Notes under the pieces: model-generated
Told to the model about the DNA's origin: nothing
What the model saw: only the letters and a program-made list of their open reading frames with translations
Database searches by the model: none
Program-made: the position numbers and the translations under genes
Shown: positions 1 through 64,000 of the stretch, one piece after another
Layout of the letters: every line of letters starts with the position of its first letter
Numbering within the stretch: position 1 is the stretch's first letter
Assembly: GCF_900890425.1 (NCBI RefSeq)
Contig: NZ_CAAHFG010000002.1
Coordinates: forward strand, 992,001-1,056,000
Length of the DNA stretch: 64,000 bases
DNA from: Pontiella desulfatans
Lineage (GTDB): Bacteria > Verrucomicrobiota > Kiritimatiellia > Kiritimatiellales > Pontiellaceae
Direction of reading: 5' to 3'

Positions 1-1
1 G

Positions 2-1381
2 GCTGCCTTCGCTGTAGTCGGTTGCATGACGCAGAGTGCGGTAGAGAAACCGCTGCCCCCTGAAGAGGCTCGGGAAATCGCCAAAGAGGCGTATGTTTAT
101 GGGAATCCGCTGGCGGATAGCTATCGGGTGTTATACGGCTCGTTTGTGAATGCGAAAGACCCTGAGTACAAAGCGCCGATCAATGAGCTGAAAAATATTT
201 CGCGGGTTTATACGCATAAAGACAAAGCCGTCCAAACCCCTAATTCGGACACGCCGTATAGCTGGTTATTGTTGGATCTGCGTGCAGAACCGTATGTGCT
301 GACGGTGCCCCCGATGGAGAAAGATCGCTATTTCAGCATCCAGCTGATTGATCTCTACACGCATAACTTTGACTACATCGGAAGCCGAACTACGGGGAAC
401 GAGGGAGGCAACTACCTGATTGCCGGTCCTAGCTGGACGGGCGAGAAACCGGATGGTGTGACGAAAGTGATTCCAGCCGAAACCGAGTTTGTACTGGCCC
501 TCTACCGCACCCAATTGTTTAATCCAACGGATCTTGAACAGGTGAAGAAAATACAGGCGCAGTATAAGGTGGACTCGCTCTCCACATTCCTTGGAACCGC
601 TGCGCCGGGAGCGGCTCCGGAGATCGACTTTATTGAGCCACTAACGCGCGATGAGATCAAAAAATCGCCCAAGGTTTTTGAGCAAATGAACTTTGTGCTG
701 CAGTTTTGCCCGACACATCCATCGGAAAAGAAGCTGATGAAACGCTTTGCCAAACTGAATATCGGCGCGGGAAAAACCTTCGACTGGGAGGCGTTTTCTC
801 CGGAAATTCAGGCGGCTATCGGCCAAGGCATTGCCGATGCATGGGAAAAGGATTTTGCCGCGTTGAAAGAGGCCGCAGATGCAGGGGAGATTGGTTCAGG
901 GGAAGTTTTTGGCACTCGTGAACACTTGAAGAACAACTATCTCTATCGCATGGCCGCTGCAGTACTGGGCATCTGGGGAAACAGCGAAGAAGAAGCCATG
1001 TATCCGAGCTACTATGTCGATGCGGATGGACAGAAGCTCAATGGGGCCCATTTCTATACCTTGCGCTTTGGAGCGGACCAACTTCCGCCTGTTAACGCCT
1101 TCTGGTCGCTGACGATGTATCAACTGCCCGAAAGCCTGCTCGTCGAGAACCCGCTCAACCGCTACCTGCTGAACTCGCCCATGATGGACGATTTTGTACG
1201 CGATTCGGATGGAGGCATTACCCTCTACATCCAGCACGAGTCGCCCGGAAAAGAGAAGGAACCCAACTGGCTTCCGGCCCCAGCTGGACCGTTTTCTTTA
1301 AATTTACGCCTCTACTGGCCCCAAGAAGAGGCGTTGAACGGATCATGGCAGCCGCCCGCATTAATTAGAGAGTCGAAGTAA
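2..1381 (+). CDS. DUF1254/DUF1214 family lipoprotein, 5' end outside window
   Basis: The reading frame is open to the left edge of the window. The codons before the first ATG (position 26) read AAFAVVGC and end in a lipobox-like V-V-G-C, and no Shine-Dalgarno sequence precedes that ATG. I therefore read this as a lipoprotein whose signal peptide starts outside the window, with Cys at 23-25 as the lipidated residue. The N-terminal two thirds fit DUF1254 (EAYVYGNPLADSY, then TPNSDTPYSW). The C-terminal third fits DUF1214, with the hallmark NWLPAPAGPFSLNLRLYWP near the end. DUF1254/DUF1214 proteins are common envelope proteins without a firmly known reaction. It ends before a 131-bp spacer and looks unrelated to the glycan loci further right. 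Family confidence is high and function unknown. Confidence 0.9.
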   Translation, partial: AAFAVVGCMTQSAVEKPLPPEEAREIAKEAYVYGNPLADSYRVLYGSFVNAKDPEYKAPINELKNISRVYTHKDKAVQTPNSDTPYSWLLLDLRAEPYVLTVPPMEKDRYFSIQLIDLYTHNFDYIGSRTTGNEGGNYLIAGPSWTGEKPDGVTKVIPAETEFVLALYRTQLFNPTDLEQVKKIQAQYKVDSLSTFLGTAAPGAAPEIDFIEPLTRDEIKKSPKVFEQMNFVLQFCPTHPSEKKLMKRFAKLNIGAGKTFDWEAFSPEIQAAIGQGIADAWEKDFAALKEAADAGEIGSGEVFGTREHLKNNYLYRMAAAVLGIWGNSEEEAMYPSYYVDADGQKLNGAHFYTLRFGADQLPPVNAFWSLTMYQLPESLLVENPLNRYLLNSPMMDDFVRDSDGGITLYIQHESPGKEKEPNWLPAPAGPFSLNLRLYWPQEEALNGSWQPPALIRESK

Positions 1382-1512
1382 CCAGCAACGAAGGATTCAA
1401 ATTCATGAAAAAACAACGGTCTAAGGTCAAATTTCAGTAAAGGGCGATTTTGAATGTAAGAAATCTAACGATCAGATTACTATGCAAAACCTGAATCATA
1501 GGAGAATACATA

Positions 1513-2022
1513 ATGAAAACTGGCGGAAAAAAAACAGTGTTGTGGAATAAAGCGTTGCAGTTCGTTTTTGGGTATTTTGTTATTTTGGCCCTTGCTTCAC
1601 CCTGCCTTGCTGCGGACGACGCTTCGCCTGCTCAAAAGTCCAAGGAGGCGGTAAGTCGATCCGCGCAAAATGTGTCCGATGGTGTTGCAACATTGCAGAC
1701 CCGGATTTCGGATAACCGCCTGGTAAACCGGACGCGCGACGAGAATGTGGCGTTTGTTATGATGGGCGTGCTGGTCGCTTCCGTTGCGGGTATGTTCTCC
1801 AAGGTCGGATGTACCGGATTGGGCATCGCAGGGCGTTTGGTTCTTGGGCTGGGCGGTGCGTTTATCGGGGGCATGGTGGTGCGTGTTGCTGAGATAGATT
1901 TTGCGTGGGGAACGATAACCATCGGTTATGAGGAGCTGTTGTTTTCCCTGCTCGGTGCGGTTGCCATTGTCGCTGCATCGCGGGGCATCCAGTATCAGCT
2001 GAAGAAAAAAAAGTCCAAATAG
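1513..2022 (+). CDS. small membrane protein, GlsB/YeaQ/YmgE (transglycosylase-associated)-like
   Basis: 169 residues. An N-terminal hydrophobic stretch (about 14-33, ending CLA|AD) looks like a signal peptide or first membrane helix. It is followed by a polar, probably coiled region (35-72), then by three hydrophobic glycine-rich segments at about 77-92, 99-121 and 135-156, and a Lys-rich cytoplasmic end (KKKKSK). The Gly-rich order AGRLVLGLGGAFIGGMVV followed by a second hydrophobic hairpin resembles the GlsB/YeaQ/YmgE (transglycosylase-associated) family, which is usually about 80-90 residues; here it would be the C-terminal half. Function in that family is poorly known (stress-linked membrane proteins). 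Start chosen from AGGAG eight bases upstream of ATG. Assignment is by pattern only and moderate. Confidence 0.7.
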   Translation: MKTGGKKTVLWNKALQFVFGYFVILALASPCLAADDASPAQKSKEAVSRSAQNVSDGVATLQTRISDNRLVNRTRDENVAFVMMGVLVASVAGMFSKVGCTGLGIAGRLVLGLGGAFIGGMVVRVAEIDFAWGTITIGYEELLFSLLGAVAIVAASRGIQYQLKKKKSK

Positions 2023-2102
2023 TTTGGCTGCCCATGCGCTGGCGGAGATCGGATGCCGGTTCAAATCGGAATGCTTCCTTATTTTTGCAACAAGGGGATA
2101 AG

Positions 2103-3194
2103 ATGAAATTATTACAGCCTATTGCCCTCCTGCTGCTTGCAGGTTCCGTTGCCGCCCATGCCGCGGAGACCAACCGCGTGGACGGGGTTGAGCCTGATGA
2201 AGAGGAGCGCTCCTGGGTCGCCGCCCCGCTGGTGGTAATGAATCCTGCATTCGGGAACGGCGGCGGTGCAGTCGGCCTCTATTTCTTCCGCCCGGACCCG
2301 GCCGATACGGTTTCGCCGGCCTCGACGGTCGGCCTCGTTGGGCTGTATTCGGGCACGGACAGTTATTTCGCCGGACTTTTTGCCAAGGCATTCCTGAGGG
2401 AGGACCTTTGGCGCGTGGCGGGCGGTGCCGTTAATGGAAAAATCAACAACGAGTTCGAGATCGGTGGATTCAACGAAACGGTTGAGTTTTCCACCCTGGT
2501 GAACGCGGTCTTTGTGCGGATCGACCGCCGCATTTCCGGCAACTGGTTCCTCGGCGGCAACGCCGGTATTGTGGATATCAACTACCGGGAAGGGAACGAC
2601 GCGAGCAAGATCTATTTCGACCTCTTCAATGTGGAGGACAACCTCTCCGGCCAGTTCGCCTTCATCGGTTTCCACGATTCGCGCGACGACATCCGATACC
2701 CGGAGACCGGCAACTATTCCGAGGCCACCCTGACCTTTGTTCCCGAATGGCTCGGCTCGGTGGAGGGCTACCACGCCCTCGAAATGTTCGCCAACCAATA
2801 CGTTTCCACGTTCGAGCGCCAGGTGCTGGCGCTGCGCGCCTACGGACGCTTCACGCCCTCGGGCACTCCCTATTCAGGGCTTTCAAGCCTGGGGCGGCAG
2901 AGTGATTTGCGCGGCTATACGTCCGGCGAAAATATCGCGGAAAACCTGATGGCCTTGCAGGCGGAATACCGCTGGTTCCTGACCCGCCGCTTCGGCGTGG
3001 TGGGATTTGCCGGGGTGTCGGAACTCTACAACGGCTCCATCGAAAACATCAATGGCGACACGTTCTACCCCAGTGCCGGCCTGGGTTTCCGCTACATGCT
3101 GCACGAAGAGAACAAAATGACGTTCCGCTTCGACTACGCCTGGGGTTCGAACGACGAGAGCGGCTTCTATGTCGGTGTCGGCGAGGCGTTTTGA
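2103..3194 (+). CDS. BamA/TamA (D15 surface antigen) family outer-membrane barrel protein
   Basis: 363 residues from the ATG at 2103, which has AAGGGG just upstream and starts a clean signal peptide (MKLLQPIALLLLAGSVAAHA). An in-frame start at 2034 has neither. The mature part alternates short amphipathic strands with turns, as in a beta-barrel. Its middle and end (FIGFHDSRDDIRYPETGNYSE..., LSSLGRQSDLRGYTSG, then LQAEYRWFLTRRFGVVGFAG, and a final aromatic F) match the C-terminal barrel of bacterial surface antigen D15 proteins, including the [VL]RGY-type loop-6 motif (here LRGY). There is no room for POTRA domains, so it is not BamA itself. Such POTRA-less barrels may form pores or transport lipids or proteins. 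It follows the small membrane protein by 80 bp and may be co-transcribed with it. Confidence 0.8.
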   Translation: MKLLQPIALLLLAGSVAAHAAETNRVDGVEPDEEERSWVAAPLVVMNPAFGNGGGAVGLYFFRPDPADTVSPASTVGLVGLYSGTDSYFAGLFAKAFLREDLWRVAGGAVNGKINNEFEIGGFNETVEFSTLVNAVFVRIDRRISGNWFLGGNAGIVDINYREGNDASKIYFDLFNVEDNLSGQFAFIGFHDSRDDIRYPETGNYSEATLTFVPEWLGSVEGYHALEMFANQYVSTFERQVLALRAYGRFTPSGTPYSGLSSLGRQSDLRGYTSGENIAENLMALQAEYRWFLTRRFGVVGFAGVSELYNGSIENINGDTFYPSAGLGFRYMLHEENKMTFRFDYAWGSNDESGFYVGVGEAF

Positions 3195-3223
3195 GCCATC
3201 AGTTAATTCCTGCTAGTTCCCGC

Positions 3224-3248
3224 ATCCGGGCGGGGGCCATGCCCGGAT
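3224..3248. terminator. hairpin between converging genes
   Basis: A perfect 8-bp inverted repeat, ATCCGGGC / GCCCGGAT with a 9-nt loop, lies between the end of the outer-membrane protein gene and the converging fucosidase gene. No run of T follows on either strand, so a rho-independent terminator is only a guess from position and stem strength. Confidence 0.35.
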
Positions 3249-3327
3249 CTTGGTGGTGCCGATACCGTGAGGCTCAGCCCTCCCTTGCGATATGCCGCAT
3301 TGTATGTTTCACAAGATGTGTTGGTTT

Positions 3328-5358
3328 TTACGGTCTACGCAGCTCGATGCTGCTTGGCATGAAGAGTTCCTTGTCGGTGATGTTTTCTCCGGTGATCGTG
3401 ATGGTGTGGTTGCCGGGATCGAGGTGGACGGTTCCAAGTTCGTGCGGAACATATTTCACCTTTTTGTCGTGATCCGGTTTCGGCTGGGTTTTAACGATGC
3501 CGGTAAATTTTTGTCCGTCCACCGATACGGCATAGCTGCCGCCATGCCGGCCTTCAACGGCCACATAAACGAGGTCGAGCACCAGATTGATCGGCTCTTC
3601 GACCCGGAGGTTCCAGGTGACCTTTCCGTCGTTCATCGCCTTCTTGTTCCAGCCGACCACGCCGTTGTCGCGCGGGCTTCCGTGTCCCCACTTCAGGCCG
3701 CCTTCAAACTTGGATTCAAAAACGTGCAGGCGTTGGGAGGGCATGTTGGAAACCAGCAGGATGGTTTCGTCGTCTTCGATGCCGGCCGGTTCGCCGTCGG
3801 TTTCAACCACGATGACCGTGTTGACGGGGTCGAGCGGTTTTTCGGGGGCATCGATCTTCCAGTCGTTGGAACCGCTGCGGGCAAACTTCAGTGCTGCGCC
3901 GTTGGCCAAGAGCGAGGCCTTGCTGATCGGCGTTGTAAGCCCGGCCAAGGTGATTTGCCCATCGGTCGGCCAGCGGAAGACGTGCAGGTAGAGCTTGTTG
4001 CCCTTGCGCGAAACATGGCCGAAGGTTTGCGGCGGAAGCGGCGTGTGTGTGGTGCCATAGATGGATTCGCCGTTCACGTCCATCCACTTGCCGATGCCTT
4101 TGAGGATTTCGACATCCTCGGGCGCAATCAGCCCGTTGCCCATGGGGCCGACGTTCATGAGCATGTTGCCGCCGCACTCGGCGGTGCGCGCCAGCAGGCG
4201 GATGAAGAAGGAGGCCGGCTTGTGGCTCTTGTCTTTGGCGTGGTAGCCGTAGGAGAGGTTGGTGGTGGGGATGCCTTCCCAGACGTCGTGCTCCTTGTGG
4301 TAGGGCTGGATGTCGTCGGGCTGGTCGCAGGTGGAGGCATAGTCGCCTAGACCGTAGCCGATGCGGCCGCTGACCACGATGTTCGGATCGGCCTTCCGCA
4401 GCGCCTTGAGCACCATCTGGTTTTGGTAGAGCGGAACCCAGCCGGGGGTGTCGAACCAGATGATCTCCGGCTGGTAGCGGTTGATGATTTCGAGCATTTG
4501 GGGAATCGACTTTTCCTTGATGTACTGTTCGGAGCGGGCGATGTGGTCGGCATGCTTTTGTAGGTTGTACCAATTGCTCCGTTCCGTGGGGTGGTGCGGG
4601 AAGTCCCAGGTGTTGCGCTGCCCACCGGGGTGCGACCAGTCCTGCGCCTGGGAATAGTAGAAGCCGAAGTGGACGCCGTGTTTCTTGCACGCGTCGCGCA
4701 GCTCGGCCAGCGGGTCGCGCTTGAACGGGGTCGCGTCGTCAATATCCCACTCGTTGACATCTGAGGGCCACATGGCGAGGCCGTCGTGGTGCTTGGCGGT
4801 GATCACGAAATATTTCATGCCGGCGGCCTTGCAGAGCCGGATCCATTCGTCGGCATTGAATTTAACCGGGTTGAATTGGGCTGCGACATCGGTCGCGTAG
4901 TTATCGAGCGGGATTTTATGCGAGCGCAGGATATGCTCGGAATAGCCAGTGGAAACCTCTCCGTCCCATTCGCCCGCTAGGACAGAATAAACGCCCCAGT
5001 GGACAAACATGCCGAACTTGGCTTCCTTATACCATTCCAGCCGCTGGTCGCGCTTTTTCATCGATTCGACAAACCATTTCGGGTCTTTTTCGGGTTCGGG
5101 ATAGAGGGGTTGGGCGGAAACTTTCGGGGCAGGGGCTCCGGTGCGGGGATTCCATTCGTCGGCCGACAGCAGGTTGTCGCCGTTCTTGTCGAGTTCGGCA
5201 AACCGTTTGGTGTATTTTCCCGGGTCGAACTCGCGGCCGACCTTTTTGTTGTATTCGCGTTTGTTGGAAAAGAACTGCTCGATATCAATTCCTTCCGCCG
5301 CAAAGGCAGCGGCGGCACCAAGCAACAAGGCCATGCTAAGGCTGGTGGTCGTCGTCAT
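3328..5358 (-). CDS. secreted GH29 alpha-L-fucosidase with N-terminal EF-hand
   Basis: 676 residues from the ATG at 5358, which has AGGAG upstream and begins a signal peptide (MTTTTSLSMALLLGAAAAFAAEG). The longer in-frame start at 5472 is not credible. Residues 57-68 (DKNGDNLLSADE) form a textbook 12-residue EF-hand calcium loop, unusual before a fucosidase. The GH29 TIM barrel follows from about residue 85: FGMFVHWGVYS, ITAKHHDGLAMW, and the expected nucleophile Asp303 in IIWFDTPGW. A beta-sandwich follows and a further C-terminal domain (about 540-676, ending NHTITITGENIT...) resembles a carbohydrate-binding module. It should cleave terminal alpha-L-fucose in the periplasm or outside the cell. 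An imperfect copy of the local LacI-type operator lies over a TATAAT box about 145 bp upstream. Confidence 0.93.
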   Translation of the reverse strand: MTTTTSLSMALLLGAAAAFAAEGIDIEQFFSNKREYNKKVGREFDPGKYTKRFAELDKNGDNLLSADEWNPRTGAPAPKVSAQPLYPEPEKDPKWFVESMKKRDQRLEWYKEAKFGMFVHWGVYSVLAGEWDGEVSTGYSEHILRSHKIPLDNYATDVAAQFNPVKFNADEWIRLCKAAGMKYFVITAKHHDGLAMWPSDVNEWDIDDATPFKRDPLAELRDACKKHGVHFGFYYSQAQDWSHPGGQRNTWDFPHHPTERSNWYNLQKHADHIARSEQYIKEKSIPQMLEIINRYQPEIIWFDTPGWVPLYQNQMVLKALRKADPNIVVSGRIGYGLGDYASTCDQPDDIQPYHKEHDVWEGIPTTNLSYGYHAKDKSHKPASFFIRLLARTAECGGNMLMNVGPMGNGLIAPEDVEILKGIGKWMDVNGESIYGTTHTPLPPQTFGHVSRKGNKLYLHVFRWPTDGQITLAGLTTPISKASLLANGAALKFARSGSNDWKIDAPEKPLDPVNTVIVVETDGEPAGIEDDETILLVSNMPSQRLHVFESKFEGGLKWGHGSPRDNGVVGWNKKAMNDGKVTWNLRVEEPINLVLDLVYVAVEGRHGGSYAVSVDGQKFTGIVKTQPKPDHDKKVKYVPHELGTVHLDPGNHTITITGENITDKELFMPSSIELRRP

Positions 5359-5494
5359 AATATAAACTCCTTTTGGATTGCCCAACGGCACCGGCTTGGG
5401 CCGTGGCGTTTTCTGTAAATGCTTCGGGCAATGTGGTGAGAACGATGCCGCAAATGAATCGCAAAGCATCATTTGACCAAAAACCGCCCGTAAA

Positions 5495-5508
5495 ATAAAA
5501 CATTATAT
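5495..5508 (-). promoter_or_regulatory. promoter -10 with imperfect LacI-type operator (fucosidase gene)
   Basis: The sequence ATAAA-ACAT-TATAT differs at one base from the dyad ATAAA-N4-TTTAT found in five other promoters of this locus. On the minus strand a perfect TATAAT (5507-5502) lies inside it; I see no good -35 box. The fucosidase start codon is 137 bp downstream. The overlap of operator and -10 suggests repression. Confidence 0.5.
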
Positions 5509-5590
5509 TTAACGTGGTTTAGCTGTTTTGGCCAGCCTGTTTTTGGGAAACCTTTTGATCATTCAGGTGAGAGTGACGAACGGTTAAGTG

Positions 5591-6009
5591 CTATTGAATG
5601 CTGGCTTCGACTTTAAAAAAGCTGCTCGACGGGTTCAGGCTGCCTAAACAAAATCGGTCGGTATCGCCGTGGCTCCCAACCAATCCTGGGTGACCGACCA
5701 GTGGGCCAGGCCGGGGCTTTCCCAAACGCGGTACAACACTCCCGTGGCGCTCGGCCAGGCAAGTCGGAACGTTCCAGATGTTGGAACCGGTGAGGCATCG
5801 GAGATGGCAAACATGGAATCCGGGTCGTCCGGGTTGGTGCCGAGCGCAATCTCCAGCGCGTCGGTCAGCCCGTCGCCGTCGCTGTCCGCCGGGATGGCGG
5901 TTCCGGCGATGCGGAACATGAAGTCGAATGAGGAGGGGGCGGAAAGGCCGATCCACGGCGTGGCGGAAAAGGCGTGGAAGGTGTGGCTGATGATTTCCGG
6001 CAGTTTTTT
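5591..6009 (-). pseudogene. orphan, frameshifted copy of the type-3-repeat C-terminal tail
   Basis: The open frame begins just after a TGA at 6012-6010 and has no start region. It carries the tail shared with the two lyases to its right: SDGDGLTDALEIALGTNPDD, then GVLYRVWESPGLAHW. That frame ends early at a TAG near 5647, but the expected ending (SSSFFKVEASIQ and a stop at 5593-5591) continues in another frame, so one frameshift has occurred. The fragment lies directly downstream of the heparinase-like gene, whose own tail is similar. It is either the relic of another lyase gene whose front has been deleted, or a partial duplication of the neighbour's 3' end. I do not expect a functional product. 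Confidence 0.75.
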
Positions 6010-6032
6010 TCAATGTAAATGGCTACGTGGGG

Positions 6033-9000
6033 TTATTCAATCTGGGCTTCGACCTTGAAGAACCCGTTGGATGGGGTGAGGTCGAGTTCATAGGCATCTT
6101 CGGGAACGGTCGACGCTGTGGCCCAGTCACGTGCCACCAACCAGTTGGTCAGGTCGGGGCTTTCCCAGACGCGGTAGAGCACGCCGTTGGTGCTCGGCCA
6201 GGTGACCTCGATTTTTCCAACCATTGGAAGCGAGGTGGTGCCGGTGATCTCGAAAACGGAATCCGGATCGTCCGGGTCGGTGCCGAGCGCGATTTCCTGC
6301 GCGTCGGTCAGCCCGTCGCCGTCGCTGTCGGGGTCGCCCGCCACCACGTCACCGGCAACGTAGAACATGAAGTCGTCGTTGCTGTCGGCGACCACGCCGT
6401 TCCAAGGATTGGAAGCCCAGTCGGCCACATCGTAGGTGGTGCATTCCCACTGGTTGCCATCGGCGTAGATTCCGGAATCGTCGCGGAAGAAGCCCCACTT
6501 ATTCGCCGCATCCGTTCCGTCGAAGAACACGAGGAAGCTGTAGCTTCCGCCGCCATTCAGCGTCAGTCCGTCGCCGAGGCTGAATTTCACCCAGTCGCCG
6601 CCCGCCACATCGCTGGCGGCAGTACCGTCGCCCAGCGCGCCGAGGTCGTAGGAATAGGTGTTCAGCAACTGGGCGCTGCCTGCGCTGTTGGTGAAGACCT
6701 TGATCTGAAGCTGGTCGGAATAGGCATCGAAATTCTCGCTCGTCTTCGACTTCAGGTAGATTTCGGTCAGCGCATAGCTTTCGCCCGGTTGCAGGTCGGC
6801 AAGCTGGAAGGATTGGCCGACTGCAAACTGTTGCGTATCGGTACGGATCACTTCGCGGGAGCGGGTTTGGGCACCTTCGGCACCGGTCAGGATGTTGCTG
6901 CCGCCGGCCGGGGACGTGCTGCCGATGCTGATGACCGTTGGCATGTCGGGCAGGGCTTCAACAGTAATGGACACGGTGGCTACCGGACTGTTGGTTTCCC
7001 CGTCGTTCACCGTATAGGTGAAGCTGTCGGAGCCGCTGTAGTGGGAGTCCGGCGTGTAGGTCAGGTTCGGGGCGGTTCCGCTGAGCGAACCGTTGGCTGG
7101 TTGAGTCACCACCTGGTAGGCCAAGTTGCTGCCTTCGGGGTCGGAGCCGGACAGAATGATGTCGGTGCTGCTGTTTTCCACAACGGACACCGTCAGGTTC
7201 GAGGCCGCCGGCGGTTCGTTGGGAGGCGCTAGACCTGCTAAAACGGTGGTGGTGTCGGTTGCGCGTTCGCCGTCGCCGTTGAGGGCAATCACTTCAACCG
7301 TGTAGGAACCGGCAACGGGGTAGGTGTGTTCGAGCGTGTCGATGCCGGTGAAATCGATCCGGCCATCGCCGTCGAGATCCCAGCCGATGTTGGAGGCGGG
7401 GATCGGCGATCCATAGCCGTCGTCGGTGGAGACGGCCGAGAAGGTGTAGGCCAGCAGGTTGCTGGAATTCTGGGTGGCCTGCAGCGCGACGGAGGGCAGT
7501 GCGCCCTGCGGGGTGTGGCTGAAGGCATCGACGGGTATGCGTGAATAGGTGTTCGATGCCGGCGGCATCCAGTCCAGGAAGAAGCCCCCGGCGTTGCGCA
7601 GGCTCAGATCCCCTTTTTCGTCCCAGACCAGCGACATTTCGAATGCGTGCGTGCCGGCCTGCAGGGCGGCGCCCACTTCCCAGGGCAGCCAGGAGGCGTC
7701 CGTCAGCGAGTTGCCGATCTCGACGCCGTCGATCTTGAGCACCACGTCCTCGCCGGCGTAGCGGAACCGGTAGTCGCCGGTGGCGGGGACGTCGATGAAG
7801 CCCGAATAGGTGTAGGTGTTGGCGGAGGAGAGGCCGATCTCCGGCACGCGGACGTCCGGCAGGACGGCGCCGCCCTGCGAATAGGAGCAGAAAAGGCCGG
7901 GCTGTGTACTGCCCGCGGACTGCGCGGAGAGGAGGTTGCGGAAACCCTGGGCCACGATGGGCGAGGTGATGACGCCGCCGGTGTTCTCGGCCTGGGCATA
8001 GACGACTGTCCCGGTTCCGGCGGCGATTTGCGCGGCGGAAACCGTGTGCGCGTTGGTTGCCGTTCCGGAGGGCGGGGCATCGATCCCGACCCGGACGGTT
8101 CCGTTGGAATAGCGCGTGTCGATTGTAATATCCCCGGTATGCAGCGGCAGGGTTTCGGAGGGCATTTCGCGTTCCCAGCGCCCTTGGTTGGGATTGATGT
8201 AGGCGAGCGGAACGGTGGTGGCCGACGGAATGTAGCGGACGCGAACCTGGGCGGCTTCACGGTTGCTGTCGTTCACCGCGTGTTGTTTATAGAGGTCGCT
8301 GGCTGGGTCGTAGCGCACGACGGCATCCTGGTGGATGGCAATGAACACGCCGTTGGCGTGTGCGTCCACGCGCTTGATTTCGAATGAGTCGACAAAATCG
8401 ACCGAGCCGTCGGCCTTGAGGAAGTCGATGAAAATCATTTCGCGGTCGAGGCGTTCGCCGACCGGCAGGTTGATGTCGCTAATATATCCGTCCTCGCCTT
8501 CGCCGAGGATGGCGCGCTGCGTGCCGAGCAGGCTGCCGGTAATGACGGCCTCCGGGAGCGCGAGGGATTTGCCGCCGCAGCTGGCGCTGGTGCCGCCGAC
8601 CAGGTAGAGGTCGCAGTCGGTTCCATCGGTGATGGCCGCGGCATAGGAGGCGTTGGCGCTGAGCGGGCCGTTGGACATGCTGCGCTGATCGGCGGAATCG
8701 GTGGCGTTGGTTCCGCCGAGCGAGATGAGGTGGTGGTCGGTTCGCCCGTCGGTGAAGTTGACGGTCAAGGCCAGTTCGACGGGTACACCGTTGCTTTCGA
8801 CGATGGATTTATCTACGGAGGCGATGGCCGTGGCACCGCCGGTGAACGGTTCGTGGACGAGGGCGAAAACGGTGTTGAGATCCGTGCCGCTGCGCCGGAG
8901 GATCATCTTCGGGGTGGTGAGCCCGGGTTCGCCGCTGTTCGGGGTGGAGGTGTCGTAGTAGACCGGCCCGTCGCCGAGGATGAGTTCCAAGTTCTCCGCC

Positions 9001-11177
9001 GCGCTGTGGGCGAGGTGGATCTTGACGCCCTGGTTGGCGTCGTCGGTGTAATTCATGGTGACGCTGGCACCGGTATCGACGTCGGCGGTTTCGAGGTTGC
9101 TGAGCTGGCTGTAGTAGCTCGGTGCGCCGCCGGTGTTGAAGGTCTGCATCGACAGGCTGCTCGTGGCCTCCATACGGTCGCGCATGGAACCTTGCAGGAA
9201 GAATTCGTGCAGGTCGCCGCCGAACGCCTCGAATACATCGACCACGTAGGGGTGGTCGAGGTCGGTGGTGTTGAGCGCCACGGTGCGGCGGTAGCGTTCA
9301 ACCGACGGGTTGGCGAGGCGGTAGTCTTCGGTGTGTCCGACGCGGGCAACGGAGAGGCCGGGCAGGGTGGGGGCGTGGAACAGGTTGTTGCCGATCCGGC
9401 CTTCGTCCCGTTGGGAGTCGGCGCCGTCGATCAGCACGGAGTTGTGGCCGTAGATGGCGCGCGCATAGCCGGCCCAGCTGTAGCCGGGATCGCCGTAGAG
9501 CTCGCGCCCGAAGGCGTGCAGTCCAATGGTCAGGTTGTCGCTCTGGGTGTGGCTGCCGCCGCCCGACCAGTGCAGGTGCGACTGGATCTGCCGGTCGTCT
9601 TCGCCGTCGCCGAGCATGGTGTGGCCGAAGCCGGGCGCAACGCGGTTTTTGCTGATGTTGAGCGTGCCAGCCGAGTAGTAGGGATAACCTACGCCCTTGA
9701 TTCCGCTGGCTTCCCGGTTGGCGGCGTCGTGAATGGCGATGGCGCGCCCGTCGGGATAGTAGAAGGCATCGGGGCTGAAATAGATGCGCTTGAAGTTTTC
9801 CGTCAGGCGGCGGTCTTCGCCCTGAAGGTGCAGGCCGTTGGCGTCGGTGTAGCCGGGCGGATCCTCGTAGAAGGCCAGCAGGGAGGCCGCATACCGCACG
9901 TTGCCGGCCCAGTTGTAGTGGTAGCCGGGCGATTCGAGCGTAATCATATCCCAGCTGGCGATGCTTTGGGTCAGGTTGATGTCCACATAGTCGTTGCACA
10001 TGCGCGCCCAGTCCGGCTTGCCCAGCACCAGGGCGGCCACGATGGAATCCTTGGCATAGTCGGCAATGTTGCCGACCACCTCGTCCTTGCCGGGGCGGGT
10101 GTCCCAGGAAAGGTCGAAGATCGGCTCGATGAATTCCTGCTCGATGAAGTCGCGCGCGCTGCGGCCATCGCCGGGAACGGTTGCGTTGAAGGTGTCGGCG
10201 CTGTAGACGCGGTCGTAGATTTCCATGAGTTCGTTGAGCCGGTCGATACCGACGTGGTAGCCGGTGTCGCGGTGGAAGCGCTGCAGCAACGTCATGTTGG
10301 AGCCGATGTGGTCGAGCATCGGGTCGAACACATAGCTGCCCATGCGGTTCTTGGAGGTGATGTGCTCCCGTACACCTAGCATGGAGCTGTAGTTTGCGGC
10401 ATAGCCCACGAGGATTTCGCGGACGTATTCAGCATAGGTTTCGTCGCCGGTTTGCAGGTAGGCCTTCGAGAGGTATTCCATGGCGGTCTTCAGCCATTCG
10501 CCGCGCAGGTAGTCGCGCATGCCGGTGAAGTAGTATCGACCGTTGAAAATATTCTGGTCGGGTTTGCTAGTGTCAGCGGAGCAGTAGACCGTGTAAGGGC
10601 TGGAGGCATAGGCCGGGTCTTCCCAGAAGGGGACGGAAACCACCTCGCCCTGGGCGGAAATGCCGTAGCCGGTTTGGTTTTCGGGATAGCTCGCGTTGGG
10701 GAAATCGACGCCGTATGCATCGGTGATCACGTCGGGGTTCGACGGGCTCCACGACCAGGCCACATTGTGGTCGACCGGATGCGGGGTCTTGATGCCCGGG
10801 GTGTGCGTGGGCACACAGGCGGCGACCTGCGCCGGGGTGTATGGGTTGACCACATGGTTGTCCGCCCAGGTGACGTCGGAGGCGGCGTGGCTGTGCACCA
10901 TCAGCGGGTGCGAAAGCTGGAAGGCCTTCGAGCGGTTGGCGCCCGCATAGGTGTGGATCGTGCGCAGGTTGTTGGTATCCGCGCCATTCAGAAAAAAGAC
11001 CATGCGGTCGAGCCGGTCGGCATCGCTGCTTCCCATGGCCGGGAGGGTGTTCGCCACCGCCTGCGCGGAAGCCGCACTCGAAAAGGGCACATAAGCCGCC
11101 GTCGTTTCCGCCGCTTCGGACAGTATCGGCAATAGAAACACGCCTATCATCGGTGAAAGTATCGTTGTTTTAAGCAT
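6033..11177 (-). CDS. very large secreted heparinase II/III-like polysaccharide lyase with PA14, PKD and cadherin-like domains
   Basis: 1714 residues from the ATG at 11177 (AAAGGA upstream; signal peptide MLKTTILSPMIGVFLLPILSEAAE). The N-terminal half is an alpha-helical toroid. It is followed at about 515-860 by a heparinase II/III-type beta-sheet domain, recognisable from SHTQSDNLTIGLHAFGREL and YGHNSVLIDG. Downstream are a PA14-like domain (about 1096-1206, YSGFIDVPATGDYRFRYAGED), a PKD domain (about 1226-1312, WDLDGDGRIDF), a cadherin-like domain (about 1321-1407), an unrecognised beta domain (about 1425-1610) and a thrombospondin-type-3-like tail (SDGDGLTDAQEIALGTDPDD ... GFFKVEAQIE). 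It should eliminate uronate-containing polysaccharides outside the cell; the exact substrate (alginate, heparinoid or another) cannot be read. It is probably the last gene of the leftward lyase operon, 98 bp after its neighbour. Confidence 0.85.
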   Translation of the reverse strand: MLKTTILSPMIGVFLLPILSEAAETTAAYVPFSSAASAQAVANTLPAMGSSDADRLDRMVFFLNGADTNNLRTIHTYAGANRSKAFQLSHPLMVHSHAASDVTWADNHVVNPYTPAQVAACVPTHTPGIKTPHPVDHNVAWSWSPSNPDVITDAYGVDFPNASYPENQTGYGISAQGEVVSVPFWEDPAYASSPYTVYCSADTSKPDQNIFNGRYYFTGMRDYLRGEWLKTAMEYLSKAYLQTGDETYAEYVREILVGYAANYSSMLGVREHITSKNRMGSYVFDPMLDHIGSNMTLLQRFHRDTGYHVGIDRLNELMEIYDRVYSADTFNATVPGDGRSARDFIEQEFIEPIFDLSWDTRPGKDEVVGNIADYAKDSIVAALVLGKPDWARMCNDYVDINLTQSIASWDMITLESPGYHYNWAGNVRYAASLLAFYEDPPGYTDANGLHLQGEDRRLTENFKRIYFSPDAFYYPDGRAIAIHDAANREASGIKGVGYPYYSAGTLNISKNRVAPGFGHTMLGDGEDDRQIQSHLHWSGGGSHTQSDNLTIGLHAFGRELYGDPGYSWAGYARAIYGHNSVLIDGADSQRDEGRIGNNLFHAPTLPGLSVARVGHTEDYRLANPSVERYRRTVALNTTDLDHPYVVDVFEAFGGDLHEFFLQGSMRDRMEATSSLSMQTFNTGGAPSYYSQLSNLETADVDTGASVTMNYTDDANQGVKIHLAHSAAENLELILGDGPVYYDTSTPNSGEPGLTTPKMILRRSGTDLNTVFALVHEPFTGGATAIASVDKSIVESNGVPVELALTVNFTDGRTDHHLISLGGTNATDSADQRSMSNGPLSANASYAAAITDGTDCDLYLVGGTSASCGGKSLALPEAVITGSLLGTQRAILGEGEDGYISDINLPVGERLDREMIFIDFLKADGSVDFVDSFEIKRVDAHANGVFIAIHQDAVVRYDPASDLYKQHAVNDSNREAAQVRVRYIPSATTVPLAYINPNQGRWEREMPSETLPLHTGDITIDTRYSNGTVRVGIDAPPSGTATNAHTVSAAQIAAGTGTVVYAQAENTGGVITSPIVAQGFRNLLSAQSAGSTQPGLFCSYSQGGAVLPDVRVPEIGLSSANTYTYSGFIDVPATGDYRFRYAGEDVVLKIDGVEIGNSLTDASWLPWEVGAALQAGTHAFEMSLVWDEKGDLSLRNAGGFFLDWMPPASNTYSRIPVDAFSHTPQGALPSVALQATQNSSNLLAYTFSAVSTDDGYGSPIPASNIGWDLDGDGRIDFTGIDTLEHTYPVAGSYTVEVIALNGDGERATDTTTVLAGLAPPNEPPAASNLTVSVVENSSTDIILSGSDPEGSNLAYQVVTQPANGSLSGTAPNLTYTPDSHYSGSDSFTYTVNDGETNSPVATVSITVEALPDMPTVISIGSTSPAGGSNILTGAEGAQTRSREVIRTDTQQFAVGQSFQLADLQPGESYALTEIYLKSKTSENFDAYSDQLQIKVFTNSAGSAQLLNTYSYDLGALGDGTAASDVAGGDWVKFSLGDGLTLNGGGSYSFLVFFDGTDAANKWGFFRDDSGIYADGNQWECTTYDVADWASNPWNGVVADSNDDFMFYVAGDVVAGDPDSDGDGLTDAQEIALGTDPDDPDSVFEITGTTSLPMVGKIEVTWPSTNGVLYRVWESPDLTNWLVARDWATASTVPEDAYELDLTPSNGFFKVEAQIE

Positions 11178-11275
11178 CTGCAATCCTTTGTTTCATATCC
11201 ATGCCCCGGTAGCCAAGACACGCCGTGCAGTCCGCTGTTCGTAAATAAACTGCCAATTGTTTTCTTTTTGTGATG

Positions 11276-13801
11276 CTACTGAACGTCGGCTTCGACCTTG
11301 AAAAAGCGGTTTGAGTAGTCTGTGCTGATTTCCAGCAGTTCTTCCGGGAACGCCGCGGCGTTCGTCCAGTCGCGCACCACCGTCCAGTTGGTCAGATCGG
11401 GGCTTTCCCAGACGCGGTAGAGCACGCCCGTGGCGCTCGGCCAGGTGAACTGCATTTTTCCAGCCATCGGAAGCGGGGTGGTGCCGGTGATGTTGAAGGC
11501 GGAATCCGGGTCGTTCGGGTTCGTACCGAGCGCGATCTCCTGCGCATCGGTCAGGCCGTCGCCGTCGGAGTCGTAGTTTCCCTGATCGGGTTCAAGCTCG
11601 ATGGCGCTGATGATCGGGTCACCCTGGACGCCTTCGAGTTCCACATCGAGTTGCCCGTCGGTCACGTCGATGCTGATCTCATGGACATGTGCGGTATACT
11701 TGCCGCCCGCTTCGGAAAAGATGTCGTATGCGCCGAGAACCTGGAGGCCGTCGATGTAAACGTTGAAGGTTCGCTGCCCGGCCTGCGTCTCTGTGGGTTC
11801 TGCAAAGTGCAATTTTACGCGGTAGCTGCCGTTGGACAGGGCGAAGGAGTAGGAGCAGTCACCCACGCGGAAGGTCTGGTAGAGGCCGTCATCGGCTGAG
11901 CCGGTGATGGGGTTCGTGTGGGAACCGCTGCTCCCCCCGTCGTGCCATTTTATCCTGGTGTGTTCCCTGACGAAGCACCGGCCGTCGGACGCCATGTAGT
12001 GACGGTCGCTGCCGCAGTCGGCGCGCAGGAAGACGCGGCCGGCATAGTCGGGGTTGACGGCCAACGAAACGTCCGCGCCGAGGTTGGTGGCATTGCCGAC
12101 CACGAGGTTCCAGTAGAGCGTGTTGTGGTTGCTCCAGTTTCCCCCCGGCTCCTCAGGGCGGGTATGGTTTTCAAGCATGGCCTTGCTGTATGGCAGCTCG
12201 ACGCCGCGATAATTCTTATAGTGGTGGTAGACCATCTCATATACATCGAAATAAGTCGGCCGGCCATCGGCGGAGATGGTCAGGTTGAAGCCGTGGGTGC
12301 TGGTGCCCACGGCTGAGGGGTAAACCTGGTAGGGCAGGTGGTCTTCGCCCATGTTGTAGGCTGCATTGTATTCGAAGCATTTTCCGATCGAGCGGTTGTC
12401 GTATTCGTAGAGGTCGATACCCTGCGTCCAGGCAGTCTGTACGCAAAGGGAGAGGAAGGTGAGGCCCATGTTGGCGTGGCCTTGATCGCGCGAACTTTCC
12501 TGGCATTGGCCGTTGGCAAGCAGGTAGTTGGCAATTCGTGCGTTGGTGTGGCCCTCCTTCAGCCAGGCGATCTGCTCATCGAACAGGGCCTTGTCGTCGA
12601 GCAGGACGGCCATGGCCATTACGGCAAAGGTGGCGCCGGCATCCCAGTTGCCGTTGAACCCGGCGGCGCGGTTGTCGTTGGCGATCGGCAACAGGATGTT
12701 GCGCACGGTGTCCTTGAAGGCTTGCTGTTCGGCAACCGGCCAGGAGGTGTTGCTGCTGATGAGCAGGTCGGCGGCATGGGCGAGATAGCCCAGCCACATG
12801 GAAACCAGCCGGTGGTGGCCGAGGCCGTCGTCGGGATCCGGCGTGAAGCTCTGGACGCCGGCCCAGGTGTTGAGGATTGTGATGGCATGCGCCTCGGAGG
12901 TGGTGCTGCCGTTGATGATCCAGTCGTTGATGTAACGGATCAGCCCCGCGCCGGCATATTTGGCTGAGCTTGCGAAATTGATTCCGAACAGGTCGGTCGG
13001 CGGGATCCAGTTGTCTGAATCGATCCGGCCGCGGGTGTTGTTCATCATATCGATCCACAGTTGGTTTCGGTACGGGTCGTTTTCCGCCAGCGCTGTGGCC
13101 AGGGCATTGATTTCGGCGGCGCTCTGCAGGCAGCCGGGGTGTTTGATTCCGGTCGGGCCGGTGGTTTCGGCGATGACGGCGGTGGAGTACGTTGCTTTGA
13201 AAGTGGGCTGTGGCGTGTTGCTGTGCGGGCGGATGGCGATACCGTTCAGGTTGGCGGCGGTGGTGAAAACAAAGGTCAGCAGGCCGTCGGTGTCGGTGTT
13301 GAGCAGGTTGACGAGTTCGCTGCCTGAAAACGCCACCTGCACATCGCCGGTGTTGGTGCCGGACATGGCCTGGCTGCCCAGCAGCACCAGGTTGGAATGG
13401 CCGGTCAGGTAGAGGTCTTCCAAGGGTTGGAAAAGCCCGTTGGTGGCCACGGAGTTCCAGGTGGCCGTGCCGCTGTCGCCGCCCGTCCAGTCCTGGAACC
13501 CGGCGGAGTCCCGAACGCCGTAGACCTGGATGGTATGTGGAACCGCATTCTTGGCGTACACGGTGAATGTGGCGGAATCGACCACCTGCGTGGCGGAGGA
13601 GATGTCCGCCTTCATCATGGCGATTCGGCAGAAGTCCCCGCTGGCGTTTTTCAGGGTGAGTGCACTGCTCCAGGCCTGCGGCGTGTCGGCATGGCTTCCG
13701 CCGCGGAGGAAGGCGGAATCAACCAAGGGCAGGGTTCCGCCCAGGGCGGCACCCGAAAGCAGCAATAGAGCAAGTGCGGGATACCGGATGTGTTTATTCA
13801 C
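11276..13801 (-). CDS. secreted alginate-lyase-like protein with DNRLRE and malectin-like domains
   Basis: 841 residues from a GTG at 13801, with GAGG nine bases upstream and a signal peptide (MNKHIRYPALALLLLSGAALGG). The start lies inside the last codons of the upstream gene (8-nt overlap), implying translational coupling. Residues about 24-210 form a DNRLRE/CBM96-like module (DSAFLRGGS, RIAMMKADIS). Residues about 224-520 form an alpha/alpha-toroid of the alginate lyase (PF05426) type: NGNWDAGATFAVMAMAVLLDD, and CQESSRDQGHANMGLTFLS, a cluster typical of that family. A malectin-like carbohydrate-binding domain follows at about 634-734 (YRVKLHFAEP ... FNVYIDGLQVL). The tail is the type-3-repeat form ending NRFFKVEADVQ. 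The likely role is cleavage of an uronate-rich glycan outside the cell; substrate is inferred from family only. Confidence 0.85.
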   Translation of the reverse strand: MNKHIRYPALALLLLSGAALGGTLPLVDSAFLRGGSHADTPQAWSSALTLKNASGDFCRIAMMKADISSATQVVDSATFTVYAKNAVPHTIQVYGVRDSAGFQDWTGGDSGTATWNSVATNGLFQPLEDLYLTGHSNLVLLGSQAMSGTNTGDVQVAFSGSELVNLLNTDTDGLLTFVFTTAANLNGIAIRPHSNTPQPTFKATYSTAVIAETTGPTGIKHPGCLQSAAEINALATALAENDPYRNQLWIDMMNNTRGRIDSDNWIPPTDLFGINFASSAKYAGAGLIRYINDWIINGSTTSEAHAITILNTWAGVQSFTPDPDDGLGHHRLVSMWLGYLAHAADLLISSNTSWPVAEQQAFKDTVRNILLPIANDNRAAGFNGNWDAGATFAVMAMAVLLDDKALFDEQIAWLKEGHTNARIANYLLANGQCQESSRDQGHANMGLTFLSLCVQTAWTQGIDLYEYDNRSIGKCFEYNAAYNMGEDHLPYQVYPSAVGTSTHGFNLTISADGRPTYFDVYEMVYHHYKNYRGVELPYSKAMLENHTRPEEPGGNWSNHNTLYWNLVVGNATNLGADVSLAVNPDYAGRVFLRADCGSDRHYMASDGRCFVREHTRIKWHDGGSSGSHTNPITGSADDGLYQTFRVGDCSYSFALSNGSYRVKLHFAEPTETQAGQRTFNVYIDGLQVLGAYDIFSEAGGKYTAHVHEISIDVTDGQLDVELEGVQGDPIISAIELEPDQGNYDSDGDGLTDAQEIALGTNPNDPDSAFNITGTTPLPMAGKMQFTWPSATGVLYRVWESPDLTNWTVVRDWTNAAAFPEELLEISTDYSNRFFKVEADVQ

Positions 13802-16800
13802 TAATGCCGACCTCAAGTTTCATGAACTGCTGCAGTTCGGCGGCGGTGGGCACGCGGTTGGTGACCGATTCAAACTCGGCGTCGATCGCGACAGAGCCGG
13901 CTTCTTCGGAGCCGTTTGTCCAGACATTGGAAACCAGGTTCGTGGTCACGAGCACGTCGTAGGTCAGGCCACGGGCGGCGGCATCGAGCCGGCGCTGGTA
14001 GACATAGTTCAGGAACCCGTCTTCGAGCAGTCCCTGCGGCAGGATGGCCGCGGCATCGTCTGCCAGCGGGTCGCCGCCAAGGGCGTATTCGAGCAGGTTG
14101 TTCATGCCGTCGCCAAGGCCGCCGTATTCGGCGTCGTCGCTGTGGCCGTCGTTGACGCCTGGTGTGAGGCCGCTGTCGGCCGCCCACTGATTATAGGGCG
14201 GGGTGTTGTTGCCACCGAGATCAACAACATATTTAAGTTTCAGTCCGCCCATGCCGGTGGCGGTGGCGCCGAGGGCGTGGTCGGCCGAGACGGTCAGCGA
14301 CCAGGTCGCGGTGTTATGCTTGGTGAGCGGATCGAGGCCGGTCGTACTGTAATCGATCAGGTTGGCGGCTATGTTGTGGTCGAACGTCACGATGTTGGTG
14401 CTGTTGGCACTCGTGTCGCTGAAGACCGTGGTTTCCGTGGCACCGTTGCCCCAGTAGGGGCCAAGGCTGTCGATTTCCAGCGCGGCCAGCAAATTGCCCG
14501 GATCCACGTAGGTGACCGTGATCGTGACCGCTTCGTCGAGGGAGATCCGTCCGGTGGCGTCGTCGGTCTGCCGCCCTGAGCTGTCGATCCCGATGAAGCC
14601 GCTGTTCAGGTTGAGTGCGTCGCCGTTGGCCGCCGCCACCTGGAAGGTGAACTGCAGGTTGGGGTCGGTGGAATCCGCATAGGTGTAGGTGGCGGTGGAG
14701 CCGCCGTCTGCGAAAGCGTCCCAGCGGATGTCGCGTTCGCCCGCTAGGCCACCGATCTGCACGTTGGTTACTACACCGACCGAGGAGGTGGAGACGAGGA
14801 AGCAGGTGGAGTAGCGCTCGTCGGTGCCGTCGGAAACGGCCACCTTGAGTTCATAGGTTCCAATTTCGGAGAAGGAGGCCGTGGTGTTGGAGCTGGCTGT
14901 GGTGCCGTTGGCCGTGAAGTAGACTTCGCCCGGGCCGTAGGACTTGCTCCAGGTATAGGTGAGCGGATCGCCGTCGGCATCGGTGGCCGCCACGAAGAGG
15001 TCGTAGCCGGCGGCCGACGCGGGCGCGGTGATTTTCGGCGGGTTGTTGGTCGGGGCGTTTGTTGGGGGATCCACCAGCACCATGCCGGGGCGGTTGTCGA
15101 TCCCGACCTTGACCACCACCAGATCATCGCCATCTTTGGTGAGGCCCAAAATGTTGCCGGTCTGCTTTTGGTATTCATAGTCGATGACCTTTAAAGACCA
15201 GGGGAGGTTGATGGTTCGGATGGAACCATCGGGTTTCCAGAAGCGCATCATTTTACCGCTGCTGTCGCCGATGTAGCTCATGACGCCGGCCGGGTCGTGC
15301 ACCAGTCGGAAATCGGTGTTGTCGGAGTCCAGCACGCCATAATTGATCCATGAGGTTCCGTTCCATCCGACAATGATACTGTCGTTGGCAGTGCCATCGA
15401 TATATTTGTGTTTCGCGACGGTGTAGGGGTTGTTTTGGTAATCGACGGCGATGTTGCCCAGCATGGCAAGGAACGCGTTGGTATTTCCGTCCGAGCTGTA
15501 GGCAATGTCCGCCCGGTTGGAAGTGAGGTTGATGGTGGCAGGCAAGATCATGGATGTTCCGTCGGCCTTGGTGAAGTCCGCTCCATTGGTGGACTGTGCG
15601 TAGGTGATCCTGTCCACGAAGTGGTAGAAATTTTCGGCGTCGGGGTAGAGCGTCGGATCGGCGAGCAGCGGCGCGACCAGGTGCATGGTGTTGTTGCGGT
15701 CGAACACGCCGTGGGGATGTGTCTTGCTGTAGTAGCCGGCGCTGTTGGTTGTTCCGCCGGAAACGGTGTATTCGTAGCCGTCGTCGTAGAACACGCGGGC
15801 TTCGCTGCCGGGATCATCCGGGTCGGGGCCGCCGAGGGCAGTCCAGGTTCCGGAGCCGGCATCGTATTGGCTGAACGGAGCGCAGCGGGTGGAGTTGTCG
15901 GTGGCCTGATGGGCGCGGGCGGTGAAGTGCAGCCTGCCGTTCATGTCGTTGAAGAAAAACTGGTAGGTGAAGCCGAATCCGGGTGGGCATTCGCCGTCCT
16001 GGTCGCCCTTGAAGCTGAAGCTGGAAATGTCCAGCGGATTGTCGGAACGCCAGTACATGATGTTCTTGTAGGCATAGCGCAGGGGTAGGTGGGCTTGCGG
16101 GCTTTCGTAGCGCGGATAGTTGTGCATGTCGCCAACGATGTGCAGGTAGCCGTTTTCGTCGATGCCCAGGGAGAGCGAATGGTGGCTGTCGGCCTCTACG
16201 CCTTCGAGTACCCTGACGGTGTGGTAGGAGGCGCTGGCGACATCGTTCGACGGGTCGCCGTCATAGTTGGCGTAGAACTCTTCGGGTTGGTAGAGGGTGT
16301 TGTCGATGTGCGCGGTCTCCACCCCGTTGCTGCTAATCCTGGCCACGGTGATCCGGTAGTCGGTATCAACGTAGGCCACGAAGGTGTCGTCGCCGCGCGT
16401 CACGATCGGGCTGTAGTAGGATTGCGGCAGGAAGCTGATGTTTGGCTCGACCTGCGTGCGCCACACTTCGGTGAAGGTGTAGTTTTCCTGAGTGAGGTCG
16501 TAGGTGTTGGTATTGGCGTAGAGCTGTTCCGCGGCAGCGTAGAGCGGGTAGGGGAATTCCGGCGCCGGAGGGGTGCTGTAGGAGAAGTCGAGGCTGGGGG
16601 CGTCCGCATGGTCGTGGGGCCGGACGGCCACATTGATGTTGGCGTCGATGGCGAACACAATGGTCAGGTGGCCGTCGTCCGTGCGGCTGTTCACGGCATC
16701 GGCGATGGTTGCGTTGGATAGGCTGACGAGCCGGTTGGGTGTGCTGCCGCCGCCGTTGGTTACGGTGGAGGAACCGAGCAGCGTCAGGTTGGGATCGTTG

Positions 16801-17198
16801 GCCAGATGGAGGTCTTCCTGGGGGGTGAACATGCCGCTGGAGGTCACATTCGAGAAGGTTGCGGTGCTGCCGTCCCAGCCCTGGCCCGGTGCGGTATCCT
16901 TAACGGCCCAGGCATAGAGATCGTAGTCGGAACTGGAGTCGGCCTTGGCGTAGACGTTGAAGGCGGCCGTGTCCACCGAGCCCGTAACCGATGTGAGGTC
17001 GATCTTCATCATCGCGATGCGCAGGTTGTCGCCCGCCGCATTTTTGAGGGATGCCGCAGATCCAACGTTTTGGACGGTGGAGGCGTAGGTTCCTCCCCGG
17101 ATCATGGCGGTGTCGGTCAGCGGCAGGGTTTCGGCAAGGACAACCGAAGCGGTTGCCAGGGCGGACAGCAGGGCGGTGGTTATGGTTGGGCTTCTCAT
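13794..17198 (-). CDS. secreted BNR-propeller polysaccharide lyase-like protein (ulvan lyase PL24/25-type fold)
   Basis: 1134 residues; ATG with AGGAG upstream and signal peptide (MRSPTITTALLSALATASVVLA). A DNRLRE/CBM96-like module occupies about 23-205. A BNR_4-type seven-bladed propeller follows at about 216-706, marked by DSHHSLSLGIDENGYLHIVGD and HFTARAH. This domain type is shared by ulvan lyase families PL24 and PL25 and related proteins, so a lyase role is plausible but not proven. Then come an Ig/PKD-like domain (about 723-808), a roughly 190-residue module shared with the protein at 18718-21021, and a tail of the second type (GDGMNNLLEYALGGDPLADDAA ... FMKLEVGISE). It is the first gene of the leftward lyase operon, directly behind a promoter that overlaps a LacI-type operator. 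Confidence 0.8.
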   Translation of the reverse strand: MRSPTITTALLSALATASVVLAETLPLTDTAMIRGGTYASTVQNVGSAASLKNAAGDNLRIAMMKIDLTSVTGSVDTAAFNVYAKADSSSDYDLYAWAVKDTAPGQGWDGSTATFSNVTSSGMFTPQEDLHLANDPNLTLLGSSTVTNGGGSTPNRLVSLSNATIADAVNSRTDDGHLTIVFAIDANINVAVRPHDHADAPSLDFSYSTPPAPEFPYPLYAAAEQLYANTNTYDLTQENYTFTEVWRTQVEPNISFLPQSYYSPIVTRGDDTFVAYVDTDYRITVARISSNGVETAHIDNTLYQPEEFYANYDGDPSNDVASASYHTVRVLEGVEADSHHSLSLGIDENGYLHIVGDMHNYPRYESPQAHLPLRYAYKNIMYWRSDNPLDISSFSFKGDQDGECPPGFGFTYQFFFNDMNGRLHFTARAHQATDNSTRCAPFSQYDAGSGTWTALGGPDPDDPGSEARVFYDDGYEYTVSGGTTNSAGYYSKTHPHGVFDRNNTMHLVAPLLADPTLYPDAENFYHFVDRITYAQSTNGADFTKADGTSMILPATINLTSNRADIAYSSDGNTNAFLAMLGNIAVDYQNNPYTVAKHKYIDGTANDSIIVGWNGTSWINYGVLDSDNTDFRLVHDPAGVMSYIGDSSGKMMRFWKPDGSIRTINLPWSLKVIDYEYQKQTGNILGLTKDGDDLVVVKVGIDNRPGMVLVDPPTNAPTNNPPKITAPASAAGYDLFVAATDADGDPLTYTWSKSYGPGEVYFTANGTTASSNTTASFSEIGTYELKVAVSDGTDERYSTCFLVSTSSVGVVTNVQIGGLAGERDIRWDAFADGGSTATYTYADSTDPNLQFTFQVAAANGDALNLNSGFIGIDSSGRQTDDATGRISLDEAVTITVTYVDPGNLLAALEIDSLGPYWGNGATETTVFSDTSANSTNIVTFDHNIAANLIDYSTTGLDPLTKHNTATWSLTVSADHALGATATGMGGLKLKYVVDLGGNNTPPYNQWAADSGLTPGVNDGHSDDAEYGGLGDGMNNLLEYALGGDPLADDAAAILPQGLLEDGFLNYVYQRRLDAAARGLTYDVLVTTNLVSNVWTNGSEEAGSVAIDAEFESVTNRVPTAAELQQFMKLEVGISE

Positions 17199-17235
17199 GG
17201 CAGGGCTCCTTTTTTTCAGCCGATAGCTCTATGGA

Positions 17236-17271
17236 ATAAATGGTTTTATATAACTGTGAGGAAATGTGCAA
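17236..17271 (-). promoter_or_regulatory. promoter with LacI-type operator for the leftward lyase operon
   Basis: On the minus strand TTGCAC (17271-17266) and TAAAAC (17248-17243) are spaced by 17 bp. The dyad ATAAA-TGGT-TTTAT (17236-17249) covers the -10 box, 38 bp before the lyase start codon. A repressor bound here would block transcription of the three lyase genes. Confidence 0.65.
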
Positions 17272-17445
17272 CCTTTGCTTTGGTGAAATTCGACACGCCA
17301 TCGCTCTAAATGTTCAATCGTCTCTTTATTCTAAAACCCTTTACTGGAGTGCTATTGGGTTTTAACGCGCTCCCCGGGCGGCCCTATTGCGCCTGGCGAA
17401 CATGGCGATCCGGGGAGGTCGCTGGGCTCGGGATGGAATTTTAAG

Positions 17446-17490
17446 ATAAAGCAGTTTATTTTTGACAGGAGGCGTCCGGTGGCGTAAACA
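17446..17490 (+). promoter_or_regulatory. LacI-type operator and promoter for the PEP-CTERM gene
   Basis: The dyad ATAAA-GCAG-TTTAT (17446-17459) sits immediately before TTGACA (17462-17467), followed after 17 bp by TAAACA (17485-17490), a weak -10. The PEP-CTERM start codon is about 55 bp further. The rest of the 17199-17544 gap holds the divergent promoter above and nothing else I can name. Confidence 0.55.
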
Positions 17491-17544
17491 GGTGATAGTT
17501 CCCGGTCATACCGGGGAGGGGTTAATGACAGCAAAAGGAGAGTA

Positions 17545-18321
17545 ATGATGAAAAAGTTGATTATTGCGGCAGTGCTTGCGGGGGCAACCCTGGCTCAAGC
17601 CGATGTGACGACCATAACCCTAGGCGATAGCTGGAGCTCGGACGGGGATACGGCTCCGGCTGTTATCAACCAGTCGTCGACCGGTTTTACGATGGATCGC
17701 ACCCAGCCCGGAACGGTCATTGATGGCAACAACCGCGTTTTTCAGTCGGATGCGGATTTGACCGGCTCGAACGGGAAGACGCTGGCCAAGGATGAAACGC
17801 TGGTGTGGTCGTTCGATGTCAAGGCGGATACAATTGTTGCCGCTGCGGATCGCGATTTCCGCTTCTCGCTTTGGGATCAGGATAATGACGGGTTGAGCGT
17901 TCGTGTCGATTGGGGTAGCGCGGGCGGCACCTTCCTCCAGTACGGTTGGGCAAATGCCCAGCCCGGCACAGGGTATATTGGCGCGTACGATGTTGATGTA
18001 ACCTCAACGGATGCACCCACACTCGACCTTGGCCAAACCTCTGCGCCGGTTCATTTTGAGGTGTCCATTAAAAAGAACAACACTACCTCGATTAATGATG
18101 TGATCATCAAGATCGATGATCAGACTTATTCCAACACCTTTACCGGTGTGAATGCGTTCAACAATGTTGATCTTGTCGGTTTCCGCATGGCGGATGCGCA
18201 GGCATCGGGCTTTACGGTCAGCAACATGAGCATGCAGATTATTCCGGAGCCGGCCACGCTGGGGCTGATTGTTGCGATGGGTGTCGGGCTCGTTGGCGTG
18301 CGCCGCTTGTTCATGGTTTAG
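17545..18321 (+). CDS. PEP-CTERM protein carrying a stand-alone beta-sandwich module
   Basis: 258 residues. Signal peptide (MMKKLIIAAVLAGATLAQA) and a canonical PEP-CTERM tail in the last 26 residues: IPEPATLGLIVAMGVGLVGV followed by a basic end (RRLFMV). In known systems this signal is cut by an exosortase. Start: ATG at 17545 or the adjacent ATG at 17548; AAGGAG is better spaced (7 nt) for the second. The body (about 20-232) is one beta-rich module whose landmarks (NRVFQ, WDQDNDGLSVRVDWGS, GYIGAYD, VDLVGFRM) recur in residues 418-624 of the neighbouring large protein. No catalytic motif is visible. Its own LacI-type operator and its place at the head of the rightward arm fit a surface glycan-binding role (inference). 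A terminator follows. Confidence 0.88.
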   Translation: MMKKLIIAAVLAGATLAQADVTTITLGDSWSSDGDTAPAVINQSSTGFTMDRTQPGTVIDGNNRVFQSDADLTGSNGKTLAKDETLVWSFDVKADTIVAAADRDFRFSLWDQDNDGLSVRVDWGSAGGTFLQYGWANAQPGTGYIGAYDVDVTSTDAPTLDLGQTSAPVHFEVSIKKNNTTSINDVIIKIDDQTYSNTFTGVNAFNNVDLVGFRMADAQASGFTVSNMSMQIIPEPATLGLIVAMGVGLVGVRRLFMV

Positions 18322-18364
18322 CATTTTGTCATCCCGCCCTTCCCTCTCTGGGTGGGATGCCGGA

Positions 18365-18401
18365 GCCTGCGGGGTTGTTTGCCTTGCAGGCATTTTTTTT
18401 T
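18365..18401 (+). terminator. rho-independent terminator after the PEP-CTERM gene
   Basis: Stem GCCTGC / GCAGGC (18365-18370 and 18386-18391) followed by A and a run of T. A second stem just upstream (CATCCC / GGGATG, from about 18330) may contribute. Confidence 0.75.
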
Positions 18402-18579
18402 GGTTCGTGATCCATCGCCGGTTGCTTTGGGGGCAATTTGTTTGGCCTGTGGATATAAAACGTAACAATTAAAGGTGTGTAGATCTTGTGTTCCATTTGG
18501 TTTGGGGGTCTGGATTTAAATTCAAAAAAACGAATAAATAACCATAAAAAGGCCCATATGAAAAAAATCAAAAAAAGGG

Positions 18580-18608
18580 TTGCGCTGGGATAAACTGTTT
18601 TATATAAC
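18580..18608 (+). promoter_or_regulatory. promoter with LacI-type operator for the DNRLRE protein gene
   Basis: TTGCGC (18580-18585) and TATAAC (18603-18608) are spaced by exactly 17 bp, and the dyad ATAAA-CTGT-TTTAT (18590-18603) fills the spacer. The start codon is 110 bp downstream. This is the best-formed promoter/operator of the locus. The remaining bases of the 18322-18717 gap hold only the terminator and AT-rich sequence. Confidence 0.7.
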
Positions 18609-18717
18609 GGCAGCATAGAAAAAGGCCTCATGCTGAACTGGTGGCGGTAGAGGAGGGGACATAAAAGCCGCGGGTGCGGCAGCATCCACCTGAATGAAAC
18701 CTCATGGAGGAAATCAA

Positions 18718-21021
18718 ATGAAAAAACGAATACTATTCGGCGCAGTGCTGGCCACGGCCGGTCTTGCGCATGCGGCGTTCATAACGACGAATGCGACCGA
18801 TGGCGCGCAGTTGAGGGGCGGTAGTGCAACGAATGTGGTGCAGGGAGCCGATAGCCTTGGTGTGAAGGATGCCGGTGATGACGGAATGATTGATAACGGC
18901 GGGTTGCGAATCGGCATGCTCAAGCTTGACCTTTCCGGCATCACGGGAACCGTCTATGCCGCTTCCATCAACTTGTTTCAGAAAGAGCCGGATCCCTACG
19001 ATTTCTATGTCTGGACGGTGAGCCATGATGCATCCGGGCAGAATTGGACGGAAGCTACGGCAACCTTGGATTCGGTGCTGACCAGCGGCCTGTTTACGCC
19101 AGCGGCCGGATTGTGGGATGCCGGCGATGCCAGCCTGAACCTGATCGGCGTTAAGGCGTTTCTGGGCGATGACGGAGCAAGCCAATACAACTGGGAATCC
19201 TATTCTTCGTTCAAGAACAAGGATCTCACGACCTATATCAACGATGCGGTAGCAGATGGCTCCAACACGCTGACTCTGGTGTTTGCCAGCTCATCGGCAT
19301 CGAGCATCGGGACTTTTCGCGGCGCGTCGCACGGTACGGTCGAAAACAGACCCTACCTGCAGTATTCCTACGACGTGGCTGACCAAATACCGGCTTCGAC
19401 CGTCCATCAGGTGGGCGGGGATGCCCTCCACCGAAACGGCGGCTGGAACCAAGGGATTCCGGATGGCACCGTGAATTCGATTACATATGACATTGTCGAT
19501 CCGGACGATACCAACCTCGTTATTTCCATCACGGCAACCGCCGGCAACCCGGCCGATGTGCTGAACTATGGAACAACCCTTATTGGTGTGGACAGCTCCG
19601 CGCGCCAGGCTGATTCCAGCACCGGGCGCCTGACCGATGATGAAACGTTGACGATCACGGTTTCCTACGAAGACCCGAACGGTTCGCTCCTGGATTTGAG
19701 CATGAGCGGCATCGGTACCACTTGGAACACCGGTTCCTCCGAAATCACTGCAGTGGTGGATGCCTTCGGCACGACAAACCTTATTGGGTCGTTCGCAAAT
19801 GAAACCTTTGTGCAGGGCACATACGGCAATACCGGGCTGGAAGATCTAAGCACCTCCAATACCGGGACATGGCAGTTGGTTTGGTCGGCGGCCAACGTCG
19901 ATACAAGCTCCGGTGTCGGCGCCTTTGCTATCCAATATCTGACAACGGCCGGCCTGGCCCCTTCGCATGGCGTGGTTGACCTGGGTTCCGTATGGGACAG
20001 CAGTGCGGATATCGGCCTTTCCGGTCAGTCGGCCAGCGGCGTCTCCGTCACCGTCACCAATCTGGTGGGCGACTCCAACCGCCGTTTATTCCAGCGCGTA
20101 TCCAGCGGGGACTTCGCCAGCGTTCCGGTGCAGGTTACGGAAACCATCAAGGTATCCTTCACCGCCATCATTGGCAGCGACCTTCCGCTGAATGGCGACG
20201 ATCGTATTTTCCGCGGCTCCTTCTGGGACGAGGGCGACACCTCGAACAATGGACTCTCTTTCCGTGTTGACTACGGCGCTGTTGGCGGCGAAACCATGGA
20301 ACTGGGCAAGGGCAATGTTCAATCCGCAGGCTACGTTGGCAGCGTGGGCGGGAGTGTAACCACCAATGTTGCGCCCTCCAATGCGTTGGTGAACCAAGGC
20401 GATTCGGCCGACTTTGTACTCAAGCTCACCCGCGATACCGCGAGCACCGTCACGCTCTCGCTTACGCAGGGCGACATCACGCTGACGGAGAGTTATACGG
20501 ACTTCAACTTCGATTCGTTCGATGCCATCGGCTTCCGCATGAATTCCGATCAGGACAACCATGTCATCATCAGCAACCTGGTTGTTGAGGTCTCCCAGCC
20601 GGGTGACGGGCCGGATCCCGACAGCTATGCCTACTGGGCGGAGAATAGCGGCCTGACCGCAGGCGTAAACGATGCGTGGGACGACGATGCTGAAGCCGGC
20701 GGCGGCGATGGCGTGAACAACCTGCTCGAATACGCGCTCGGCGGCGATCCGCTGGTGGACGATGCCGCAGCCATCCTGCCTTCCGAAAACGTGGCGGGTG
20801 GTTACCTGAACTATGCCTACCTGCGCCGTACGGATGCCGCGGCCCGTGGCCTGACCTATGAAGTGGGTTCGGCAACGGATCTGGTATACGACGCGCTGAC
20901 CAACGCCACCGAAGAGGTGGTGGGTGCGGCCAGCGGCGGGTTCGAACCGGTGACCAACCGCGTTTCGACCGCGACCGAATACGTCCAGTTCATGGGGCTG
21001 ACAGTCGAGCTCAGTGAATAG
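18718..21021 (+). CDS. large secreted DNRLRE-module protein, no recognised catalytic domain
   Basis: 767 residues from the ATG at 18718, preceded by GAGGAAATCAA; signal peptide MKKRILFGAVLATAGLAHA. Residues about 19-221 form a DNRLRE/CBM96-like module (DGAQLRGGSATNVVQ, LRIGMLKLDLSGITG). Residues about 224-411 are a module shared with the BNR-propeller protein of the leftward operon (LIGVDSSARQADSSTGRLTD there LDE). Residues about 418-624 repeat the module of the adjacent PEP-CTERM protein (NGLSFRVDYGAVGGE, FDAIGFRM). The last 140 residues are the second-type tail (GDGVNNLLEYALGGDPLVDD ... FMGLTVELSE). With three sandwich-type modules and no catalytic signature, it is probably a carbohydrate-binding or scaffold protein; an unknown lyase cannot be excluded. 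It is followed by a terminator. Confidence 0.8.
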   Translation: MKKRILFGAVLATAGLAHAAFITTNATDGAQLRGGSATNVVQGADSLGVKDAGDDGMIDNGGLRIGMLKLDLSGITGTVYAASINLFQKEPDPYDFYVWTVSHDASGQNWTEATATLDSVLTSGLFTPAAGLWDAGDASLNLIGVKAFLGDDGASQYNWESYSSFKNKDLTTYINDAVADGSNTLTLVFASSSASSIGTFRGASHGTVENRPYLQYSYDVADQIPASTVHQVGGDALHRNGGWNQGIPDGTVNSITYDIVDPDDTNLVISITATAGNPADVLNYGTTLIGVDSSARQADSSTGRLTDDETLTITVSYEDPNGSLLDLSMSGIGTTWNTGSSEITAVVDAFGTTNLIGSFANETFVQGTYGNTGLEDLSTSNTGTWQLVWSAANVDTSSGVGAFAIQYLTTAGLAPSHGVVDLGSVWDSSADIGLSGQSASGVSVTVTNLVGDSNRRLFQRVSSGDFASVPVQVTETIKVSFTAIIGSDLPLNGDDRIFRGSFWDEGDTSNNGLSFRVDYGAVGGETMELGKGNVQSAGYVGSVGGSVTTNVAPSNALVNQGDSADFVLKLTRDTASTVTLSLTQGDITLTESYTDFNFDSFDAIGFRMNSDQDNHVIISNLVVEVSQPGDGPDPDSYAYWAENSGLTAGVNDAWDDDAEAGGGDGVNNLLEYALGGDPLVDDAAAILPSENVAGGYLNYAYLRRTDAAARGLTYEVGSATDLVYDALTNATEEVVGAASGGFEPVTNRVSTATEYVQFMGLTVELSE

Positions 21022-21046
21022 GCGGTAAGTGGATCTATGTTATTCG

Positions 21047-21089
21047 AAGCCGTCCGGGTTGTATCTCCGGGCGGCTTTCTCTATTTTTT
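21047..21089 (+). terminator. rho-independent terminator
   Basis: Stem AAGCCGTCCGG / CCGGGCGGCTT (11 bp with one G-T pair, 9-nt loop), then TCTCTATTTTTTG. It separates the DNRLRE protein gene from the PL14-like gene. Confidence 0.85.
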
Positions 21090-21107
21090 GTTTACCCAGG
21101 AGGATCT

Positions 21108-21878
21108 ATGAAAAAGCTGATGTTGGTCGTGGCGATGGCAGCGTGTGGTTGCCTGGCGGATAAGGCCGTGGTGCAGGAGGGTTTCGAGAGGTTCAAGCCC
21201 GGCATCTATCCGGACGTCCCGTTTGCCGAATATTGGGGCAACATCGGTTGGGCGCACCTCTACGGCAAGCTTTCCGTGGTGGAGGACGATGCGCAGGGCA
21301 AGGTGCTGCGCATCTTCTATCCGGAGGGGTTTGTGGGATCGGAGCTGACCGGCAGCCAGTTTGTGTTGAACCTTCCGCCCGCCGACGAGTATGAGCTTTC
21401 ATACAGGGTTAAGTTCGAGGAGGGGTTCGATTTCCGGCTCGGCGGCAAGCTGCCCGGCCTGACGAGCGGCGGTGAAGTTTTTACCGGCGGCGTACACCCG
21501 AAGGACGGGGAGGGCTGGAGCGCCCGCTTCATGTGGCGCGAAGGCGGTAAGGCCGAGCTCTACCTCTATTACGTGGACAACAAGCGGGAGTGGGGCGACC
21601 AGTTTTCGTTCGGCGATGCGGTGCTGGTTCCCGGCAAGTGGCACGAAATACGCCAGCGCATCCGCTTGAATTCGCCCGAAGGAGCCAACGGCACCATCCA
21701 GGCCTGGTTGGACGGCAAAAAGGTCGTCGATTTGAAGGGGCTGCGGTTGCGCATCGGCGAGCAGGGCTATATCGACTCGTTCTATTTTTCAACGTTCCAT
21801 GGGGGGCAGACCCCCGAGTGGGCGCCAATCAACCACTCCTATGCCCGGTTCGATGATATAAAAATCGTGGTTCCGTAG
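21108..21878 (+). CDS. polysaccharide lyase family 14-like protein (alginate/glucuronan lyase type)
   Basis: 256 residues; ATG with CAGGAGG upstream. The signal peptide is MKKLMLVVAMAACGCLA; the cysteines there make a lipoprotein possible, though neither lies in a good lipobox. The body is a single jelly-roll domain of the PL14 kind: FDFRLGGKLPGLTSGGEVFTGG, then GWSARFMWREGGKAELYLYY, and a WHEIRQRIRLN strand near residue 180. Known PL14 enzymes eliminate glucuronate- or mannuronate-containing glycans. It is the only compact single-domain lyase in the locus and may act on oligosaccharides made by the large secreted lyases (inference). It lies between a terminator and the regulator gene and may be expressed from read-through or a promoter I did not find. 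Confidence 0.8.
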   Translation: MKKLMLVVAMAACGCLADKAVVQEGFERFKPGIYPDVPFAEYWGNIGWAHLYGKLSVVEDDAQGKVLRIFYPEGFVGSELTGSQFVLNLPPADEYELSYRVKFEEGFDFRLGGKLPGLTSGGEVFTGGVHPKDGEGWSARFMWREGGKAELYLYYVDNKREWGDQFSFGDAVLVPGKWHEIRQRIRLNSPEGANGTIQAWLDGKKVVDLKGLRLRIGEQGYIDSFYFSTFHGGQTPEWAPINHSYARFDDIKIVVP

Positions 21879-21986
21879 GCGCGAAACGTCCCTGACGGAT
21901 AAAATATTTATGGTGGCCGGTTGGTGTTTTATATTTAGTGTTTTAACTTTTTTTCAGGGGTAGAGGCGTATAAATTGCAGTTCGGT

Positions 21987-22000
21987 ATAAATAATTTTAT
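21987..22000 (+). promoter_or_regulatory. LacI-type operator before the regulator's own gene
   Basis: The dyad ATAAA-TAAT-TTTAT ends 41 bp before the start codon of the LacI-family gene. Its overlap with AT-rich promoter-like sequence suggests autoregulation. Confidence 0.6.
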
Positions 22001-22041
22001 TGCGGCCTGTTTCGCTGTGGGCCGCCGAAGGTGGAAATAAT

Positions 22042-23085
22042 ATGGGAAGAGTAACAATCAAAGATGTGGCCAAGCAGGCCGGTGTTAGCCTGGGTGCCGT
22101 TTCGCAAGCCTTGAGTCCGAACCCGAATTCTACCATCAAGGTGGGCGACGCCACCGTGATGAAGGTCAGGAAAGCGGCCGACAAGCTCGGCTTCCGCCCG
22201 CACGCCGGCGCGAAATCCGTCCGTTCCAACAAGTTTCATAACGTCGGATTTTTTGTGGCAAAGAAGGGGGTGCTCGACCGTCCGCCGGAAGGCTACCTGA
22301 TGGGGGTCAGCGATGCCGCCCAGAAGCGCGGCTACCGTATCGTGCTCGTGGGGATGGAAAACGGCCAGGGGCAGTATCAAAATGTGGTGCCCTCCCTGCT
22401 GCGCGAAAAAAATCTCGATGCGCTCGTGGTGGCGTCCCACCACCATCTTTCAGCCGTCATCCACGACGAGCTGGAAAATATGAATCTCCCCGTGGTCTAT
22501 GTGAACGATAAGCACGAATCCAACTCCGCATGGGTGGACGACTACAACGGGGCCCGCATGATGACGGATTATCTCATCGAACGCGGTGCGAGCAGCGTCG
22601 TTTTTGCAATGCGCCTGCATTCGGACAACCAGAAAATCGAAGATATGCATTACAGTGCCGAGATGCGAATCGATGGCTATAAGGCAGCCATGCAGGCCGC
22701 CGGGTTGGAAGCGGACATCCGAACGGTCGTGATGGGGGAAACGCTCGAGTTTAACCAGCGCATTCCCGACGATTGGTTGTTCGGCGGGGGAAAAGAGCTG
22801 CCGGATGCCATTTTCGCCTACGACGACGATTTGGCGAACAGCATCGCCAAAATCATGTACCGCAAAAATATCCGTATTCCCGAGGATATCGCCATTGCAG
22901 GGTACAACGGCGCATATGCCTCGCTGTGCGCCTGGCGTCCGCTCACCACCATGCGCATTCCCTCCTATGAAATGGGCTATGCCGCATTGGAGCTGGCGCT
23001 CAAGATCATCGAGGATTCCGGGCGGAAGGAGTGCCCCTCCATCAAGTTCCGCCCCGAGTTGGTCATCGGCGAATCAACCCGCTGA
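22042..23085 (+). CDS. LacI-family transcriptional regulator
   Basis: 347 residues from the ATG at 22042. The longer frame from 22000 would run through the operator and lacks a ribosome site. The N-terminus is a classical LacI helix-turn-helix (TIKDVAKQAGVSLGAVSQAL, residues 5-24), with a hinge helix near 50-60 and a periplasmic-binding-protein-like effector domain from about 65 (NVGFFVAKKGV, LDALVVASHHH, YAYDDDLANSIAKIM, IPEDIAIAGYNG). The effector is unknown. Five perfect copies and one imperfect copy of an even-spaced dyad in this locus, one of them just upstream of this gene, fit LacI operators, so it is probably the local repressor of both lyase arms and the symporter. The next gene, in the same direction, has its own promoter. 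Confidence 0.93.
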   Translation: MGRVTIKDVAKQAGVSLGAVSQALSPNPNSTIKVGDATVMKVRKAADKLGFRPHAGAKSVRSNKFHNVGFFVAKKGVLDRPPEGYLMGVSDAAQKRGYRIVLVGMENGQGQYQNVVPSLLREKNLDALVVASHHHLSAVIHDELENMNLPVVYVNDKHESNSAWVDDYNGARMMTDYLIERGASSVVFAMRLHSDNQKIEDMHYSAEMRIDGYKAAMQAAGLEADIRTVVMGETLEFNQRIPDDWLFGGGKELPDAIFAYDDDLANSIAKIMYRKNIRIPEDIAIAGYNGAYASLCAWRPLTTMRIPSYEMGYAALELALKIIEDSGRKECPSIKFRPELVIGESTR

Positions 23086-23113
23086 TTTTCCACGGGTATT
23101 TCATTCTGGGGAC

Positions 23114-23142
23114 TTGACAATGAGAATAAAGCGTTTTATTTT
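23114..23142 (+). promoter_or_regulatory. promoter with LacI-type operator for the symporter gene
   Basis: Consensus TTGACA (23114-23119), a 17-bp spacer and TATTTT (23137-23142), with the dyad ATAAA-GCGT-TTTAT (23126-23139) in the spacer. The start codon is 47 bp downstream, with AAGGG as ribosome site. Confidence 0.7.
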
Positions 23143-23188
23143 ATGTTTCATCCTTAGCTAAGTGGCGGGGTAAAACAAGGGTTGTGAC

Positions 23189-24994
23189 ATGCAAGATAGC
23201 ATTAGTGTAATCGATATCGCCGTGTTGGTTTTCTATTTCGGATTCCTCTTTTCCATCGGTTGGCTCTCGAAAAAGTTCATCAAAAACACCAGCGACTATT
23301 TCCGCGGAAGCGGCCAGATGCTCTGGTGGATGGCCGGCGCTTCGGCCTTCATGATGCAATTCAGTGCCTGGACGTTTACCGGAGCCGCGAGCGATGTCTA
23401 TTCGAACGGCCTGCGTATCCTCTCCGTTTTCTGGGGCAACGCCCTTGGTTTCGCCGTGGCAGGCTTTTTCTTCGCCAAGCGCTTCCGGCAGATGCGCGTG
23501 ATCACCGCCATCGAGGGAGTGCGCCAACGTTTCGGCAAGGCCACGGAGCAGGTTTATACCTGGCTCTCGATTCCCACCGGTGTATTCGTTGCCGGCCTCT
23601 GGCTGAACGGCCTCTCCATTTTCATCTATTCGGTGTTCGGCTCCATGTTCCCGGCTTGGGTCACGGTGGAGCATATCATGATCCTCACCGCAATCATCGT
23701 CCTGTTCAACTCGACCATGGGCGGTTCCTGGGCGGTGGTGGCCTCCGACTTCATGCAGATGGTCATTCTGATGGGCATCGCCGTGGTCATGGCCATCGGC
23801 TCGCTTGCCGTCATTGGCGGCCCCGCTGAAATTGTGCGGCAGACCCCGGTTGAAAACCTGGCGTTCGGCAGCGACTTCAACTATGGCTGGCTGCTCGCCA
23901 TCTGGATGTTCTCCAACCTGCTCAAGTTCGTGATGATCGTCAACAACCCGCAGGAGGCCACACGCTATCTTACGGCCAAGGACAGCAAGAATGCCAGCAA
24001 GGCCGCCTTCATGGCCTCCGCACTTTTCATCGTCGGCCCGTTGGTCTGGTTTATCCCGCCGCTGGTCGCCGCCATCAAATATCCGGATCTCGCCGCGGTA
24101 TTTCCTGGAATGGGCAATCCCGAACAGACCGCCTATGTGGTCATGGCCTTCGAAACCCTGCCGGTCGGCTTGATGGGCTTGCTGATTGCCGGCATGTTCG
24201 CCGCCACCATCTCCTCCATGGACACCGGCCTCAACCGCAACGCCGGCATCTTCGTGAAAAACTTCTACCAGCCCGTTCTGCGCAAGCATGCATCGGGCAA
24301 GGAGCAAATGCTCGCTTCGCGCATCACCACGTTCATCCTCGGCTTCATCATTGTGGCCATGGCCATGTATTTCAACAAATCCAAGGCCGGGCTCTTCAAG
24401 CTGATGATGGACTTCACGGCGCTGGTTTCCACGCCGACCATCATCCCGCTGCTCATGATGTTCTTCATCAAGCGCACTCCCGACTGGGCGGCATGGGCAA
24501 CGGCGCTGTTCGGCTTGATCTTCACCTCGCTCTGCAAATTCACCATCACCCCCGAATGGGCGAACACCACCTTTGGTCTGGATATGACGACGCGTGAGCT
24601 GGGCGACTTCGGCCAGATGCTGCCCGTCGTCCTCTGCGTCATCTTCCAGCCCATATTCTTCTATTGCACCAAATTCTTTTATCGGGATCACCGCGATGAG
24701 CGCGCCAAGGAGCTGCAGGAGTTCATTGATAACCAGGAACGCCCCGTCACGGCCGATGAACACGAAGAATGCCTCGACCACGCCCAGGGCAAGATGCTCG
24801 GCTCCCTCGCCGGGGTCTACGGCGGCTTCGTCCTGCTGGTCGGGCTCGTCGTGCTCGTCATCAACCTGGTCAAAGGGAACCTGGTCACCCCCATGTCTAT
24901 TTTTGCTTTTCTGGGTATCGGTGGAGTCGTCGGCATCCTGGGCTGGATTCTGGCGCACGCTTACAAACCCGCAGATATCAGAAAAAAACCTTGA
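23189..24994 (+). CDS. sodium:solute symporter (SSS family)
   Basis: 601 residues, ATG with AAGGG seven bases upstream. About 13-14 hydrophobic segments run along the whole length. SSS hallmarks are present: DYFRGSGQMLWWMAGASAFMM near residue 35-55, NNPQEATRYLTAKDSKNASKA near 250-270, and GLMGLLIAGMFAATISSMDTG near 330-350, the conserved segment around the sodium site. A charged, probably cytoplasmic loop (about 505-545) precedes the last helices. It would import a monosaccharide, sugar acid or small oligosaccharide with sodium across the inner membrane. The LacI-type operator in its promoter ties it to the lyase genes, so the most economical substrate is a product of them. The substrate itself is not readable. 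Confidence 0.93.
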   Translation: MQDSISVIDIAVLVFYFGFLFSIGWLSKKFIKNTSDYFRGSGQMLWWMAGASAFMMQFSAWTFTGAASDVYSNGLRILSVFWGNALGFAVAGFFFAKRFRQMRVITAIEGVRQRFGKATEQVYTWLSIPTGVFVAGLWLNGLSIFIYSVFGSMFPAWVTVEHIMILTAIIVLFNSTMGGSWAVVASDFMQMVILMGIAVVMAIGSLAVIGGPAEIVRQTPVENLAFGSDFNYGWLLAIWMFSNLLKFVMIVNNPQEATRYLTAKDSKNASKAAFMASALFIVGPLVWFIPPLVAAIKYPDLAAVFPGMGNPEQTAYVVMAFETLPVGLMGLLIAGMFAATISSMDTGLNRNAGIFVKNFYQPVLRKHASGKEQMLASRITTFILGFIIVAMAMYFNKSKAGLFKLMMDFTALVSTPTIIPLLMMFFIKRTPDWAAWATALFGLIFTSLCKFTITPEWANTTFGLDMTTRELGDFGQMLPVVLCVIFQPIFFYCTKFFYRDHRDERAKELQEFIDNQERPVTADEHEECLDHAQGKMLGSLAGVYGGFVLLVGLVVLVINLVKGNLVTPMSIFAFLGIGGVVGILGWILAHAYKPADIRKKP

Positions 24995-25129
24995 GCGCGA
25001 GCTGTCGCTTATCATAACTAGTGACCGGAGTATGGAATTTTACGACGACTAATCACGAAGCCGTAGTGAATTTTAAAGAACTGGCCGGCAAGGGCTTGGT
25101 TTTCGATGCTCTTGAACAGGATAGATCCC

Positions 25130-27529
25130 ATGCCTAATGCAATAGCAATAGCCAGTATCGGAGCCGCCGCTATATTAGGCCTGACCGACAGTTCGTTTTC
25201 GGAAAGCAGTCCTGCAAATATCTCGGGCGTCTATCCGCACCTGACGATGTACAACAACGAGGGTGAATGCGGTACAGGCGCGGTCGTGCCGTGGGCGGGG
25301 AAGCTCTGGGCGGTCACCTACGCTCCGCATTCGCCTAAAGGCTCCTCCGACAAGCTTTATGAAATTGCTCCCGACCTAACGCAGACCATCCGCCCCGAAA
25401 GTATCGGCGGGACGCCCGCCAACCGGATGATTCATAAAGAATCCAATCGGCTCTTTATTGGCCCGTACGCCATCAGTGGGGAAGGGGACGTGCGAGTTAT
25501 TCCCTGGCAAGCAATGCCAGGCCGGCATACCGGTAATGCGCGGCACCTGACCGATCCGGCCGGCAGGATCTATTACGCAACGATGGAGGAGGGACTCTAT
25601 TCCGTCGATGTCGATACGCTGGAGGTTGAGGAGCTCATTGCAGATGGAAACAGCAAGAAGCCCGTGCAAAACGGCATAAAATCCAGCCTGCCCGGCTATC
25701 ATGGAAAAGGCTTGTATTCGGGGCAGGGGCGTGTTGTGTATGCCAATAACGGTGAACGGAGCAAGGCTGCAAAAGCGAATCCCACGACCCCTTCCGGTGC
25801 GCTGGCGCAATGGTTCGGGCAAGGTGACTGGAAGCTCGTCCGCCGCAACCAGTTTACGGAACTCACGGGGCCCGGTGGAATTTACGGTGGCGGGCATCCG
25901 GAAACCGATCCGATCTGGGGTATGGGCTGGGATGCGCGCTCGCTCCTGCTCGCCCTGCTCGAAAATGGGGAGTGGAGCTATTTTCGCCTGCCGAAGGGAA
26001 GCCATTCCTATGACGGCGCACACGGCTGGAATACCGAATGGCCGCGCATCCGCGAGATCGGAGAAAAAGATTACCTCGCCACCATGCACGGAACCTTCTG
26101 GAGATTCCCGCCCACTTTTTCCAACGAAAATTCGTCGGGTATCGCCCCGCGCTCGAACTATCTGAAAGTCATTGGCGATTTTTGTAAATGGAATGGCAAA
26201 GTGGTTCTGGGTTGCGATGATTCCGCCAAATCGGAATTTTTAAACACCCGCACGTTTAAGCCCGCGGACGGTGCCCCCCGGCAGTCGAACTCCAATCTGT
26301 GGTTTATCGATCCGCAACAGCTCGACGGCTTCGGCCCGCTGATTGGGCGTGGTTCGGTCTGGCTGCGTGAAGACGTCGAAGCGAACAGCCCCAGTGATCC
26401 CTATCTGTTCTCTGGCTACGACCATCGCCAGTTCAGCCTGACGCATTCGACGAAATCACCCGTCACCTTCACCCTCGAAGTGGATAAACACGGGTCGGGC
26501 GAATGGAGCACACTGCGCAGCATCACGCTGGCACCCAAGGGAACGGAAATCCTTTTTTTCAGCGAAGATGAGGGCGGGGCATGGATTCGTCTGGTTGCGG
26601 ATAAAAACGCCACGGGTGTCACCGCCCATTTCCAGTACCGCAACCGCGACACGCGCAGCGTTAAGAATGATCCGCTGTTCAACGGGGTTGCAACGACTGA
26701 AAAAGCGCCCGCAACCGCGGGGGTCATGCGCAGCCTCGCATATCACACCCTCGGCATTGCCCTTGCGGACGGAAGCTACTATGAGCTGAATCCCAAAATG
26801 AAGATCGCCAAAGTGAGCTCCGCAGCCCAAAGCGCCGGGTTGCTATCTGCGGTTGCCCAGCCCGCCAACTCTTTCAGCGTTGATGGGGCATCGGCCATTA
26901 TGGAAGAGGACGGAAAACGCTACCGCTTTCCTAAAAACGATGCGTACTCCGCCACCGGTTCGCGCGTCTGCCGTGAAGTGGCCACCGAACGTGATCTGCT
27001 CAACCTGCATGGCACCTTCTATGAGCTGCCTGCCCGGAATGCGCTGGGGCTGGCCAGGATCCGCCCCGTCGCCACGCATAATCTGGCCATTCATGACTTC
27101 TGCTCCCACAACGGACTACTCTTCTTCACCGGCCTCGGCGCTGGCGCGCAGGGTGAACACATCTTCCGCAGTGCCGATGGCAAAGCCGCCGTTTGGGCGG
27201 GTGTGGTTGACGATCTTTGGCGACTCGGCAAGCCGCGTGGGCAGGGTGGCCCGTGGAAAATCGCTGCCGTCAAAGCCGGCGTTCCGTCCGACCGGTATCT
27301 CATGACCGCCTACGACAGGAAGCGCGTCGCTCTCGATGCTTCTTCCTCCGTGCGCATATCGCTGGAAGTGGATATTGACGGCACCGACTTGTGGGTTCCA
27401 TACAAAACATTCGAGGTCGCTCCCGGCGAAACCGTGTCACACGAGTTTCCGGAGGGGTTCAGCGCCTACTGGATCCGTGCAACAAGCGACCTCGACACAA
27501 CCGCGACGGCTTGGTTCACCTATGAATAG
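25130..27529 (+). CDS. uncharacterised secreted two-repeat protein, beta-propeller-like
   Basis: 799 residues from the ATG at 25130 (AGGA eight bases upstream; signal peptide MPNAIAIASIGAAAILGL...). I do not recognise a named family. The first 390 residues look like propeller blades (PHLTMYNNEGECGTGAVVPW, GNARHLTDPAGRIYYATMEEG). The protein has an internal duplication: a unit of HGTFWRFPPTF ... VIGDFCKWNGKVVLG ... DPYLFSGYDHRQFSL ... FTLEVDKHGSG recurs as HGTFYELPARN ... AIHDFCSHNGLLFFT ... DRYLMTAYDRKRVAL ... ISLEVDIDGTD. Each copy ends in a beta-sandwich closing with FxY. The stop codon overlaps the start of the sulfatase that follows by 8 nt, so the two are probably made together and act on the same glycan. 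It could be a lyase, an isomerase-like propeller or a binding protein. Confidence 0.75.
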   Translation: MPNAIAIASIGAAAILGLTDSSFSESSPANISGVYPHLTMYNNEGECGTGAVVPWAGKLWAVTYAPHSPKGSSDKLYEIAPDLTQTIRPESIGGTPANRMIHKESNRLFIGPYAISGEGDVRVIPWQAMPGRHTGNARHLTDPAGRIYYATMEEGLYSVDVDTLEVEELIADGNSKKPVQNGIKSSLPGYHGKGLYSGQGRVVYANNGERSKAAKANPTTPSGALAQWFGQGDWKLVRRNQFTELTGPGGIYGGGHPETDPIWGMGWDARSLLLALLENGEWSYFRLPKGSHSYDGAHGWNTEWPRIREIGEKDYLATMHGTFWRFPPTFSNENSSGIAPRSNYLKVIGDFCKWNGKVVLGCDDSAKSEFLNTRTFKPADGAPRQSNSNLWFIDPQQLDGFGPLIGRGSVWLREDVEANSPSDPYLFSGYDHRQFSLTHSTKSPVTFTLEVDKHGSGEWSTLRSITLAPKGTEILFFSEDEGGAWIRLVADKNATGVTAHFQYRNRDTRSVKNDPLFNGVATTEKAPATAGVMRSLAYHTLGIALADGSYYELNPKMKIAKVSSAAQSAGLLSAVAQPANSFSVDGASAIMEEDGKRYRFPKNDAYSATGSRVCREVATERDLLNLHGTFYELPARNALGLARIRPVATHNLAIHDFCSHNGLLFFTGLGAGAQGEHIFRSADGKAAVWAGVVDDLWRLGKPRGQGGPWKIAAVKAGVPSDRYLMTAYDRKRVALDASSSVRISLEVDIDGTDLWVPYKTFEVAPGETVSHEFPEGFSAYWIRATSDLDTTATAWFTYE

Positions 27530-28909
27530 TGCTCTCAAACAGCTTTGCGCCATCTTGGGTTTGCTGCTTCCTGCGTTTACTCAGGGGGCGGTGCCAAACA
27601 TTGTCCTGATTGTCGTCGATGACCTTGGCTATGCCGACCTGTCCTGTACGGGGTTGGCGAATGATGTGCATACCCCGAACATCGACAGGCTGGCGGCGCG
27701 CGGGGTGCGCTTCGACAGCGCTTATGCCACCGCGCCGATCTGTAATGCCTCGCGCATTTCAATAATGACTGGAGCCTACCAACAGCGGCAAGGGCAGTAC
27801 TGGTATGGCGGTCCTGGTCTGCATGACCCTCAATTCACGACGATTGCAGAGGCACTGAAAAAAAGGGGTATGCCACCGGCTATGTCGGCAAGTTTCATCA
27901 TGGAAACAGTGACAAGCCGAGTGGTCGTGGATTTCCCCTGAACCATGGGTTTGATACGTTCTTCGGTTTCTCTGGCGGTACCAAGCATTACCTGCACCAC
28001 AGCAAGAATGGCGGGCAACCCATGCTCCATGAAGGGCCGATGTGGGTGCAGCGCGAGCAGAAGGATGTGGAAGGGTTCATCACGGAACTCTTCGGCGAAC
28101 TGGCTCGCGAGTTCATCCGCAAAAACAAGGATCGGAAATTTTACCTGCACCTCTCCTTCAATGCCGTTCACAACTTCACCCACCAGCTGCCTGCCGATTA
28201 TCTGAAGGAGAAAGGGCTCAAGGGATTTGCCGACCTCAAGCCCGGGGAAAACTACTGGGCGTGGCGTAAAAAGCTCGGCTATCCCGCGAACGTTGAAGGG
28301 CGCGACTACTACCTCGGTCAGCTCCATTTTCTCGACCATGAGATCGGTCTGTTTATGGACGAGCTCGAAGAGCAGGGCCTGGCCGAGAGCACCGCGATCA
28401 TATTTGTCAGTGACAACGGAGGCTCACTCGTCACGTACGCGAACAACGGAAAACTCAAGGGCGGGAAATACACCCTCTTCGAAGGCGGCACGCGTGTTCC
28501 CATGATCGTCAGCTATCCGCCTGCATTCAAAACCGGAGAAGTGAGCGGATCGGTTGCCAGCACCTTGGACATCTTTCCGACCATATGCGGACTGACCGGA
28601 GCGTCGCTACCCTCCCGGCTCGACGGCAAAGACCTCGCCCCGGTTCTTTCCGGTGCGGAACATTCCCTGAATCGCGACTTCCTTTTCTGGGACACGCAGG
28701 CCGAGCAGGCCGTACGCAAAGGAAAGTGGAAGCTCCTTGTCACTAAAACAACACCCAACGAAAAACTGCAAATCACCCCGACACCCAACGGTGAATTCCT
28801 CTACAATCTCGAAAGTGACCCCGGTGAAGCAACCAATCTAGTGGTACAACAACAGGTGGTCTCCCAGGAATTGAAACGGGCGCTGCTGAAGTGGAAGGCG
28901 GGTCTCTGA
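27522..28909 (+). pseudogene. Cys-type sulfatase gene with a single frameshift
   Basis: The start ATG overlaps the stop of the preceding gene. The first part (signal peptide MNSALKQLCAILGLLLPAFTQG, then PNIVLIVVDDLGYADLS and the sulfatase signature CNASR at Cys74, converted to formylglycine in active enzymes) runs in one frame to a stop at 27941. At an A7G4 tract (27858-27868) the expected family sequence, KKRGYATGYVGKFHHGNSDK, continues in the -1 frame and then stays open to 28909 (SDNGGSLVTYANNGKLKGGK). Joined, the product would be a normal-length sulfatase of about 460 residues. The motif is not a canonical slippery heptamer in frame, so a true mutation or a homopolymer sequencing error is likelier than programmed frameshifting. 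Confidence 0.85.
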
Positions 28910-28974
28910 AATCTGCCTGAACTCCGGGAGCTTTTTTTGTCGGCTGATTAGAATGGACTCATTAATAAGCATAT

Positions 28975-29031
28975 GCGCGGTAGCGTCCTTGTTGGGCCGG
29001 ATACGAGGGCCAGCCTGCCGGGCGCTTTTTT
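28975..29031 (+). terminator. probable terminator after the frameshifted sulfatase gene
   Basis: A long imperfect stem with ends GCGCGG and CCGGGCGC (28975-29024) is followed by TTTTTTG. A shorter CTCC/GGAG stem with seven T (28922-28938) lies just before it. Confidence 0.6.
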
Positions 29032-29091
29032 GCTTTTACTGTAGGGCGGGGGTTGTGACAACATCCTCCCCGTTTTAACGGAGGGTTTAGG

Positions 29092-30771
29092 ATGACGATC
29101 AAGGATTGCCTCAACCGGGCGGCGAACGAAAGCCCGGATGACATTGCGCTAAGGTTCAAGCAGGATGGCCAATGGACTACGATCAACTATGGGCAGCTAC
29201 GCGAGCGGGTGTGGCATGTTTCGGAAATGCTTGCCCGGCTGGGGGTGGTCGAAGGCGACCGGGTCGCGATCTACCGGGAGAATTCGCCGGAATGGTTCGA
29301 GATCTACCACGGCATCGTGGGCATCGGGGCCATCGCGGTTCCCGTGGATGCGAAGCTGCGGGAGCAGGAGGTTGCGCATATTTTCCACGATTGCGGGGTA
29401 TCGGTGGTTTTTGCCTCCTGCCGCTTTGCGGAAATCCTCGCGGGAATGAAGGAGCGCTTGCGCGATTTGCGCGCGATCGTGATGCTCGATATTGATGAGC
29501 GGAACCAGCACCTGTGCGACAAGGTCGACCACCATACCTACAAGGGACTATGGCAGGAGGTTGCGGAGCGGGCCATGGCCGAAGGGCGTGCGTTTGGTCG
29601 CATGTCGCCGACGGCCTCTTCGCCGGCTTCCTTCATCTATACCTCGGGAACGACGGGCCGCCAGAAGGGCGCCGTGCTGACGCACCACAATTTCATGTCG
29701 AATGTGGATAGCATTGATCGGGCGGTCCATTTCACGAAGGAGGACAATCTCGTGCTCATCCTTCCGCTTCACCATTCCTTTGCCTTCACCACGACGGTGT
29801 TGTTGCCGGTATACAAGCACTGCCAGGTGACCCTCGTTGAAAACCTCAAGACCATCAAGGCCAACATGGCCGAGACCGCACCAACGGTGATGCTGGCCGT
29901 TCCGCTGCTCCTCGAAAAAATGCTCGCACGCGTGCTGGACGGCATCAACTCGAAGAAGATCGCGAAGCTGATGTATGACTATGGTTTGGCAAAGGTGGTC
30001 GGGAAAAAAGTGAAGGACGGCCTGGGCGGGGCCTTGCGCCTCGTGGTTTCCGGCGGGGCGCCGATCAGCCCGGCCACCTTGCTCGGCTGGGGCAAGCTGG
30101 GCTTTTGCATTGTCGAGGGCTATGGCATCACCGAGACCGCGCCCGTGCTGGCGGTCAACCCGCCCGGGAAGCCGCGGGTTGGAACCGTTGGCCGGCCGCT
30201 TCCGGGGGTGTCGATCGAGATCCGGAATCCCAACCCCGAGGGGGTGGGCGAGATTGTTGCGCGCGGCGAGAACGTGATGCAGGGCTATTGGAACAATCCC
30301 GCGGAAACCGCCAAGGTGCTGGTCGATGGCTGGTACCACACCGGCGACCTTGGCTATTTCGATGAGAAGGGCTATCTCGTGATCAGCGGTCGGAAGAAGA
30401 GCCTGATCGTCAACCGCGAAGGAAAGAACATCTATCCGGAAGAGGTCGAGCGGCAGGTGCTCAAGAGCACCTATGTCCTCGAATGCCTGGCCATGGGCTA
30501 CCGCGAGCCGGGCGAGGATACGGGCGAGCGCGTCGGCCTGATCGTCGTGCCCAACCTCGAGGTGTTCGATGCCATGGAGGAGGAGGGGGGCGAGCGGTTG
30601 ACCGATGGGCAGATCGAAGAGCTGGTGCGTTCCGACATCCGGCAACAACTCGCCGCGCTTTCGGACTACAAGCGCCCGCGCAAGATCGAGGTGCGCTTCG
30701 AGGAGTTCGAGAAAACCACCACGCAGAAAATCAAACGCTATTTATATGCGATCGACACCGCGGGGAACTAG
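29092..30771 (+). CDS. AMP-binding acyl-CoA synthetase (long-chain fatty acid--CoA ligase type)
   Basis: 559 residues; ATG after GGAGGGTTTAGG. The adenylate-forming enzyme motifs are all present: the P-loop YTSGTTGRQKG at about 183-193, VEGYGITETAPVLAVN (A5), GWYHTGDLGYFDEKGYLVISG (A7/A8) with the hinge around it, and the C-terminal catalytic lysine region TTTQKIKRYLY near the end. It would activate a fatty acid to acyl-AMP and then acyl-CoA in the cytoplasm. No signal peptide. It stands alone between the two glycan loci, with a terminator before it and a converging regulator gene 5 bp after it, and has no visible link to glycan use. Confidence 0.93.
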   Translation: MTIKDCLNRAANESPDDIALRFKQDGQWTTINYGQLRERVWHVSEMLARLGVVEGDRVAIYRENSPEWFEIYHGIVGIGAIAVPVDAKLREQEVAHIFHDCGVSVVFASCRFAEILAGMKERLRDLRAIVMLDIDERNQHLCDKVDHHTYKGLWQEVAERAMAEGRAFGRMSPTASSPASFIYTSGTTGRQKGAVLTHHNFMSNVDSIDRAVHFTKEDNLVLILPLHHSFAFTTTVLLPVYKHCQVTLVENLKTIKANMAETAPTVMLAVPLLLEKMLARVLDGINSKKIAKLMYDYGLAKVVGKKVKDGLGGALRLVVSGGAPISPATLLGWGKLGFCIVEGYGITETAPVLAVNPPGKPRVGTVGRPLPGVSIEIRNPNPEGVGEIVARGENVMQGYWNNPAETAKVLVDGWYHTGDLGYFDEKGYLVISGRKKSLIVNREGKNIYPEEVERQVLKSTYVLECLAMGYREPGEDTGERVGLIVVPNLEVFDAMEEEGGERLTDGQIEELVRSDIRQQLAALSDYKRPRKIEVRFEEFEKTTTQKIKRYLYAIDTAGN

Positions 30772-30776
30772 GGGTT

Positions 30777-31445
30777 TCACGAACCGTTCGACGTGAAAAG
30801 GCCTAGGCGGTGCGCTTTGTCGATGGCCGAAGGGGCGTTGGGGACGTTCAGTTTTTCATAGATGTGCTTGAGGTGGTCGGTCACGGTGTAGGTGCTTATT
30901 TTGAGCTGGCTGCTGATCTCCTTTTGGGAGAGACCTTTGGCGATTAACGAGAGCACCTCCCGCTCCCGTTCCGAGATCCCGCATTCGGTTGCCACCTTGG
31001 GGAGCCGGGGTTGCAGTGTTTTCAAGATGAAGCGGGCCAGGCTGGGTTCGAGGGTGGCGCCGCCATCCATGACGGTGCGGATGCCGGTCGTGATTTCATC
31101 CATGGTGGCGGATTTAAGGAGATATCCCGCGGCTCCTTGCTGGATGGCCCGCAGCACATCGGCCTCGTGGTCGGACTGGCTTAGGATGATGACCCGGGTG
31201 TCCGGCGCATACTTCGAGATCCACGGCATGGCATCCAGCCCGGACATGCCGGGCAAGTTGAGGTCGAGCAGGATGATGTCCGGTTCTGCGGCCCGGCCGC
31301 CATCCTGAAGGGTGCGCAGTGCCAACTCGGCATTGCCGAACTGGCTGACGAGTTCGAGGCCCTTTTTCTTTGCGAAGACAAATTCGAGGATTTCGCGATA
31401 TTCGGGGTGGTCTTCCACCAGCATGATTTTAATGGACGCGTTCAT
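30777..31445 (-). CDS. NarL/LuxR-family response regulator
   Basis: 222 residues. The receiver domain (about 5-125) has the acidic pair Glu11/Asp12, the phospho-acceptor Asp61 (DIILLDLNLPGMSG), a conserved Ser (ILSQSD) and the final Lys (YLLKSA). A LuxR-type helix-turn-helix follows at about 155-215 (ISEREREVLSLIAKGLSQKEI, then STYTVTDHLKHIYEKLN). Its start overlaps the end of the sensor kinase gene by 17 nt, so the two form an operon. I infer that it binds the 20-bp dyad found upstream of the kinase gene and of three genes in the rightward arm, because the form of that dyad resembles the inverted heptamers bound by NarL-type regulators. Confidence 0.93.
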   Translation of the reverse strand: MNASIKIMLVEDHPEYREILEFVFAKKKGLELVSQFGNAELALRTLQDGGRAAEPDIILLDLNLPGMSGLDAMPWISKYAPDTRVIILSQSDHEADVLRAIQQGAAGYLLKSATMDEITTGIRTVMDGGATLEPSLARFILKTLQPRLPKVATECGISEREREVLSLIAKGLSQKEISSQLKISTYTVTDHLKHIYEKLNVPNAPSAIDKAHRLGLFTSNGS

Positions 31446-33417
31446 GGTTCATCTTTCTTTTTTTGCTGCGGTGGCGAAGGCGGAGTTTGAGGCAGGTTCC
31501 ACCGGTGGGGACGGGCTCGACGGAGAGTTTGGCCTTGAGCAAGCGGGCGCGGCGCTTTAGCGAGGAGGGGATGTTTTCGCCGGACATCCCTTTGCCGTTG
31601 TCGCTGACCGTGAGGACGATCTCCCGGGGCGTGGCGGTCAGCGTGGTGCTGAAGCGGGTGGCATTGGAGTGGCGGCAAATGTTGATGAGGCTCTCTTTGT
31701 AGAAAAGGAACAGGTCGATGCGGGTACGGGCCTTCAGCTGCTCGAGGTAGTGTTCGCCTTCGATCGAAATCGTATGTTCCAGATTTGCGGTGATGCGCTG
31801 GGCGGCGCGTTGCATATCCTCGACGAGGCCTTGATAGAGGCCGTCGGCGTTGATGATGTTGGAAAAGTGCCGGATGGCGGTTCCCGTTCGTTCGGTCAAT
31901 TGACGGATGCGTTGGTGGAGCATGTTCCATTCGTCGGAGGCGTCGTGTGCGCTTTTGGCGGCATCGCTCAGCAACCCGATGGCATGGATGTTGGCGCCGA
32001 GTTCGTCGTGCAGGTCGGCGGCGAAGCGTTCCCGGAGCTTGGCGAGCTGCCTCAGGCGGAGGTTCCAGTCGATCAGCATGGTGAACCCGATGGCGGCGGT
32101 GAGCAGGGCGGCCAGCCAGCCCATGCGGCGGAGTTTTGTTTTTTGGTGCGCGTAGCGGCGGTTCAGTTCCGCCTCCACCCGTGGGCGCGCTTTTTCAAGA
32201 TCATGGCGGCGAACCAGCTGGTTCATCCATTCCCGCACCGGCAGGATGGTTCCATACATGTTGCGTCCATCCGTGAGCACGGATAGCGGCCGGTTCGGTT
32301 TGGCATGAACGTCGCTGCCCGTAATCGGTTTCCCGAGCGCGTGGTTTATGCCGCCGGACAACAGTTCGATTTCTGCAAAGCCAAAGCGCGTATCCTCCGC
32401 GTTATAGCTGGGGATTTCGGGGGGGGCGTCGATGTGCAGCCGGTAGAAGCGGTTGGTGGCCGGGGGAAAGTTCCACATCATGATCGGTCCCATGTGGAAA
32501 ATCGTTTCCAACCGGAGGTCGATCAAGGTTTCGGCGTCTGAAAAATCGGGCTGGTTCGCGCCCTCGAGGTGCATCTTTTTGGGAATGCCGAAGTCGCTGG
32601 CCAAGGCCTGGGGCAGGACATCGCTCGGGTCGATGGCATGGAGGTGCAGGAGGGAGACGGCTTGGGACTCGCCGAGGTCAATGGTGAGTGCAGGCGGGCT
32701 GGTGACGGGGTGCAGGCTGATGAAGGCAATGCTTTTTTCGCCCCCGACCGCGTCCATGAGGTATGGCACCAGTCCGTCGACGGCAAAGTTCACGCTCCAG
32801 GCACGGCCTTCGAACCGGTTCGATTTCGCAGCGATCGGCCGACGCAGCGCCACATTCACATCTCCACTGAACGCCATGATTTCAGAGAGTTCGAAGGCAT
32901 GTTTTTCATCGAATGCCCGAAGGGAAAGGCGGTCGGTTTCAATTCGGATCCATGATGCGGTGATGCCGTTGCACGGAATTGAAAGAGGGGCTATTCGAGG
33001 GAGGAAGTGCCGGTCGTCGGTGTATTCGGCCACCACGGTTCCCACCCGGTCCTGCTCGGTACCGGCGATCAGGCGAAGGTGTTTCGGAAAGCCGTCCGCC
33101 TGGAAGCCTTGCTTGGCATCCCGGCGGATCACCGGAACCAGGATGACTTGATCCAGGGGATATTCGGCTTGGAGGTTGATTTCCACCCATTCGGAATGGA
33201 ATTCGTCGTCGTGGATGTTTGAGCGGTATCCAATGGCCCCCACGCCGCTGCGCAGGCTGTAGTTTGCGAGCTGCTCCAGCTCGGCGCCAATGGCGTCGCG
33301 CCGTTGTTCGAGCTCCGGCAGGGAGAGCGCGTTGAATGCCGTGTCCACCGGGGCGGCCATGGCCGGGAGCCATCCGCCCAGCAGAAGCAATGTCGATAGG
33401 GTGCGATCAAAAGGCAT
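31429..33417 (-). CDS. NarL-type sensor histidine kinase with large extracytoplasmic discoidin-like region
   Basis: 662 residues with an N-terminal signal-like segment (TLSTLLLLGGWLPAMA). About 400 residues outside the cytoplasm follow; they contain two or three beta-sandwich stretches reminiscent of F5/8 type C (discoidin) domains (EWVEINLQAEYPLDQVILVPV, GITASWIRIETDRLSL, ALTIDLGESQAVSLLHLHAID). A transmembrane helix lies near 430-450 (MGWLAALLTAAIGFTMLI). The cytoplasmic part is a HisKA_3 dimerisation domain with His470 in FAADLHDELGANIHAIG, and a HATPase domain (NICRHSNATRFS as N-box, VSDNGKGMSG). Discoidin domains usually bind glycans or similar ligands, so direct sensing of a polysaccharide fragment is plausible. 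No clear ribosome site precedes the ATG, so the start is uncertain by a few codons. Confidence 0.88.
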   Translation of the reverse strand: MPFDRTLSTLLLLGGWLPAMAAPVDTAFNALSLPELEQRRDAIGAELEQLANYSLRSGVGAIGYRSNIHDDEFHSEWVEINLQAEYPLDQVILVPVIRRDAKQGFQADGFPKHLRLIAGTEQDRVGTVVAEYTDDRHFLPRIAPLSIPCNGITASWIRIETDRLSLRAFDEKHAFELSEIMAFSGDVNVALRRPIAAKSNRFEGRAWSVNFAVDGLVPYLMDAVGGEKSIAFISLHPVTSPPALTIDLGESQAVSLLHLHAIDPSDVLPQALASDFGIPKKMHLEGANQPDFSDAETLIDLRLETIFHMGPIMMWNFPPATNRFYRLHIDAPPEIPSYNAEDTRFGFAEIELLSGGINHALGKPITGSDVHAKPNRPLSVLTDGRNMYGTILPVREWMNQLVRRHDLEKARPRVEAELNRRYAHQKTKLRRMGWLAALLTAAIGFTMLIDWNLRLRQLAKLRERFAADLHDELGANIHAIGLLSDAAKSAHDASDEWNMLHQRIRQLTERTGTAIRHFSNIINADGLYQGLVEDMQRAAQRITANLEHTISIEGEHYLEQLKARTRIDLFLFYKESLINICRHSNATRFSTTLTATPREIVLTVSDNGKGMSGENIPSSLKRRARLLKAKLSVEPVPTGGTCLKLRLRHRSKKRKMNHERVH

Positions 33418-33540
33418 GTCGGTTTATAGCATATTCCGGACGACGGTCCTGTTTCAATTTTCGTTGGGGTTTCGCAGTGCGCGAAACGGGGCGCCGCGCC
33501 TTGAGCTAGGTAAAGGGTGTCAAACCGCTCCGGTTGCGGG

Positions 33541-33560
33541 TATCCCAAAATATTGGGATA
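33541..33560. promoter_or_regulatory. 20-bp dyad operator between the kinase and PEP-CTERM genes
   Basis: TATCCCAAAATATTGGGATA has perfect 8-bp arms around a 4-bp core. It lies in the divergent gap, 97 nt before the PEP-CTERM start and 123 nt before the kinase start, with no T run, so it is not a terminator. Two relatives occur at 37861 and 41733. Confidence 0.65.
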
Positions 33561-33657
33561 GACGGATTTTATCGAGGGCATACACTTTTTGGACTAGTCG
33601 GAATAGGGCAATGCCTGCCGCTTATCGGCGCGTTTGGAAAGGGAAACGAGGATAACC

Positions 33658-34335
33658 ATGAAAAAAATACAATGTGCATTGAGTATTGGTTTGCTGGCGG
33701 CGGGTGTCGCGCAGGCGGTGCTGGTCGATCTCGCCTTGCCGGCGGCCGGGAACCATGCCTCTGGGTCGGGTTTCTCGACCGCGGCATCCTTCAATGGCGC
33801 TACGTTCGATATTGAGTATACGCTGAATGCCTTTGCAACAAGCAACAGCCCGGCTCCGTTTATTCGCTCCAGTGGCGGAACCTATTTCGGGGTGGGATCC
33901 GCCCTTGATCCCAACACGGGAAACCAGGAATCCATCGATGGCGACGACGGCGAACAGCTGTCCATTGCCGGCCTTTCAATCGTTAATTTCAGCGCGAATG
34001 GTTCCGGCCTTGTGCAAGGCGATCTGAGTATTGCATTCCAATCCCTGTCGATTGCCAACGGAACTGCCGCCAACGACGGCATAACGATTTCCTTCACGGG
34101 TTTCGGGGATGCTACGGTGGACGTAACCCATCCCACAACGTTGGATCTAACATCCCTCGCAAATTTTGGTTCGAGCTCCACGGCATTGTTCCTGGAGCCT
34201 GACGGCCCGCAGTCCAACAACAGATGGTCCGTTTCCGGCATCTCCGTGTCCGTCATCCCCGAACCGGCCACGCTGGGGATGGTCGTGGCTTCCGCCGCCG
34301 GAATGCTGGTCATCCGCCGCCGCTTCCTGATCTGA
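33658..34335 (+). CDS. PEP-CTERM protein carrying a second type of stand-alone module
   Basis: 225 residues from the ATG at 33658 (ACGAGGATAACC upstream); signal peptide MKKIQCALSIGLLAAGVAQA. The tail IPEPATLGMVVASAAGMLVI plus RRRFLI is a canonical PEP-CTERM exosortase signal. The body is one beta-rich module with FNGATFDIEYTL, GDDGEQLSIAGLSIVNFSAN, ISFTGF and NRWSVSGISVSV. The same landmarks occur at the N-terminus of the protein at 37978 and, more distantly, twice in the protein at 34406. No catalytic residues can be picked out. It opens the rightward arm of locus 2 behind the 20-bp dyad and ends in a terminator, as expected for a highly expressed surface protein. A binding role is inferred. 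Confidence 0.87.
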   Translation: MKKIQCALSIGLLAAGVAQAVLVDLALPAAGNHASGSGFSTAASFNGATFDIEYTLNAFATSNSPAPFIRSSGGTYFGVGSALDPNTGNQESIDGDDGEQLSIAGLSIVNFSANGSGLVQGDLSIAFQSLSIANGTAANDGITISFTGFGDATVDVTHPTTLDLTSLANFGSSSTALFLEPDGPQSNNRWSVSGISVSVIPEPATLGMVVASAAGMLVIRRRFLI

Positions 34336-34358
34336 TCGCGAACGGGTTTCATGAGTTG

Positions 34359-34386
34359 CGCCGTTTCCGACCGAAGCGGCGTTTTT
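34359..34386 (+). terminator. rho-independent terminator after the second PEP-CTERM gene
   Basis: Stem CGCCGTTTC / GAAGCGGCG with a 5-nt loop, followed by TTTTTG. The next start codon is 20 bp downstream, so read-through must supply the following gene unless a promoter lies inside the PEP-CTERM gene. Confidence 0.75.
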
Positions 34387-34405
34387 GCTAAAAGAGGAAA
34401 TGCCG

Positions 34406-37400
34406 ATGACGGTGAAAAACCAACTGGCCATCATGGCGCTTGCCGCGGTCGTACGGACGGCTGCGGCGGACGTGGTGAACGTACAGATCAAGGCCACGGC
34501 CAATACGGACTATGGCACCAATGCCGTTGCAACGTTGCTTTCGGAGGTGTTGACCGCGCCCGACGGGCGGGCCACCTATCAGGTTGCCTTCGAGGTCACC
34601 CCGCCGGCGGGGCGCAGCATCCGTAGCGGGGTTACGGGGACCGCGGGTTCCTCAACCGCACAAAGCTGGGGCGTGGGCCCTGAAAACACGCTGTTCAACG
34701 GGGACAATGATGACCGGGTGGAGCGCATCGGGAATCTGCAGATCACCAATTTCAATGCCAACGGAGGCGAACTGGACGCGGGCCACTTTTTCGGGTTGTC
34801 GTTCACGTCGGTTGAGCTGGCCAATGCGCAATCGGCCAACAAGGATGATGTGCTGGTGGTCTTGAACGGTTCCATGACCAACGACCTCGGCGATCTGGTT
34901 GCCAATCCCGAGTCGATCGACCTGGAGGCCTTGGCGGGCGTTCCGGTAACGGAATTCTCGTTGGCCAATGGCACAACCAACACGACCGACAAATGGTCGG
35001 TCAACCAGGTCGGGGTGTCGGTTGGCATTGCGTGGCGCGCCGACTGGATGCGCGGCGCGTGGGGCCTGAGCTGGGCGCCGGAGGGGATGTACAACGGCCG
35101 CAGTGAAACGTTGGTGGATGATTATGAAACCTTTCTCGAACAGATCGGCGGGTTGAAGACGATCGACTATGTCCAGCTGAACCTGGGCATGTCCTATATC
35201 TATTCCCCGGTCCACCTGGGGCCGCATGCGCTGCTGGAAAGTTTTTGGCGGGGCGACACCGATGCCGAGGGGAATCCCATCAACCTGGTTGTTCCGCGGG
35301 CCTCGTCCGGCGTGGATCCGCTCGGGGAGTGGGCGGCGGCCACGAAGGCGGCCGGACTGAAGGTTCAGGTCTATGTGAACAGTTCCCAGATGCTGCGGCG
35401 GGGGGATATTCCCAACCCGGCCGTCATTCCCGATATTACGGAACGCTGGACCACCTGGTGCGATACCAATGCGGCGGCGCAGGCGTTCATTGCGAGCCAG
35501 CCGTATCATACCGACGGCACGAACACGAACCGCCCCTACATGTTCTGCTATGCGGAGTTTGTGCTGAAGGAATATTCCCTTCGCTACGGGGAGCTGATCG
35601 ATTCATACATCTTTGATTCGGGCTACATGCTGGGTAGCAATGGCGACAATGCCACCGGTGGTGTCGCCTCCGAACAACTGCTTTACAAGGCGTTTTCCGA
35701 TGCGGCGCGCGCGGGCAATCCCAACGCAACGGTTTCCTACAACAACAGCCCCGAACGGGATACCGAAGTGCTCAATCCCTTTTCGGAGGCGGTTCATTTC
35801 GAAGACTACATGTTCGGCCATCCCTACAACGGCGGGAACAACATCGGAAGCCACACCATCGGGGATCCGCCGCTCTACGACCGGAACTATGCGCACATCC
35901 AGAAGATGACCGAGACCGGCGGCAATGTGCACGAGGGCGAGCTGACGCACGACTGGCTTTGGGACGACCGGGTGGTCGGCCATTTCTATCCGCCCATGAG
36001 CACCACGGCGTGGAATGCGGGGCAAACCCCGGCGCTGACGGATGCCGAATTCCTGCTGTGGAACCTGGAGGCGATGCAGGCCGGCGGTGCCATCTCCTGG
36101 GGCGCCCCGCTGAATTGGCCGCCCGGCAATGGCGTCAGCCTGCTCATTCGGGATTGGGGCATGGACCAGCTGGCCCTGATGGATGCCCATCTTTGCACCA
36201 ACGAAGTGCCCGGGGCCCCGCAATGGGCGCGGCAGCATACCCCGTTGCCGGACGCAACCATCGGGCAGGCCTATTTCCATGTCCTTACCGAAGGCGTGCA
36301 TTTCTGGGATCCGGAAGGCGATGCCGTCACGAATGTGTCGTTTGCCTCCGCTGCGGGCGGACCTTCGTCGTGGATGACGATTGCGGAAATGCCGGGGAAC
36401 CCGGGAAGCTGGCAACTGACGGGGATCCCGACCGAGGCCGCCGCAACGGAATATGAATTCAGGCTCCGGATTGAAGATGCATCCGGCGGAACCGAGCGGA
36501 AGGTTCGGCTGGGCGTCAACGCGCCCCCCGCGTTTTTGGATGGACCGGAGGGGTATCCCGTGTGGGCGGCCGATCCGCTGGAGCTCCCGGATGCCGTGGT
36601 TCATGAAGCCTATGCCCAGGTGTTGATCCAGGGGCTGGATTTCCAGGATTTTGAAGAGACCAACCTGGACGTTTCAAAAATCGGCGGAGCCGGTTGGCTT
36701 TCCCTTGCCGAAGCGGCGCCGGGCTGGTGGCGGTTGTCGGGGGTTCCTTCCCCTGCGGATGCCGGCCTCGAAACGGTGGAGCTGCGGGTTAGCGATGGAA
36801 CCAACGCAACGGACTGCACCCTCGTCTTCACCGTTGAGCCGGCCGTGGACAAGGCGTCGATCCTGGCCGCGGCAAACCAGAATTATGGAACCGATGCCGT
36901 CGCCACCATGCTCTCGGATGTTCAAACGGCCTACGACGGGCTGGCCACCTTCCAGTTTGCCGTCGATGTGGTTCCTGGGGCTGGAACCGCCATCCGCAGC
37001 GGAAATGGAGGCGGGGCCACAACGAGCCAAAGCTGGGGCATTTTTTCCTCCGGCGAGACGGACAATGCCCGGTTTATTTTCAATGGGGATGAAGCGGAAT
37101 TCGTGGAGAGCATTGGGAATCTGCGGCTGGTCAACTTCGCTGACGGCGGGGGCCGCCTGTCCGCCGGGGATATCCGGAACGTGTCCTTCGAGTCCATCAC
37201 CATTGCCGATGCCCAGTCCGGCGGCAAGGATTCGCTTTATGTGACGGTGGGGTCGGTCAGCAATAACCTGGGTGACCTGGGGAGCAATATCCATGTGGTC
37301 AATCTGGAAGCACTATCGGGGGGATCTGCCCCGGTAACTGCGTTTGCGCTCGGAACGAGCACGACCAACGCGCTGAATAAATGGTCGGTCAATAGCATCG

Positions 37401-37828
37401 AGGTGAACTATTCGGTTCTGGGGCCCGAAACCTATTCCACCTGGGCCTACGACCATGGGCTGGTGGGGGGCCACGGCGCACCCGGTTCCGATTCGGGCGA
37501 CCTCGACGGCTACGCCAACCTCGCCGAATTTGCGTTGGGCATGGACCCGAATCTGGCGGATGCCGGAACCCGCGATTCCGCCGGCCTGGTGACCACCGGG
37601 GGGACGGGCTATGTCGAGTGGGTCTATCGCCGCCGTTCGGATCACGTTGCGCAAGGGTTGTCCTATCTGCTGATCGATTCCACGAATTTGGTCGGGCCCC
37701 GTTCCGGAACCAATGCCGCGGATCACATCCAGGTCGGCCCGGCGGTCGATGGCTACGAGCCGGTGACGAACCGCTATTCGACCGGCGAACCGGCGAAGTT
37801 CATCGAGTTCAGGATTCGGCAGGACTAA
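34406..37828 (+). CDS. giant secreted protein with putative GH29-like TIM barrel and duplicated binding module
   Basis: 1140 residues from the ATG at 34406 (AGAGGA seven bases upstream); signal peptide MTVKNQLAIMALAAVVRTAAA. Order of parts: module copy 1 (about 24-205, SWGVG ... NLQITNFNANGGELDAG ... KWSVNQVGVSV); a probable TIM barrel (about 211-602, ADWMRGAWGLSWAPEGMYNG, GLKVQVYVNSSQMLRRG, LIDSYIFDSGYMLG, and a late WGAPLNWPPGNG); two Ig-like domains (about 604-707 and 709-812); module copy 2 (about 814-1005); and a second-type tail (LDGYANLAEFALGMDPNLAD ... FIEFRIRQD). The strand carrying IDSYIFDSG resembles the nucleophile strand of GH29 enzymes (IIWFDTP), so Asp in FDS is a candidate catalytic residue. 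I cannot place it in a known family; a fucan- or fucosidase-related glycosidase is my guess. Confidence 0.75.
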   Translation: MTVKNQLAIMALAAVVRTAAADVVNVQIKATANTDYGTNAVATLLSEVLTAPDGRATYQVAFEVTPPAGRSIRSGVTGTAGSSTAQSWGVGPENTLFNGDNDDRVERIGNLQITNFNANGGELDAGHFFGLSFTSVELANAQSANKDDVLVVLNGSMTNDLGDLVANPESIDLEALAGVPVTEFSLANGTTNTTDKWSVNQVGVSVGIAWRADWMRGAWGLSWAPEGMYNGRSETLVDDYETFLEQIGGLKTIDYVQLNLGMSYIYSPVHLGPHALLESFWRGDTDAEGNPINLVVPRASSGVDPLGEWAAATKAAGLKVQVYVNSSQMLRRGDIPNPAVIPDITERWTTWCDTNAAAQAFIASQPYHTDGTNTNRPYMFCYAEFVLKEYSLRYGELIDSYIFDSGYMLGSNGDNATGGVASEQLLYKAFSDAARAGNPNATVSYNNSPERDTEVLNPFSEAVHFEDYMFGHPYNGGNNIGSHTIGDPPLYDRNYAHIQKMTETGGNVHEGELTHDWLWDDRVVGHFYPPMSTTAWNAGQTPALTDAEFLLWNLEAMQAGGAISWGAPLNWPPGNGVSLLIRDWGMDQLALMDAHLCTNEVPGAPQWARQHTPLPDATIGQAYFHVLTEGVHFWDPEGDAVTNVSFASAAGGPSSWMTIAEMPGNPGSWQLTGIPTEAAATEYEFRLRIEDASGGTERKVRLGVNAPPAFLDGPEGYPVWAADPLELPDAVVHEAYAQVLIQGLDFQDFEETNLDVSKIGGAGWLSLAEAAPGWWRLSGVPSPADAGLETVELRVSDGTNATDCTLVFTVEPAVDKASILAAANQNYGTDAVATMLSDVQTAYDGLATFQFAVDVVPGAGTAIRSGNGGGATTSQSWGIFSSGETDNARFIFNGDEAEFVESIGNLRLVNFADGGGRLSAGDIRNVSFESITIADAQSGGKDSLYVTVGSVSNNLGDLGSNIHVVNLEALSGGSAPVTAFALGTSTTNALNKWSVNSIEVNYSVLGPETYSTWAYDHGLVGGHGAPGSDSGDLDGYANLAEFALGMDPNLADAGTRDSAGLVTTGGTGYVEWVYRRRSDHVAQGLSYLLIDSTNLVGPRSGTNAADHIQVGPAVDGYEPVTNRYSTGEPAKFIEFRIRQD

Positions 37829-37860
37829 GCCGCCGATCCCGCAGGAAACGGGATGGATGG

Positions 37861-37880
37861 AATCCCAGAATATTGGGATA
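37861..37880. promoter_or_regulatory. 20-bp dyad operator, second copy
   Basis: AATCCCAGAATATTGGGATA: the arms match the copy at 33541 apart from two bases. It ends 97 nt before the ATG at 37978, the same distance as at the first site. No T run follows. Confidence 0.6.
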
Positions 37881-37977
37881 TGCAGCTTTCCGTGGTTTGT
37901 TAAATTGCTTCAACAATCGGGGTAAGGCGTGCGCTTTGCCGGCAGGATGGTTCAAGTTGTAATTGGAGGAAAAAAAG

Positions 37978-40287
37978 ATGAAGACCGGACTCAAATCAAT
38001 CACCACCCTCATCGGCGCAGGGTGCGCCTGCATGATGGCGGCGCAGGCGGCAGTGGTTGCGACCAATCTTAACATTGCGGCGGCCGGAAGCTATCCGGGC
38101 GAAACCGTTATCACGACCGCGCAGGAATACAATGGCGCCACATTCGATATTAACTACACGCTCGGCTCGATTGCAAACGGCTCGAATTCGTTTGTCTATG
38201 CCACGGCTGCCGTGATGGGGGTTGGGTCGGATACCGATATCGCCAACCACTATTCCACCCTGGAGGGCGACGATGGCGAAGGCATGTCGTTCACCAGCCT
38301 CTCGATCTCCAACTTCAGCGCGGGTGCGAGCGGACTCGTGCTCGAAGACATCACCGATCTCGCCTTTGTCAGCTTCTCTGTCGGGGCGTCCGGCCACAAC
38401 CCGGATGGCGTTACGATGTCGTTCACCGGCTTTACGAACAATACTTCCTCCATGAGCCTCACCGGCTTGGGGTTGAACTATACGGTCGACCTGACCGCTC
38501 GACCTAATTATCCCGTTGCGCCGTCTTTGGCGACCAACCTGTTCGTGAAGCCGAATAGTGCGAGCGGTTCCAATCGATGGAACGTCGACGGCGTCGGGGT
38601 GAGCTTTGTCGTGAGTACGGGGGCAAACGAGGCTCCTGAAGCGGACGCGCAAAGCCTGCAGACGCTGCCCGACACCGCCGTGGAGATCACGCTGAGCGGA
38701 AGCGATTTCGAGGGTAGCAACCTGACCTATGCCGTGAACGACTCGCTGCTCGTTGGATCGCTCACCGGCGCAACGAATAAATGGACCTACCTGCCAAGCC
38801 CCGGCTTTGAAGGCTTGGACAGCTTTACATTCACCGTCAACGACGGATCGTTGGATAGCGACCCGGCCACGGTTTCCATCACGGTGACGAATGAGCGGCC
38901 GGTCGCCACGCCGCAAGTTGTGGAGGCATTGCGTAACACCCCGCTCGCCATAGCATTGGCCGGCACCGATACGGACGGTCCCAGCAATCTGACCTATAAC
39001 GTGGTTTCGGGCCCAACCTCGGGCGCGCTGAGCGGTACGGAACCGAACCTGACCTACACCCCGACGAATGGCTTTGCCGGAGTCGACGCCTTTACGTTCA
39101 CGGTCTTCGACGGATTGAATGCCAGTGCCGAGGCAACCGTTACGATCAATGTGCTCAACAATCCTCCGGTTGCAGATTCGAAGATTCTGTTTACCCTGCC
39201 GGATACCGCTGTCGCGATCCTGCTTTCCGGAAGCGATCCGGAAGGAAGCGGTCTGGTGTTCAACGTGGATACCCTGCCGGCCAACGGAGCGCTGACCGGC
39301 ACGGAACCGAACCTGACCTATACCCCGACCAACGGTTTCATCGGAACGGACAGCTTTACCTACTCCGCATATGATGGAGAAACCACCGGAGCCGTCGCCA
39401 CGGTATCCATCTCGGTTTCAGCGGATGGGTTCAATCTTTCCTTCGAGGAGCTCGGTACGGCACTCTCGGGCAACACACTGAATGTCGGCGGCATCGCGGC
39501 GGACGTCGTTGGTGTTTCCACGAATCTTGATTATCTCTATTCGGTTTCCTTTGCCGGAGCCGACCTCGACGGGGATGCGGCCAACGATGAAGTGACCTTC
39601 GATGTGCGCGTCAAGGCCTGGACCAATGGCGTGACGGATCTGGGCTTCGACGACGGATCATCAAACCTCTCCACCAACGTGGCCAGCGCAACGGTTGGTA
39701 CGTCCAATATTGCCGTCAACCTGGCGAATGGAAACTTCACGACGCTTGGCAATACCATGCCCGACGGCTCAACCCTGGAATTCACGATTGAAAACGTTGC
39801 CGTATCCCTGACGGACGCAACCAAGACCGGCAGTGCCGTTTCAACCGGCTTCAACGCCGTTCTGTTGTCGGAAATCAATAATGGCAACTCCCACCAGACG
39901 ATCTTCGGCGAAGGCACGGGATTGCTGGGTTGGATGTGGAGTACCCCCGACCAATTCCCTGTTTCGGGCATCGATGTTGGTGCGGGGCCGCTCTATGTCT
40001 CTTCGGGCGCCACGACCAATGCCACCGCGACGCGACCGTTTAACTGGGGCGTCAGGGAGCTCGACTTCGGCATCCAGGTCACGGTGGTTTCGGCGGCCAT
40101 TCCGGCGGTCTCCATCGATGTGTCCGGTGGCGATCTGGTGTTCGCCTGGGAAGGCGGCGGCACCTACGACGTACTGACCAATGCCAACCTCATGTTCCCG
40201 AACTGGGGCGTTGCCGTTCCGGGTGCATCGTCACCGGTAACCAACGCCGTCGGCAGCGAACCCGTGCTGTTCTTCAAACTAGACTAA
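37978..40287 (+). CDS. secreted module/cadherin-like repeat protein
   Basis: 769 residues from the ATG at 37978 (GGAGGAAAAAAAG upstream); signal peptide MKTGLKSITTLIGAGCACMMAAQA. The N-terminal module (about 23-216) closely matches the PEP-CTERM protein at 33658 (YNGATFDINYTL, GDDGEGMSFTSLSISNFSAG, NRWNVDGVGVSF). Three cadherin-like repeats of about 85 residues follow (from about 220, 307 and 393), each with LSGSD..GS.L and F.G.D.F[TS] landmarks. Next is an unrecognised beta domain (about 483-704). The last 60 residues contain GTYDVLTNANLMFPNW and end in FFKLD, a short form of the tail seen on other large proteins here. No catalytic motif is visible; adhesion to glycan is the likeliest role. 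A strong terminator follows. Confidence 0.8.
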   Translation: MKTGLKSITTLIGAGCACMMAAQAAVVATNLNIAAAGSYPGETVITTAQEYNGATFDINYTLGSIANGSNSFVYATAAVMGVGSDTDIANHYSTLEGDDGEGMSFTSLSISNFSAGASGLVLEDITDLAFVSFSVGASGHNPDGVTMSFTGFTNNTSSMSLTGLGLNYTVDLTARPNYPVAPSLATNLFVKPNSASGSNRWNVDGVGVSFVVSTGANEAPEADAQSLQTLPDTAVEITLSGSDFEGSNLTYAVNDSLLVGSLTGATNKWTYLPSPGFEGLDSFTFTVNDGSLDSDPATVSITVTNERPVATPQVVEALRNTPLAIALAGTDTDGPSNLTYNVVSGPTSGALSGTEPNLTYTPTNGFAGVDAFTFTVFDGLNASAEATVTINVLNNPPVADSKILFTLPDTAVAILLSGSDPEGSGLVFNVDTLPANGALTGTEPNLTYTPTNGFIGTDSFTYSAYDGETTGAVATVSISVSADGFNLSFEELGTALSGNTLNVGGIAADVVGVSTNLDYLYSVSFAGADLDGDAANDEVTFDVRVKAWTNGVTDLGFDDGSSNLSTNVASATVGTSNIAVNLANGNFTTLGNTMPDGSTLEFTIENVAVSLTDATKTGSAVSTGFNAVLLSEINNGNSHQTIFGEGTGLLGWMWSTPDQFPVSGIDVGAGPLYVSSGATTNATATRPFNWGVRELDFGIQVTVVSAAIPAVSIDVSGGDLVFAWEGGGTYDVLTNANLMFPNWGVAVPGASSPVTNAVGSEPVLFFKLD

Positions 40288-40308
40288 TCAGAGGGTTAAG
40301 TACGGACA

Positions 40309-40347
40309 GGCCTGCCCGGTTGTTCTCCAACTGGGCAGGCTTTTAAT
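40309..40347 (+). terminator. strong rho-independent terminator
   Basis: A near-perfect stem GCCTGCCCGGTTG / CAACTGGGCAGGC with a TTCTC loop, then TTTTAATTA. It separates the cadherin-like protein gene from the sulfatase series. Confidence 0.88.
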
Positions 40348-40364
40348 TAGGATTGAAGGAAGCA

Positions 40365-41723
40365 ATGAAACAAACGGTAAAACGAATTGTGCTGGCGGGT
40401 GCGATGTCCGCTTTTGCATGGGCGGCATTCGGAGCGAAGCCACCCAATATCATTTTCATCTTCGCGGATGACTGGGGCTATGGCGACATGGGGAAGCACG
40501 GCAGCACCTTCTGCCAAACCCCGAACCTCGACCGCATGGCGGAGGAGGGAATCGATTTCGCGAACTTCACCGTCAACAGCCCGGTCTGCTCCCCGAGCCG
40601 GGTGGCGGTCATGACCGGCCAGTTCCCGGCGCGGCATTCGATCCACCAGCATTTCCAGGGCATCAAGGCCCATATTAAACGGGGCATGGCCGATTGGCTC
40701 GACCCGCAGGCGCCGATGCTGCCGCGCATGCTCAAGGAGGCCGGTTATGCGACCGGCCATTTCGGGAAGTGGCATCTCGGCAGCGTGGGCGATTCGCCGA
40801 CGGAAGAGGCCTATGGCTACGACCGGTTCGCCACGTTCAACGGCTCGGGAAAAAATGAAATTGCCAAGGGCGGTTCGGAGTCGGTGGATCATGCGGAGAC
40901 CTTCATCCGCGAGTTTAAAGACCAACCGTTTTTCATCAACCTGTGGCTGCATGAGGCGCATACGCCGCACCTGCCGCAGGATCGGTTCATGGAACAGTTC
41001 AAGCAGCTTGGCGAGGCCGAGCAGGTTTATGCGTCGATCATCGCCGAAGGCGACGAGGCCATCGGGCGCATCATGAAATTGCTGAAGGAACTGGGCATTG
41101 ACGAAAACACCTTGGTGGTCTTCTCCACCGACAATGGCCCGGAGCACTCGGACAATGAAAAAGACCACAAGGGGCAGGGCCTCGGTAAATTCTATTCCGT
41201 CGGGGAGACCGGCGGGCTGAAAGGGGAAAAACGCTCGCTTTTTGCGGGGGGAATCCGCGTGCCCTTCGTCGTCCGCTGGCCTGCGGTGGTGCCGAAGGGA
41301 AAGACCGATGCAACCTCGGTCATCACCGCTGTTGATCTGCTGCCGACGTTTCTTGAGGCCGCCGGTGTTGCGCTGCCGCCAGGCTACAGGCCGGATGGCG
41401 AAAGCGCCTTGGCCGCCTTCAAAGGAGAGGTGTTTACGCGAACCAAGCCGATCTTCTGGGAATGGCGGGGCGGGGACAACGGGGACCATACCTGGCCCTC
41501 CCTCGGGATCCGGGATGGGAAGTGGAAACTGCTGGTCAATGCGGCAACGCGCCAGATGGAGTTGTATGATCTGGAGAGCGACTGGGCGGAGCAAAACGAT
41601 GTTGCCGCCGACTTTCCGGAAGTGGTTCGGAACCTGTCCGTGAAGCTCGAGGCCTGGAAAAAGGAGCTGCCCACCGAACCGGGTGCAAGCGCGTTGTCCA
41701 AGGCCCGCTCGAAGAAGAAATAG
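40365..41723 (+). CDS. Cys-type sulfatase
   Basis: 452 residues from the ATG at 40365 (GAAGGA upstream); signal peptide MKQTVKRIVLAGAMSAFAWAAFG. The N-terminal alkaline-phosphatase-like domain has PNIIFIFADDWGYGDMG with the metal-binding Asp pair and the signature CSPSR at Cys75, which a formylglycine-generating enzyme must modify. Later come TGHFGKWHLG and STDNGPEH, the third metal-binding motif. It would hydrolyse a sulfate ester of a glycan in the periplasm or outside. It follows a terminator and precedes the third 20-bp dyad, so it may be a separate transcription unit with its own unseen promoter. Confidence 0.93.
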   Translation: MKQTVKRIVLAGAMSAFAWAAFGAKPPNIIFIFADDWGYGDMGKHGSTFCQTPNLDRMAEEGIDFANFTVNSPVCSPSRVAVMTGQFPARHSIHQHFQGIKAHIKRGMADWLDPQAPMLPRMLKEAGYATGHFGKWHLGSVGDSPTEEAYGYDRFATFNGSGKNEIAKGGSESVDHAETFIREFKDQPFFINLWLHEAHTPHLPQDRFMEQFKQLGEAEQVYASIIAEGDEAIGRIMKLLKELGIDENTLVVFSTDNGPEHSDNEKDHKGQGLGKFYSVGETGGLKGEKRSLFAGGIRVPFVVRWPAVVPKGKTDATSVITAVDLLPTFLEAAGVALPPGYRPDGESALAAFKGEVFTRTKPIFWEWRGGDNGDHTWPSLGIRDGKWKLLVNAATRQMELYDLESDWAEQNDVAADFPEVVRNLSVKLEAWKKELPTEPGASALSKARSKKK

Positions 41724-41732
41724 GGGCCAGGC

Positions 41733-41752
41733 CATCCCTAATTATAGGGATG
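41733..41752. promoter_or_regulatory. 20-bp dyad operator, third copy
   Basis: CATCCCTAATTATAGGGATG has perfect 8-bp arms around ATTA; the arms share ATCCC/GGGAT and the 8-4-8 layout with the copies at 33541 and 37861. It ends 101 nt before the probable start at 41854. No T run follows. Confidence 0.55.
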
Positions 41753-41853
41753 CACGGGGGCTGGAGAATGGCCTACGCTGTTGGGGCATGAAGAAAAGGT
41801 GATGCGGTTGAGAACGGCATGCTTTTGCGATGGATTTATTTTTGGAGACAAGG

Positions 41854-42912
41854 ATGCAGGGAATGAAGGCGTTGAAGTTGGTTTTGCTGGGTGGTTTGCT
41901 GTCGGGCATGTGGTGCGAACGGGTTGGAGGCATCGAAGTGTCTTCCTTTTGCCAGGCCCAGGTGCCCGGGGAATATGTGCTGGAGGCCGAAGAAGGCACC
42001 TGGACTTGGGGCATGGCGCCGATCTACGATGAAGCAGGAAAGCTGCACATATTCAATTCCATCATTCCCAGGAGCGGCAGCTGGATCAAAAACAGTCGGA
42101 TTGCGCATTGGGTCGCCGACCGGCCGGAAGGCCCGTACACCTTTCTGGGCAACGTGTTTGCAAGCGACGACGCCAGCTATCATAACCCGCAAATCTCCAA
42201 AGTGGGCGACACCTATGTCCTGGTCTTTCTGCTGAACCGGCACCGCGACGAAAACGGCTCGAAACAGGAGGTCGGGATTGCCACGGCCAAGTCGCCGGAT
42301 GGGCCGTGGACGGAAAGTCCATTGAACCCGATCATTCCCGCGGCCGGGGTGTTGAATGGCTACCAGATCGTCCATGCCTCGAATCCAACCTTTGTCGTGA
42401 CCCCGGAAGGAACGTTCCGGATTTATTACAAAACGATGACGGATGCATTACCCATAAAGAAGGGTTTCCGTGAAATTGCGTTTGCCGAAAGCGACACCAT
42501 CGAAGGCCCCTATGTGAACTATGCGCACAACCCGGTCATCAGTTATGCGGATAAGCAACTCGACATCGAAGATCCCTATGCCTTCTACTACAACGGAATG
42601 TACTACATGATCGTTGAAGATCGCCAGGGGGTGAAGAATATGCTGGAAGGCAACCCAATTCCGGCCGGACAGCTCAAGAAGGGCGGATATCGCCCGGGCC
42701 TGATCTACCAGTCCAAGGACGGGATTGATTGGGGGGAGCCGAAGGTCGGCTACCTGACCAACGAGATGTATTTCGGACATAAACTTGCGCGCAGCGAACG
42801 ACCGAGCATCCTGTGGAAGGACGGCAAGCCGGAATGCCTCTTCCTGGCCTGCCACGATGAAAAACCGTCTGCCGGATATTTTGTGAGAATCAATAACTGG
42901 AATGGGGAATAG
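41854..42912 (+). CDS. five-bladed-propeller glycoside hydrolase-like protein (GH43/GH117 type)
   Basis: 352 residues from the ATG at 41854 (GGAG six bases upstream). An in-frame ATG at 41830 is less well placed. The signal peptide is short (MKALKLVLLGGLLSGMW after four residues). The body reads as repeated propeller blades: WTWGMAPIYDEAGKLHIFNS, SYHNPQISKVGDTYVLVFLL, HASNPTFVVTPEGTFRIYYK, LDIEDPYAFYYNGMYYMIVED, ERPSILWKDGKPECLFLAC. Acidic residues at the starts of blades 1, 3 and 4 could be the catalytic set, as in GH43 and GH117 enzymes, but I cannot assign a family with confidence. It abuts the next sulfatase gene with no gap, so the two are co-transcribed and probably act on the same glycan. 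Confidence 0.82.
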   Translation: MQGMKALKLVLLGGLLSGMWCERVGGIEVSSFCQAQVPGEYVLEAEEGTWTWGMAPIYDEAGKLHIFNSIIPRSGSWIKNSRIAHWVADRPEGPYTFLGNVFASDDASYHNPQISKVGDTYVLVFLLNRHRDENGSKQEVGIATAKSPDGPWTESPLNPIIPAAGVLNGYQIVHASNPTFVVTPEGTFRIYYKTMTDALPIKKGFREIAFAESDTIEGPYVNYAHNPVISYADKQLDIEDPYAFYYNGMYYMIVEDRQGVKNMLEGNPIPAGQLKKGGYRPGLIYQSKDGIDWGEPKVGYLTNEMYFGHKLARSERPSILWKDGKPECLFLACHDEKPSAGYFVRINNWNGE

Positions 42913-44391
42913 ATGAATCAAAAACCGATGTTGACCGCTCTATTGCTTGCCGCGTGCGCCGCCGCAAGCCTCGTGGAAGCCAAGCCGTTGGCGGGGAGCC
43001 GCCCCAACATTATTCTGGTGATGACCGACGACCAGGGGATGGGCGACCTGTCCTGCATGGGCAACGAGGTGGTCAAGACCCCGCACATCGACCGCTTCCA
43101 CGACCAGGCCGTGCGCTTCCGCGACTTCCAGGTCAGCCCAACCTGCGCACCGACGCGCTCCGCGATCATGAGCGGGCGCGCACCATTTAAAAACGGGGTG
43201 ACGCACACGATCTTCCAGCGCGAGCGGATGGCGCTCGATGCCTTCACGATGCCGCAGGCGCTGCAGGGCGCAGGCTACACGACCGGCATCTTCGGAAAGT
43301 GGCACCTCGGCGACGAGGAGGCCTACCTGCCCGGCAGTCGCGGATTCGACGAGGTGCTGATCCACGGGGCCGGCGGGATCGGGCAGACGCGGTTTGGCGA
43401 CTTCCCCGCGAACGAGGAAAACCTCTATTTCGACAACGTCCTGCTGCATAACGACACCATCGTTAAAACCAAGGGCTTTTGCACCGACCTGTTTTTTCAA
43501 TCCGGCCTGGCCTGGATCAAGAAGCAGCACGAAGCCGGGAAACCCTTCTTTGCCTACATCTCCCTGAATGCCCCGCACGCGCCGCTGGTCGCTCCCGAAA
43601 AATATACGAAGCGGTTTGTCGAACTCGGCTACGATGCCGGAACCGCCGGGCGCTACGGCATGGTGGAAAACATCGACGATAATTTTGGCCGGTTGCTGGA
43701 AAAGCTGGCCGAATGGAAGGCGCAGGAAAACACGCTGGTGATCTTCATGACGGATAACGGCGCCACCCATTTGAGCGGGAAGCTGAACGGCGAGAAGATT
43801 AAGCACTTCAACGCCAACCTGAAGGGCGCAAAGAATTCGCCGAATGAAGGCGGAACGCATGTCCCCGCCTTCTGGCAGTGGAAGGGGGTTCTGGGCGAGG
43901 GGGTGGATGTTCAAGCCCTGACGGCGCACATCGACCTTTACAAAACCTTCTGCGAGTTGGCGGGAGCCAAGCTTCCGGCCAAGATGCAGGAGCTGGATGG
44001 CCGGTCGCTCCTGCCTTTGCTCAAGGATCCCGCGGCGCAGTGGCCCGATCGCGAACTGTTTGTGCACTGCGGGCGCTGGAACCCCGGCAAGCGCGATGAG
44101 GCCAAGTTCCAGAAGTGCGCCGTGCGCACCGCGCGCTGGCGCTTTGTGAACAACCGGAACCTTTATGATATTTCCAAGGACCCCTGCGAAACGACCGATG
44201 TGGCCGACGCGCACCCCGAAGTGGTTTCCAAGTTGCGCGAATCCTTCGACCAATGGTGGGAGTCGGTGCTGCCCAAGATGGTCAACGAAGACCTGCCGAA
44301 GGTGGCCCCCGAAGACCAGCCGCTGGCCATCCGCTACAACCAGCAACTGAAGGAAAAGGGCATTCCCGATTGGGCGCCCGAAGCATTCTAA
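42913..44391 (+). CDS. Cys-type sulfatase
   Basis: 492 residues; the ATG follows the previous stop codon directly. Signal peptide MNQKPMLTALLLAACAAASLVEA. PNIILVMTDDQGMGDLSCMG carries the first metal ligands, CAPTR the formylglycine cysteine (Cys78), and [20 protein letters not shown] and FMTDNGATHLSG the later active-site motifs. It is closest in style to the sulfatase at 45965 (same CAPTRSA[IL]M[ST]GR and GKWHLGD[EC]), and the two flank the second fucosidase. A MITE-like repeat begins right at its stop codon. Expected to desulfate a fucose- or galactose-containing glycan; position specificity is not readable. Confidence 0.93.
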   Translation: MNQKPMLTALLLAACAAASLVEAKPLAGSRPNIILVMTDDQGMGDLSCMGNEVVKTPHIDRFHDQAVRFRDFQVSPTCAPTRSAIMSGRAPFKNGVTHTIFQRERMALDAFTMPQALQGAGYTTGIFGKWHLGDEEAYLPGSRGFDEVLIHGAGGIGQTRFGDFPANEENLYFDNVLLHNDTIVKTKGFCTDLFFQSGLAWIKKQHEAGKPFFAYISLNAPHAPLVAPEKYTKRFVELGYDAGTAGRYGMVENIDDNFGRLLEKLAEWKAQENTLVIFMTDNGATHLSGKLNGEKIKHFNANLKGAKNSPNEGGTHVPAFWQWKGVLGEGVDVQALTAHIDLYKTFCELAGAKLPAKMQELDGRSLLPLLKDPAAQWPDRELFVHCGRWNPGKRDEAKFQKCAVRTARWRFVNNRNLYDISKDPCETTDVADAHPEVVSKLRESFDQWWESVLPKMVNEDLPKVAPEDQPLAIRYNQQLKEKGIPDWAPEAF

Positions 44392-44517
44392 TAGGCAATT
44401 AACTTGAAGAGTCTCACCACAGAGCGCACGGAGGCACAGAGCAACCAATAGATCTGCCTCCCTCTGCGTCTCTGTGAACTCTGTGGTAAAAAATTAAAAT
44501 CAGTTTAATTTGGTATA
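44392..44517 (+). repeat. MITE-like intergenic repeat, copy 1
   Basis: About 126 bp with a long imperfect hairpin: ACCACAGAG..CAC.GAG.C.CAGAG pairs with its inverse about 20 nt later. The ends, CAATTAACTTGA and the inverse of TTTAATTTGG, are weakly inverted. The copy at 55395 is almost the same; that at 53535 is more diverged. Confidence 0.75.
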
Positions 44518-44542
44518 ACCTGTGGAAAACCCGGAGAGAAAA

Positions 44543-45952
44543 ATGAAAAACATCCTGCTACCCCTGTTCGTGCTCGCGGTGGGCACCCTGCCTTTGCAGG
44601 CGGCGGAAAAATCCCCGAACCAACCGAAGGGCAATGTGACGTTCGAATACCGCTTCGCCGATGGCCTGCAACAGACGCCCGACTCGCTGGCCCGCCAGGA
44701 GCTGTGGTTCCGCGATGCCAAGTTCGGCGCGTTCATCCACTTCGGCGCCTATTCGGCCCTCGAGGGGGAATACAAAGGGCGCGGCAATGGCTTCCGCTAT
44801 TCCGAGTGGATCCAGATTTCCGCCCAGATGTCTTCCGCCGAATACCACCAGGTGGCCGCCGCCTTTAATCCGGTGGAGTTCAATGCCGACGAGTGGGCCC
44901 AGACCTTCAAGGCGTGCGGCATCCGCTACGTGGTCATCACCTCCAAGCACCACGATGGCTTTGCGCTCTTCAAATCGATGGTCAGCGACTACAACATTGT
45001 CGACTACACCCCGTTCAAGCGCGACATCATCAAGGAGCTCAGCGAGGCGTGCCATCGCCAGGGCATGAAGTTCGGCGTCTACTATTCGCACGCGCAGGAC
45101 TGGGACGAACCCGATGCCCCGTACCTGAACAAGCGTTGCAAGCGCAGTGTTCTGCATCCGGACCTTCCGGCGGATTTCGAACCCGACATGGACCGCTACA
45201 TCATGAAGAAGAGCCTGCCGCAGGTGGAGGAGCTGGTGAAAAACTATGAGTTGGATCTGATCTGGTTCGATACACCGGTGGGGATGAACATGGAACGCGC
45301 CAAGCTGTTCAGCGACATGGTGCGGAAACACCGTCCGGACTGCCTGATCAATTCCCGCCTGATCCACCGCGGCAAAGGGAAGATCGAGCCGCAATACCTG
45401 CCGCTCTACGACTATGTTTCGATCGGCGATAAGGAGGTGCCCACCAAGAAGCTGCCGCTCTACGTCGAGTCGCCGGACAGCGTCAGCTCCTCCTTCGGCT
45501 ACAAAACCAAAGGGAACTGCTACTACCATACGGAAAAGGAGATGGTTGAACGCTTCGTCCATACGGTTTGCGCCGGCGGCAATGCGCTGATCAACAACGG
45601 TCCGATGGGCAACGGAAGGCTCGATCCCGAAGCGGTCCGCATCTACGGCGCCATGGGCCAGTGGCTCAAGGTCAACGGCGAATCCATCTATGGAACCGTC
45701 CGCAATCCGTTGGATGAACGGCCGGAGTGGGGCGACCTCTCCGCCAGCAAGGACGGCAAGACCGTATACCTGCATATCCTCGAATGGCCGGGGTCTGGAA
45801 CGGTCTCCGTGAAGGGGCTCACCGCAACGGCCGCAACCTATCTCTCCAACGGCGAACCGGCGGCCTTTGAGCAAGAGGGCGATGTCCTTAAAATCAAACT
45901 GCCCGCCAAACCGCTGGATGAATACGACACGGTGGTCAAAGTCCAATTGTAG
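44543..45952 (+). CDS. secreted GH29 alpha-L-fucosidase
   Basis: 469 residues from the ATG at 44543 (CGGAGAGAAAA upstream); an in-frame GTG at 44522 lies in the repeat boundary and is unlikely. Signal peptide MKNILLPLFVLAVGTLPLQA. Family GH29 motifs: FRDAKFGAFIHFGAYSALEG, ITSKHHDGFALF, the nucleophile Asp243 in LIWFDTPVG, and NALINNGPMGNGRLDP before the C-terminal beta-sandwich. Compared with the fucosidase at 3328 it is shorter, lacks the EF-hand and lacks the extra C-terminal domain. It removes terminal alpha-L-fucose; its place between two sulfatases suggests alternating desulfation and defucosylation of one oligosaccharide. Confidence 0.94.
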   Translation: MKNILLPLFVLAVGTLPLQAAEKSPNQPKGNVTFEYRFADGLQQTPDSLARQELWFRDAKFGAFIHFGAYSALEGEYKGRGNGFRYSEWIQISAQMSSAEYHQVAAAFNPVEFNADEWAQTFKACGIRYVVITSKHHDGFALFKSMVSDYNIVDYTPFKRDIIKELSEACHRQGMKFGVYYSHAQDWDEPDAPYLNKRCKRSVLHPDLPADFEPDMDRYIMKKSLPQVEELVKNYELDLIWFDTPVGMNMERAKLFSDMVRKHRPDCLINSRLIHRGKGKIEPQYLPLYDYVSIGDKEVPTKKLPLYVESPDSVSSSFGYKTKGNCYYHTEKEMVERFVHTVCAGGNALINNGPMGNGRLDPEAVRIYGAMGQWLKVNGESIYGTVRNPLDERPEWGDLSASKDGKTVYLHILEWPGSGTVSVKGLTATAATYLSNGEPAAFEQEGDVLKIKLPAKPLDEYDTVVKVQL

Positions 45953-45964
45953 AAAGGGATGCGT

Positions 45965-47809
45965 ATGAAAAGAAAAAACATGATGCTGATGGCCCTGGTG
46001 GCTGGAACCATGGTTGGGCCTGCATTTTCCAAGGTGGGGGGAAAACCCAACGTCGTGATCGTTATTACCGACGACCAGGGCTACGGCGATCTGGCCTTCA
46101 CCGGAAACCCCGCCATCAAAACCCCGACGATCGACCGGTTGCGCGAACAGGGGACCCTGCTCAACAACTTCCATGTGGATCCCACCTGCGCGCCGACCCG
46201 CTCCGCGCTGATGACCGGCCGCTATTCCGACCGCGTCGGTGTCTGGCACACGGTTCAGGGGCGCAGCATGCTGCGTCGCCGCGAAACGACCATGGCCGAT
46301 ATTTTCGGGCAGAACGGCTATGCCACGGGCATGTTCGGCAAATGGCACCTGGGCGACTGCTATCCCTATCGTCCCGAAGACCGCGGCTTCCAGCACAGCA
46401 TCTACCACCAGGCAGGCGGCGTTGGCCAGGCGCCCGACTATTGGGGCAACGACTATTTCGACGACACCTATGTCGTCAACGGCGAGCTGCGCCGCTTCGA
46501 AGGCTTCTGCACCGATGTCTGGTTCGACGAGGGCATGAAGTTTATCCAGGCGAACAAGGAAAAGCCGTTCTTTGCCTACATTGCGCTCAACGCCCCGCAT
46601 AAGCCGCTCTACTGCCCGCTGGAATACAGCAACCCCTACGAAAACAACCCGAAGGTTTCCTATCCCGAGTTCTATGGCATGATTGCCAACATCGATGACA
46701 ACCTCGCCAAGCTGATGGCCATGCTCGATGCCGAAGGCTTGGCGGAAAACACCATCCTTGTTTTCATGACCGACAACGGCACGGCGGCCGGGCTGGCGGA
46801 GGGCCGCGGCTTCGACGGCGGCATGCGCGGCCAGAAAAACTCGGAATACGATGGCGGCCATCGCGTCCCCTTCATCATTCGCTGGCCCGACGGAAAGATT
46901 GAAGCCGGAAAATCCATCGAGCGCCTAACCGCGCACATCGACATTCTCCCCACCTTCATCGACCTGTGCGGCCTGACCGCGCCGAAGACCGCATACGACG
47001 GCAGCAGCCTGCGCGAGCTGCTCTATGCCGATGGAGCAACCTGGCCGGATCGGGCGCTCGTGGTTGAGACCCAACGCGTGGTCGATCCCATCAAATGGCG
47101 CCGGTGCGCCGTGATGACCGACCGGTGGCGCCTGGTGAACGACGACAACGGCCAGGGGCTTTTCGATCTCAAGGCCGATCCCCGGCAGGCGACCGATGTT
47201 TCCGCGGAACACCCTGAAGTGGTGGAGCGCCTGCGCGGCGCATACGATGCCTTTTGGAGCGATGTCTCGCAGGAACATGATTTGACCAGCTACATGGTCA
47301 TCGGCTCCGACAAGTCCCCGGTTGTGAAACTGAGTTCGCACGACTGGCTGATCGACAAACTCCCGCCGTGGAACCAGGACCACATCAAGAACGGCGATGT
47401 TGCCGAGGTGTCCCACTGGGCCATCGAAGTCGAACGCGATGGCGACTACGAGATCTCGCTGCGCCGCTGGCCGGTCGAGGCCGACAAGGGCATCAACGAT
47501 GGAACCTATGGCAAGGCGTTCAACTACCAGCAGGCGCGGATGCGCATCGGCGAGGTTGACGAGACCCAGGCCATCCCCGCCGGGGCCAAGGAGGTCACGT
47601 TCAAGGTTTCCTTGAAGAAGGGCATCACCCAGCTCGCCCCGGTCTTCATCGGGCCCGAACTGACGGCCACGCCGTACTACGCCTATGTGACGCACAAGCC
47701 GAAACCCGGTTGGCAGACGCCGCAGGGCATGGGTGTTCCCGTCTACGATCCGGCCTATGGACGCGTCCCGCCGCAGCTTAACAAAAAACGGGTTAAGGCG
47801 ATTGAGTAG
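45965..47809 (+). CDS. Cys-type sulfatase with C-terminal beta-sandwich extension
   Basis: 614 residues from the ATG at 45965, which has AAGGG at good spacing (ATG at 45959 is too close). Signal peptide [47 protein letters not shown] (Cys75), [14 protein letters not shown] and [10 protein letters not shown] mark the active site. After about residue 460 there is an extra domain of about 130 residues ([21 protein letters not shown] ... [14 protein letters not shown]) typical of longer arylsulfatases and resembling a carbohydrate-binding sandwich. It starts 12 bp after the fucosidase stop codon. Confidence 0.93.
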
Positions 47810-47863
47810 CTCGCATATCCGATGCGAGTTCCGTGTGCAGGGTACGCGGATCGGATATCCGCG
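47810..47863 (+). repeat. REP-like pair of inverted hairpins
   Basis: Two perfect 7-bp stems with 5-nt loops, CTCGCAT-ATCCG-ATGCGAG (47810-47828) and CGCGGAT-CGGAT-ATCCGCG (47845-47863). The loops are complementary to each other, so the pair is a head-to-head repeat of the REP/BIME kind. It fills the gap before the sulfatase gene at 47897. Confidence 0.7.
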
Positions 47864-47896
47864 CTACGTTGCTCCTGCCAAAGAAATGAGTTGAGA

Positions 47897-49399
47897 ATGA
47901 AACGAACCACCTTGCTTGCCGCAGCTTTACTGTCTGCCGCTGTAGTTAATGCGGAAAAGAGACCGAACATCGTCTATCTGATGTCCGACGACCAAAGTTC
48001 CTATACCATGGGGTGCTACGGCAACGCGGACGTGCAGACGCCCAACCTCGACCGGCTCGCGGCCGACGGCATGGTCTTCGACAACCATTACGACACGACC
48101 GCCATCTGCATGGCCTCGCGCGCCACCGTCATGGCCGGCATGTATGAATACAAGACCGGCTGCAACTTCAAGCATGGCGAGATGTTGACCGCCACCTGGA
48201 AAAAAACCTATCCCATGCTACTGCGCGAGGCGGGCTACATGACCGCCTTCGCCGGCAAGTTCGGATTCGAGCTCAGGGATACGCCGGAGGGGAAAAAGCG
48301 GGAACTGCCCGCCGCCGATTTCGACCGGTGGGGCGGAGGCCCGGGGCAGACGTTTTATGAAACGGCGAAAAACAAATCGATGGCCGCCTATGCGGAGGCC
48401 TATCCGCACTCCACGCTCTCCTACGGCGCGTTCGGGCGCGACTTCATCCGCGATGCCGCCAAGGCCGGAAAGCCGTTCTGCCTGTCGATCAGTTTCAAGG
48501 CCGCGCACCGGCCCACGACGCCCGATCCGAAGTTCGATGCGGTGTATGCCGGCAAGACCTTCAGGAAACCGGAAAACTATGGGCGTGGAAACGGCGCGCA
48601 TTTTTCGAAGCAGAGCAAGCAGGGGCGCCAGTATGTCCGTTTCGAGGAGTGGGACTACGACAAGGATTATGACGGCGTCATGGCCACCTACCATCAGCAG
48701 GTCTATGGAATCGATGTCGCCGTCGGGATGATTGTGGATGCGTTGAAGGAGCAGGGGGTTGCGGATAATACCGTGATCATCTACACCTCCGACAACGGCT
48801 TTTTCTGCGGCTCCCACGGCCTGGGTTCGAAGGTGCTGCCCTACGAGGAGGCCTCGCGCGTCCCGATGATCATCCATGATCCGCGCCACCCGAACTCCGG
48901 AAAGAAGCTGCGCTCCGATGCACTGACCGGCAACATCGATTTTGCGCCGACCCTGCTCAAGCTGGCCGGACTTCCTGTTCCTGCAACCATGGATGGCGCC
49001 GACCTGATGAAGCTCTACGGGAATCCAAAGGCGTCGATCCATGAATCGCTCGCGCTGATCAATGTCTATAACCAATCCGGCCCGCCCGTCACGCACGCCA
49101 TGGCGGTGGTGACCCGGGAGATGAAATATATCTATTGGGGCTATGCGGCCGAGGGATTCGAGGTGGCCGAGGAGCTCTACCATCTCGGCAAGGACCCGCA
49201 CGAGCTGGTCAACCAGGCCGGCAACCCCGAATACAGCGCCGCCCTGCAGCAGATGCGCCAGACCTACGATAAGCATCTCGGCCATTGGAAGGCCGAGGCG
49301 GTGCCATACAACAACTACCAGCCCTACGGAACCCTCTTCGACCGCAATGTCGGATGGGACGATAAAGCACCGCTGCTACCCAAGCTGAAAAACAAATAA
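47897..49399 (+). CDS. Cys-type sulfatase
   Basis: 500 residues from the ATG at 47897 (signal peptide [19 protein letters not shown]); an in-frame start at 47822 would pass through the hairpin pair. [20 protein letters not shown] carries the first metal ligands and CMASR the formylglycine cysteine (Cys71). The usual KWHLG is here KFGFE ([12 protein letters not shown]), a real departure from the other sulfatases of the window, and [17 protein letters not shown] gives the last metal motif. This pattern resembles choline-sulfatase/iduronate-sulfatase-like branches. It belongs to the same rightward series, 11 bp before the esterase gene. Confidence 0.92.
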
Positions 49400-49410
49400 C
49401 CGGGGGTGTC

Positions 49411-50337
49411 ATGAAACGGTTGATGGTTACCATATTGGTTCTCTCTGCGGCAACCGGGTGCTTCGCGGAAGTGCTCTGGGACGCCCAATGCTTTCGCGAT
49501 GTGATCTATAAGCAGGTCGATGGGCGAAAGCTTACGCTGGATATCTATATGCCGCCCGGACAGCCATCCGCAAAGGCGCCGGTGCTGTATTATGTGCACG
49601 GCGGCGGTTGGGCGGCCGGCAGCAAGGACAAGGGCGGCCTTCCGCTGATGCGGCCGGTGTTCCTGCAGGTCGCCGAAAAAGGGTTTGTTTGCGTCTCCAT
49701 CAATTACCGGCTCTATAAGAAAACCAATGGCGTGTTGATGCGCGACTGCGTGACGGATGCGATGGACGGTCTGCGGTTCCTGAAAAAGAACGCGGTTGCG
49801 TATGGGCTCGATCCAGGGCGCATCGTGGTTTGGGGCGATTCGGCCGGAGGCCAGCTTGCGCAGATGCTGGCCCTGGCCGATCCGAAAACCTTTGCCGGGG
49901 ATGAAGCCCTGGTGGGTTATGATGCGAAACCCCTTGCGGGGATTTCCTGGTATGGCCCGACGGACTTCACCGACGTCGAGCTCTTCAAGACCGATCTTTC
50001 GGATAAGGATCCGGACCGCTTTGGTTTCAGGATTACGGGAAAGGAAGGCGGGTTCGCGGAATTTCCCGAGGCGTACAAGGAGATGAGCCCGTATTACTGG
50101 ATCAAGAAGGATAGCCCGCCGTTGCTGTTGATGCAGGGCGATGCGGATGCAACGATTCCCTACGCGCATGCCCCGCACCTGAAGAAGAAGGCCGATCAAA
50201 TCGGCGCGGAGGTTGAAGTGGTGGTGGTCGAAAAGGCCGGGCACAACTGGCGCAAGGCCGGCGGGGATCCGGAACCCGGCCTGGAGGAAATCCAGCGCAT
50301 CACCGCAGACTATGCCGCTAGGCAGGCCCTTGAATGA
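49411..50337 (+). CDS. secreted alpha/beta-hydrolase esterase
   Basis: 308 residues; signal peptide MKRLMVTILVLSAATGCFA. The oxyanion motif YYVHGGGWAAG, the nucleophile elbow GDSAGG with Ser144, the acid in MQGDADATIPY and a late His (KAGHNW) give a complete triad of the HSL/carboxylesterase type often annotated BD-FAE or acetyl-xylan esterase-like. It would remove acetyl or other acyl groups from a glycan. It sits in the sulfatase series 11 bp after a sulfatase, which supports a role in removing glycan decorations. Confidence 0.9.
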   Translation: MKRLMVTILVLSAATGCFAEVLWDAQCFRDVIYKQVDGRKLTLDIYMPPGQPSAKAPVLYYVHGGGWAAGSKDKGGLPLMRPVFLQVAEKGFVCVSINYRLYKKTNGVLMRDCVTDAMDGLRFLKKNAVAYGLDPGRIVVWGDSAGGQLAQMLALADPKTFAGDEALVGYDAKPLAGISWYGPTDFTDVELFKTDLSDKDPDRFGFRITGKEGGFAEFPEAYKEMSPYYWIKKDSPPLLLMQGDADATIPYAHAPHLKKKADQIGAEVEVVVVEKAGHNWRKAGGDPEPGLEEIQRITADYAARQALE

Positions 50338-50417
50338 CGGGCAACAGAGGGTTAAGCAATCAAAGAACGGGGCGGCGGCTAACGATCGAATGGAATGGGT
50401 TATTAACGGGAGTACGG

Positions 50418-51326
50418 ATGAATAGGTTTATGTTGAATTTGACGGTCATGTCGCTTTTGCTAAGCGTGGCGGGCTATGCGGATTTCACGGTTCCGGTGGC
50501 AAAGGGATTGGTACTGGATCTGAATGCCGATGTCGGCCTGGCCCTTGAGGATGAGGTGATGGTGACCAGCTGGACGAATCAGGCACCCAACCCGAAGGCG
50601 CTCGCTTTTGCGTGTACCGAAGAGGGGCGCACCCAGACCATTGTTTCACAGAAGGAGACGGGCACCGGTCGCCCGACCCTCAAAAAGAATGCAACTCAAG
50701 TCAACGGTCATAGCAGCCTCGTGTTTAGGGAGGATGAATTGATCAACGACAATGACGAGGCGTTTCACGGTATGATAACCGGTGGCGGATATACGTGGTT
50801 CGCGGTCATCAAACCCTATAAACAAGGCGGCCCCGGAAAGATCAACTCCGGCTATCCGAACGCCTTTTTTGGCTGTCTTCGAAATACCGGGAAGCCGCAG
50901 TTGGAACCGGGGCAATACGCCGGCTTCTGGGGCTCGTTCTATCCCGACGGCCGCGTTTATATGGGCTCGCGCAATGGATTGGGCGAGAGGGTGCGCGATG
51001 GGGTGAATACGCCTGAAGTCGCCGCACCCCCTCCGGCGGTAGACGAGTGGCACATCATCATGGGCCGGCAGGGTTCCGGGCAGGGCGTTGTTCAATTGGA
51101 GCTCTTTGTCAACAACCCCTCCGAGGCGGTTAATTCCCATGATTATCCCGTCGGAAATGTTGAACCCAGCCGGATGGCCATCGGTACCGAACGCAATGCG
51201 ATCAACCACATGGGAAAAGAGTCGTTCGATGGAGAGCTGGCCCGCCTGTTGATGTTTGAGACCGCATTGGACCAACAGGAGATGCGGACGGTATACGGTT
51301 ATTTGAAGAAGCTCTATTTCAAGTAG
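50418..51326 (+). CDS. secreted concanavalin A-like (LamG-type) protein
   Basis: 302 residues from the ATG at 50418 (GGGAG five bases upstream; signal peptide MNRFMLNLTVMSLLLSVAGYA). A single LamG/concanavalin-like jelly roll covers the rest: GLVLDLNADVGLALEDEVMVTSWTNQ at the start, YTWFAVIKPYKQGG in the middle, and FDGELARLLMFETALDQQEM near the end, the usual closing strand of Laminin_G_3 domains. No catalytic motif is visible; a carbohydrate-binding role is likely. It lies 80 bp after the esterase and 6 bp before the beta-helix gene. Confidence 0.82.
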   Translation: MNRFMLNLTVMSLLLSVAGYADFTVPVAKGLVLDLNADVGLALEDEVMVTSWTNQAPNPKALAFACTEEGRTQTIVSQKETGTGRPTLKKNATQVNGHSSLVFREDELINDNDEAFHGMITGGGYTWFAVIKPYKQGGPGKINSGYPNAFFGCLRNTGKPQLEPGQYAGFWGSFYPDGRVYMGSRNGLGERVRDGVNTPEVAAPPPAVDEWHIIMGRQGSGQGVVQLELFVNNPSEAVNSHDYPVGNVEPSRMAIGTERNAINHMGKESFDGELARLLMFETALDQQEMRTVYGYLKKLYFK

Positions 51327-51332
51327 GGGATC

Positions 51333-53519
51333 GTGAAGTTGAAATCGTTGCATTTGATTTTATTGGGTATGCTGTTGTTGGTTTCGGTCGGCGGTTTTGC
51401 CGCACCACCACCGGCTGATTTCTATCTGTCGCCAAACGGATCCGATGCGTGGTCCGGCACGCTGGCCGAACCCAATGCGCAGGGAACCGATGGCCCGTTC
51501 GCCACGTTGGAGCGGGCGCGCGATGCGGTTCGGACATTGAAGAAAAGCACGTCGGCGGATATCGAGGTGTTGGTTCGCGAGGGCACCTACCTCCTGGAAA
51601 AAACGGTGGTGTTCGGGCTGGAGGATTCCGGGGACGACACGCGGTCGATTACCTACGCGGCCTATCCCGGTGAAACGCCGGTTTTCAGCTCGGGGCGGGA
51701 AATCAAGGGATGGAAAAAAGTGTCCGGCCGGCTGCCCGGTCTGCCGAAGGCGGCACAGGGCCAGGTTTGGGCGGCGAAGGTTGCGGGCCGGTTCTTCACG
51801 CTCTACGATTCGGAAGGCATGCTGCCCCGTGCAAAGTCGGCCGGATTCATTTCGCTGAAGGGCGGAAGCCGCAACACGCTGCATTTTCCCGAGGGCAAAT
51901 TGAAGGACTGGACGAATGTGGAGGATGTGGAAATCATTATCCGTCCGCACCATGCCTGGATTGTGAATGTTCTTCCGTTGGTCTCGGTTGATGAAAAGGA
52001 ACAAATGGCGCATACGGCCATTGATGCAACCTATGCCATGAACCCGCTCCATTTCCTGAAGAAAACGGAAAACTGCTGGGTGGAAAATGTGCTGGAGGAA
52101 CTCGACGAACCGGGCGAATGGGTGCTGAACACGAAGGAGGGCGTCGTCTATCTTTGGCCCCGCGGCAAGACCCCGGTGCTGGCGCCCCGCTTGATCGAGT
52201 ATATCCGGGTCGAGGGACAGGTGGATGTCGCCGGCCCAAAGGATGTGCCGGTGCAAAACCTCCGCTTCCGGGGGCTGACCTTTACGCACGGCGATCGCTA
52301 TACGGTGGCGGAGGACGATGCGGGCATCCAACACGATTGGGATTTCCTGGATAAGGCCAATGCCTTGCTGCGCCTGCGCGGCACCGAGCATTGTGCCGTT
52401 GAGCGTTGCCATTTCACCCAAAGCGGCAGCAGCGCCATCCGGGTGGACCTGCACGGCCGCAATACCACGATCTCCGGCAACCATATCGAACATATGGGGG
52501 CCGCCGGCATCGTGCTCGCGGGATATGGCCCGGGAACAAAGGACGTGAACGGCAACAATCTCGTCTACAACAACCAGGTCCACCATACGGGCCGGATCTA
52601 TTCGCACTCGGCCGGCATCCTCGTTTGGCAGAGCGGCGGAAACCGCGTGGCGAACAACCTGGTTCATCACACGCCCTATACCGGGATCATTCTCTCGGGG
52701 TGCATGACGGACTTTTTCAATAAAAGGGGGCGGGAGCTCGGTAGAACCCTCCGGCTGAATGAAATCGGCGACTTGCCCAAAAAACTGGATATCGAGGACG
52801 TGCGCCCCTTCCTTCATTCCCACGACAACCTCATCGAATATAACGAGATCCACCACGCCATGGAAATGCTCGGCGATGGCAATGCCTTCTACATCCGCGG
52901 GGCCGGGGCCGGCAATGTTTTCCGCCGAAACTATGTGCACCACCTGGTTGCCCCCATGATCATGCAGTGCGGCATCCGCACGGACGGCGGGCAACGCGAT
53001 ACCCTCTTCGCCGAAAACCTGATCTACAAATGTTCCTCGCAAGGGATCATGGCCAAGTTGAATACGCGCGTGGAGAACAACATTGTGGCCGATGTGCTCG
53101 TGGCGAGCCTTGGCGACATGGAACGGTCCTACTATCTTTCCGTGCGCGAAGGCCCCATGACCGGCGCCTCCATCAAGCGGAATATCTTCTATGCTTCCGG
53201 ACCGGATTGCACCTTCATCCATGAGCTGCAGTCCAAGGCCGGGGCAACGGAGGATAGCCGGGGCCGCCAGGTTGCGCGTTCAAGTGAAGCCGATACCGAC
53301 TACAACCTATACTTTTGCGCGGCGGATCCCTCCCTCGGAAAAGACATGCTGGAAAAACAGCAAGGCGACGGCGTGGATGCAAACAGCAAAGCCATCGACC
53401 CGCTCTTCGTCGATCCGGCAAACGGCGACTTCAGGTTCAAGCCCAACTCGCCCGCGCTGGAAATGGGCATCGTCCCGATCGACCTTTCAAAGATCGGCCT
53501 GCGGAATCCGCCCGACTAA
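51333..53519 (+). CDS. secreted right-handed beta-helix protein, GH141-like
   Basis: 728 residues from a GTG at 51333 (AGGGGA just upstream); a later ATG at 51369 would leave a very short signal peptide. The opening ADFYLSPNGSDAWSGTL, GPFATLERARDAVRTLKK and VREGTYLLEKTVVF is typical of parallel beta-helix enzymes related to GH141 (alpha-L-fucosidase or xylanase) and other helix glycosidases. Repeating coils with N-rich turns follow from about 290 to 560 (NTTISGNHIEHMGAAGIVLAG, NNLVYNNQVHHTG, NRVANNLVHHTPYTGI). The end (LFVDPANGDFRFKPNSPALEMG) is a common closing of these proteins. A fucose-releasing role would suit its neighbours but is not shown. It is the last gene of the rightward series. 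Confidence 0.85.
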   Translation: MKLKSLHLILLGMLLLVSVGGFAAPPPADFYLSPNGSDAWSGTLAEPNAQGTDGPFATLERARDAVRTLKKSTSADIEVLVREGTYLLEKTVVFGLEDSGDDTRSITYAAYPGETPVFSSGREIKGWKKVSGRLPGLPKAAQGQVWAAKVAGRFFTLYDSEGMLPRAKSAGFISLKGGSRNTLHFPEGKLKDWTNVEDVEIIIRPHHAWIVNVLPLVSVDEKEQMAHTAIDATYAMNPLHFLKKTENCWVENVLEELDEPGEWVLNTKEGVVYLWPRGKTPVLAPRLIEYIRVEGQVDVAGPKDVPVQNLRFRGLTFTHGDRYTVAEDDAGIQHDWDFLDKANALLRLRGTEHCAVERCHFTQSGSSAIRVDLHGRNTTISGNHIEHMGAAGIVLAGYGPGTKDVNGNNLVYNNQVHHTGRIYSHSAGILVWQSGGNRVANNLVHHTPYTGIILSGCMTDFFNKRGRELGRTLRLNEIGDLPKKLDIEDVRPFLHSHDNLIEYNEIHHAMEMLGDGNAFYIRGAGAGNVFRRNYVHHLVAPMIMQCGIRTDGGQRDTLFAENLIYKCSSQGIMAKLNTRVENNIVADVLVASLGDMERSYYLSVREGPMTGASIKRNIFYASGPDCTFIHELQSKAGATEDSRGRQVARSSEADTDYNLYFCAADPSLGKDMLEKQQGDGVDANSKAIDPLFVDPANGDFRFKPNSPALEMGIVPIDLSKIGLRNPPD

Positions 53520-53534
53520 TCGCGTTGCACGAAT

Positions 53535-53661
53535 CATAGGAACTTAACTTGAATGGTTTCTCACCACAGAGGACACGGAGGCTCAGAGAAATAGTGCAAT
53601 CCCGCTCCTCTGTGCCTCAGTGCCCTCTGTGGTAAATAAACGAATCAGTTTAATTTGGTAT
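53535..53661 (+). repeat. MITE-like intergenic repeat, copy 2 (diverged)
   Basis: Same layout as at 44392: TTAACTTGAA, then CACCACAGAG..CACGGAGGCTCAGAG and its inverse CTCTGTG..CTCAGTG..CTCTGTGGT, ending ATCAGTTTAATTTGGTAT. The stretch after it (53662-53842) holds only short repeats of TATTGGTTAT / ATAACCAATA in inverted order. Confidence 0.7.
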
Positions 53662-53842
53662 GAGCTCTCTGTGGTGAAAGAAAATTTGGCAGGGCAATGC
53701 GAACGGTTGGGTAATACAGAGGAGGAACTTGCAAAACCTCTGGTTTTGCCGTTCCAGTTATCAGGTACTGGGTATTGGTTATCAGGACAAGTCATGCGCA
53801 ACCAGCGGTTTCGCCCAATAACCAATAACCAATAACTTTTAA

Positions 53843-53883
53843 CAAAAAACCGCCTCGCAAACTCGAAGGGGTTTGCAAGAGGC
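53843..53883 (-). terminator. rho-independent terminator of the leftward sulfatase gene
   Basis: On the minus strand, stem GCCTC..GTTTGC / GCAAAC.GAGGC (53883-53852) is followed by GGTTTTTTG. It lies 8 bp after the stop codon. Confidence 0.8.
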
Positions 53884-53891
53884 TCAGAGTA

Positions 53892-55253
53892 CTATGGTGT
53901 TTTCTGTTTCTTTTCGTAGGCTTCCTGCTCACGGCGGCTGGCGGCTTCGTCGGCCGGCGTCCAGCCGGATTTGAAGGCGGGTTCCGGAACCGATGCCTCC
54001 CACTTGATGTATTGGTTGCGCAGGCGTTCGACGATCTCGGGATACTGTTCGGCAAGGTTGTTCTTTTCGCCGATGTCCTGTTCCAGGTCGTAGAGGGTGG
54101 TCTCCTTGCGGTTGCGGTTTTCGATCCATTTGTACGTTCCGTGACGCAGCGCGAGGTCGGTCATGTGGTCGCGCCGCCAAAGCAGCATGCGCTGTGCATC
54201 GACGGTTTTATCTGCAGTGGTCAGATAGGGAAGCAGGTCGATGCCGTCGGCCTCCTTGACCGGCTCGGTTCCGGCGGCGGCGGCGAAGGTCGGCACGAGG
54301 TCGAGGCTGCTAACGATGTCGTCGCGCACCTGCCCGGCGGGGATGGTGCCCGGCCATTGGATGAAGAAGGGCACGCGCACACCGCCTTCCCAGACGGAGC
54401 CTTTCTTGTCGCGCAGCGGGCCGTTGTCGGACCCGTTCTTGTAGGTGGGGCCGCCGTTGTCGCTGAGAAAGACGACGAGGGTGTTGTTGCGCAGGCCGCG
54501 CTCGTCGAGGCATTGGAGGACGCGCCCCACGTTTTCGTCGAGCGAGTGCATCATGGCGGCATAGATCTGCCGCTTGGGGTTCTTGATGTCCTTGTAGCGT
54601 TCGATGTGCTCCGGCTTGGCGTGCATGGGGGCGTGCGGCGCGGTGTAGGAGAGGTACATGAAGAACGGCTGCCCCGGCGGATTCGCTTCGAGGATTGCGA
54701 TGGCCTTATCGGTGAAGAAGTCGGTGAGGTAGCCTTCGAATTCAACCTGCTGGCCGTTGAGCTCGATGCGGTTGACGCTGTTGGGCTTGTCGTTGTTTTT
54801 CGGATCCCAGAAATAGGAGCGGGAGCCTCCGCGCAGCCCGCAGAACCCATCGAAGCCCCGGTTGGTGGGGTAGTGCTTGTCCAGTTTGCCGAGATGCCAC
54901 TTGCCGATGCAGGAGGTGGCGTAGCCCGCGCGCTTGAGCATGCCGGCCATGGTTTCGAGCGAGGGGTCGAGCCCGTCTTCGCCTTCGGGCAGGTTGGCCT
55001 CGAAGCCGATGCCGATGCGGCCGCTGAGCAACCCGGCGCGCGACGGTGCGCAGACCGAGTTGCTGACATAGCCCTGCTTGAAGCGGACGCCGCCCTTCGC
55101 GATGGAGTCGATGTTCGGCGTCTTGAACTGGGTGCAGCCCTGCACGCCGAGGTCGGCATAGCCCAGGTCGTCCGCGAGAATCAGCAGAATATTGGGCGTT
55201 CCGGCGAGGGCCGTGCCCGCAAGGAGGAGCGTTGCAAACAAGGTTCGAATCAT
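53892..55253 (-). CDS. Cys-type sulfatase
   Basis: 453 residues; AAAGGA upstream of ATG and signal peptide MIRTLFATLLLAGTALA. PNILLILADDLGYADLGVQG carries the first metal ligands, SVCAPSRAGLLSGR the formylglycine cysteine (Cys68), then CIGKWHLGK and LSDNGGPTYKNGSDNGPLRD. It is strikingly like the sulfatase at 60165 on the other strand (shared SVCAPSRAGLL[ST]GR, QGYV[SA]NS, MYLSYTAPH[AG]P). The two are in inverted orientation around the GH16 and GH2 genes and probably arose by duplication. Both sides carry repeats or terminators. Confidence 0.93.
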   Translation of the reverse strand: MIRTLFATLLLAGTALAGTPNILLILADDLGYADLGVQGCTQFKTPNIDSIAKGGVRFKQGYVSNSVCAPSRAGLLSGRIGIGFEANLPEGEDGLDPSLETMAGMLKRAGYATSCIGKWHLGKLDKHYPTNRGFDGFCGLRGGSRSYFWDPKNNDKPNSVNRIELNGQQVEFEGYLTDFFTDKAIAILEANPPGQPFFMYLSYTAPHAPMHAKPEHIERYKDIKNPKRQIYAAMMHSLDENVGRVLQCLDERGLRNNTLVVFLSDNGGPTYKNGSDNGPLRDKKGSVWEGGVRVPFFIQWPGTIPAGQVRDDIVSSLDLVPTFAAAAGTEPVKEADGIDLLPYLTTADKTVDAQRMLLWRRDHMTDLALRHGTYKWIENRNRKETTLYDLEQDIGEKNNLAEQYPEIVERLRNQYIKWEASVPEPAFKSGWTPADEAASRREQEAYEKKQKTP

Positions 55254-55296
55254 GGTTTTTCCTTTGTGCTACTATCTTTCAATTTCTGTTTTACTG

Positions 55297-55388
55297 GCAA
55301 TTTACCACCACCCGCTGCGCTAGAGGGCTCCGAGGCTCAGAGGGTTGGGAGGCTCTGTGTCTCGGAGTTCTCTGTGGTAAAAATTAAC
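55297..55388 (+). repeat. partial or decayed copy of the MITE-like repeat
   Basis: A shortened relative with TTTACCACCA, GAGGCTCAGAG, CTCTGTGTCTCGGAG and CTCTGTGGTAAAAATTAAC. It lies in tandem before the better copy at 55395. Confidence 0.55.
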
Positions 55389-55394
55389 CGTGTC

Positions 55395-55521
55395 ATAGGC
55401 AATTAACCTGAAGAGTCTCACCACAGAGCGCACGGAGGCACAGAGCAACCAATATATCTGCCACCCTCTGCGTCTCAGTGAACTCTGTGGTAAAAAAATT
55501 CAAATCAGTTTAATTTGGTAT
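55395..55521 (+). repeat. MITE-like intergenic repeat, copy 3
   Basis: Almost the same as the copy at 44392 over about 126 bp, including ATAGGCAATTAAC at the start, the CACCACAGAGCGCACGGAGG arm and ATCAGTTTAATTTGGTAT at the end. It fills most of the 55254-55579 gap together with the partial copy. Confidence 0.75.
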
Positions 55522-55579
55522 CATCGGTGTTTATCTGCGGTGTTAAAACATTGGGTTGCGGCTATGCCGCGCTAGGTAT

Positions 55580-56437
55580 TCAGTGTGTTTCGGGGTGGTC
55601 TTTATTTTGTTTTTGGTAGACGCGGACGTAGTCGACCTCGAAGCGGGCAGGGAACTCCGTTGCCGCGGGATCGCCGCCGCAGGTGCCGTGGATGGCGAGG
55701 TTGAGCAGGATATAGTGCGGCTGGCCGAAGGGGTGTTCGATCCGCCCCTTCCCCGGGTTCCGGGTGGCGTCGGTTTTGGTTTCGTTCAGCAGCCGGTCGT
55801 CGACATAGAGCCGGATATGCTCCTCGTCCCAGTCCATGCGCCAGAGATGGAAATCGTCGGCCCAGCCCTCGCCCAGTTTGGCAAGCGGGGTCTTGACGCT
55901 TTTATGCTTTGGCGGGCTATAGGGAACCGCCCCCCAGATCACGTTCGCCAACAGCTTGTCCTGGTAATATTCCATGATGTCGACCTCGCCGTTGGTCGGC
56001 CAGTCGCCCTCGTTGCCCAGCGTCCAGAACGCCGGCCAAAGCCCGGCGCGCGTATCGATTTTCGCGCGCATTTCAAAGCGCCCGTATTGCCAGCTATGGA
56101 GTCCCCTGGTGATGAGGCAGGCCGAGGTGTAGTTGGCGTGGTCCCACTGTTTCCTCCAATCCTTGGAGCCCGGCTTGTGCCCGGGGTTGGGAACGCGCTC
56201 GCGGCGCGCCTCGATCACCAAAAAGCCGTTGGTGCACCAGGCGTTTTCCGGCTGGTACCACTGCGCCTCATGATTCCGCGAGTGCCCGTGCTCATAGGTC
56301 CAGTTGGCCGGGTCCGGCCGACCGTCCACATTGAACTCGTCCGCCCACACCAGCGCATAGCCGCCCGGCGCCCCCTGGGAGACCGGGGCCAGCAACGTGC
56401 TCGCCAAGCACATGAAAGTCGTGATTTTCATTCCCAT
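55580..56437 (-). CDS. secreted GH16 endo-glycanase
   Basis: 285 residues from the ATG at 56437; ATGs at 56431 and 56488 are also possible because no clear ribosome site is visible. Signal peptide MGMKITTFMCLASTLLAPVSQG. The GH16 jelly roll opens with YALVWADEFNVDGRPDPANW, has YGRFEMRAKIDTRAGLWPAFW, and carries the catalytic E-x-D-x-x-E in GEVDIMEYY (Glu151, Asp153, Glu156). It ends VDYVRVYQ, the usual last strand. GH16 enzymes cut beta-1,3/1,4-glucans or galactans such as laminarin, agar, porphyran or carrageenan; which one cannot be told here. It is alone on the minus strand behind a sulfatase gene and opposite a beta-galactosidase-like gene. Confidence 0.92.
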   Translation of the reverse strand: MGMKITTFMCLASTLLAPVSQGAPGGYALVWADEFNVDGRPDPANWTYEHGHSRNHEAQWYQPENAWCTNGFLVIEARRERVPNPGHKPGSKDWRKQWDHANYTSACLITRGLHSWQYGRFEMRAKIDTRAGLWPAFWTLGNEGDWPTNGEVDIMEYYQDKLLANVIWGAVPYSPPKHKSVKTPLAKLGEGWADDFHLWRMDWDEEHIRLYVDDRLLNETKTDATRNPGKGRIEHPFGQPHYILLNLAIHGTCGGDPAATEFPARFEVDYVRVYQKQNKDHPETH

Positions 56438-56708
56438 AATAAGATATGCGTTCAAAACGCCCTTTCTGACACCTGAAGATATTTTCATCGATCCGTTGGA
56501 TGATTAATATATGGGGCGAAGCGAAAAAGACGCAAAGAAATCTGCAACCCGTTTTTTGTGCGTACTTGGGTTTTTCGAACGAACTGCCTTTGCATATATC
56601 CAAGCCGGAAAAGAATCGTTGCTTCAGGATGGTGCAGTAACTTTTTGAAAAAATGCAGTCAGATCACGCCGGTTGGGCACTATATATGGATAAGGAGAGA
56701 ACGACACG

Positions 56709-56966
56709 ATGCCGGGAACCTAGGAATTCATTCGCCAGTTTACGCTCAACGAGCGGTAGATCCGCTATACCATCGCGAGCCTGGTGGCGAATACGAGCGT
56801 AGATGATAGCGATAGGTTGAACAACTTCGCCGAATACAGCATCGTTGACGCCTTCGACTTTGTGATCAACGGGGTTGCATGGATGGAACAACAAGCGTTA
56901 ATCCGGGTAAGGATTGAAAAGCAGAGAGCGGGGGGATGGGCATGGCGAGGATGGCTCGGGAATTAG
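56709..56966 (+). pseudogene. decayed short reading frame with two in-frame TAG codons
   Basis: From an ATG at 56709 the frame runs to 56966 except for TAG at 56721 and 56757. Between them and after, it reads like real protein: EFIRQFTLNER, then IRYTIASLVANTSVDDSDRL and YSIVDAFDFVINGVAWMEQQ. I recognise no family. One C-to-T change in each TAG would restore Gln. It overlaps the start of the GH2 gene. The rest of the 56489-56935 gap shows nothing I can name. Confidence 0.35.
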
Positions 56967-59900
56967 TTTTACTTGGTTTGATCGCGGCAGGCGTTGATGC
57001 GCAAGAGCATTGGCGCAACCCCGAAATCTTCCGGGTGAACAAGGAGCCGGCGCATGCGGAGTTTATTGTCTGCGACGGTCGCGCGGATGCCATCCTGCCG
57101 TTGGACATCTCCAATCCCTGGAACCGCTCGGCATACCAAAGTCTGAACGGGGAGTGGGAATTCAATTGGTATTCCTCGGTCGATAAGGTACCTGCCGACT
57201 GGAGCAATGCCGCCGAGTGGGGAACGATACCCGTTCCGGGGTGCTGGCAAACCTATGGCCATGACCGCCTCTACTACACGAACACCGAACAGCCGTTCTG
57301 GTTCAACTACAACAATCCCGGCGGCAAGTGGCAGGAAAATTTCAGTGGCCGGGAGGAGCTGATGGCCTCCGCCCGGAAGGGTTTTCTGAACACAAAGGAT
57401 GTCTCGGCCGGCTGCTACCGCAAATGGGTGGACGTTCCCGCCGAACGGCTGGACGGCCGCGTGGTACTGCGCATCGGCGGTGTCGAGGCGGGCATCGGCA
57501 TTTATGTGAATGGCAAGGAAGTCGGCTACAGCCAGGACAGCATGACGCCCGCTGAATTCAACCTGGCGCCATACCTGAAGCCGGGCAAAAACCTGATCGG
57601 GATGATGGTCTACCGCTGGACGGACGGCAGCTACCTGGAAATCCAGGACATGGTGCGCTTTGCCGGCATCCACCGCGATGTCTTCCTGCGCTTTGAACCG
57701 GAACAGCGGATTGAGGATCTTTATTTTGTCGGCACGCCCTCCGCCGATCTGAAAACGGTGGACGCGGTTTATGAGGTGGATGTTGAACAGGCGCCGATTG
57801 GTGCTTCGGTCGAATTTGAGCTGATGGACGGTTTTAAAACCGTTGACCGCTGGTCGGCAGCCGTACCGCAGGCGTCCCGCCTGCTCCACGCAAAGGTTTC
57901 CGGCTCCCGTTCCTTCAACGGGCTGAAACCATGGAGCCCGGAACAGCCGAATCTCTACACGCTGGTTGCAACGCTGAAGGAGGCTTCCGGCACAGCGTTG
58001 CAGACGGTGCGCATCGATGCCGGCTTCCGCCGGTTCGAAGATCGCGAGGGGAATCTCCATCTCAACGGCCAGCGCTTTTTCATCCGGGGCGTCAACCGGC
58101 ACGACCACCATCCAAAGCTGGGGCGGCAGGTGACGGTGGAGTCGATGATCCGCGACCTTGAGCTGATGAAGCGCAGCAACATCAACACCGTCCGTACCTC
58201 GCACTATCCGAACGACGAGCGCTGGTATTATCTCTGCAACCGTTACGGCATGGCGCTGATCGATGAGGCCAACCTGGAGTCGCACGCCATCAGCCAGGAG
58301 ATTCCGGGCAACCATCCGCAGTGGATCCCGCAGTCGGTCGACCGCATGGTCAACCTGGTCGAGCGCGACAAGAACCATCCTGCGGTTTTCATCTGGTCGC
58401 TCGGCAACGAGCAGGGGCAGGGGTGGGACAACACCTTCGACGCGCAGTACGACGCCGCGAAGGCCATCGACCCCACGCGCCTGGTGATGTGCGATCGGGG
58501 GAACGACAACGAGGGCAAGCGCCCGGATCGCCGCCGTTCCGACAAACCGGATGCCATCACGCCCATGTATGGCGCCTTGTCGCAGATGGAACGGCACGTG
58601 CAAAAGAAAAATGAAAAGCGCCCCTTCTTTCTTTGCGAATACCGCCACGCCATGGGCAACGCGGTCGGCGCGCTCAAGGAGGTCTGGGACTATATCTACG
58701 AGCACGAAGAGCGCGGGCTCAATGGCGGTTGCATCTGGGACTGGGTCGACCAGGGCGTCGAGGCCGTCGGTGATGATGGAACGGTCTATTATCAATATGG
58801 CGGCGACTGGAACGACTGGGCGCGGAACACGGGCAACTTTTGCCTGAATGGCCTCGTGCTGCCGAACCGCACCGAAACGCCGAAGCTGGCCGAAGTGAAG
58901 AAATGCTATGAACCGGTCTTCACCAAAGCCCTCTCGCTCGAAGACGGGCGGTTCGAAATCTTCAACCGCCACATCTCAACCGATCTCTCGGCTTTCACCC
59001 TGGAATGGGACGTGCGTGAAAACGGTCGCGTCGCCGAAAACGGACGGGTGGAAAACTTAACCGCGAAGCCCGGTGAAAAACAGATCGTTCAAATCCCGAT
59101 CACCCGCAACCCTTCCGGTGGCGAGCGCATTCTTCGTATGTCGTACCAGACTCGCGAAGCGCAGCCGTTGGTGCCGGCGGGGCATGAGGTCACCTTTGCC
59201 GAATTCAAGCTCGGAGGCGAATGGCGACCGAATCAAAAGGCCGCCAGGGCAAGCGCTACCTATACGGAAGACGACCAGGCGATTGTTGTTCGCGGCGGTG
59301 ATGCGGTCTACACCTTCAGCAAGGCGAAGGGAACGCTGGTCTCGCTGAAGGTCGGCGGAACCGAACTGATGGCGCCGGATTCGGAGGACCGCCACTTTGA
59401 TCATGATCTGGCGATGATCGATAACTATGTCCGCCACTGGAAGCTGCACCTCAAGGAATACGACCGGCTTAAGTTGCGGGAGCTGGCAAAGGTGGAACCC
59501 TCGAAGGTGTCGGCGGCGCAGTCCGGCAAGCCGGTGGTGGTGCAAATCCGGTCCGGTTTCCGCAGTTCGGAAGGCGCGGGCTTCGACGAGGAGCAGACGT
59601 GGACGATCGACGGCGCGGGGCAGGCCGCGCTGGTTGAAAAGGTGTCGCCCGCCGGGGCACTTGGTTCCGAGGTCTGGATTCCCCGGATGGGCGTGCGGTT
59701 CCAACTGGCTCCGACCCTCGATCGCGTCTCCTATTATGGGCTTGGGCCGCATGGGAACTATGTGGATCGCTCAACCAGTGCTTGGACAGGCATTCATGAA
59801 AACACGGTGATGGGGCACTATGTGCCTTATGCCAAACCGCAGGATCACGGCAACCGCGAACAGGTGCGTTGGATGCAACTCTCCGATGCCGATGGACGCG

Positions 59901-60145
59901 GGTTGCGGGTGATCGCCCCGGAGCCGTTGGCGATGAGTGTGCTGCCCTACACGCAGGCCGAGCTGGCCAAGGCGCGCCACACGGTCAAGCTGCCGAATGA
60001 GCCGACCGCGACCGAGCTGCGCATTGCTGCCGGCGTCTCCGGCGTCGGCAACGGATCGTGCGGCCCGCCGACCATGGAGAAATACCAGGTGCTCTCCGCC
60101 CCGGTCGAATATCGGTTTATGATCATGCCCTTCGCGGCGAACTGA
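56936..60145 (+). CDS. secreted GH2 beta-galactosidase
   Basis: 1069 residues, about the length of LacZ. An N-terminal hydrophobic stretch (LVLLGLIAAGVDA) looks like a signal peptide. Domain order: sugar-binding jelly roll (about 45-230, SLNGEWEFNWY, VPGCWQTYGHD), Ig-like (about 235-340), TIM barrel (about 345-660) with GVNRHDHHPKLGRQV, the acid/base Glu492 in WSLGNEQGQGWD and the nucleophile Glu568 in LCEYRHAMGN, a second Ig-like domain, and a C-terminal beta-galactosidase small-chain domain (YYGLGPHGNYVDRS). It cleaves terminal beta-galactose or a related beta-sugar. It starts 20 bp before the sulfatase gene's own unit and is likely co-transcribed with it, suggesting a sulfated galactan-type substrate (inference). 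Confidence 0.94.
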   Translation: MGMARMARELVLLGLIAAGVDAQEHWRNPEIFRVNKEPAHAEFIVCDGRADAILPLDISNPWNRSAYQSLNGEWEFNWYSSVDKVPADWSNAAEWGTIPVPGCWQTYGHDRLYYTNTEQPFWFNYNNPGGKWQENFSGREELMASARKGFLNTKDVSAGCYRKWVDVPAERLDGRVVLRIGGVEAGIGIYVNGKEVGYSQDSMTPAEFNLAPYLKPGKNLIGMMVYRWTDGSYLEIQDMVRFAGIHRDVFLRFEPEQRIEDLYFVGTPSADLKTVDAVYEVDVEQAPIGASVEFELMDGFKTVDRWSAAVPQASRLLHAKVSGSRSFNGLKPWSPEQPNLYTLVATLKEASGTALQTVRIDAGFRRFEDREGNLHLNGQRFFIRGVNRHDHHPKLGRQVTVESMIRDLELMKRSNINTVRTSHYPNDERWYYLCNRYGMALIDEANLESHAISQEIPGNHPQWIPQSVDRMVNLVERDKNHPAVFIWSLGNEQGQGWDNTFDAQYDAAKAIDPTRLVMCDRGNDNEGKRPDRRRSDKPDAITPMYGALSQMERHVQKKNEKRPFFLCEYRHAMGNAVGALKEVWDYIYEHEERGLNGGCIWDWVDQGVEAVGDDGTVYYQYGGDWNDWARNTGNFCLNGLVLPNRTETPKLAEVKKCYEPVFTKALSLEDGRFEIFNRHISTDLSAFTLEWDVRENGRVAENGRVENLTAKPGEKQIVQIPITRNPSGGERILRMSYQTREAQPLVPAGHEVTFAEFKLGGEWRPNQKAARASATYTEDDQAIVVRGGDAVYTFSKAKGTLVSLKVGGTELMAPDSEDRHFDHDLAMIDNYVRHWKLHLKEYDRLKLRELAKVEPSKVSAAQSGKPVVVQIRSGFRSSEGAGFDEEQTWTIDGAGQAALVEKVSPAGALGSEVWIPRMGVRFQLAPTLDRVSYYGLGPHGNYVDRSTSAWTGIHENTVMGHYVPYAKPQDHGNREQVRWMQLSDADGRGLRVIAPEPLAMSVLPYTQAELAKARHTVKLPNEPTATELRIAAGVSGVGNGSCGPPTMEKYQVLSAPVEYRFMIMPFAAN

Positions 60146-60164
60146 GAAAACAAGGAGAAGAGAT

Positions 60165-61553
60165 ATGTTTCGATCTGTTGCGTGGATTGCTTTGTTGGCT
60201 GGAGGGTTTGCCGCTGCGGCGCAGGCGGCTCCAAAAAAGCCCAACGTCCTGATTATCCTGGCCGACGACCTGGGCTATGCCGATTTGAGCGTGCAGGGCT
60301 GCAAGCAGTTCAAGACGCCGAACATCGACCGCATCTTCAACGAAGGCGTCCGCTTCACGCAGGGCTACGTGGCCAACTCGGTTTGCGCACCGTCGCGCGC
60401 CGGGCTGCTGACGGGGCGCATGGGCAGCAGCTTCGGCTTTGAATCGAACCTGAACCACGACCTGTCCAGTAAACCCGGTTCCACCGTCGGTCTTCCGCTC
60501 GACCAAAAGACCATTGCCGATGTGCTGAAGGCGGTTGGCTATGAAAACTACTGCATCGGCAAGTGGCACCTCGGCGACAACCAGAAGCTGTTCCATCCCC
60601 TCAAACGCGGGTTCGATGCGTTCTGCGGGCTGATCTCCGGCTCGCGCTCCTACTGGGCGCTGGAAAAGCACGATCCGATCAAGACGCTGATGGTCGACTA
60701 CGGCTACATGGACGAAGGCCAGGTTGAGGATTTCTACGTGACCGACGTGCTGACCGATAAGGCCATCCACTATTTGGAAACCCGGCAAAAGGACCAACCG
60801 TTTTTCATGTACCTTTCCTACACCGCGCCCCACGGGCCCCTGGAGGCGAAGGACGATGTGCTGGAGAGGCTCGATTATGATTTCAAGAATCCAAAACGGA
60901 AAATCTACGCCGGGATGGTTGTCAACATGGACGACAATGTCGGGCGCGTGCTGAACTGCCTGGATGACCTGGGTATTTCCGAAAACACCCTGATTGTTTT
61001 CCTGAGCGACAATGGCGGGCCCACGGACAAGAACAGTTCGTCGAACTGGCCGTTGCGGGGCATGAAAGGGCAGCTGTTCGAAGGGGGCGTGCGCGTTCCG
61101 TTCGGCGTGTGCTGGAAGGGAACCATTCCGCCGGGGCAGGTGAACAACGAGCCGGTCATCAGCCTCGACCTGCTTCCGACCTTCGCCGCGATCTCCGGCG
61201 CGGACAAGAAGACCACCATCGAAACCGACGGCCTGAACCTGATGCCGTTGCTGATGCAACGGACTGGCTCGCTTCCCGGACGGACCTTCTACTGGCGGCG
61301 CGGTGAGAAAACCCAGGTCGCGATCCGGGAGGGCAAGTTCAAGTATCACCAGAACCGCCGCAAGGGCGAAGAGTTCCTCTGGAACATCGAGGACGACATC
61401 GGCGAAAAGAACAACCTCGTCAAGGAGCATCCCGAGCTGGCCTCCAGGATGCGCGCCCAGTATGAAAAGTGGGAAACCACCCTGCCGCCGCTCGGCGTCG
61501 GCATCGGTGCGCCGGCTCCGGACGAAGGAAAAAAATCCCAAAAGAGGAAGTAG
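60165..61553 (+). CDS. Cys-type sulfatase
   Basis: 462 residues; GGAGAAGAGAT before ATG; signal peptide MFRSVAWIALLAGGFAAAAQA. PNVLIILADDLGYADLSVQG, SVCAPSRAGLLTGR with Cys74, CIGKWHLGDNQK and LSDNGGPTDKNSSSNWPLRG mark the active site. It is the close relative of the sulfatase at 53892 on the other strand. It follows the GH2 gene by 19 bp. As with the other sulfatases here, activity depends on a formylglycine-generating enzyme that is not in this window. Confidence 0.94.
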   Translation: MFRSVAWIALLAGGFAAAAQAAPKKPNVLIILADDLGYADLSVQGCKQFKTPNIDRIFNEGVRFTQGYVANSVCAPSRAGLLTGRMGSSFGFESNLNHDLSSKPGSTVGLPLDQKTIADVLKAVGYENYCIGKWHLGDNQKLFHPLKRGFDAFCGLISGSRSYWALEKHDPIKTLMVDYGYMDEGQVEDFYVTDVLTDKAIHYLETRQKDQPFFMYLSYTAPHGPLEAKDDVLERLDYDFKNPKRKIYAGMVVNMDDNVGRVLNCLDDLGISENTLIVFLSDNGGPTDKNSSSNWPLRGMKGQLFEGGVRVPFGVCWKGTIPPGQVNNEPVISLDLLPTFAAISGADKKTTIETDGLNLMPLLMQRTGSLPGRTFYWRRGEKTQVAIREGKFKYHQNRRKGEEFLWNIEDDIGEKNNLVKEHPELASRMRAQYEKWETTLPPLGVGIGAPAPDEGKKSQKRK

Positions 61554-61652
61554 GTGTTCCCTTGAGGTTGCAACGATGCGTTGTTCGGACGGGTCCGCGT
61601 CTACATGGAGTCGGAATAGGGGAATTTTTTCCCGGATCGAGGATCGATATTT

Positions 61653-61669
61653 CTAGTATATCGTACTAG
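61653..61669. promoter_or_regulatory. 17-bp palindrome before the GH128-like gene
   Basis: CTAGTA-TATCG-TACTAG has perfect 6-bp arms and ends 9 bp before the ATG at 61679. Its right arm overlaps the only Shine-Dalgarno-like bases (AGGG at 61668-61671), so it may act as a repressor site or as an RNA hairpin that hides the ribosome site. Confidence 0.45.
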
Positions 61670-61678
61670 GGTTCCGCC

Positions 61679-62494
61679 ATGAGACTGGAATCCAATAGAC
61701 GCGCCATGCTTCAGGCGGCGGCATGCGTTGTGGCATCGTCGGCGGCGGTGAGGGGCGCGGAGGAAAAGCCGGGCAAGAAGGGGATCGGCCTCGAACTGAA
61801 GTCGAACCCGGACTGGAGGAAAAAGCTGCTTGGGGCGAAGGCCGACTGGTTCTACACCTGGGGTGCCACCCCGCCCGAACCCGTGGTTTCTTCTGTTGAG
61901 TTTGTCCCGATGATCTGGGGGCAGTGGAGCTGCAACCCTGAAATTCTCAAGGTGCTTGGCGAAAAGGGATTCGATACCGTGCTCGGATTCAACGAACCCG
62001 ACCAATACAACCAGGCCAAACTATCCGTCGAAGACGCGCTCCGCCTTTGGCCGATCCTCATGGAATCTGGCATCCGGCTGGGCAGCCCGGCCTGTGTCCA
62101 CGCCGACGGCGAATGGATGGACGCCTTCATGAAGGGCGTGAAAAAAAAGGGATACCGCGTCGACTTCATCGCCATGCATTCCTACATGGGCGATAACGTC
62201 GACTTTTTTCTCGATCGGGTCGAACAGATCCACCGGTACTATAAAAAGCCCATATGGATTACGGAATTTTGCGTGGCCGACTGGGAGGCCTGCGCCGACC
62301 GCCCCAACCTGTATTCGCAGGACAAGGTGCTCAAGTTTATGGAAACCGTGCTTCCACAGCTCGAAAAGCGGGACTATGTCGAGCGCTACGCCTGGTATTC
62401 CTCACCTTACTACTACCACCCGCTCAACACCTCCGTCCTGTTCAATGCCGACGGAACCGCCAACAAGCTCGGCGATCTATACGCATCGATTTAA
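61679..62494 (+). CDS. secreted GH128-like (Asl1-like) glycosidase
   Basis: 271 residues. The N-terminus has a twin-arginine-like pattern (SNRRAMLQAAACVVASSAAV), suggesting Tat export. The body is a compact TIM barrel of the Asl1-like glycosyl hydrolase group (PF11790, GH128): KKGIGLELKSN, ADWFYTWG, FVPMIWG, the acid/base candidate Glu106 in LGFNEPDQ, FIAMHSYMGDN, and the nucleophile candidate Glu196 in PIWITEFCVADW. Known GH128 members act on beta-1,3-glucans. It lies 125 bp after a sulfatase gene and just before the sigma-factor gene, with a palindrome over its ribosome site. Confidence 0.88.
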   Translation: MRLESNRRAMLQAAACVVASSAAVRGAEEKPGKKGIGLELKSNPDWRKKLLGAKADWFYTWGATPPEPVVSSVEFVPMIWGQWSCNPEILKVLGEKGFDTVLGFNEPDQYNQAKLSVEDALRLWPILMESGIRLGSPACVHADGEWMDAFMKGVKKKGYRVDFIAMHSYMGDNVDFFLDRVEQIHRYYKKPIWITEFCVADWEACADRPNLYSQDKVLKFMETVLPQLEKRDYVERYAWYSSPYYYHPLNTSVLFNADGTANKLGDLYASI

Positions 62495-62612
62495 TCCGGT
62501 GGATCCCTGGTTTTCCCGGCGCCGGGGCATAAATTGGGGTAGGGGATTTTTTTTTCGAAAAACCGGTCAGATACCGGCGTGCGGCAACCTTTATAGATAG
62601 AAGGTTCGGCAA

Positions 62613-63122
62613 ATGGATATTACGGAAAAATATATTCGGGAATACAGCGCCTGTGAGCAGGACTTGCGGTTCTACATCGCGAGCCTGATCAATAATAAAA
62701 GCGATGTGGACGATATCCTGCAGGAAACAGCCACTGCGATCTGGAAAAAATATGAGCTTCGCGACCCGGAAAAGCCGTTTTTACCCTGGGCGCTGACGTT
62801 TGCCTTCAACGCCGTCCGGAATTATCGGCAAAAGCTCAAGACCCGGCAAAAATATTTCAGCAACGAACTGTTGGAATCCATGGCTGTGGTGGAGGAAAAA
62901 CGCCACGATGAGCTGGCGGCCCAGAGCAAGATCCTCCAATCCGCGATCCGGAGCCTGAGCGAGCGCGAGCGCCTGCTGATCGAACACCGCTACAGCAGCG
63001 GCGGAACCATCCAGACGCTGGCCGAGAAACTCGGCGAAAAGCCGGACGCCCTATATAAGCAACTCCAGCGCACCCGCGAAAAACTGTTGCGAATCATCCA
63101 GTTGGAAATGAAGAGAGCCTAG
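62613..63122 (+). CDS. ECF-type RNA polymerase sigma factor
   Basis: 169 residues; AGAAGG before ATG. Region 2 is visible as DLRFYIASLINNKSDVDDILQ, ETATAIWKKYELRDPEKPF and PWALTFAFNAVRNYRQK (about 17-80), region 4 as AIRSLSERERLLIEHRYSSG and TIQTLAEKLGEKPDALYKQL (about 110-160). The form matches the sigma-70 group described from Rhodopirellula and Verrucomicrobium, usually paired with a membrane FecR-like protein, as here. The FecR-like gene starts on the base after its stop codon. Targets are unknown. Confidence 0.93.
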   Translation: MDITEKYIREYSACEQDLRFYIASLINNKSDVDDILQETATAIWKKYELRDPEKPFLPWALTFAFNAVRNYRQKLKTRQKYFSNELLESMAVVEEKRHDELAAQSKILQSAIRSLSERERLLIEHRYSSGGTIQTLAEKLGEKPDALYKQLQRTREKLLRIIQLEMKRA

Positions 63123-64000
63123 ATGGACAGGAAACACAAAACACTTTACCGCCTGTTAAGCGCGCGCCACGACGGCAGAACGTTGACCGACGATGAATTG
63201 GCCACGCTGGAAGCCTTGCTGGACGGCGACGAAGCCGCCCAGTTCGACTATTTCCGGATGGAACGCCTGTTCCATGATCTGGAGTGCCAATTCATGGGCA
63301 ACTGCGCCGAAACCGTCATCCGGGAATTTCCGAAGAACCCCGGCAAAATCCTTCCCCTGGTGGGATGGTCGACCGCCATCGCCGCTTCGTTGGTTGCGGC
63401 CTTGCTGCTGGTTCCGCGCCCGGGAACCGGACGCGATACCCTCCTGGTGAAAACGGACGCGACCATTTTGACCCGCGACGACCAGATCGTTGCGCGGGTG
63501 GTTGGCTCGCAGGATCTGGGATGGGGGGCGGAAAATTCCGTGGAAATCGCCAACGGCGAGTTGAAGCCGGGCCTGCTCGACCTGGAACGCGGAACACTCG
63601 ATGTTGTCCTCGACAACGGAACCCGCCTCGGTTTCGTGGCGCCGGTCCGAATGGACTTATCCTCGCTACGTCGCCTGGCCTTGCTGTCCGGCGAATTGGT
63701 GCTGGATGTCCCCGGCCTCTCCGAGGGCCTCACGGTCACCACGCCGGATGCCGTACTGACGGCCAATACCGCTCTCACCCTGATCCGAAGCGGCGGGGAG
63801 CGCACCGATACCATGGTCAAGGTGGAGCGTGGCGCGGTTGATCTTTTCACCGAAGATGAAACCGGCCGCGAGGTGCGCAAGAGTCTCGTGGGAAAGGAAT
63901 CGGTCGAGATTGCCCGCGGAACGGCCGATCCCGTGATGCTAACCAAGCAAATCATCGAGCCGCGGGTCGATTTGTCGCAGCCGCCGGAGCTCAAGGATTT
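63123..64000 (+). CDS. FecR-like membrane regulator, 3' end outside window
   Basis: The frame starts at the ATG immediately after the sigma-factor stop codon and stays open for 292 codons to the window edge. The N-terminal cytoplasmic part (about 1-75) has a helical anti-sigma-like segment (LYRLLSARHDGRTLTDDELA). One transmembrane helix follows near 80-95 (GWSTAIAASLVAALLLVP). A FecR-type periplasmic domain comes after it (about 105-275: VEIANGELKPGLLDLERGTL, FVAPVRMDLSS, LVLDVPGLSEGLTVTTPDAV). In PVC bacteria such proteins often continue into a LamG or F5/8 domain, which would lie outside this window. It probably controls the sigma factor in response to an outside signal. Confidence 0.88.
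   Translation, partial: MDRKHKTLYRLLSARHDGRTLTDDELATLEALLDGDEAAQFDYFRMERLFHDLECQFMGNCAETVIREFPKNPGKILPLVGWSTAIAASLVAALLLVPRPGTGRDTLLVKTDATILTRDDQIVARVVGSQDLGWGAENSVEIANGELKPGLLDLERGTLDVVLDNGTRLGFVAPVRMDLSSLRRLALLSGELVLDVPGLSEGLTVTTPDAVLTANTALTLIRSGGERTDTMVKVERGAVDLFTEDETGREVRKSLVGKESVEIARGTADPVMLTKQIIEPRVDLSQPPELKD

Follow-up and report, generated by a model that had tools for sequence, protein, structure and literature searches.

Dyad promoters beside a NarL-type two-component system of Pontiella desulfatans: putative operators with half-sites matched to the regulator's recognition helix

The lux box, read by the LuxR-type HTH of LuxR, is a 20-bp dyad positioned near −42.5. In Bacteroidetes, polysaccharide loci are governed by hybrid two-component systems, in which a single polypeptide carries an AraC-type HTH. 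E. coli NarX and NarL, a HisKA_3 kinase and its regulator, signal nitrate, and the NarL dimer sits on an inverted repeat abutting the −35 element; activation is reported from such sites, centred at −44.5 in ogt and lying just upstream of the −35 element in yeaR (PMC7419079). RcsB has the same HTH fold but makes few base contacts and has degenerate sites (PMC5829831). In the genus of interest here, Pontiella agarivorans has genes for a PF07730/PF02518 kinase and a PF00072 regulator close to its GHs and sulfatases, with sensing only proposed; a term search of that paper turned up neither operators nor promoters (PMC10880615).

We analysed a 64,000-nt stretch of the Pontiella desulfatans genome (the window, C2:992001–1056000) in which three dyads stand near a HisKA_3 kinase and a NarL-type regulator. 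The preliminary description had likened these dyads to the inverted heptamers with short spacer that NarL-type regulators bind. The inverted repeat stands, but the spacing differs from the 7-2-7 sites of E. coli NarL, with an 18-bp core whose arms, flanking an oriented A-tract, stand ∼2 bp further apart; where NarX and NarL respond to nitrate, the Pontiella pair probably responds to a glycan. The dyads resemble the lux box in length, position and HTH type, whereas the half-site differs and LuxR, unlike the Pontiella regulator, binds a ligand and has no receiver domain. Compared to RcsB sites, the Pontiella half-site is well defined and paralogue-specific. With the Bacteroidetes hybrids the system shares two-component regulation, probably by glycan sensing, beside degradation genes and many paralogues per genome, but here the kinase and the NarL-type regulator are separate proteins.

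Three dyads, their genes and the neighbouring kinase–regulator pair

All three dyads were recovered (Table 1). The start codons at 33658, 37978 and 41854 follow them at 97, 97 and 101 nt, just as had been described. Their half-sites are, in the same order, ATCCCA, ATCCCA and ATCCCT; arms of 6–7 bp flank a centre of 4–6 bp, with columns 1–6 of the core pairing with columns 13–18. Dinucleotide shuffles of the window gave 0 matches to the 20-mer at up to three mismatches, and the three dyads are the only places in the window where ATCCC-N8-GGGAT occurs free of mismatches. A generic promoter score, applied to both strands of the window, ranked the three sites at the top (28.6, 26.8 and 16.9), with no other site above 12; the lowest of these values belongs to the site at 41733, which matches poorly right after the dyad. 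By itself, ATCCC-N8-GGGAT was rejected as a specific marker, as it occurs at 19 places in the genome, several of them within genes. One such match, at C1:1771458, is a stem with a TTCG loop.

Table 1. Features of the kinase–regulator locus, in window coordinates
Feature	Position	Strand	Remarks
NarL-type response regulator, 222 aa	30777..31445	−	Receiver + LuxR/GerE HTH; Pfam Response_reg 3e-23, GerE 2.7e-18
Cognate sensor histidine kinase, 662 aa	31429..33417	−	H470; Pfam HisKA_3 + HATPase_c; TM helix
Dyad 1, 20-bp form	33541-33560	+	TATCCCAAAATATTGGGATA
Dyad 1, core	33542..33559	+	ATCCCAAAATATTGGGAT; putative activator operator
Promoter 1, −35	33559..33564	+	TAGACG, degenerate; overlaps last dyad base; spacer 16
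Promoter 1, −10	33581..33586	+	TACACT; 21 nt after dyad
PEP-CTERM sorted protein, first gene after promoter 1	33658..34335	+	TIGR02595 match
1140-aa protein, second gene after promoter 1	34406..37828	+	Start from our own gene caller
Dyad 2, 20-bp form	37861-37880	+	AATCCCAGAATATTGGGATA; two mismatches to dyad 1
Dyad 2, core	37862..37879	+	ATCCCAGAATATTGGGAT
Promoter 2, −35	37879..37884	+	TATGCA, degenerate; spacer 16
Promoter 2, −10	37901..37906	+	TAAATT; 21 nt after dyad
Pontiellaceae leader motif	37915..37927	+	AATCGGGGTAAGG; 8 nt after −10 of promoter 2
Cadherin-like / Big_9 (tandem-95) protein, first gene after promoter 2	37978..40287	+	Pfam, NCBIfam
Sulfatase, second gene after promoter 2	40365..41723	+	Pfam Sulfatase 4e-51
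Dyad 3, 20-bp form	41733-41752	+	CATCCCTAATTATAGGGATG
Dyad 3, core	41734..41751	+	ATCCCTAATTATAGGGAT
Promoter 3, −35	41751..41756	+	TGCACG, degenerate; spacer 17
Promoter 3, −10	41774..41779	+	TACGCT; 22 nt after dyad
GH43/GH117-like enzyme, first gene after promoter 3	41854..42912	+	Pfam Glyco_hydro_43 slightly below cut-off (31.5 vs 32.2)

The regulator is of the NarL/FixJ type, with both Response_reg and GerE above the Pfam cut-offs. Its best solved relative is NarL (1a04, E 5e-29), and it scores 131.9 bits against the E. coli NarL equivalog NF007935, for which the NCBIfam cut-off is 250 bits. The recognition helix carries Y186, T189, D190, H191, L192, K193 and H194, and alignment to 1a04 places T189, D190 and K193 opposite K188, V189 and K192 of NarL. 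HisKA_3, above its cut-off, identifies the partner as a HisKA_3 sensor kinase, with HATPase_c falling slightly under (23.3 vs 26.4). An AlphaFold model of the kinase (pLDDT 83) matched DesK and VraS kinases in Foldseek; matches to the whole protein were all to kinase domains and did not inform on the sensor, and Pfam gave no sensor domain for the window kinase itself. In 35 of 40 relatives, however, Pfam recognised F5_F8_type_C in the sensor, and a sensor-only model (pLDDT 89) matched tandem CBM32/discoidin domains, neuropilin b1b2 and fucosidase-associated modules (Foldseek E 3e-6 to 1e-5; overall TM-scores were low, consistent with two domain copies whose mutual arrangement differs). Based on the relatives' Pfam matches and this model, the predicted sensor is a pair of F5/8-type-C (CBM32-like) domains.

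Gene starts were taken from a simple caller that we wrote ourselves. The 1140-aa protein had no match in Pfam or NCBIfam. From 41854 up to 53519 the genes run on the same strand and include sulfatases and a GH29 fucosidase (Pfam Sulfatase, Alpha_L_fucos). The window's half-site type recurs at C1:2057826 and C1:2066137 (−; L080), two sites that lie >50 kb from the nearest kinase–regulator pair, in a cluster that holds another GH29 fucosidase and cadherin-like genes; this is possibly a second locus under the window regulator, controlled in trans. Given the sulfatases, the GH29 and GH43/117-like genes and this second GH29 cluster, the signal may, as a reasonable guess and no more than that, be a fucose-containing sulfated glycan.

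Promoter geometry in the genome and in three phyla

Downstream of the 18-bp core, a TANNNT hexamer follows at 21, 21 and 22 nt for dyads 1, 2 and 3, a spacing first noticed when the three promoters were compared with the other ATCCC-N8-GGGAT sites of the genome. Exact matches to the composite ATCCC-N8-GGGAT-N21-TANNNT number 6 in the 8.66-Mb genome, compared to ∼0.3 expected by our own arithmetic over 13 fixed positions, so that in this context the dyads are clearly not random. The weak −35 element begins with the last T of the dyad, and the position-wise preference after the dyad is A-G-R-C-A. The regulator had been proposed to act from a fixed upstream position. The adjacent regulator would indeed act from such a position, but one measured from the −10 box (21/22 nt) rather than from the ATG: across 36 related loci the dyad–ATG distance has a median of 99 nt and ranges from 57 to 266, and its near-constancy in the window stems from a constant distance between dyad and −10 box together with leaders of similar length. 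Assuming the usual distance from −10 box to transcription start, the dyad centre would therefore lie at about −42.5 or −43.5. This is an activator position, as deduced from the −10 box, and it agrees with a class II-like arrangement (centre about −41.5 to −44.5, fixed −10 spacing), the centre again being reckoned from the −10 box. Dyad position and poor −35 elements together suggest activation.

To extend the comparison to relatives, we collected 110 distinct loci of related kinases in Kiritimatiellota, Verrucomicrobiota and Planctomycetota, drawn both from named genomes (Pontiella, Opitutia, Akkermansiaceae, Rubritalea, Pelagicoccus, Rhodopirellula and others) and from four same-genus genomes, the relatives within the genus including Pontiella sulfatireligans. 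When perfect 6+6 dyads 5′ of the kinase were picked without information on the −10 box in these 110 loci, TANNNT fell at 21 nt in 9 cases and at 22 nt in 12, compared to 0.53 per other offset (P = 6e-9 and 6e-13, respectively). In 81 of the 110 regions the best score exceeded the 95% level of shuffled regions, by a score built from part of these sites and so partly trained on the same loci. Over 412 kb of the P. desulfatans genome this score found 23 sites, compared to 0 in the shuffled control. The sites share a conserved AT-rich core and, in it, an oriented A-tract. One caveat here is that the site-picking scores contain symmetry and weak base preferences, and hence symmetry statistics on picked sites, such as the pair count of alignment A3, are partly circular. 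The symmetry-only spacing tests and the control for presence or absence across genomes are free of this circularity. Distant NarL-type pairs (L085–L087) showed no such sites above the score used; thus, on sequence grounds, the promoter design seems to belong to this kinase–regulator subfamily.

For that control, we built a covariance model of the promoter and scored the best 150 candidates per genome, so that all counts are lower bounds. The P. desulfatans genome contains at least 26 matches at E ≤ 1, at least 25 of which lie within 65 kb of one of ten kinase–regulator pairs, an area that makes up 11% of the genome. At E ≤ 0.1, each of the four same-genus genomes with the kinase family has at least 17–33 matches, whereas ten genomes without the family yielded 0 among the best 150 candidates of each.

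The claim that the regulator also controls its own operon, through the side of dyad 1 that faces the divergent kinase gene, was not borne out in the window, where that side lacks a TANNNT at 21–22 nt. Kinase-facing TANNNT hexamers at 21–22 nt do occur in 22 of 72 related loci (about 30%), compared to about 1–2 per other offset. By this sequence pattern, some relatives' loci are predicted bidirectional promoters, and autoregulation may occur in the family.

A separate element, AATCGGGGAAGGC, starts 8 nt past the −10 box (near +2 of the predicted transcript) in the window (37915–37927) and at L070, L072, L077, L092, L096 and L098, and often opens a small hairpin (GGAAGGC-loop-GCTTTCC). Agreement at 9 or more of its 13 positions was seen for 14 of 34 Pontiellaceae sites, compared to 0.34 expected, and for 1 of 41 sites elsewhere. 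It is possibly a 5′ stabilising or regulatory element. We discarded the idea of a general Pontiella promoter motif, since close matches occur mostly at these dyad promoters.

Paralogous pairs and covariation with the recognition helix

The P. desulfatans genome encodes ten close kinase–regulator pairs, the window pair included, the others being 43–62% identical to it. Nine of the ten have a nearby promoter of the same design with its own dyad sequence: ATCCCA..TGGGAT in the window, and elsewhere ATCCCG..TGCGAT, ATCCCG..CAGGAT, GGGGGG..CCCCAT, ATCGCA..TGCGAT, ACCCTC..GAGGGT, ATCGCT..AGCGAT, ATCTAC..GTGGAT and, heading the operon that holds the kinase and regulator of the L078 pair, ATCCTC..AAGGAT. 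The design varies somewhat, with a gap of 23 nt between dyad and −10 box at L075 and a poorly symmetric dyad at L073. At the tenth pair (L074, C1:2116796–2119257) the regulator ORF is truncated and has lost its HTH part, and the dyad is decayed (ATCCTAAAATATTAGAAT); decay of the operator seems to accompany that of the regulator. Several pairs have extra sites of their own type nearby, as with two at the L079 pair. As little as a single base separates some half-sites (ATCCCG vs ATCCCA), so cross-binding among paralogous regulators is possible.

Several observations concern individual loci. Sites with the same half-site stand opposed in one divergent region at C1:3396654 and 3396738 (L078), one of them facing the kinase–regulator operon. 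A promoter-model match at C2:1329650 lies ∼2 kb from a lone fragment of a regulator HTH (C2:1327719–1327955), likely a remnant locus. A 386-aa DDE_Tnp_1 transposase is repeated (L076:3453–4610 and L075:12639–13796, equally long ORFs also occurring in L075 and L077), and the L076 copy appears to have split a divergent target gene from its dyad promoter. Proteins with a common N-terminus like KHAKSSAALVSLGIHAVLVIVALSFVAVTVI are encoded at L080:11534–12898 (−), L080:3–890 (−) and L079:12223–13527; the one tested had no Pfam match.

Next, we calculated the mutual information between each regulator column (∼210) and each half-site base, using 44 regulators with <75% mutual identity and 200 permutations. 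The highest values were seen for columns 191 (base 1, Z = 9.0), 190 (base 2, Z = 8.7) and 189 (base 6, Z = 8.6), all beyond the family-wise 95% threshold of 7.27. Columns 194 and 186 came next if receiver-domain column 15 is set aside, and all of these lie in the recognition helix. Column 15 also exceeded the threshold, and hence shared ancestry is incompletely controlled. With the similarity of the rest of the protein removed, the partial correlation between helix and site is 0.386, a value reached in 0 of 2000 permutations. Leave-one-out prediction recovered 77.8% of bases, where choosing the majority base recovers 68.0% and the best permutation reached 71.2%; applied to the window regulator, it returned ATCCCT, the half-site of dyad 3.

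Overall, the half-site covaries with helix residues 186, 189–191, 193 and 194. At base 1, H191 goes with A (68/74) and F or Y191 with G (11/14). Base 2 is T with T190 (50/52) and C with Y190 (10/10), and base 3 is G with N190 (4/4). Almost all residues at 193 go with C at base 4, R193 permitting others, mostly purines. T186 is accompanied by T at base 5 and Y or F186 by C, while base 6 is G with D189 (12/14) and C with A189. Columns 191, 190 and 189 align with NarL 190, 189 and 188, and the covarying set with NarL 185–193. In the RcsB crystal structure, K180 and S184, which are the equivalents of 189 and 193 by our own alignment, contact bases (PMC5829831). We lean towards the view that these correspondences approach a readable code for NarL-type regulators (residue 191 for base 1, 190 for bases 2 and 3, 193 for base 4, 186 for base 5 and 189 for base 6), which would separate co-resident glycan-sensing systems in three phyla while one promoter geometry is kept.

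Alternative readings and implications

The reading that we favour, at a probability of roughly 0.88, is that the dyads are operators from which the regulator at 30777–31445 activates the three promoters, within a family-wide design with matched half-sites. With two CBM32-like domains as its sensor, a membrane kinase would detect a sugar or glycan and phosphorylate the NarL-type regulator. The regulator dimer would then bind the 18-bp dyad, one half-site, ATCCC(A/T), to each recognition helix, and, from this dyad that abuts and slightly overlaps the poor −35 element, would recruit sigma-70 RNA polymerase to the promoters of what would be a fucoidan-type degradation locus. Related pairs in the three phyla keep the geometry and the central A-tract and vary the half-site along with residues 186, 189–191, 193 and 194, and this variation would insulate paralogous systems from each other. 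Of the earlier proposal that the response regulator activates this arm of the locus, what stands is the adjacent NarL-type regulator as the likely binder, given that 9 of 10 pairs have a site of their own sequence and that the site tracks the recognition helix; the part concerning its own operon finds no support in the window. These sequence comparisons lend good support to activation of the three promoters by the adjacent regulator.

The dyads could instead be operators of another factor, of LacI, AraC or GntR type or a global regulator, that lie near two-component genes by chance. LacI-type operators are also palindromes of 16–20 bp, and the sites at C1:2057826 and C1:2066137 share the half-site type and are unlinked to a pair. 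Such a factor is nevertheless very unlikely, as the dyad differs from pair to pair in one genome and follows the recognition helix of the regulator, and as promoter-model matches, among the best 150 candidates per genome, were confined to genomes with the family. RNA hairpins or intergenic terminators that involve no DNA-binding protein are hardly credible. Perfect inverted repeats in intergenic positions, several soon after a stop codon, would suit them, but the dyads lie 5′ of the −10 box and have no T-run, their AT-rich core and oriented A-tract are conserved, and a search of Rfam matched no family.

It is also conceivable, though unlikely, that the regulator is a repressor, occupying −51 to −34 and shutting off the −35 region until a signal releases it. 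The dyad does overlap the −35 position, and NarL represses from some sites (PMC4549865). Two features argue against this. The −35 hexamers (TAGACG, TATGCA and TGCACG) are poor, and the spacing of 21/22 nt between dyad and −10 box is held across phyla, which recruitment of polymerase needs and steric blocking does not.

The Kiritimatiellota, like most of the PVC group, have seen little work on gene regulation despite their very many sulfatases and glycosidases. In this family, sequence alone predicts the operons under each sensor, with promoter coordinates, and dozens of regulator–operator pairs open the rules by which the NarL/LuxR fold reads DNA to residue and base swaps.
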